From IMG/VR virus record IMGVR_UViG_3300032736_000362, positions 1 to 24,980 of that record: DNA of 24,980 bases; one strand, written 5' to 3'. Positions 1 through 24,980 of this stretch are shown here, one piece after another. This stretch comes from a virus. The translations under genes were made by a program, and so were the position numbers. The notes under the pieces were generated by a model that was given only the letters and a program-made list of their open reading frames with translations, was not told where the DNA came from and made no database searches. Positions within the stretch are counted from its first letter, which is position 1; every line of letters begins with the position of its first letter.

Positions 1-1
1 A

Positions 2-43
2 ATATATAGTCTGTCCCTTGCATCGGGTCGATAGACTATATAT
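2..43. promoter_or_regulatory. Inverted-repeat operator candidate, copy 1
   Basis: An 11-bp arm ATATATAGTCT at 2-12 is matched exactly by its reverse complement at 33-43, about three helical turns away. The arms straddle the -35 box of the promoter at 18-46 and the right arm covers its -10 edge, so a bound protein would block RNA polymerase. The same arms recur at 844-882. The repeat is seen directly; the operator role is inferred. Confidence 0.65.
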
Positions 44-46
44 GAT
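18..46 (+). promoter_or_regulatory. Sigma70-like promoter P1
   Basis: TTGCAT (18-23) and TATGAT (41-46) are separated by 17 bases, close to the sigma70 consensus. The first gene starts 42 bases downstream at 88. The promoter lies inside the inverted repeat at 2-43 and should read the plus-strand small-gene operon. Confidence 0.65.
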
Positions 47-87
47 TGAACCAGACGCAAACGACAACCACCTTAAGGAAACGAATC

Positions 88-414
88 ATGACGAACAGCG
101 ATCTCACCGAAGCCATGTACGAAAAGATGATCAACTCCAGTGAGGTTATTCCGGTCTCCGATCTGACCGACACGATTCAGGAAATTGAGTTGGATCGTGG
201 CCAGGAGTTCTCCTTGGCCGAAATCTACAGGTCGCACTACTCCGCTGCCGATCGTCTCATCGACTCCCTGATTGGCAATGAATACGACACTCCAGAATTC
301 TCGGACAGTGAGAGGGACGCAAACATTCGCCTATGGGAATTGCAGCGTCCGTGCGAAGTGCGTCGCGCAAAAATACTGGCAGCAATCGAGCAGGTTGAGG
401 GGATGGCAAAGTGA
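88..414 (+). CDS. Unknown acidic 108-aa protein
   Basis: I do not recognise this family. The protein starts MTNSDLTEAM, is acidic and looks mostly alpha-helical, with a long C-terminal helix. I chose ATG 88 over an upstream TTG at 46, because AAGGAA at 75-80 sits seven bases before it and because 46 falls inside the promoter -10 box. It is the first gene after P1. Its stop overlaps a GTG at 411 (GTGA), but that downstream frame only becomes protein-like from 555. The leader closely resembles that of the gene at 937. By position it is probably an early or regulatory phage gene; nothing in the residues shows a function. Confidence 0.7.
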   Translation: MTNSDLTEAMYEKMINSSEVIPVSDLTDTIQEIELDRGQEFSLAEIYRSHYSAADRLIDSLIGNEYDTPEFSDSERDANIRLWELQRPCEVRRAKILAAIEQVEGMAK

Positions 415-474
415 GTCGCGAAGATCCCGCCTGCGGCCTTTCGGAGAATGAATCACCAACAGGAGCCCCAGAGC

Positions 475-606
475 ATGACGCCCCTGGACTACATCCAAAT
501 CACGCTGTCGGTCGCCGGACTGGCCTACAGCGTGCTCATCATGATCGGAACCCAATGGCCCGCCGCAAGAAATCCAAGCCCGCCAAGCCCACCACCAGCA
601 TCCTGA
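475..606 (+). CDS. Small single-TM peptide, 43 aa
   Basis: ATG 475 is preceded by AGGAG at 461-465 with nine bases of spacing. The product has one strongly hydrophobic stretch (residues about 6-25, YIQITLSVAGLAYSVLIMIG) followed by a proline-rich tail, so a single membrane span is likely. An in-frame ATG at 448 would add nine residues, but its SD sits too close. The 3' half overlaps the start of the gene at 555 in another frame. The function is unknown; a small membrane effector is possible. The frame could be fortuitous, but the SD and clean TM segment argue that it is real. Confidence 0.5.
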   Translation: MTPLDYIQITLSVAGLAYSVLIMIGTQWPAARNPSPPSPPPAS

Positions 607-803
607 CCAGCCAGCCGACCGAGTTGGTAGCGGCGATCCGGGAGCAGGTTGCCCGACGCCGGGTTGCGTCCGATGACCCAACGCTGTCGATCAGCGAGTG
701 GGTCGGCAATGCGTGCCTCGCCGGACTGGATGCCGATCTTGCCGCCACGGTGCCGGACAGGCTGCCGCGATGGGGTCGGCGAGCAGTCGAGAAACCAGCA
801 TGA
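555..803 (+). CDS. Basic RHH-like DNA-binding candidate, 82 aa
   Basis: The product begins with a lysine/arginine-rich MARRKKSKPAK, then a short strand-like TTSILTS, a helix TELVAAIREQVARR and a second helix SISEWVGNACLAGL. That strand-helix-helix order resembles ribbon-helix-helix (CopG/Arc-like) regulators, whose basic N-terminal arm and strand contact palindromic DNA. The same frame is open from a GTG at 411, but that stretch reads like the shadow of the 475-606 gene, so ATG 555 is preferred despite a weak SD. It sits between the two inverted-repeat promoters, where an autorepressor would be expected. The family call is tentative. Confidence 0.5.
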   Translation: MARRKKSKPAKPTTSILTSQPTELVAAIREQVARRRVASDDPTLSISEWVGNACLAGLDADLAATVPDRLPRWGRRAVEKPA

Positions 804-843
804 TTCCCGCTGTTTCCAGCGATTCCGAATAATCTTCAGAATC

Positions 844-882
844 TATATAGTCTATCCATTGACCCTGTCGTTAGACTATATA
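844..882. promoter_or_regulatory. Inverted-repeat operator candidate, copy 2
   Basis: TATATAGTCTA at 844-854 is the exact reverse complement of 872-882, and the 10-bp core is identical to copy 1 at 2-43. The central sequence and arm spacing differ slightly, which points to selection on the arms. The right arm abuts the -10 of promoter P2. Confidence 0.65.
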
Positions 883-886
883 CAAT
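859..886 (+). promoter_or_regulatory. Sigma70-like promoter P2
   Basis: TTGACC (859-864) and TACAAT (881-886) are separated by 16 bases. The placement relative to the inverted repeat is the same as in P1. It should transcribe the genes from 937 onward. Confidence 0.6.
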
Positions 887-936
887 AGGACCAGTGAAGC
901 AACCAACTCCCCGAATATCAAGCAAGGAATTGAATC

Positions 937-1170
937 ATGACGACCACCACCAATGCCACGATCAGCCGAGCCTACCTCACCGGAAATTGCTACATGGTCC
1001 GCAAGGAATTAACAGCGGGCGGCTGGAAATTCGATGGCGAGCGCAAGCAGTTTTACAAGGATCGGGATTGGGAAGATGCCGCCGAGGCGGTCGGCTCGGC
1101 CCGTGCTGTCCCCGGAGTCCGCAATCGGGTCAAGGAAATCGGTGCCGAGATTGTCGCCTTGCCGCAGTAG
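937..1170 (+). CDS. Small GGW-motif protein, 77 aa
   Basis: ATG 937 follows AAGGAA (924-929) with seven bases of spacing. The core, GNCYMVRKELTAGGWKFDGE followed by RKQFYKD, resembles short domains in phage and plasmid proteins in which a 'Y-x-VK-x2-L-x2-GG-x-W-D' pattern precedes an aromatic strand. I cannot name a characterised family. The C-terminal half looks like a helix of about 30 residues. It is the first gene behind promoter P2, and its 5' leader duplicates that of the gene at 88, suggesting the two are co-regulated. Confidence 0.7.
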   Translation: MTTTTNATISRAYLTGNCYMVRKELTAGGWKFDGERKQFYKDRDWEDAAEAVGSARAVPGVRNRVKEIGAEIVALPQ

Positions 1171-1184
1171 TCCAGCTGTTCGCT

Positions 1185-1212
1185 CCGCTGTGAGAGCGGC
1201 CCCATTTGAAAC
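1185..1212 (+). repeat. Hairpin plus conserved leader motif, copy 1
   Basis: CCGCT (1185-1189) pairs with AGCGG (1195-1199) around GTGAG. This runs directly into CGGCCCCATTTGAAAC (1197-1212), which recurs almost unchanged at 1582-1596 before the next gene. No T-run follows, so it looks like an mRNA processing or translation element rather than a terminator. Confidence 0.4.
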
Positions 1213-1235
1213 TTACCACCACACAGGAGTGCATC

Positions 1236-1553
1236 ATGAAAGCAATCCCCCTCGATAGCCTCACGATTGATGGACGACGCGACTGCCAGCCCGGAGAGTG
1301 CCGCCTTGTCCGTCTGGTTGGCGATCAGTGGCAGGGAGTCACGCAGGTAGCGCTGCTCGGCTGGGATCGGAGCAAGATTGACCCCGCCCGACCAGACGTC
1401 AATCTCGGAGTTTATGCCTGCCGGCTGGGTGCGCACAGCGGTGGGTCTTGGCACCTGATTGTTGGCCCGGTCCCCGAGTCGATCCTGACTCTCGATCAAG
1501 CCGACGAGCTGGCCCTGAGTGACAGTCTTGGCGAGCCCGGATTGATTGCCTGA
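1236..1553 (+). CDS. Unknown 105-aa protein
   Basis: ATG 1236 is preceded by CAGGAG (1224-1229) at six bases, so it is preferred over the TTG at 1206. The protein (MKAIPLDSLTIDGRRD...) is rich in predicted beta-strand, with several tryptophans and two cysteines before a helical acidic C-terminus (ILTLDQADELALSDSL). I do not recognise it. It sits in the P2 operon with a hairpin leader before it and a similar one after it. The large open frame on the opposite strand over this region has no SD and is treated as a shadow. Confidence 0.6.
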   Translation: MKAIPLDSLTIDGRRDCQPGECRLVRLVGDQWQGVTQVALLGWDRSKIDPARPDVNLGVYACRLGAHSGGSWHLIVGPVPESILTLDQADELALSDSLGEPGLIA

Positions 1554-1566
1554 CCACCCACCCTTT

Positions 1567-1596
1567 CCGGGCACGGACACCCGGCCCCATTGAAAC
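1567..1596 (+). repeat. Hairpin plus conserved leader motif, copy 2
   Basis: CCGGG (1567-1571) pairs with CCCGG (1580-1584) and runs into CGGCCCCATTGAAAC (1582-1596). The stem sequence differs from copy 1 but the architecture and 3' motif are the same. It lies between the stop at 1553 and the SD of the gene at 1615. Confidence 0.4.
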
Positions 1597-1614
1597 CCTC
1601 AAACGGAGTACAGC

Positions 1615-1902
1615 ATGATCAACATGACACCGGAACGATGCATAGATCTATTGTCGCATGACACCGATCCGCGAGTGGATTTCGTCACCAATCCCGAGGA
1701 GTCGGCCAGACTCCATCGGTGGTGGCGAGAGGAGCGACTGCCGCTCGACAAAGTCATCGCATGTGGTCGCAATGCGGCTACACTGCCGGGCTACGATGAG
1801 CCGAATCCGTACGGCAGGGGGATGCGATGGGAAGATCCGATCCTGGCTGCGTGCTGGGATCGTGGATACGCGGACGCCGCCCCCATTGAGGAGATTGACT
1901 GA
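1615..1902 (+). CDS. Unknown 95-aa protein
   Basis: ATG 1615 follows a CGGAG SD. The product is acidic and has a tryptophan-rich middle (RLHRWWREERLPLDKVIACGR) plus a C-terminal segment, RWEDPILAACWDRGYADA, that looks helical. I recognise no family. Its stop TGA (1900-1902) shares the A of the next gene's ATG, so the two are translationally coupled. It is probably an accessory phage protein of the P2 operon. Confidence 0.6.
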   Translation: MINMTPERCIDLLSHDTDPRVDFVTNPEESARLHRWWREERLPLDKVIACGRNAATLPGYDEPNPYGRGMRWEDPILAACWDRGYADAAPIEEID

Positions 1903-2069
1903 TGGATCAATCAAGCGTTACAAAACTGCTCTGCATAACAACGCCGATGCTCCAAGAGGCGATGGTGTCGATGCAGGGGATGCAGACACAGATTGTCCTT
2001 GCGACACTGCTGCAATCGCTGTTCGCCAAAGGAATTCTTGATATCTCGTGTGACAGATTTGCAACGTGA
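1902..2069 (+). CDS. Small coupled protein, 55 aa
   Basis: The gene starts at the ATG of a TGATG overlap with the 1615-1902 gene, which supports expression by re-initiation. The product MDQSSVTKLL... is methionine- and glutamine-rich with one long amphipathic helix (about residues 13-45, including MLQEAMVSMQGMQTQIVLAT) and two cysteines. No family is recognised. It is the last gene of the plus-strand block before the convergent junction. Confidence 0.55.
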   Translation: MDQSSVTKLLCITTPMLQEAMVSMQGMQTQIVLATLLQSLFAKGILDISCDRFAT

Positions 2070-2081
2070 GTCGATAATTCG

Positions 2082-2110
2082 CCGCGAAGAAAGCTGATAT
2101 CCTCTCGCGG
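2082..2110. terminator. Weak hairpin between convergent operons
   Basis: CCGCGA (2082-2087) pairs with TCGCGG (2105-2110) across a 17-base loop, between the end of the plus-strand operon and the end of the minus-strand morphogenesis operon. There is no clear T-run on either side, so intrinsic termination is only a possibility. Confidence 0.25.
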
Positions 2111-2123
2111 ATGTAGCCCACCA

Positions 2124-3653
2124 TCACACCGCTGGCGTGTAGTAGGACGACAGATTTCCCGCCACGTACAGGAACCCGTCAATCACCTCGATGGCGAAGG
2201 TCTGGGCTCCCCAGTTGTAGGACCAGACCAGGCTCCCAGACGGGTCATACTTCCGGGTCGTGCATTGCGTGGCGATGCGTGACGTGCCGACGCCGCCGCC
2301 CGGGTTGACACCGACAAGGTCTCCCGTAGTGTAGCAGTTTCCGTACGCGTCGAACGCCACGTCTACCACCAGACCGTAGCCGTGGTTCGCGCTCCAGATG
2401 ACGGAGCCCGACGAGTCGAGCAGCCTGGTCGTTTTGGCCCCAGCCCCTTGGCCGCCGCCGATCAGGATGTTGTCATTAGAGTCGACCGCCAGTGCGAAGA
2501 CGTGGCTCCCGTGCTCATAGCCCCAGAGCAGCGAGCCGGAGGGATCGTAGCAGCGGACCTCCGTGCCCGCGTTATTGGCCAGGGCGAAAATCACGTTCCC
2601 GCTGGAATCGAACGCGATGTCATAGACGGTGGCCGTGAAGGTGATGGTCCGAATTGCCGTCGAGCTGCCGATGGTGTAAGACTTGACCGCCGCGCCAGTG
2701 CTCGCCCATATTTTCCCGTCCGGGCCGATCTTGATGCCTAGGTTGTTCGCTGCCGTCGCGGTCGGGTTGGCAGCGATGACGATCCCATCGTAACCGATGA
2801 CGTCGAAACTGCTGTTGCCGGTCTGCGCGACGATGTTGGTGTCGTCGACGGTCACACGAGCTCTGAACGTCCCGCCGCCCGTCACGTGGATCAACTTGAG
2901 CAGGTCGCCGTTCTCCGGATCGACCAGCCACATGTAACCGTTGTTGTTGCCCATGATCGCCACCAGGGTGTCGTTGCCGACCGCCATTTCCGTGACGCCG
3001 TATCCGGCGGTTGCATGGGCGAAAGCCCAGACCTGATCCCCGTTCAACGTCATCTTGCGGATATGAGCCGGGGAGCCGATCGAACCCCCGCCCGTGCGCG
3101 TGCTGCCCGCCGCAATTTTGATGACCGCCCAGCGTGGATTCGACCCGGCTTCGTAGTGGAGGATCTTGGCCGCGCCGCTGATGCCGCTTTTCAGCTTCGT
3201 CGCATCGGTCCGCAGCACGTCGCACCACTCATCGCCGTCGTCGTCGAACTCGATGCGCACAACGGCCATGCCGCTGACGATGGCCCGGCCAATGCCGCCA
3301 GCCAGGATCGGTTCCATGAGCACGACGAATTTTCCCTGGTGCTCCCCTTGTGGAACGACCCCGCTGAACGCTGGAGTCTCACAGAACGCGACGATGTTTT
3401 CGCTCGGCTGGAAAACGAAGTCTTCGATGCCCAAGATGTCGAACTGCGCCCGATCCGCCCCGGAGTCATTCCGGATCAACACGATGCCCGTGTTGCGGGG
3501 ATCAGGCCGCACGCTGCCCTCTCCGCTCCGCGCCCGCTGGCCGCGAATCCACTGGAGGCCTTCCAACATCTCATTCCAGACGGTCGCCGGAATGCCCAGC
3601 GGTTGGCCGGAGATGGCAATTTTATTCTTGTCGCCGCCTGCGGTGCCGCTCAT
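2124..3653 (-). CDS. Beta-propeller tail tip / receptor-binding candidate
   Basis: This 509-aa protein is the last gene of the tail block, where receptor-binding proteins usually sit. Residues 1 to about 190 form a domain with no obvious repeats, probably the attachment to the tail. From about 195 onward the sequence is a run of 40-50-residue beta repeats with phrases such as YDPSGSLLWGYEHG, VYDIAFDSSGNVIFALA and ALAVDSNDNILIGGG. This is the pattern of NHL/PQQ-like or SBBP-type propeller blades. ATG 3653 overlaps the previous stop (ATGA). Host recognition is inferred from position and fold; an enzymatic role is not excluded, but no catalytic motif stands out. Confidence 0.7.
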   Translation of the reverse strand: MSGTAGGDKNKIAISGQPLGIPATVWNEMLEGLQWIRGQRARSGEGSVRPDPRNTGIVLIRNDSGADRAQFDILGIEDFVFQPSENIVAFCETPAFSGVVPQGEHQGKFVVLMEPILAGGIGRAIVSGMAVVRIEFDDDGDEWCDVLRTDATKLKSGISGAAKILHYEAGSNPRWAVIKIAAGSTRTGGGSIGSPAHIRKMTLNGDQVWAFAHATAGYGVTEMAVGNDTLVAIMGNNNGYMWLVDPENGDLLKLIHVTGGGTFRARVTVDDTNIVAQTGNSSFDVIGYDGIVIAANPTATAANNLGIKIGPDGKIWASTGAAVKSYTIGSSTAIRTITFTATVYDIAFDSSGNVIFALANNAGTEVRCYDPSGSLLWGYEHGSHVFALAVDSNDNILIGGGQGAGAKTTRLLDSSGSVIWSANHGYGLVVDVAFDAYGNCYTTGDLVGVNPGGGVGTSRIATQCTTRKYDPSGSLVWSYNWGAQTFAIEVIDGFLYVAGNLSSYYTPAV

Positions 3654-4762
3654 GTCGTGCCGATGCCGATCGTGGAAAAGTTGGCCGAGTCGTAGACCGT
3701 TTCAACGTAGACCGCCAGCGGTTTGCGGACGATGCTTTTGGCAATGGTGTCCTCGGCCTCGGAATACCGGACCCACACATATTGCCAGCCGGTCTTGGCG
3801 ATGCCGGTGAACTGGCCGATCGTCAGACTCGCCTGATTCTGCCGTGCCGCGAACTTGTAGCTGATCTCCCAATCCTCGGCCCCGCGCTGGCCTCCCGACG
3901 CGCCCAGAAATATCACCTCTCCCGCAGCGAACCCCTTGAACGTGGCGTTGTTGGTCTTGCCCGCCGCCGCGAACAGTGCCAGCTTGTAAGCACCGGTGAC
4001 TGAGGCGACTGGTAAATAATGGGTCTCGGAGAACGCGAACGTCGGCTGGAAGATGTCCACGCCGTTGACTGAATCCTTCGTGACGCCGATTGCCCCGCCG
4101 AAATCGGGAGCAGTTCCGCCAGGTGAGGTGACCGCGACGCTGAGGGTCTGGGTGTCCGCCCCGCCGCCGTCAGTCGCGCCCCCGACAACAGTGAAAGTTA
4201 TCGCCGAGCTGGGCGCAATCAATAAGAGTTCCGTCCCCATGTCGTAGGCGACGATTCCATCGGGTTGCGTAGCATTCCAGTCCGCCGTCAGGCCCGCAAC
4301 CACATTGGCGACCGTCGCGACCGTGGCGGTAAATGTGGCCACGAATGCGCCGTAGGTCAGCGTGAAAATGTCGCCGATTTCTACGTTGGCGGGGATGACG
4401 CTGGTGACTTGTGATGTCGAGTATTTCGTAGTGCCGAGCGACTGCGTTACATGACTCTGCTCTGTGCCAATCTCGAATTGATAGCTGTGCTCGCCTGTTT
4501 GTTTGGGATCCTGCTTGACCGCGTTGCCGTAGCTCGCAACGGCCTTCCAGAGATTCCAGTCTTCGTAGGTGACGTTGAGGGTCTTGAGGAGCAGCGTGCA
4601 CGCTCCATCCGGGGAGAATGTTGCCGCCACTGCCGCTACGAATTCCGCACCGACGTCTGCGTGATCCATGCTCCCTTGGGCGAACCAGATGGTTTCCCCG
4701 GTCGGGTTTTCGCCCAAATTGAACGTGCGCGATTCGACAGATTCGTAGACGAGGATGCTCAC
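3650..4762 (-). CDS. Distal tail / baseplate protein candidate
   Basis: This 370-aa, strand-rich protein sits directly after the tape measure gene, the usual place for the distal tail protein. It starts at GTG 4762, overlapping the tape measure stop (GTGA). Residues about 1-117 and 216-370 look like one domain. Between them, about 118-215 is a threonine/valine/alanine-rich segment (IFTLTYGAFVATFTATVATV onward) with the look of an inserted immunoglobulin- or BACON-like beta domain. Its C-terminal part includes WQYVWVRYSEAEDTIAKSIV. No family was recognised; the role comes from synteny. Confidence 0.6.
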   Translation of the reverse strand: MSILVYESVESRTFNLGENPTGETIWFAQGSMDHADVGAEFVAAVAATFSPDGACTLLLKTLNVTYEDWNLWKAVASYGNAVKQDPKQTGEHSYQFEIGTEQSHVTQSLGTTKYSTSQVTSVIPANVEIGDIFTLTYGAFVATFTATVATVANVVAGLTADWNATQPDGIVAYDMGTELLLIAPSSAITFTVVGGATDGGGADTQTLSVAVTSPGGTAPDFGGAIGVTKDSVNGVDIFQPTFAFSETHYLPVASVTGAYKLALFAAAGKTNNATFKGFAAGEVIFLGASGGQRGAEDWEISYKFAARQNQASLTIGQFTGIAKTGWQYVWVRYSEAEDTIAKSIVRKPLAVYVETVYDSANFSTIGIGTT

Positions 4763-6744
4763 GTAAACACGCTCCCACCATTCTTGGAGTAATTCACAAG
4801 CTGACCGACACCCTTCGCGGTTTTCTCGCTCGCTGCCGCAACTCTATCGATCGGGCCAGTGCTCCCCAGCGACCGTGACGCGTTCGCCCCGAATGTCCCG
4901 CTGACCGCTGTTTTCGTGAGCGCCTGAGAGAACGCCGCGTTTGTGCCGTCAGGCCCGCCCGGTACTTTCTTCTTGGCTTCCTCTTCGGCCTTGCGCTTGG
5001 CTTCCGCTGCTGCATCCTGGGCTCCTTTCAGGTCGCTGAATGCCGCATCCCGCTTGGCCAGTGATGCCGCATTGCTGGCCCGCCGATCCTTGTACCGCTG
5101 ATCCTGCGCCCGGCCCGCGTCTTCATCCAGGATTCCCCTCGCGCCGGTGCGATTCGATTCCACCCCGGCCAGGTCGCTGTTCTTCTTCTTCGTGATCGCT
5201 TCCAGCTTGTCGGCAGTTTCCTTGCCGTAGCTGCCTGCGATGTTCTTCTTGATCTGGGTGAAGTCTAGCCCCAGATCAATTCCGGTGATCTCCTTCAGGG
5301 CATTCGCGATCATCTCGACGTTGCCGATTACCAGCATGCTGGCCGCAACGAAGCTGTCAGAAAACGACGACGTGAACCCGACCCAGAGGGTGCTGAAACC
5401 GGAAGTGAAGTTGATGATTGCGGTGTCGATGGCCGCGAAAATATCAATGACCACTTTCGAGATTTCGGTCTGTATCCCGATCCACACATCGACCGCCGCC
5501 CCGGCCCAGTCGTTCCAGATCTCGTTCAACGCATGCACGCCCGACGTCCAGGCAACCATCAGCCCGGCCCACAGCACCTTAGCGGCGAGTGTGATATCCC
5601 CGGCTGCGAGCGCGTCGCTAATGCCGCCGATGATGCCCCCCACGAATTCCTTGAGCTGGCCGAACACATCCATCACGAGACTTGCCGCCTGAGATCCCAC
5701 CCCTGAGAAGTACAGGAACGCCGCGCCTGCAGCCGTGAGCGCGACGAGCACCAGGCCGAGCGGAGAAATCAGGAATCCGACTACGCCTACGATGGCCGAG
5801 AATGCCGTCGCGAGCCCGCCAGCGATTGCGACCAGACCGCTCGCCACAGCACCCACGCCCACGATAGCCGTCCCGATTGCCACGATTGCCGCGCCTGCAG
5901 CCGCCACAGCCATAGCAATTTTGAATGCAGTGACGATCAGTTCCCGGTTATTGCTGATCCACTTCGCGACCACAGAAACACCCTCGGTGATCCGCTTCGC
6001 CAAGTCGGTAATGACCGGTGCAACAGCGCTGCCGATGTTCGTGGCGAGCGACTTGAACACGCTCTGGAGGGTCGCGATTGATCCGCTCAGCTCCACGCCG
6101 GCCGCTACCTCAGCGTCAGACAATGCGGGAACCAGTCGTTGAGCTTCCAGCCGCATTGCTGCCAGTCCCGCCGAGCCATTTTTGAGCATCGGCAACAGGT
6201 CTATGCCGCCCAACAGCTTCGACGCGATCGCGGCCTTTTCGGCGGGATTCTTGATCTTCGTCAGCCCGTCCGCGATGGCCGCGAGTTGCTTGTCCGGCGA
6301 CATGGTCTGCAACGTCCGCCAGGACAATCCCACCTTGGCGAAGGCGTCAATGGAATCTTGAGATCCACTCGCCGCGCTGGCCAGGGCCGAGCCGATCCCC
6401 TTCACGCCCGCTTCGACTTGCTGCCCGGAACCGCCGACCTTTTCCGCCGCAAACGAGAGTTCGGAGAACGCCTTGACGCTCAGTCCGGTCTGATCTTTGA
6501 CCGTTGAGAGTTCGACCGCCGTTGCCGCGAACGATGCCGCCATCGCTCCGAATGCCCCTACGGCAGCCAGACCGGTTCCCAGAATCGCGGTCCCCACCCC
6601 GGCGACTTTCTGACCGGCCTGAGTGACGCCCTTGCCCCACTTGTCGATCATCTTCCCGGCGACGCGCAGCCCCTTCAGGAGCTTCGTTGAATCGGCGTAG
6701 AGTTCGACGAATGCCCCGCCCGCGCGAACATTGGATGCACCCAT
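4759..6744 (-). CDS. Tape measure protein
   Basis: At 661 aa this is the second longest product in the tail block. It has the tape measure composition: alanine/glycine-rich helices, a long hydrophobic centre (about 275-360, including AVAAAGAAIVAIGTAIVGVG) and a charged coiled-coil C-terminus (KRKAEEEAKKKVPGG). The N-terminal part carries the minor-tail pattern (TVKDQTGLSVKAFSELSFAA; IADGLTKIKNPAEKAAIASK). It lies just after the tail assembly chaperone, as in lambda. From the general rule of about 1.5 angstrom per residue it would specify a tail near 100 nm (inference). ATG 6744 starts 21 bases after the chaperone extension's stop. Confidence 0.9.
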   Translation of the reverse strand: MGASNVRAGGAFVELYADSTKLLKGLRVAGKMIDKWGKGVTQAGQKVAGVGTAILGTGLAAVGAFGAMAASFAATAVELSTVKDQTGLSVKAFSELSFAAEKVGGSGQQVEAGVKGIGSALASAASGSQDSIDAFAKVGLSWRTLQTMSPDKQLAAIADGLTKIKNPAEKAAIASKLLGGIDLLPMLKNGSAGLAAMRLEAQRLVPALSDAEVAAGVELSGSIATLQSVFKSLATNIGSAVAPVITDLAKRITEGVSVVAKWISNNRELIVTAFKIAMAVAAAGAAIVAIGTAIVGVGAVASGLVAIAGGLATAFSAIVGVVGFLISPLGLVLVALTAAGAAFLYFSGVGSQAASLVMDVFGQLKEFVGGIIGGISDALAAGDITLAAKVLWAGLMVAWTSGVHALNEIWNDWAGAAVDVWIGIQTEISKVVIDIFAAIDTAIINFTSGFSTLWVGFTSSFSDSFVAASMLVIGNVEMIANALKEITGIDLGLDFTQIKKNIAGSYGKETADKLEAITKKKNSDLAGVESNRTGARGILDEDAGRAQDQRYKDRRASNAASLAKRDAAFSDLKGAQDAAAEAKRKAEEEAKKKVPGGPDGTNAAFSQALTKTAVSGTFGANASRSLGSTGPIDRVAAASEKTAKGVGQLVNYSKNGGSVFT

Positions 6745-6765
6745 GATTGCCGCTCACTTTCCCGC

Positions 6766-7086
6766 CTACGCGATCTCACTCATCTTGGCGACGATGCCCG
6801 ACATGCCAGCTCGTTGCGGACTGCCCGCCCCTGATTGCGGCAGATAAGCCCGGAAGAAACTGGGCGCGAACATCTCCGGTGTGGCTGCCTTGCTCCCTTC
6901 CCCCCGGTTCGCGTTGTAGAGCATGGCCAACAGATTGCTGGTGTGCTCCCACGCCCCTTCGTAGCGATGCCAGAGTTGGCGCAGCGTCAGGGGGCCGACG
7001 TCGGCGATTCCGGCAACCCCGGCAAGGTGGTCAATAAGTTCCCAGAGGTCTGGGCCGTCTTCAGTTTGGACACCAGCTCCAGCATC
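6766..7086 (-). CDS. -1 frame extension of tail assembly chaperone
   Basis: The -1 frame relative to the chaperone at 6987-7508 is open from 7227 to the TAG at 6766. It contains no ATG, GTG or TTG until deep inside, so it needs ribosomal frameshifting. Its sequence is protein-like, with LTLRQLWHRYEGAWEHTSNL, then LLAMLYNANRGEG, then PEMFAPSFF. This matches the style of second tail-chaperone ORFs in which a 'W-x-HT' helix precedes an 'N-x-NR' segment. Slippage on the G-run at 7086-7090 (CGG GGG ATG to GGG GAT) or on T-TTT-TTC at 7212-7218 would give a fusion of about 247 aa, comparable to lambda gpG-T. Confidence 0.7.
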   Translation of the reverse strand, partial: DAGAGVQTEDGPDLWELIDHLAGVAGIADVGPLTLRQLWHRYEGAWEHTSNLLAMLYNANRGEGSKAATPEMFAPSFFRAYLPQSGAGSPQRAGMSGIVAKMSEIA

Positions 7087-7508
7087 CCCCGGCGCACGTT
7101 CGTCGCTACGTCCTCGGCGTCCACCGTCTCCCGGCCCACGTCCACCATCGTCCTGATAGCCACTTCCGACTTGGCCAGCAGGCTCACCAGGTCGTTCCGG
7201 CGCAGGCCTCGGAAAAAATCCGCCAGGTCATCCCAGAACGCTTGTTCCGCGTTGGAATAACCGTCGCCGCCAAGATTCGCTCCGAACTGCTCGTCGCTGA
7301 TTCCCTGCGCGTCCAGTTCGGGCTTGATCAGGGCGTAGATGGTGTCGACCAGCAAGATCGGATCAGTCCCCAGCCGCATCACCAGGGGGGGATCTCCCTC
7401 GTTGACCTTCAGCAGGTCGACTCCGATCAGGGACCGGACCCGCTTGACGCTGGCGATGTCGACGGACAGGTTGAAGACCCGACCGTCTTTATCATTGAAG
7501 GTGCGCAT
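6987..7508 (-). CDS. Tail assembly chaperone (gpG-like)
   Basis: This 173-aa protein lies between the major tail protein and the tape measure, the fixed place of tail assembly chaperones, which bind the tape measure protein during tube polymerisation. It starts MRTFNDKDGRVFNLSVDIAS, a strand-rich opening common to these proteins, followed by helices and an acidic middle (NAEQAFWDDLADFFRG). The last residues (GNLLTTLPGLPESPTSAP) look non-conserved because the biologically matched sequence there is in the -1 frame. ATG 7508 has no convincing SD. A canonical slippery heptamer is in the right phase at codons 97-99. Confidence 0.75.
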   Translation of the reverse strand: MRTFNDKDGRVFNLSVDIASVKRVRSLIGVDLLKVNEGDPPLVMRLGTDPILLVDTIYALIKPELDAQGISDEQFGANLGGDGYSNAEQAFWDDLADFFRGLRRNDLVSLLAKSEVAIRTMVDVGRETVDAEDVATNVRRGMLELVSKLKTAQTSGNLLTTLPGLPESPTSAP

Positions 7509-7569
7509 GAGAATCGCGTGGAGGATGTGCTACGGTTGCTGGTTGACTGCGGGGCGTCGATTCTGCCGA

Positions 7570-7773
7570 TCAGGCTGGAGTTTTCGGGGCAGGAGCGGGG
7601 GCCGGGCTGCTCGCGGTCGCGCGCTCGATGATGTCGATCAGCGTCAGCACCTGGATCGCCAGGACGCTCACGATCTTGTCACCCTTCCGATCGGCGGGGA
7701 CGGGTTCGATCGCTTTCGTGGAGCCCGCCTTGAGCGCGGCGACCATCGTTTCTTCGCTGGGGTTAAGTTTCAT
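7570..7773 (-). CDS. Small tail-region protein, 67 aa
   Basis: I placed the start at ATG 7773, ahead of a compact protein beginning MKLNPSEETMVAALKAGSTK; the longer frame to 7896 overlaps the major tail protein gene. A helix (KIVSVLAIQVLTLIDIIERA, about 33-52) is followed by an alanine/proline tail, SSPAPAPAPKTPA. The helix is hydrophobic but amphipathic rather than clearly transmembrane. SD is weak (AGAGAG). The position between tail tube and chaperone suggests a tail accessory or assembly factor; no family is recognised. Confidence 0.6.
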   Translation of the reverse strand: MKLNPSEETMVAALKAGSTKAIEPVPADRKGDKIVSVLAIQVLTLIDIIERATASSPAPAPAPKTPA

Positions 7774-7853
7774 GCTGCTCTCTGGATTGGATTGAGGTTG
7801 AACTGTGGTTTCGTCGCTCGTCTGGCGACCGTCGCTACGTCTGCGCCAGTAAA

Positions 7854-8306
7854 TCAGGCCACTGTGCAGCTGGCCGGCGCAGTGGCCGAGAGACAAGGGA
7901 CAATCTTCAGCGGGGTCACCTTGGTCATTTCGCCGAGCGACTCATCCTTCGAAAAGCCGAAGAACTTGCCGATGAATCGCACGCCCAGCGAGCCGGTCGT
8001 GACCACCAATCCATCGAGCGCAAAAATCTCAATCGGCGTTCGCGCCAGGGCTGCCGCGCGAATTGCCATCAGGACCGTATCCGTGGCGTCGTAGATGGCG
8101 TCGAACTCCACGCTGAGGTCAAACAGGCCGGGTTCTTTGATGTTGAACCCCGCACCCGCCCGCGTGGTGGCCTCGGCCTCGTTGGCCTCCAGACTGACCT
8201 TCGCGTTGGCCACGTTGGTGATCAGCACCCACGTCGGAAAGCCGTAGGAGCCGGTGTTGTAGTACAGGTGATTTGCGTATCCCAGAAGTGGCCCAGATGC
8301 AGCCAT
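7854..8306 (-). CDS. Major tail (tube) protein
   Basis: This 150-aa protein has a strong AGGAG SD before ATG 8306 and lies after the tail-completion genes and before the chaperone, where the tube protein is expected. It shows the tube-protein pattern: an N-terminal strand with a loop, VSLEANEAEATTRAGAGFNI (a recurrent 'tR-x-g' segment), then FDLSVEFDAIYDATDTVLMA, then a helix and C-terminal strands (GVRFIGKFFGFSKDESLGEM). Its small size fits siphovirus tubes, and no sheath gene is present, which argues for a non-contractile tail. Assignment is by pattern and synteny. Confidence 0.75.
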   Translation of the reverse strand: MAASGPLLGYANHLYYNTGSYGFPTWVLITNVANAKVSLEANEAEATTRAGAGFNIKEPGLFDLSVEFDAIYDATDTVLMAIRAAALARTPIEIFALDGLVVTTGSLGVRFIGKFFGFSKDESLGEMTKVTPLKIVPCLSATAPASCTVA

Positions 8307-8318
8307 GTTGAAAATCTC

Positions 8319-8795
8319 CTATTGGCGGATCGCGCCGGACCAGAGTTCGGGGAACTTCGGGCGCTCCGCTTCGAGCGCCGGAACCATGAATGGGAATTTT
8401 CTGAATGTGACTCGCTTCGCCTTGCGTCCCTTGCTGGCGAAGAACTCTACGTTGCCACCCTTTTCCAGAGCGGCTGGACCGGGTGTCGATTGTCGGAAAC
8501 CACCCAGCAGGGCCGCTCCGACGACCACGCTATCTGTGGATTTGTCGTAGGAAAACAGGATGAAATCTTTGAGCAATCCGTTGCGGCTGCGCGGTGGCTT
8601 TCCGGCTTGCGGGACGTACGATTTTTTGGCACTCGCCTTGGGGGCTTTCTTGATGGATGACTTCGCCCGTCGCTGGACGAACGCCCCCATCTTGGACAGG
8701 ACTTTTGTCTTCTCGGTGCCGATCCGATCCGCGACCGCCTTGCGATCGAAGAACCCTTCCTTCGCGGCCTTGACGGTCAGGCCGATGTCGCTCAC
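8319..8795 (-). CDS. HK97 gp10-like neck / tail completion protein
   Basis: The 158-aa product has a basic central segment (RRAKSSIKKAPKASAKKSYV), then a GKPPRSRNGLLKDFI-type loop, and ends with a PFMVPALEAERPKFPELW helix. The basic 'P-x-SR-x-G-L' loop followed by 'P-(F/x)-M-x-PAL' is characteristic of HK97 gp10 / minor tail Z-like proteins, which complete the head-tail joint. GTG 8795 overlaps the preceding stop (GTGA). The flanking genes are also joint and tail completion genes, which supports the call. Confidence 0.7.
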   Translation of the reverse strand: MSDIGLTVKAAKEGFFDRKAVADRIGTEKTKVLSKMGAFVQRRAKSSIKKAPKASAKKSYVPQAGKPPRSRNGLLKDFILFSYDKSTDSVVVGAALLGGFRQSTPGPAALEKGGNVEFFASKGRKAKRVTFRKFPFMVPALEAERPKFPELWSGAIRQ

Positions 8796-9235
8796 GGCAG
8801 ATCCCTCATCACCTGGAAGTCCGCAGCGACTCGCGCCAAGAACACTCCCTCTTTGATCAATTCGGGCTCATACGGGGAAACTTCCGCATCCCCAATGCAG
8901 GTCAATGACAAGTAATCAGCAATCCGCTCAGCCAGTCCCATCAGCCGGTCGACCCGGTCTTGATCAGGTGACCCGCCAGCCAGAGTGACGGCTTCGATGA
9001 CTCCCACGGCGATCGTGGAAACCTGCTGGACCTTCCCCCGGGTGAGTCGCTTGACGGTCGCCGTCGCCGGAAAGACCCAGACCAGCAGGCCGAGATCCTG
9101 AATTTCCGCCCGTTCCGCTGGAGGAACGATCTTCTTTTCCGCCACGAAATCGAGCGGCATCCCGTTCGCCTGGACCGCCGCATTCAGCAGGTTGACAACC
9201 ACATCCCTTGCGCAGGCGATATCACTGTCGGCCAT
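8792..9235 (-). CDS. Tail terminator-like protein
   Basis: This 147-aa protein starts at ATG 9235, sharing one base with the upstream stop (TGATG); a TTG at 9238 would only add one residue. It has a mixed alpha/beta pattern, with LLVWVFPATATVKRLTRGKV, then a strand STIAVGVIEAV, a helix with DRLMGLAERIADYL and final strands. This is the order seen in small tail terminator (gpU-like) proteins that cap the tube. No diagnostic residue is visible, so the call rests on size and position between the joining and gp10-like genes. Confidence 0.55.
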   Translation of the reverse strand: MADSDIACARDVVVNLLNAAVQANGMPLDFVAEKKIVPPAERAEIQDLGLLVWVFPATATVKRLTRGKVQQVSTIAVGVIEAVTLAGGSPDQDRVDRLMGLAERIADYLSLTCIGDAEVSPYEPELIKEGVFLARVAADFQVMRDLP

Positions 9236-9597
9236 CAAACCACCTTGATCAACTTCGTGTGAATCCGGAACTTCTGATCGGCGATCAGCGTGAATGGTTG
9301 CTCGCCGATGACAGGCTGGACTTCGTAGGTTTTGGTCTGGCCATTGACCGTCCGCTCGATGCGGTCACCACGGGCTGGCGTGATCGGCGAACCGGACAAC
9401 GTCAGATCACTGACCCGACACTGAAAGTCAGCTCCGGAGTGTTCGAACGTCACCCCGTTCGTGTCTTCGAGTGGTGTCTTCGGGCTGGAAAAAACCATGC
9501 TGACCGTGTCGGAAATTCGTCCGCGCCGATAGACAACTGACTCGCCTTCGTTCGCGAGCAGTTGTTCCATCAGCCAGTCGACCCCGTCGTTCAGCAT
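9235..9597 (-). CDS. Head-tail joining protein candidate
   Basis: This 120-aa protein is strand-rich. It has an N-terminal helix (GVDWLMEQLLANEGESVVYR) and a C-terminal region with PITPARGDRIERTVNGQTKT and FRIHTKLIKVV. The 'P-x-x-GD-x-I' loop within beta strands recalls small head-tail joining or FII-type stopper proteins. ATG 9597 is preceded by GAGAG. Its place after the capsid and decoration genes and before the tail terminator fits a neck component. The exact family is uncertain. Confidence 0.55.
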   Translation of the reverse strand: MLNDGVDWLMEQLLANEGESVVYRRGRISDTVSMVFSSPKTPLEDTNGVTFEHSGADFQCRVSDLTLSGSPITPARGDRIERTVNGQTKTYEVQPVIGEQPFTLIADQKFRIHTKLIKVV

Positions 9598-9644
9598 GAT
9601 CTCTCACCAGCGTCTTTGACCGCTCATCCCATCGACCTCACCTC

Positions 9645-10613
9645 TTACTGCTCGGCGATGCGTACCCGCAGCGCGTCGAGCTGGAAGACACCCGGAGAAT
9701 CGTCCGAAGTCTTCTCCGCGTGGAAGATGGCTTTGAGGGCCGCGCTGCCAGCGGTCAGAGCCAACGTCGTATCGGCTCCGGTCGTGCCATCGAGGACTCG
9801 CACGCCGTTGACGTAGGCTTTGATGTCGGTCTCGTCCCGGCCATCGAGGACCAGATAGACCGGAGTACCGGCCACCCAATCCAACGTAGAGTCGACAGGA
9901 GCGACGTCGGTCGTACCATCGTCGGAATGGACGTCGATGTTGAGATCGTCGCCGTCCAAGTGGAACGCGGCGAACTCGGCCACCGATTCAAAGTCCGTCG
10001 CATGGGTCGCTGATGCCACGCCGATATTGACGTCGACCGCAGCCGCATCCGGGGCCGTGGAGACTTCGACGCACGCTTCGAGCACCCAATTTGAGCCCTT
10101 GGGGAAAGACCGCCGTGAGAGCCAATCGAGCTTCTGGGCTTCCCCCGTCGCCGAGAATGCCGCCTCCAGCATTCCGCCGCGGTTGATGACGTAGGGAGCC
10201 CCAGCCGTGAGCACGACCGCCGTGTCCCCGCCGCCGCCCCCTTCAACACCGCGGACGTCGACGATGTACTGCGGTTTGCCGTTGAGGTTGACCAGTCCAG
10301 ACGTCACCGCCGTCGCGACGTCACCTACGGCAGTGCCGAGATAAAAATCCCGGTCACTGTATTGGGGAACGCACGTCGCCAGATTCAGCGAGTGATCCCA
10401 CCACAGCGGCGCGCCGTCAATCCAGACTTGCGCCGTGACCTTTTCGATGAGGTAGGCACCCTCGACCTCGACGGCATTCTGAACGCCAGCAGCAACGTCG
10501 CACGCTGACACCGACGCCCGGCCATCGGCCAGTTGAATCACCTGCCCGCCCGTGAGGGCTGCGACCGGAGTGTAATCCGGCTTTTTGCCGGGGTAACGTA
10601 GCGTTGCTTCCAT
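9645..10613 (-). CDS. Capsid decoration protein with LamG-like domain
   Basis: Residues about 1-110 match the DUF2190 pattern of capsid cement proteins: MEATLRYPGKKPDYTPVAAL, then GGQVIQLADG, ACDVAAGV, AVEVEGAYLIEKVTA and GAPLWWD. A glycine-rich hinge (about 122-130) follows. The remainder (about 150-322) has the features of a laminin-G/concanavalin jelly roll, including WVLEACVEVSTAP, TPVYLVLDGRDETDIKAYVNGVRVLDGT and a final FQLDALRVRI. A typical DUF2190 protein is only about 110 aa, so this is an extended form that probably displays a glycan-binding domain on the capsid. ATG 10613 has a distant GAGG SD. Confidence 0.7.
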   Translation of the reverse strand: MEATLRYPGKKPDYTPVAALTGGQVIQLADGRASVSACDVAAGVQNAVEVEGAYLIEKVTAQVWIDGAPLWWDHSLNLATCVPQYSDRDFYLGTAVGDVATAVTSGLVNLNGKPQYIVDVRGVEGGGGGDTAVVLTAGAPYVINRGGMLEAAFSATGEAQKLDWLSRRSFPKGSNWVLEACVEVSTAPDAAAVDVNIGVASATHATDFESVAEFAAFHLDGDDLNIDVHSDDGTTDVAPVDSTLDWVAGTPVYLVLDGRDETDIKAYVNGVRVLDGTTGADTTLALTAGSAALKAIFHAEKTSDDSPGVFQLDALRVRIAEQ

Positions 10614-10673
10614 GATTTATGAACCTCGAACGGGATGAGCGATTGAACGGTTGAACTGGCAGCAGACAGGAAA

Positions 10674-10698
10674 CCGGGGCTGGGTTCACCAACCCCGG
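10674..10698 (-). terminator. Hairpin terminator after the capsid gene
   Basis: On the minus strand CCGGGGTTGG pairs with CCAGCCCCGG (ten pairs, one of them G-T) around TGAAC and is followed by TTT. It lies 15 bases after the capsid stop and before the decoration gene. The short T-run suggests partial termination, useful for raising capsid mRNA over tail mRNA. Confidence 0.6.
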
Positions 10699-10712
10699 AG
10701 CATCGAACCGGA

Positions 10713-11897
10713 TTACGCTCCCACGTTGAACACGCCAGCGCGGTAGTCGACCAGGCCCACGCCCACGTCGAAGTAGCACCGCCACTGGAAGCCGAGAATG
10801 TCGAAGTTGGTCTGCCCGTTTTCGATGACGGGAGTCTTCTGACCCTTCAAAAATCCCTTGCTGATCAGCGGGACGTCTCCGGGGTCAGCCAGCAGATACC
10901 AGCCGGTTCCCGAAGCGTTCGCATGCACCGCCGAGTTCGACAGGTACGGGGAGCTGACCGGACGATACTTGCCGGAGTGCGGGTTGTCCGCAGGGACCAG
11001 CTTCCCGGCCCCGGATGCCGCCCCCAGAATCGCCACGATGTTGGTCTGGGCGAACAGTTGATCGGCAGTGATCTTCAGTTCGCTGGGAACCAGCAGGCAG
11101 TTCGGATTCAAAACGATCGGCTTTTCGGCCTTGTCGGTCTGCTTGAGGAAGCGGGTGACCGCCGCCGTCAGTCCGGTGATGGACAGGGCCGAGCCCGCGC
11201 CAGTTTCGTAGTTGGCGTGGTCGGAGTGGAAGAAGCTGCTGGGGTTGCTCAACAGCAGAGCGAACACCAGTTCTTCCAGCGTCAGGGCCGACTGGCGACC
11301 GAGCAACTGAGGAATCTGGAGGAACGCGCCGAGGTCATCATTGATCAGCATCTGCCGATTCAACGTGATGATCTTTCCGTAGGTGTCGAGCTGGTTCGAC
11401 CAGGTATCTTCCTGGAAGCTGTCAGTCTTCAGCTCGCCGGTCGCACCGACCTTTTCCAGCTTCCCGTTCATCGTCAAGCGATAGCGGGTCGCGGGCTTGA
11501 AGTCGTTCATGTCCTGCATGCCGCAGAACTCATCCGACACCGTGGGCACAGCGATGAAGCTGGCCAGCAGCGACTTGTTCGCGACGTTTGACAGGATGCC
11601 GCTGAGCGAAACCGTAGAGAATCCGCCGCCGCTGCCATCGGCCTGGATCTCCATGTCGCGCCGGCTGAGATGCAGCGCGGCACGAATCGTCTCATTGTCC
11701 AGACCGCCACCGTGAATCGGACGGCCATTCGCCTGAAGGTATTCCCCGGTGATGCGGGCGAACGAGAAGTTGCGGTTCTCGCGCTCCATCGCCGCGTTGA
11801 TCACGTTGGGGGTGTACCGCTTGTCGAGCTTTTCGAGGCTCGCCTCTTTCGTCCCGTTCCGCAGCAGCAGCGAGCATTCGATGATCGCGGACCGCAT
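10713..11897 (-). CDS. Free major capsid protein from internal start
   Basis: Within the fusion, ATG 11897 is preceded by GAGGAG (11904-11909) with six bases of spacing, one of the best SDs in the window. Translation from here gives a 394-aa protein, MRSAIIECSLLLRNG..., which is a normal length for a gpT-like major capsid protein and starts at the domain boundary. This would supply hundreds of capsid subunits independently of the twelve-copy portal. Features such as LTLEELVFALLLSNPSSFFH and PIVLNPNCLLVPSELKITAD fit the HK97-fold capsid group. Internal initiation is inferred from SD quality and domain position. Confidence 0.6.
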   Translation of the reverse strand: MRSAIIECSLLLRNGTKEASLEKLDKRYTPNVINAAMERENRNFSFARITGEYLQANGRPIHGGGLDNETIRAALHLSRRDMEIQADGSGGGFSTVSLSGILSNVANKSLLASFIAVPTVSDEFCGMQDMNDFKPATRYRLTMNGKLEKVGATGELKTDSFQEDTWSNQLDTYGKIITLNRQMLINDDLGAFLQIPQLLGRQSALTLEELVFALLLSNPSSFFHSDHANYETGAGSALSITGLTAAVTRFLKQTDKAEKPIVLNPNCLLVPSELKITADQLFAQTNIVAILGAASGAGKLVPADNPHSGKYRPVSSPYLSNSAVHANASGTGWYLLADPGDVPLISKGFLKGQKTPVIENGQTNFDILGFQWRCYFDVGVGLVDYRAGVFNVGA

Positions 11898-12404
11898 CGG
11901 GTTCTCCTCACGCTGGAAGGCATTGGCCTTGGGGCGAGTGGCGCGAATCATGGCCAGCTCGGCCCGGTCGGCGCTCCAGCCACGTTCGATGGCCTTGGCC
12001 GCGATGTCCGGGGAGTCCGCGCACAGCTTCCGAATCTTGTCGACCCGGCGCAGTTCCTTCGCTTCGCTGGCCCGGAGGCTGGCAAGGCGCGTGGTCCGCG
12101 TGGTCGTCCCCCTGGAGCTGCCGCCACGCGTCGCCGCACCGCGGATCGGCTGACGTCCACCCTTGGCCTTGGCTTTCGCTTTGGGCTCGGTGTCCTGGTC
12201 GACGTCGCCATCGACGTCGCCATCGGCTTCGGCTTCAGCGTCTTCATCGCCTTCAGCAGCTTCGGCGTCCTCGTCCTCATCACCCTCTTCCGTCTGGGTC
12301 TGCGTTTGCTTGCTTTCCCATTCGGTGGTCAGCCCCTTTTTCTGCTCGTCCGACAGCGCCGCCGGGTCGAACCCCAACGATTTGACCCATTCATCGAATC
12401 CCAT
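10713..12404 (-). CDS. Possible scaffold-capsid product from internal start
   Basis: A second internal ATG at 12404 follows AAGGG (12412-12416) with seven bases of spacing. It begins MGFDEWVKSLGFDPAALSDE, just after the protease domain. The next 70 residues are extremely acidic (Glu/Asp/Ala repeats) and are followed by a basic RGG-type and helical segment before the capsid. This layout recalls lambda Nu3, a scaffold translated from a start nested in the protease gene. The product would be 563 aa unless cleaved. This is an inference from the SD and composition only. Confidence 0.4.
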   Translation of the reverse strand: MGFDEWVKSLGFDPAALSDEQKKGLTTEWESKQTQTQTEEGDEDEDAEAAEGDEDAEAEADGDVDGDVDQDTEPKAKAKAKGGRQPIRGAATRGGSSRGTTTRTTRLASLRASEAKELRRVDKIRKLCADSPDIAAKAIERGWSADRAELAMIRATRPKANAFQREENPMRSAIIECSLLLRNGTKEASLEKLDKRYTPNVINAAMERENRNFSFARITGEYLQANGRPIHGGGLDNETIRAALHLSRRDMEIQADGSGGGFSTVSLSGILSNVANKSLLASFIAVPTVSDEFCGMQDMNDFKPATRYRLTMNGKLEKVGATGELKTDSFQEDTWSNQLDTYGKIITLNRQMLINDDLGAFLQIPQLLGRQSALTLEELVFALLLSNPSSFFHSDHANYETGAGSALSITGLTAAVTRFLKQTDKAEKPIVLNPNCLLVPSELKITADQLFAQTNIVAILGAASGAGKLVPADNPHSGKYRPVSSPYLSNSAVHANASGTGWYLLADPGDVPLISKGFLKGQKTPVIENGQTNFDILGFQWRCYFDVGVGLVDYRAGVFNVGA

Positions 12405-14462
12405 GACTGAACCCTTGAGTTTGGCGGACGCTGCGACTTGCGCGGTTGTTCGCGCGTCGGCCCCCACGGACACGAATGAGACTTCCCGAAGCTCGAAGTC
12501 GCGAGCAATTCCAATCGGACCAGCGAACACCCGCCCGTTGCATTCCACCTCTTCCCCCTCGTCGTACAGGTCGATAGCACCTCGGCCACCGATCGACGCC
12601 TGCCAGGGGAATTTCCGCTTTCCAGCCGCGATGACTTTGTCGCGATCCTTGCCCACGCCACTGAAGACACCTGTCAGCGTGATCTGGCCATTACCGACAA
12701 CCACGTTTTGCGAGTCGCCGACGATGCGTTCGGGGTCATGCTCGTACAGGATCGGTGTCGATTCCGACGCCACGATCGCTGTCTCGAGGTCGACCACGAT
12801 CTTGTGCTTGAACCCGTCCAACCTCATCGCGCCGCCGGTGTAGGCGAGCATGCTGAACGTCGGAATCTTTTCGGCGCCTGCCCCCTCGGCTGCTTTGATT
12901 TGGAGGTTCGCGGCGACCGCTTCGAACTTCAGGTCTTGGTGTTTCTTGGCCGACGCCGTCAGGGTCACCTTGGCCCGCGCTGCCGCCGGTTGCGGGCTGG
13001 GCTTCTTCACGGGCTGCGGCTCCGGTTCTTCCCCCTGGACGATGATGGCCGATTCGAAGATCGACCGCTTCGTGATCTCGCGCATCTCATCCTCGGAGAT
13101 CCCAAAGTACGCAGCGTTCTCGCGGATCACATCGCCACCAATATTCCCGGCTTTCTGTTCGTCGCTGATCGATGTTTGCCCGGTCTTGAGACGTAGCAAC
13201 ACGGACTGCGCATCTTTCTGCGGGTCGATCGATCCCTGCGACGGCCAGTGCCATTCGTGAGGGACACGCTTCAGGTAACCGCGCGGCAGGCGCAGAACGA
13301 TCTCGGCTTCGCGCCGCCAGTGCCGGTACATGGGATTGAGCACCATCTGCGCAATCCACGACTGATCGATCTCGATCGAGCGGAAATAGGTCTGGTGATC
13401 CAACCGGCCCGAGCTGTAGTTGTAGCCCGAGCTGTCACAGGCCGCGATTCCCAGCGGCATGTTGATGCAACGGGCGATGATGCCGATCATCGACTTCACA
13501 AAGACGTCAAAATTCCCGACCGGCTGTTCGGGTTTCAGTTGCCCGATCTTCTTCCCGGGGGGCAAATTGGTGATCAGATTCCGCTGAATTTCCAGCGTCA
13601 TCCAGTCGTCCGCACTGTTCCCCTGACCCTCTTCGTCATCGCCGATCGCTGTGCCGTCCGTTGATTCGATGAACGCAGCGAAGTTCGCGGCCACTTCTGC
13701 GCTCGACACCGTAGCCAGCATGTACCGGCGCAGAACCGCGAACAGTTCCAGCGAGGATTGCAGCGGAGGGACGCCCCGTCCCTGTCCCGGCCGGGTCTTG
13801 TGGAAGTAGTGCAGGATGTCCTTCGCGTCAACCGTGTGTTCCATCGGCCAGGCCATCGGCAGCACATCGTTGGGACGCTGAACGATCAACTGATAGCTGA
13901 GCGGATTCCACTGCGGGTCGTAGGTGATCCCATCCACCTGATAGGGGGAGTAGAGCGGGCGCAGGCTGGTCACGAAATCGGCTTCGATCAACTGATAATC
14001 GAGCTGAATTCGTTCGAGCTTCGGGTTGCCGATCTGCTGGAAAAAGCACTCTCCATCAGAGGTTTGAGTGTGCTTCATGATCCACAGTTTTTGGGCAAGC
14101 CCACACTCTTCCGACCAGTGCTCCCAGAGCTTTTCCCCCAGTCGGTTGACCTTCGGATTGACGCCGACGAGTTGCAGCTTCGGGCCTGTCCCGATGGTGT
14201 GATTCGTGAGCGTCGAGACGATGCCAGAACAGACCGTATCGGACCCGATGGAGTAGCGGCTGCGGTTGCGCAGCGCCCGCCGGACACCGGGAGAGTGTGC
14301 CGCGTTGGCGTTCAAGCCGTCCGCCGCCGCCCAGTGATTGGCGTTGTGGCGAGTGGTCTGCGCGGAGTCGTAGCTGGCCGCGATGTCTTCTCGCGACTGC
14401 TTGCCTACGTTGCCCGAAGATGCTGTCGCGCTGAACCAGGTGAGAGGATTCCAGAGGCTCAT
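10713..14462 (-). CDS. Portal-protease-scaffold-major capsid fusion
   Basis: One uninterrupted ORF of 1249 aa, starting at ATG 14462 (ATGA overlap with the previous gene; a longer frame to 14507 lies in that gene). Residues 1 to about 480 are a lambda gpB-type portal (SYDSAQTTRHNANHWAAADG; LDHQTYFRSIEIDQSWIAQM). After a proline-rich linker, about 510-675 is an HK97/Mu-type prohead protease with candidate His575 (ILYEHDPERIVG) and Ser623 (FPWQASIGG). Residues about 687-770 are an acidic scaffold-like segment and about 856-1249 a gpT-like HK97-fold capsid subunit. Protease-capsid fusions are known; adding the portal is unusual because portal and capsid are needed in very different amounts. Confidence 0.8.
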   Translation of the reverse strand: MSLWNPLTWFSATASSGNVGKQSREDIAASYDSAQTTRHNANHWAAADGLNANAAHSPGVRRALRNRSRYSIGSDTVCSGIVSTLTNHTIGTGPKLQLVGVNPKVNRLGEKLWEHWSEECGLAQKLWIMKHTQTSDGECFFQQIGNPKLERIQLDYQLIEADFVTSLRPLYSPYQVDGITYDPQWNPLSYQLIVQRPNDVLPMAWPMEHTVDAKDILHYFHKTRPGQGRGVPPLQSSLELFAVLRRYMLATVSSAEVAANFAAFIESTDGTAIGDDEEGQGNSADDWMTLEIQRNLITNLPPGKKIGQLKPEQPVGNFDVFVKSMIGIIARCINMPLGIAACDSSGYNYSSGRLDHQTYFRSIEIDQSWIAQMVLNPMYRHWRREAEIVLRLPRGYLKRVPHEWHWPSQGSIDPQKDAQSVLLRLKTGQTSISDEQKAGNIGGDVIRENAAYFGISEDEMREITKRSIFESAIIVQGEEPEPQPVKKPSPQPAAARAKVTLTASAKKHQDLKFEAVAANLQIKAAEGAGAEKIPTFSMLAYTGGAMRLDGFKHKIVVDLETAIVASESTPILYEHDPERIVGDSQNVVVGNGQITLTGVFSGVGKDRDKVIAAGKRKFPWQASIGGRGAIDLYDEGEEVECNGRVFAGPIGIARDFELREVSFVSVGADARTTAQVAASAKLKGSVMGFDEWVKSLGFDPAALSDEQKKGLTTEWESKQTQTQTEEGDEDEDAEAAEGDEDAEAEADGDVDGDVDQDTEPKAKAKAKGGRQPIRGAATRGGSSRGTTTRTTRLASLRASEAKELRRVDKIRKLCADSPDIAAKAIERGWSADRAELAMIRATRPKANAFQREENPMRSAIIECSLLLRNGTKEASLEKLDKRYTPNVINAAMERENRNFSFARITGEYLQANGRPIHGGGLDNETIRAALHLSRRDMEIQADGSGGGFSTVSLSGILSNVANKSLLASFIAVPTVSDEFCGMQDMNDFKPATRYRLTMNGKLEKVGATGELKTDSFQEDTWSNQLDTYGKIITLNRQMLINDDLGAFLQIPQLLGRQSALTLEELVFALLLSNPSSFFHSDHANYETGAGSALSITGLTAAVTRFLKQTDKAEKPIVLNPNCLLVPSELKITADQLFAQTNIVAILGAASGAGKLVPADNPHSGKYRPVSSPYLSNSAVHANASGTGWYLLADPGDVPLISKGFLKGQKTPVIENGQTNFDILGFQWRCYFDVGVGLVDYRAGVFNVGA

Positions 14463-14665
14463 TCCGCACCCCCTGGGGAGACAATCTTGCCGATGGTGAT
14501 GCCCCACGGGGGCCGACGGTTAGCCCGCTTGGCTGCCAGGTGCTTATCCGCCGCGATCTGATCCGTGAGCGACTTGGATGACATAGTGGTGCCGTCCACG
14601 CTCACGGATGCGGGCTTGCTCGCGTTGGTCGCGATCGTGTCAGAGAGATCGTTGTCATCGGCCAT
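14459..14665 (-). CDS. gpW-like head-tail adaptor candidate, 68 aa
   Basis: This 68-aa protein lies between the terminase side and the portal, where lambda W sits (A-W-B). It contains SVSVDGTTMSSKSLTDQIAA followed by a short helix DKHLAAKRANRR and a C-terminal strand. The 'v-DG-x-S-v-x-x-x-S-L-x-x-x-I' pattern is common in small proteins placed before portals. It is short for gpW and lacks an obvious second helix, so homology is not certain. Its TGA overlaps the portal ATG, and its own SD is weak, so it may be translated by coupling with the zinc-ribbon gene. Confidence 0.6.
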   Translation of the reverse strand: MADDNDLSDTIATNASKPASVSVDGTTMSSKSLTDQIAADKHLAAKRANRRPPWGITIGKIVSPGGAE

Positions 14666-14684
14666 ACGCCAATAATTGCGATCA

Positions 14685-14930
14685 TCACATTAAGTTCAGA
14701 AGTGACATCAACCGTTCAAAAAGGTTTTGCCGAGCTTCAGGCGAAAGTTCTGGCGCTAACGCCTCGTTTGGCATATGCGCCTCCACCTCAACCGTGAATA
14801 CGGTTCTGCCACAGTTCCGACACGACCGCTCACGCCGGACCTTCGCACCCGCAAGGTGCCGGGTGTGCCGCACGGGCAGATGTGGACAGCCGCAACCACG
14901 GCAGCGAATGCCTTTGTCTTCCTCGCTCAC
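14685..14930 (-). CDS. Zinc-ribbon protein, 81 aa
   Basis: I start this gene at GTG 14930, inside the terminase stop (GTGA overlap), with GGGAGGG just upstream; the longer frame to 15095 is terminase shadow. The product contains CRGCGC ... CRNC separated by about 25 residues, a four-cysteine zinc ribbon with basic residues between the knuckles (HTRHLAGAKVRRERS). Such ribbons appear in small nucleic-acid-binding phage proteins, including late activators and NrdR-like proteins. Placement next to TerL suggests a role in packaging or late transcription, but the sequence does not decide. The C-terminal half is helical. Confidence 0.65.
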   Translation of the reverse strand: MSEEDKGIRCRGCGCPHLPVRHTRHLAGAKVRRERSCRNCGRTVFTVEVEAHMPNEALAPELSPEARQNLFERLMSLLNLM

Positions 14931-16996
14931 ATCGCCCTCCCCGCTCTCATGTGATCCGGAATGGACGATGTTCGTTTCTTTCGCTTCGCCGCCGGGGCGT
15001 GTTCCGGCAGTCGCACGCCCATCCGCGCCGCCGCCGCGTAGCAGCCAGTCAGGCAGTCGAGCAAATGGTTGTCCTCGCCGGGAACCTCCGACCACTGCCA
15101 GACCGTGCGCCCGTGCCCCTCGGTCTTGACGCAGGCTTCGCCCGCCAGGTGATCCTTCAGCATCCGGTGCTGTTCCGGCTTGTCACCCCACAACTGTAGC
15201 GACTGCTGAGTGCCGAGCGTGGCTGCGCGATTCGCCCCGAATGTCTTCCAGAAATTCGTGTCATACATGCACATGGTGCCCGCGCGCTTGGCCGGGTCGC
15301 GGGTCTCGATGTAGTGAAACCCGATCTTCTGGGTCTCGCTGGCTGGCCAGTCGGACATGGGGCGCTTGGCTGCCGTGCATCCGTAGCCCTTCGACGACTG
15401 GACTGTTGCACCGAACGCCGATTTGCGGACAGCCTCATGCACCGTGTCGGACCATTTGCCGCTGTCGACAAACAGTTTGTCGATGCGCATCTCGGCCCCA
15501 CCCTGCCGAGCGTATGGAGTGGTCGCGAGTCGGGTGATCAACCGGCCCAGCCCCAATTCGATGCAGGCTTCGATGCTGGCTGACTGACCCTGTTCGCCCA
15601 GCACGGTCGCCAACGTCTTTTTGACTTCCCTCAATGTGAAGTAGTTGCGCGGCTGGTCGGGCTCGAATCCGTAGTCGATGACGGATGCTGTGAAATCATC
15701 CCCCACCGCGAGCAGCAGGTAGTACAAAATCCGCTGTTGCACGTCGATGAAGCCCACCAGCTTCGATGACCAGACCGGGCAGACCAGTCGCGGCAGCCCG
15801 TTGAGCCGAGAATCGATCCCCTTGAAGGATGGGGTTTCCGTGTCGTCATCCGAGTTGATCGGCTCCTGCTGGTACTCCGCGGCGAAAGCGGCCGGGTTCC
15901 GATACCACAGGTTCATGGCCGATTGCAGGGCCGAGACTTCGTCCGGGTTGAATCGCTCCCGCCAACTGACTTCGCCCCCCGCATCCAGCTCCGCGCGGTT
16001 CGCCAGGTAGAACGCATTCCCTCTCAAAGAATCGCCGTCGACCCGCTTCCCCTCGGCGCGAATCTCGAAATAGGTGTCCCACAGTTTTTCGTTCGTGGGT
16101 CGCGCCCGCAGCATCTTCAGCCGGGAGGCTTTCCACATGGGATGTTTTTTCGAGTCGAGCATTTCATCGGCCAGGTCTCCCTGGTAGATGACCGTGCACG
16201 GCATGATGCAGGCGATGGTCACGGTCGGCCCGGCCAGCCCCATGACGTCCCCCTCGATGATCTCGACGCGCTCCGTAGTCTGGCTCGACGACTTGGCGGA
16301 TTCTCGCGTCTGGGGATCGTCCAGAATGGCCATGTCCGGACGGATGATCTCCCCCGTCATCAGCCGATGATTCTGCCCACGGATCGCGCCCGTGATCCCA
16401 CAGGTGCTGATGATGGCCCCGGCGATCGGCGACCCTTCTCGCGTCGGGAGCACGATCATGTTCACCCCCCACGTGATCTGAGTTTTCTTGCCGCAACACA
16501 TCTGCCCGCCCGCCTTCCGTGCATCATTCTGCAACTGCGGGATGCCCCAGAGTTCCGGGAAATCCGCGTTCAGCGTTTCGTTCCAGCAGAGTTCATCCTT
16601 GATTTGCTTCAGCAGCTTTTTGGCTGCGGAGTCGGTCGCGCAGATGATGCACAGGAATTGCCGTAGCCCCTTCAGAATCGCCCAGATCGCCAACCCCTTC
16701 GTGATGGTCGTCTTGCCGAAACCCCGCTGACAGGCGAGCGCGTATTGCCCGCCAGCGGTCGCAACCTCGGCAATCGCCTGGATGATCAGCCGGTGATCGT
16801 CGCTGAACTCAAGAGGGAACGCCGCGCCGAAATAGGTCTTGAGGAACAGCTCAGGATCGGCCAGAGCGGCAACGCGTCGCTGCGGATTTTCCACCTCTGG
16901 CGCGGAGCCGATGTCGCGAGCTTCTGCCGACGTCTTCCGCCCACGTTCAAGCGCCGCTCCTTTGTGTCGCTCGTAGGCGTCGGTGTTCGCGATCAC
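14927..16996 (-). CDS. Terminase large subunit
   Basis: This 689-aa protein starts at GTG 16996 (GTGA overlap). The ATPase domain has a Walker A, CQRGFGKTT (about 89-97, with the arginine variant typical of terminases), and a Walker B, ILDDPQT (224-230). The C-terminal nuclease domain shows the three acidic positions expected of an RNase H-like fold: Asp418 in GFIDVQQ, Asp511 in LFVDSGKWS and Asp647 in NHLLDCLTG. It packages DNA into the prohead through the portal encoded downstream. The length and C-terminal 'NH-x-x-D' motif resemble the lambda gpA group. All motifs are intact, so it should be active. Confidence 0.9.
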   Translation of the reverse strand: MIANTDAYERHKGAALERGRKTSAEARDIGSAPEVENPQRRVAALADPELFLKTYFGAAFPLEFSDDHRLIIQAIAEVATAGGQYALACQRGFGKTTITKGLAIWAILKGLRQFLCIICATDSAAKKLLKQIKDELCWNETLNADFPELWGIPQLQNDARKAGGQMCCGKKTQITWGVNMIVLPTREGSPIAGAIISTCGITGAIRGQNHRLMTGEIIRPDMAILDDPQTRESAKSSSQTTERVEIIEGDVMGLAGPTVTIACIMPCTVIYQGDLADEMLDSKKHPMWKASRLKMLRARPTNEKLWDTYFEIRAEGKRVDGDSLRGNAFYLANRAELDAGGEVSWRERFNPDEVSALQSAMNLWYRNPAAFAAEYQQEPINSDDDTETPSFKGIDSRLNGLPRLVCPVWSSKLVGFIDVQQRILYYLLLAVGDDFTASVIDYGFEPDQPRNYFTLREVKKTLATVLGEQGQSASIEACIELGLGRLITRLATTPYARQGGAEMRIDKLFVDSGKWSDTVHEAVRKSAFGATVQSSKGYGCTAAKRPMSDWPASETQKIGFHYIETRDPAKRAGTMCMYDTNFWKTFGANRAATLGTQQSLQLWGDKPEQHRMLKDHLAGEACVKTEGHGRTVWQWSEVPGEDNHLLDCLTGCYAAAARMGVRLPEHAPAAKRKKRTSSIPDHMRAGRAM

Positions 16997-17238
16997 TCAG
17001 GCACCGCTTTGGTGGCCTCTCCAGTTGCTAGCTTCAGTTCATAGTCGGCGAGCAGTTTCGCTTGATTGGCGTGTTGCAGTTTTTTCTGGGCGGTGAACCT
17101 GTCGCTCTCGGCCTGCTGTGCGGCGAGTTGTTCGCGGTACTGCTCACTGAACTCGTCGAACACATCGACCCAGTTCCCCTTGTCATCCAGGTATTGCCAG
17201 ACGAATTGCTCGAGTGATGTCCAGTAGCGGCGGATTAT
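16993..17238 (-). CDS. Coiled-coil protein before terL, apparent ATA start
   Basis: The reading frame becomes protein-like right after the upstream gene ends: IIRRYWTSLEQFVWQYLDDK, then FSEQYREQLAAQQAESDRFT and a helical tail. There is no ATG, GTG or TTG at the expected place. Instead ATA 17238 overlaps the upstream TAA as ATAA, five bases after GGGAGG. The longer frame to 17454 reads as shadow of the fibre gene. The product would be 81 aa and mostly coiled coil. Position just ahead of terL suggests a small terminase subunit or assembly factor, but no DNA-binding helix-turn-helix is seen. Confidence 0.55.
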   Translation of the reverse strand: MIRRYWTSLEQFVWQYLDDKGNWVDVFDEFSEQYREQLAAQQAESDRFTAQKKLQHANQAKLLADYELKLATGEATKAVPE

Positions 17239-18641
17239 GCTGTCCTCCCGAGATTCACGGACCAGCCGGCCGTCGCGCCCCGGACATTCGTGCTGGCGTC
17301 CGGATTGATCGCGCGATAGCGAATCTGCCCGCTGGTGTCTGTGCCGATAAAGAACTGCTGACCGTTGCTGACTCCCACGACCGTTTGCCGCTGGTTGTGC
17401 AGCGGCGCGGCGGAGCCGGATGGGGTCAGATCGGACTGATCGAGACTGCTCCACAGGATACTCGGCTGCGCCGAGGGACCAGACACGACACCGTAAAACT
17501 GCGCCAGCACCTTGATGCCCAGCGGGACAGTCAGGATCTTCAACACTGCGGAGGTGCCCGGACCGCTGTCATTCACGTCGAGGATCGGCTCGCGGTACAG
17601 GCAGACATCACCATCCTGGCGGAACGGCAGAATTACGCTCGATGCATCGTTGAAGATCCACCAGACCCACGCTGAATGTGTGTAACCGGAGGGGAGCGTG
17701 GGGGCCGTCGCTGACAGGCTGATTAACCAGTCAGACGCGCCACTCGTCGCATTGTAAATCGCGTGGATGTGATAGCCGATGCCCGACGCTTCCGAACCTG
17801 TGTCGAGCTTGGGTTGATTCGTCCCGGCGACCCACGTGCCGCCGTCGATTCGCAGCGTCATGGCAGCCGGAGTGATGTACACGCTGCGGGTCGCGTCGTG
17901 GAAGATCCCCGCCGTGATGTCGATATCATTCGCGGCGTCGGTAGTGTTGTTGCTGCAAATGCCGCCGTATCGCTGGGGCAGGACTGTGGAGAGCGCCAAT
18001 GCCTTGCGAGCTGCGGCGGTGAAGGTGGCCAGCGCCGCTGTGCCCAACCCCGTGAAGTACGGCAACCGGTCTGCTGCCGATGTCAGCCCGGCGATGGCTG
18101 CGAGTTCCGCATCGGCAATCGTGGTGGCATTACCCACACTGGTGACCGGCCCCGTCAGGTTGGCGTTCGTCGTGACGGTGGCCGCGTTGCCCGGTATGTT
18201 GGTCTGGTCGCCGGTATTGGTTCCGCCGGACGTACCGCTAAACGTGCCATCCTGAACAGCCAGCGTTCCTAGGCCTAAATTGCTTCGCGACGAGGATGCA
18301 CTAGCTAAGTCTGATAGGTTGGCAGACTTAATCATGTACGCGCTCAGATCCTGGTCGCCAGTATTCGTCCCGCTGGCTGTGCCAGAAAATGACCCGGACT
18401 GCGTGGACAGGGATCCTAGCCCCATTGACGACCTTTGACCCGCTGCATCGACCTGGGAAATCAGTGCCCGTCCAGCCGCCGTGCAAGGGATTTCCTCAAT
18501 CACCCCCGCCCCAGCCGTGGAGCGGCCCAGCACTTTATCGGTGGCTGACGCATCCTGGATCGCTGAATAAGGCAGAGTGTCTCCCGATTGGAGAGACTCC
18601 ACCTGGCCGCCAGTTATCACGAGTGGGAGCTTTGAGGCCAT
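17235..18641 (-). CDS. Tail fibre-like protein with FSGT/TNTGDQ repeats
   Basis: This 468-aa protein begins MASKLPLVITGGQVESLQSG, a short plug shared with the next gene upstream. It then carries two copies of a fibre repeat, about 74-97 and 123-147 (GLGSLSTQSGSFSGTASGTN with TGDQ; GLGTLAVQDGTFSGTSGGTN with TGDQ). These glycine/serine/threonine repeats are frequent in phage tail fibres. The C-terminal 250 residues are strand-rich with aromatic stretches (HSAWVWWIFNDASSVILPFR), possibly the receptor- or surface-binding head. It is a virion appendage by composition and context. Unusually, it lies before terL rather than after the tail genes. Confidence 0.65.
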   Translation of the reverse strand: MASKLPLVITGGQVESLQSGDTLPYSAIQDASATDKVLGRSTAGAGVIEEIPCTAAGRALISQVDAAGQRSSMGLGSLSTQSGSFSGTASGTNTGDQDLSAYMIKSANLSDLASASSSRSNLGLGTLAVQDGTFSGTSGGTNTGDQTNIPGNAATVTTNANLTGPVTSVGNATTIADAELAAIAGLTSAADRLPYFTGLGTAALATFTAAARKALALSTVLPQRYGGICSNNTTDAANDIDITAGIFHDATRSVYITPAAMTLRIDGGTWVAGTNQPKLDTGSEASGIGYHIHAIYNATSGASDWLISLSATAPTLPSGYTHSAWVWWIFNDASSVILPFRQDGDVCLYREPILDVNDSGPGTSAVLKILTVPLGIKVLAQFYGVVSGPSAQPSILWSSLDQSDLTPSGSAAPLHNQRQTVVGVSNGQQFFIGTDTSGQIRYRAINPDASTNVRGATAGWSVNLGRTA

Positions 18642-18644
18642 TGC

Positions 18645-19124
18645 TTAGAGCTTGATGGGAGGGAATGCGGAGATGTCCAGTTCGGTCGTGCTCAACGCCA
18701 GCCCGGCACGCACGACAAACGTACCGGCAGACGTGGGTGCGGTAGTCGTCAGCAGGCCAGCAGTGACACTGGAGACGTAGTAGGGCGTGTTGAATGTCAA
18801 ACCGCCCGTCTGCCCGGTGATGTCGTCCCACTCGCCGGTCGTCAGCGTCAGGATGCCGTCGGTCTGAATGCTGCCCGAGGCGTTCGTGAGGATGGGCGCA
18901 CGAGTCAGGCCGAGAAGCTGCGACGTGCCCTGGGAGTTGGCCCTCGCCATGTCTACCTGAGTGGCGCTGCTGGGATAGACCGGTGTTCCCGGTGGCATGG
19001 TCCCCGCGTTGATATTGATCTTGGCGACGACGTCAACTTCTGTTGTCGAGGCGTCCAGTGTGTCGCCCGACTGGAGTTGCTCGACCTGACCAGCGGTCAT
19101 TACAAGCGGTTTCTTAGCTGCCAT
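18645..19124 (-). CDS. Appendage protein, paralogue B
   Basis: This 159-aa protein begins MAAKKPLVMTAGQVEQLQSG, nearly the same plug as the 17235-18641 protein. It ends with a module (about 88-159) containing TGEWDDITGQTGGLTFNTPY and LLTTTAPTSAGTFVVRAGLA, shared with the 19125-19694 protein. It is therefore a chimera of its two neighbours and probably part of the same appendage or fibre-collar assembly. ATG 19124 follows the upstream stop directly (TAAATG), and the next gene begins three bases after its own stop. The family name is unknown. Confidence 0.6.
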   Translation of the reverse strand: MAAKKPLVMTAGQVEQLQSGDTLDASTTEVDVVAKININAGTMPPGTPVYPSSATQVDMARANSQGTSQLLGLTRAPILTNASGSIQTDGILTLTTGEWDDITGQTGGLTFNTPYYVSSVTAGLLTTTAPTSAGTFVVRAGLALSTTELDISAFPPIKL

Positions 19125-19694
19125 TTATAGCCTCGTAGGTTGGGAGATTTCGATGTCTAAAGTCGTCGTGTTCAGTGCTCGTCCGACTGCCACCACAAAG
19201 CCTGATGCGGTCGGTGCGGTCGTGGTCAGTTGCCCGGCGGTTGCAGCCGAGAGGTAATAGGTTGAACCTGGAGTCAGGAGTGTCGCCCCGGTGATGCTGG
19301 TCCAGTTGGCCTGGGTGTGTTGCCCATCGGTTACGTAGTCCACGCTGAACGTCGCGTTGCCCGCCGTGATGGCGATGCCCGCTACCCTTGCTGTTGTCTG
19401 TGCGTTGGCCTGGGCCAGTCCGATGTGTGTCGTACTCTTGACCCACACGACCTGCCCGATGGCGATGGTCTCGTCTGCTTCCGCCGAGACTGCGGGGTTG
19501 CCGCTCGGCCCTTGGTCCCCCTGCGGGCCGGCGCTGATCTCGATCGTGATCTCTGGTTCCTGGACGATCTCAGTCGTTGTGATGGTCTGCTCGACTGTCA
19601 CGACCGCAGGCGAAACTTCGACCGTCTCGACCACCACCTGAGTGAGTGCGATCTCAATCGTTGTCGGCGGTGACTCGACGATTTCGATGGTCAT
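19125..19694 (-). CDS. Appendage protein with collagen-like triplets, paralogue A
   Basis: Residues 1-55 are short alternating Thr/Ile/Val/Glu strand repeats beginning MTIEIVESPPTTIEIALTQV, suggesting a beta-stack or spike. Residues about 56-67 are a short Gly-x-y run, GPQGDQGPSGNP, of the collagen-like type used to trimerise phage fibres. The C-terminal module (about 115-189) has TSITGATLLTPGSTYYLSAA and AGQLTTTAPTASGFVVAVGR, duplicated in the next gene downstream. ATG 19694 overlaps the previous stop. A trimeric fibre or adaptor is inferred from composition. Confidence 0.6.
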   Translation of the reverse strand: MTIEIVESPPTTIEIALTQVVVETVEVSPAVVTVEQTITTTEIVQEPEITIEISAGPQGDQGPSGNPAVSAEADETIAIGQVVWVKSTTHIGLAQANAQTTARVAGIAITAGNATFSVDYVTDGQHTQANWTSITGATLLTPGSTYYLSAATAGQLTTTAPTASGFVVAVGRALNTTTLDIEISQPTRL

Positions 19695-20065
19695 GGGGTG
19701 AATGTCGGTTGAGTGATGGCCGCCAGGAACATCGCCGTTCCCTGGACGATCCGCGTCACGTCGGTCTCGCTGCGGACCAGGAGAATGTCGTAGAGGAGCT
19801 TGCTGCTGGTCTCGACCGACAAGGTTTGAGTGGGCGTGAACGCCAGCAGGAACACGCCATCAGTCCCATCGGTTTCCCACTCGAATTCCCCGGACAGCTT
19901 TGAGGCGCGCAACAGGACTGGGGTACTCTCGGCTTCCCGGATCTCCATCTGGATATCAACGACGTCGCTGATGTCGATCGGGAGCCCGTCGCCATCTTTG
20001 TACGTGAACCGACGCCGGAAGCTGGCTCCCTTTTCGACTTGCAGGACGTTCTTGCCGGCGGACAT
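19691..20065 (-). CDS. Phage structural protein, BppU-N-like
   Basis: This 124-aa protein opens VEKGASFRRRFTYKDGDGLP followed by IDISDVVDIQMEIREA. The 'kG-x-x-F-x-x-x-x-x-y-x-d-x-DG-x-p-i-D-l-s' pattern followed by a strand recalls N-terminal domains of phage fibre and baseplate upper proteins. The remainder is strand-rich. ATG 20065 is preceded by GGGGTG and lies about 22 bases after a strong hairpin, so it begins a new transcriptional section with the fibre genes downstream. The family resemblance is recalled, not tested. Confidence 0.55.
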   Translation of the reverse strand: MSAGKNVLQVEKGASFRRRFTYKDGDGLPIDISDVVDIQMEIREAESTPVLLRASKLSGEFEWETDGTDGVFLLAFTPTQTLSVETSSKLLYDILLVRSETDVTRIVQGTAMFLAAITQPTFTP

Positions 20066-20087
20066 TCTTCACCCCTTTTGTCAAACA

Positions 20088-20117
20088 GCCCGGCGAGTTC
20101 TGGATTGCTCGCCGGGC
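20088..20117 (-). terminator. Strong hairpin terminator
   Basis: On the minus strand GCCCGGCGAG (20117-20108) pairs perfectly over ten bases with CTCGCCGGGC (20097-20088), with a ten-base loop and TGTTTG after it. It lies between the thioredoxin-like lipoprotein gene and the fibre genes, so it probably separates the lysis/envelope section from the structural section, or attenuates readthrough. Confidence 0.6.
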
Positions 20118-20167
20118 CGCTCACATCGCCCATCGGCCACACACCGATGGTCGCCTCGAATTCGGTT

Positions 20168-21148
20168 TCACCAGGGGTAGCAAACGCCCCCGTAGCAGTT
20201 GCTGCCCCGGTACGTTCCATAGGTGCCGTACGTGCCGTAGACCGGCCACGATGTTTGCTGTCGGTAGACTTGATACTGCCGGTTCATTGCCCGGTTCTGT
20301 CGGTACTCGAACCACTCTTGCTGATGGTTTTCCTCTTGAACTGCCGCCTTCATCTCACCCCACGTAGCGTTGTCGTCAGCTTCGAGTTGCAGGCTGCCAT
20401 CAGCTCGATATCCGGCGACCCGCGCGCGAGTGCCGTAGGAATTCGCGTAACCACCGGTCGACCCATTGCCGCGGTAAGTCGATGACGTGCCACTGGAACG
20501 CTCGACAGAGTTGTACTTGGCCGCCCGAGCCTGCTGGCGCTTGGCGTTCCAATCGCAGTTGGGGTGCAAGTCCAGCAGCTTCAGGAAGTCTGCCTGCCCA
20601 TTGAATCCAATGTGCGTGTGAAAGACTGTGCCATCGCGAATGAATTCAAATTTCGGCATCTCCTCATCCAGCGTGGCGTGATGCAATTCGTTGAAGTGGA
20701 ACTGCTCGCCAGTGCCGAACGTCCAGTGCTTTTCGTCCGCAAGATGCCGTTGGATATGGTCGTCGCGAATGCCCTTGTAGTTGACACACGGGGGACAGTT
20801 CGGGCCGAGATGCACGAGGCATCCCGTCCAGCCGCCGTAGGCTTTCGCGGTGGACTTCGTTGCCGATTGCGATGACGTGGATTGCTGTTTGACGGCCCGG
20901 GCTTCGAACTTGGCCGCGAGCTTTTCCATTCCCTGTTCGAGACGATCAAGGTGGATCACTGGCGCGACCGGTTCGCGGTCCAGTCGCTGGAGAGTCTGGC
21001 TGATGTCGCTGAGTGCCTGCGCGAGCTTTGGGTCTGTGGGTGCGGCCTGCGGTGGAATGGGCTTCGGTGGTTCGCACCCAAAGCACGACATGGCCGCGAC
21101 GACGCCCGCGAGTTTGCACAGCAGCAAAATATTTGTGAGTCGGATCAT
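20168..21148 (-). CDS. Thioredoxin-like lipoprotein (CPPC)
   Basis: This 326-aa protein has a signal peptide ending at a cysteine (candidate lipid site Cys22 in VVAAMSC), then a coiled coil (about 40-90). A thioredoxin-fold region (about 105-195) contains CPPC (118-121), followed by PKFEFIRDGTVFHTHIGF, in which Pro165 fits the conserved cis-proline. The C-terminal tail is tyrosine/glycine/arginine-rich with three GTY repeats. It would be anchored in the periplasm and reduce, oxidise or isomerise disulfides, perhaps in tail fibres or in the cysteine-rich peptidase encoded just upstream. Disulfide genes of this form are uncommon in phages. The tail could instead bind the cell wall. Confidence 0.65.
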   Translation of the reverse strand: MIRLTNILLLCKLAGVVAAMSCFGCEPPKPIPPQAAPTDPKLAQALSDISQTLQRLDREPVAPVIHLDRLEQGMEKLAAKFEARAVKQQSTSSQSATKSTAKAYGGWTGCLVHLGPNCPPCVNYKGIRDDHIQRHLADEKHWTFGTGEQFHFNELHHATLDEEMPKFEFIRDGTVFHTHIGFNGQADFLKLLDLHPNCDWNAKRQQARAAKYNSVERSSGTSSTYRGNGSTGGYANSYGTRARVAGYRADGSLQLEADDNATWGEMKAAVQEENHQQEWFEYRQNRAMNRQYQVYRQQTSWPVYGTYGTYGTYRGSNCYGGVCYPW

Positions 21149-21162
21149 GATTTTCTCACTTC

Positions 21163-21177
21163 GCCTTGCCTTGCCTT
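21163..21177 (-). repeat. Tandem AAGGC x3 in a leader
   Basis: Three perfect tandem copies of AAGGC (GCCTT on the plus strand) lie 14-29 bases before the ATG at 21148. Each copy resembles part of a Shine-Dalgarno sequence. Copy number could change by slippage. Confidence 0.5.
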
Positions 21178-21184
21178 GTGTTGC

Positions 21185-22036
21185 TTACGCCACCATTCCC
21201 ACGTAGGTCGGGACGGTTCGCGGGGAGAATGCCATCAGATCCGTTAGGCCGATCAACTCGCTTCCGTCATCCCATCCCCAGCGGTCGAAGCATGCGGGAG
21301 CGACTTCAGCCCATCCCTTATTGCCCCATCGCTCGCTGTGCGAATTCACGAGCCACAGATAATTTCGGCCCTGGGAATCCTTCCGTTCCGAGTACCCAAC
21401 AACCGCCAGAGCGTGACCGCCGTATGGATCCCCCGACAGGTCTGATACCTCAATCACGCCTTTGTTCGCGAGTCCAGCGGTCCAGAGGATGCCGATCTCG
21501 ATAGCTCCAACTCCCGACGCGAGCCATTTGAAACAATCTGCGTACGACTTCAGAACGGAATGCCGCCGAGCCAAATGAAGCTTGCCGACTTCGAGAGCCT
21601 CCGCCGGAATCACCTTCGTGTACCGCTGACAGGTCTCCCGGCATGAACACGGTGACACATCACACGGATACGGGAAAAGTTCCTCTGGACAACAGCCGAG
21701 TGTCATCGCGCCTTTGATCGCCCCGGAGATCATCGCCCCGGTGTCGCCGCGCGATCCTCCGTCGCCACGCTGCGCCGCCAAATAGCCGAACATCCGCGAA
21801 AGCTGAACTATCTTGCCACCGGTCGCAATGTAGTTCAGAACCTCTTGGATCGTGCTGATCGCTTGGCCGGCGCAGCTCCCCATGACCTTCTGATTCTCGA
21901 CCTTCAGCCATGCACGATGATCGATCTTCTCGGGCGCGGTGTAGCCTTGAACCATGCAGAACGGAACCGCCGTACGATGCAGTTCCTCTCTCGATTCAAG
22001 ATCTCGCCGCCAGCCCAGCCCGGCAATTTGATTCAT
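21185..22036 (-). CDS. Papain-like (C1) cysteine peptidase
   Basis: This 283-aa protein has a complete papain tetrad in order: Gln49 and Cys55 in QKVMGSCAGQ (the same six-residue spacing as papain Gln19/Cys25), His208 in GGHALAVVGY and Asn231 in LWLVNSHSERWGNKGW. Residues between Cys55 and His208 include a cysteine-rich loop (PYPCDVSPCSCRETC) that could be disulfide-bonded. No signal peptide is evident. ATG 22036 is chosen because it overlaps the upstream stop as ATGA after GGGGGG; an ATG at 22075 would overlap more. C1 peptidases are rare in phages. Possible roles are host protein cleavage, lysis or virion maturation. Confidence 0.85.
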   Translation of the reverse strand: MNQIAGLGWRRDLESREELHRTAVPFCMVQGYTAPEKIDHRAWLKVENQKVMGSCAGQAISTIQEVLNYIATGGKIVQLSRMFGYLAAQRGDGGSRGDTGAMISGAIKGAMTLGCCPEELFPYPCDVSPCSCRETCQRYTKVIPAEALEVGKLHLARRHSVLKSYADCFKWLASGVGAIEIGILWTAGLANKGVIEVSDLSGDPYGGHALAVVGYSERKDSQGRNYLWLVNSHSERWGNKGWAEVAPACFDRWGWDDGSELIGLTDLMAFSPRTVPTYVGMVA

Positions 22037-22422
22037 CGCACGGCCCCCCGAATTTGCGTAGCCATATCTCGCCACGGTTGTGAGCGCGGTGCATCGGCTG
22101 GCGGGTTGTTCCTGTCCTGATATCCGCCGAGCGACTTATTAAGAGCGGCCTTGGCTGCATCGCTGTCATCGTGAAACTTTTGGTACGCCTGGCCGCTGAC
22201 TGTGATCGTGCCTGCGTCGATCTCAGCGGCGATCGCGTCAGATGTGTCGGCCAGATCGAGCAGATACTGACGGGACGCGTCTCCGGGCTCTGCGACCACT
22301 TCAGCAACATCGCCGCCCCCGCCTTGCTCCACACACCCCGACGCCCACGACAACGCCAAGAACGCCGCGAGCACGAGCACGAGCGTTGACAGGACGTTGC
22401 GGGTTTGGGGGTTGTCGGTCAT
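22033..22422 (-). CDS. Small lipoprotein, o-spanin candidate
   Basis: I start at ATG 22422, which overlaps the stop of the micro-ORF upstream (ATGA), rather than a GTG at 22464. The product (129 aa) has a classic lipoprotein signal, VLSTLVLVLAAFLALSWASG followed by Cys, then a helical periplasmic region with a proline/asparagine-rich end (GGYQDRNNPPADAPRSQPWR). A small lipoprotein beside membrane genes in a phage suggests an outer-membrane spanin (Rz1-like). It is longer than most and not proline-dense throughout, so another envelope role is possible. Confidence 0.6.
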   Translation of the reverse strand: MTDNPQTRNVLSTLVLVLAAFLALSWASGCVEQGGGGDVAEVVAEPGDASRQYLLDLADTSDAIAAEIDAGTITVSGQAYQKFHDDSDAAKAALNKSLGGYQDRNNPPADAPRSQPWRDMATQIRGAVR

Positions 22423-22487
22423 CGATCGAGCCACATGGCAAACACTATGAACAGCGAAAAGCACACGAACGGAAGAATCTGAATCAC
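22419..22487 (-). CDS. 22-residue membrane micro-protein
   Basis: A GTG at 22487 sits in a GTGA overlap with the stop of the gene upstream. The TGA ending this ORF sits in an ATGA overlap with the lipoprotein start. The peptide, MIQILPFVCFSLFIVFAMWL followed by DR, is nearly all hydrophobic and would form one membrane span. AAAGG lies ten bases before the GTG. Perfect coupling at both ends and a clean TM segment make this more than a spacer. It may be a holin, antiholin or membrane regulator, or a leader keeping ribosomes moving to the lipoprotein gene. Confidence 0.5.
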   Translation of the reverse strand: MIQILPFVCFSLFIVFAMWLDR

Positions 22488-22873
22488 GCCGCTAGCACCT
22501 TTCTCGCCGCGATGAACAACGGTTCCAGTTCATTCATTACCGCGACTTTCGTCGCCTCTCTCGCCTCGGCTCGCCACGTAGCAGTCGTTGGCGCATTCAA
22601 GTCGATCCACGCCTGGAACCGCGCGATCAGCCAGTTCAAAACCAGATCGACCAGCTTGCCGACGACCCACGACAGGATGAAATCGGTGATGAAAAATCCG
22701 ACCCAGCCGAATTTAATTTCCTTCGCTTTCTTGAACGCTTCCGCCTTTAGCTGCACGCGATCCATGTCGATGATCGACAGGCCCATGTCCTCCACCAACC
22801 CGAACGCCATCGCGTGCACCTTGGGCGCGATGCGACCGCCGCGCCAGCCGAACTGGGCTGACTCGATGTGCAT
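22484..22873 (-). CDS. Membrane-associated amphipathic protein, 129 aa
   Basis: The protein has a globular start (MHIESAQFGWRGGRIAPKVH) and a strongly hydrophobic/aromatic middle (about 55-88: FGWVGFFITDFILSWVVGKL, then VDLVLNWLIARFQAW). It ends in a charged helical segment (REATKVAVMNELEPLFIAAR). The middle could make one or two membrane helices. The SD at ATG 22873 is weak. It is coupled to the micro-ORF by a GTGA overlap. I do not recognise the family; it belongs by location to a lysis or envelope cluster. Confidence 0.6.
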   Translation of the reverse strand: MHIESAQFGWRGGRIAPKVHAMAFGLVEDMGLSIIDMDRVQLKAEAFKKAKEIKFGWVGFFITDFILSWVVGKLVDLVLNWLIARFQAWIDLNAPTTATWRAEAREATKVAVMNELEPLFIAARKVLAA

Positions 22874-22928
22874 GCTCGCGAGAGCGGCGTAGGATGCGGC
22901 TGAATAAGCTTCTATGGGTTTTCTCCAG

Positions 22929-22999
22929 TGAATCGGGGTGGAATTGAACCACCGACCGCAGACGATCCGCCCGCTACTCTGCCACTGAGCTACCGACTC
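22929..22999 (-). tRNA. tRNA-like structure with abnormal anticodon arm
   Basis: A 71-base cloverleaf can be drawn. The acceptor stem is GAGTCGG/CCGATTC with one G-T pair and discriminator A. The D arm is GCTC-AGTGGCA-GAGT, and the T arm is GGTGG-TTCAATT-CCACC with a perfect stem. Invariant T8, A14, G18, G19, T54, T55, C56 and A58 are present. The anticodon arm GCGGG-CGGATCG-TCTGC lacks the near-universal T33 (it has G), and the loop bases pair with each other, leaving only GAT unpaired. CCA is not encoded. It may be a decayed tRNA-Ile(GAT) or a tRNA mimic. A plus-strand ORF starting inside this locus (22928) is probably an artefact. Confidence 0.65.
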
Positions 23000-23146
23000 G
23001 TCGCCCTGTCCAGCGGACTGAGCACTAATCTCACCACTGCCTCACGGCCCGCAGGTGACGCGGGGATCTTCAGCACCAATCGGGCGATGTACGCAAGGTT
23101 GTTTGGCTCATCCCCCCTTCGCCCGTCCAGCAAATGCTGAACGCAT
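22990..23146 (-). pseudogene. Small ORF interrupted at a G6 run
   Basis: ATG 23146 reads MRSAFAGRAKGG and stops at 23108. In the +1 frame the sequence continues as a plausible helical protein (GDEPNNLAYIARLVLKIPAS, then PAGREAVVRLVLSPLDRATS and R) to a TAG at 22990, inside the 5' end of the tRNA-like locus. Both halves join at a run of six Gs (23112-23117); five Gs would make one intact ORF of about 51 aa. It may be a frameshift mutation, phase variation or a chance frame. No function is recognised. Confidence 0.3.
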
Positions 23147-23168
23147 CCGATCCAAAGGCTTCAGGGCT

Positions 23169-23720
23169 TCAATACGCCTTGCTTGGCTCCTTGAGTGCCG
23201 CCAGCCTCACGGCACTCATTGGAGGCTGCTCACCCTCCTTGAATTCGTCACGCTGCCGCTGCCGATAGACGGCCCGAATGACCCGCGACTTCTCGCCGGT
23301 GTCAGTGCCAATCTTCTCAAGGCTAAATTTCGCGACGTGAGAATTCTCGGCGCTCGCGTTCTCGGTAATTGCCGCCCGCTCAGTTTTCCGCTCGTTTTCG
23401 TTATCGGTCGTAACGTAGACGACGTCGTCGATCTTCCAATCCTTGGCGACGCTGGCCGGCAGGGTGACGTGGAACGTATCCGGCCAGTTGCCTTTGAAGG
23501 CTTCACTAGACAGTTCGTATTCGACGTAGAAGCCGAACTGCACGCCGAACTGCACGTCGTCGACATGTCCCCACGACTGAACCAGGCGGGCGGGCTCCTG
23601 CTGAACCAGCGACGGCGCGGCCTCGTCAGTCAGATTCGGCAACGTAGCATTCGCAGGACTCAGCAACAGGAATGCCAGGGCGATCGCCAGGCAGACCACG
23701 GACGAAATCAGTCGTTTCAT
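23169..23720 (-). CDS. Secreted protein with Sec signal, 183 aa
   Basis: ATG 23720 follows GAAGGAA at six bases and begins a textbook signal peptide: MKRLISSVVCLAIALAFLLL, then SPANA and a likely cleavage before TLP. The mature part is strand-rich and acidic (FGFYVEYELSSEAFKGNWPD; ASVAKDWKIDDVVYVTTDNE), with a 12-base tandem repeat giving QFGVQFG. The final segment is basic and helical. I do not recognise the family. It should act in the periplasm or outside the cell. The longer frame upstream of 23720 overlaps the neighbouring gene and lacks an SD. Confidence 0.65.
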   Translation of the reverse strand: MKRLISSVVCLAIALAFLLLSPANATLPNLTDEAAPSLVQQEPARLVQSWGHVDDVQFGVQFGFYVEYELSSEAFKGNWPDTFHVTLPASVAKDWKIDDVVYVTTDNENERKTERAAITENASAENSHVAKFSLEKIGTDTGEKSRVIRAVYRQRQRDEFKEGEQPPMSAVRLAALKEPSKAY

Positions 23721-23794
23721 TGTGAATTCCTTCGGTGAGTGAATCTCAAAAACTTGGTTGACGGCTCGGCCTACACTGGCCGATGCCAACGTGA

Positions 23795-24175
23795 TCAACC
23801 CTTCGTCATCGCGTCTGTGGGCTTTGGGAACGCCGTGCAAACGCGTTCGTACTGATCTCGCTGCTCGGCCCCGGTCAACGTCAGCGGATCAGGTGGCACG
23901 GGCTTCGCACGGATCTGATCCCAGATCCCTTGCAGCACGTCCCCGTAGGGCAGCTTCGTGATCAGCAGGCCCACGCCGCCCACCACGATCGACGCGAGCA
24001 TTCGCATCAGTTCGGGATCGAGAGCAACCGGACCCGCCGCGACACGGTTGCCAGCGCGATAGCCCGCACTCCCCATCGCCACCCACGTAACACCCATCCC
24101 GCCGAACAGCGTCGCCCACGGAATGATCGGGCCGAGCTTCTTCAGGATCGACCACAGGAACTGGAGGAACTTCAT
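23795..24175 (-). CDS. Two-TM protein, holin candidate
   Basis: This 126-aa protein starts at ATG 24175 in an ATGA overlap, four bases after GGAGG. It opens with an amphipathic basic segment (MKFLQFLWSILKKLG), then two hydrophobic spans, about 17-36 (IPWATLFGGMGVTWVAMGSA) and about 55-76 (LMRMLASIVVGGVGLLITKL). A soluble, charged C-terminal tail of about 50 residues follows. Size and topology fit class II-type holins, and the surrounding small membrane genes agree. No holin family motif is recognised, so the call is by topology. Confidence 0.55.
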   Translation of the reverse strand: MKFLQFLWSILKKLGPIIPWATLFGGMGVTWVAMGSAGYRAGNRVAAGPVALDPELMRMLASIVVGGVGLLITKLPYGDVLQGIWDQIRAKPVPPDPLTLTGAEQRDQYERVCTAFPKPTDAMTKG

Positions 24176-24429
24176 TTGGCCTCCGAGAGCAGCAGGGGGA
24201 CGTTCAGCTCCCCCAGACGTTGACGACACTCCTCCAGCTCCGCAGGGATGGATTCACCAGCTGCCGCCGCCGTAGCCAGGGCTTCCAGCTCGGTCTGAAG
24301 TTCGGCGTCACCTGGACGCGAGCAGATGGCCGTGGCAACCGCTGCCGCAACCTGGTCGCGTCGCGCGGCATCCTTCGCGGCCTTGGCTTCGGGGATCTTC
24401 GCGGCAATCAGTTCGGTGAGGGTCGACAT
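24172..24429 (-). CDS. Small helical protein, 85 aa
   Basis: ATG 24429 has GAGGA seven bases upstream. The protein is almost wholly alpha-helical and alanine/glutamate-rich: LTELIAAKIPEAKAAKDAAR, then a second helix ELQTELEALATAAAAGE and a third EECRQRLGELNVPLLL. It has no signal or membrane segment. Its stop overlaps the start of the holin candidate (ATGA), so it could be a cytoplasmic regulator or partner of it. No family is recognised. Confidence 0.55.
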   Translation of the reverse strand: MSTLTELIAAKIPEAKAAKDAARRDQVAAAVATAICSRPGDAELQTELEALATAAAAGESIPAELEECRQRLGELNVPLLLSEAK

Positions 24430-24513
24430 GGTGGAATCCTCGATGTGGAACGTAGGTGGTGGTCGGTCTCACTCGACTCGTCTGGGCGCATCAGCAGTCC
24501 AACATCAACCGCA

Positions 24514-24948
24514 TCAACCTCCGCGATCACGCCCCCTTGGGAAGCTCGCCCCCTTGGGAAGCTCGCCGCGGCAAACCTTCATGTGCTCGGCCTGGAACTC
24601 CGCGATTCGCCTGACCAACTCCAACGTAGCTCTGGTCCCGTTGCTGATCTCCGCGATTCCCGTCGCCGACTGCTCGGCAGCTTCAGCGGATCTCTGAGAC
24701 GCGATTGAGGATTGCTTTACCGCCGAAGAAACTTCATCCACAAAAACCTTGTGCTTGTCGACGACGCCGATGCCCGCCTCGGTCAGCTTGTCCGCGTTGG
24801 GCTTGATGACGTCGACGCCGAGCCATCGCAAGCCGAAGTAAGCCCATCGCGAGAAAAGCCCCAACGCTGACACAATGGCCGTCGCCAGGTATGGCCAGTA
24901 ATCTGCGATCACTTGCGCCAAAGCCGCTGTTCCGTCAGCAAAAATCAT
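24514..24948 (-). CDS. Membrane-anchored coiled-coil protein, 144 aa
   Basis: ATG 24948 has GAGGA four bases upstream, so it is preferred over 24972. Residues about 12-38 (IADYWPYLATAIVSALGLFS, then RWAYFG) form one membrane span. The remaining part is a long helix rich in Ser/Ala/Glu (SSAVKQSSIASQRSAEAAEQ), likely a coiled coil in the cytoplasm or periplasm. The C-terminus has been lengthened by a 17-base tandem duplication (24531-24564). Topology recalls i-spanin or holin-associated proteins, but an inner-membrane spanin usually lies next to its lipoprotein partner, which here is 2 kb away. Confidence 0.6.
   Translation of the reverse strand: MIFADGTAALAQVIADYWPYLATAIVSALGLFSRWAYFGLRWLGVDVIKPNADKLTEAGIGVVDKHKVFVDEVSSAVKQSSIASQRSAEAAEQSATGIAEISNGTRATLELVRRIAEFQAEHMKVCRGELPKGASFPRGRDRGG
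24531..24564. repeat. 17-bp perfect tandem duplication
   Basis: GCCCCCTTGGGAAGCTC occurs at 24531-24547 and again at 24548-24564. It lies in the 3' end of the membrane-anchored coiled-coil gene, and because 17 is not a multiple of three it changes the reading frame after the first copy read. Confidence 0.9.
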
Positions 24949-24980
24949 TCGTTCCTCGCGAAAGAAAATCAATTGTGAAT

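Follow-up and report, generated by a model that had tools for sequence, protein, structure and literature searches.

In phage lambda (genes C and Nu3) and in the herpesviruses (UL26 and UL26.5), the protease gene gives a nested product in the same frame, with the same 3' end but without the protease part; in both this product is scaffold only, and the capsid and portal are encoded by separate genes. The overlap of lambda C and Nu3 is, judging from its title as cited in PMC8508860, the subject of Shaw and Murialdo 1980. Going by a title cited in PMC7762592, a 2010 paper reports a protease-scaffold-capsid arrangement for Gifsy-2. In Pseudomonas phage MD8, gp5 likewise combines a protease, a scaffold and a capsid of the HK97 fold in a single ORF; the passages of PMC8508860 on this three-in-one gene describe it without an internal start. 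The same protease-capsid order is found in family NF045541 (prohead protease/major capsid protein fusion protein), which takes in RcOceanus and other deposited phages.

Here we compare these systems with a locus in a metagenome-derived IMG/VR record of 24,980 bases, the whole of which we call the window. Similar to lambda C/Nu3, the window has an in-frame, Shine-Dalgarno-led start after the protease, albeit with a weak Shine-Dalgarno sequence and a product that is predicted; in the window, moreover, the capsid follows the scaffold in the same frame. Similar to Gifsy-2, it has a single ORF for protease, scaffold and a capsid of the HK97 fold, with an internal ATG led by a Shine-Dalgarno sequence after the protease, although Gifsy-2 and MD8 have a separate portal and a ClpP-like protease whereas that of the window appears herpes/S78-like. 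The internal start is likewise conserved in the deposited phages of NF045541, to whose order the window adds the portal, elsewhere a separate gene. We consider it likely that the window carries a head gene of a tailed virus in which the reading frame of a portal gene continues into a protease-scaffold-capsid gene of the Gifsy-2 type, giving both a full chain and a separately started scaffold-capsid. The portal extension is the part that is new to us, the rest being a gene like that of Gifsy-2 with a nested product as in lambda; our literature search, with most subscription papers beyond its reach, returned no portal-protease-capsid fusion, which is weak evidence.

Architecture of the four-part reading frame

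The window ORF joins portal, prohead protease, scaffold and HK97-fold capsid in a minus-strand frame that has no stop from 14507 to 10713, and consists of the following parts, listed with the neighbouring gene:

14459..14665, minus strand: small upstream gene, in the head-tail adaptor position by comparison with relatives
10713..14462, minus strand: whole ORF, 1249 aa from ATG 14462 (portal, linker, protease, nested scaffold-capsid)
13113..14405, minus strand: portal domain, residues 20-450 (PF05136; phrog_21)
12870..13100, minus strand: portal-protease linker, residues 455-531, Pro/Ala/Lys-rich, its modelled part of low confidence
12423..12869, minus strand: prohead protease domain, residues 532-680, model pLDDT mostly >90, herpesvirus protease fold
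12412..12416, minus strand: AAGGG, a weak candidate Shine-Dalgarno (-4.3 kcal/mol) of the nested start
10713..12404, minus strand: predicted nested scaffold-capsid gene, 563 aa from ATG 12404 (residue 687)
12102..12287, minus strand: disordered acidic then basic stretch of the scaffold segment, residues 726-787 (pLDDT about 40)
11937..12101, minus strand: helical scaffold-like segment, residues 788-842 (from the model)
10716..11897, minus strand: HK97-fold capsid domain, residues 856-1249 (PF25209; fold matches)

ATG 14462 is the likely start, since it shares bases with the stop codon of the small gene before it, in the sequence ATGA, and is preceded by a strong Shine-Dalgarno sequence (-13.0); a PHROG search with the upstream gene gave no match. 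The portal matches PF05136 (lambda-family portal) over residues 49-367 at 7.8e-51 (173.7 bits, cut-off 32.9) and scores below the cut-off of the narrower portal family TIGR01539, while the capsid matches PF25209 over residues 941-1244 at 1e-38 (134.6 bits, cut-off 27). Two further profiles span some of the protease and everything up to and including the capsid, namely phrog_4523 (protease-scaffold-capsid) at 4.3e-80 and NF045541 at 1e-86. The NF045541 score of 291.9 bits lies below the curated cut-off of 525, and a second Gifsy-2-type family, NF045540, gives 167.5 against 475, so that the ORF is a relative of these families rather than a member. Together with recurrence in seven contigs (see below), the open frame and these domain matches confirm the initial annotation in its reading of four head functions in one stop-free ORF.

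The AlphaFold model is well-ordered over approximately residues 532-680, where its best structural matches are herpesvirus assemblins, with a best Foldseek E of 3.9e-5 and TM-scores of only about 0.4. A Pfam search of the window protease, PF04586 (S78) included, gave no match, nor did its profile match solved structures by sequence; fused relatives L059 and L301 do pass the PF04586 cut-off of 21 bits (32.2 and 34.3, respectively). On the model, the window protease appears to be of the herpes/S78-like type, and His575 and Ser623, both conserved, are its probable catalytic residues. In the model of the nested part an N-terminal helical domain is predicted with confidence, and there are also helical scaffold-like segments and an HK97 fold, the latter with phage capsids and encapsulins as its structural matches. 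ATG 11897, with its GAGGAG, was a possible further start of low confidence and was set aside because in that part of the relatives Glu-Ala-Ala codons often yield Shine-Dalgarno-like sites.

Elsewhere in the window, all on the minus strand, two neighbouring proteins (17235-18641 and 18645-19124) share the N-terminal motif KxPLVxTxGQVExLQSGDTL, the longer of them matching tail-fibre PHROGs and, weakly, the Mtd domain. A beta-propeller repeat protein (2124-3653; phrog_8401, 2.8e-15) lies among tail genes, a papain-family cysteine peptidase is encoded at 21185-22075 in this phage genome (PF00112, 4.1e-9), and the gene of a small protein (14685-15095), whose NrdR-like zinc ribbon scores too low for the Pfam threshold, overlaps the end of the terminase gene. 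A tRNA-Ile with anticodon GAT (22928-22999) may belong to the phage or be what is left of an integration site.

The in-frame ATG that follows the protease

Relatives were recovered by degenerate portal-motif patterns and alignments, and a search with the portal motif NYSSGRLDHQ gave at least 120 viral loci and 11 loci in genome assemblies. Since all 11 of the latter come from MAGs named Planctomycetota or its subgroups, the host is probably a planctomycete. In these relatives the protease-scaffold-capsid fusion is the norm, with protease and capsid sharing one frame in 323 of 331 judgeable separate-portal loci.

A scan of in-frame ATGs found that most loci have one, with a Shine-Dalgarno sequence, directly 3' of the protease domain. 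Of 137 nonredundant loci 111 could be anchored (the remaining 26 could not and are outside the statistics), and 93/111 carry a protease-adjacent nested ATG with a Shine-Dalgarno energy of -5 kcal/mol or lower and 66/111 one of -7 or lower, energies that assume the anti-Shine-Dalgarno sequence of hosts that are themselves inferred. Other 45-codon segments of the same 111 loci hold such an ATG in 7-26 loci at -5 and 0-17 at -7, the exception being the segment with the conserved YTGGxM codons (79 loci, only 8 of them at -7 or better). A Shine-Dalgarno core stands before the first ATG after the protease in 88/102 loci, compared to 10/82 and 5/102 for control ATGs in the scaffold and capsid. Moreover, the nested Shine-Dalgarno exceeds what synonymous shuffling predicts for the same peptide (p = 3.5e-12), and the control ATGs are not enriched. 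We found the same site in ten deposited phages, irrespective of the type of protease that precedes it (Bordetella PBb002, RcOceanus, Stenotrophomonas S1, MinM1, mEp460, Gifsy-2, LESphi2, PSTCR8lys, Nsp-JY21 and yong2). The nested ATG is unannotated as a separate start in the deposited protease-capsid fusion genes of Gifsy-2 (L296, 1898-3988) and mEp460 (L010, 2855-4813), and likewise in L002, L004, L005, L007 and L297-L300.

This conservation means that the scaffold-capsid part can be made alone, and the internal start probably does allow its separate synthesis. The initial annotation had seen a stoichiometry problem in twelve portals versus hundreds of capsid subunits and taken the fusion to imply portal release by proteolysis; with independent scaffold-capsid predicted from the nested start, the stoichiometry does not force proteolysis, and a need to excise free capsid from the long chain is unsupported. 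In the window itself, however, the nested Shine-Dalgarno is weak (-4.3) next to that of the portal (-13.0), so a simple capsid excess from Shine-Dalgarno strength is not evident, and this is the main point against such an excess.

The same weakness, the single uninterrupted ORF and a protease without its own ATG would fit a true polyprotein, in which nothing but the full-length chain is translated, to be cleaved by the protease into portal, protease and capsid. We regard this as improbable, as it would yield equal numbers of portal and capsid, and the nested Shine-Dalgarno and ATG are conserved beyond the needs of the peptide, also in relatives whose portal is separate.

The portal-protease junction and its recurrence

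Portal and protease are fused in seven contigs, representing five distinct sequences, and separated by a stop in 365 (all gathered loci, the contigs being partly redundant), or in five versus 122 loci at 80% identity. The fusion is thus rare and the portal mostly separate, yet relatives do not uniformly carry separate genes: searching them for the same fusion gave, besides the window, six further fused contigs (L059, L189, L304, L301, L334 and L305) from several metagenomes, a recurrence that goes beyond chance or one isolated error of assembly. L151, with an open frame of 1237, was ruled out as a fusion by a TGA at the end of its portal. Other searches were negative within their scope: a scan for close relatives with the window protein gave no match, a scan of 199 genomes recovered relatives and no further stop-free fusion, and no single place in INPHARED covered 80% of either the window or the L301 protein, portal and capsid being separate genes in its annotated records among the matches listed. 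The fused members do not group together on a quick tree with long branches (its five fused rows require five changes, and the starred branches force four), which suggests repeated origin; a single common origin of all fusions is unsupported on that tree, and the portal has apparently been added in front more than once.

The junction itself falls into two kinds. In the window, L189/L304 and L305 there is no ATG in any frame within the 195 bases upstream of the protease domain, a state seen in only 2/122 separate loci (Fisher p = 3e-4). In the window, then, the fusion cannot have arisen by a single indel between the portal and a protease gene that started at an ATG. Because its protease has no ATG of its own, the window probably makes portal and protease only as one chain, and, going by sequence, the joint portal-protease chain looks obligatory in all three lineages of this kind, with weak GTG starts possible. 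L301, L334 and L059, on the other hand, keep inside the fused frame a Shine-Dalgarno and ATG suited to the protease; in L301 (2408-5962) and L334 this Shine-Dalgarno is strong, and the ORF is a possible three-product frame.

The second kind of junction raises the alternative that there are three separate starts (full chain, protease-scaffold-capsid and scaffold-capsid) with the fusion functionally minor, the window protease being made from GTG 485 or 499 in the linker, where one GTG codon has a Shine-Dalgarno of -5.8. We think this quite unlikely, considering that the junction ATG present in 120/122 separate loci is missing in the window, L189 and L305; even if there were three starts, no stop would free the portal.

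As for the reality of the open frame, L189 and L304 are identical over 3,714 nt from two metagenome assemblies. L301 and L334 share 90% DNA identity with the frame kept, indels of whole codons and linker changes mostly at third positions. Errors can hardly account for every fused contig, given that the 512 kb of aligned domains contain only five apparent frame breaks or stops. In codon-position GC the window linker resembles its neighbours (GC3 of 0.82, compared to 0.77 in the portal). That the genes are really separate and joined by an assembly or sequencing error we therefore reject as very improbable: the window is one metagenome-derived record and most relatives have separate portal and protease, but the fusion recurs in six further contigs, with independent support in two cases, all frames at the window junction lack an ATG from which a separate protease gene could start, breaks are as scarce as just stated and the linker GC3 is that of coding sequence.

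Expression, head assembly and wider meaning

In our preferred reading, a portal gene fused to a Gifsy-2-type gene that keeps its nested start, both chain types would come from one message. Ribosomes starting at ATG 14462 would make the full portal-protease-scaffold-capsid chain, and those starting inside the frame at ATG 12404 may make scaffold-capsid alone, the bulk of the shell. About 12 long chains could then form the portal ring and bring protease and scaffold into the prohead lumen, after which the protease might remove the scaffold and separate portal, protease and capsid. Topology allows the linked order, since the lumen of the prohead is the side to which portal C-termini point and the N-terminal extensions of HK97-type capsids also point inward. 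The steps of which we are least sure are the release of the portal by proteolysis and the nucleating role of the long chains. A more specific version, to which we give less credence, is that in loci of the window's type the portal is made only in the long chain, that some 12 such chains constitute the ring and one protease-loaded, capsid-primed nucleus per prohead, and that nested scaffold-capsid completes the shell; covalent linkage would then set both the portal number and the protease dose.

It has long been asked how each phage head comes to have a single portal vertex and the proper amount of protease, and here, in what appear to be several lineages, a covalent chain joins the portal to protease, scaffold and capsid. 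Beyond the fused loci, the conserved nested start suggests that many annotated ‘protease-capsid fusion proteins’, that of Gifsy-2 included, are overlapping genes with at least two products.
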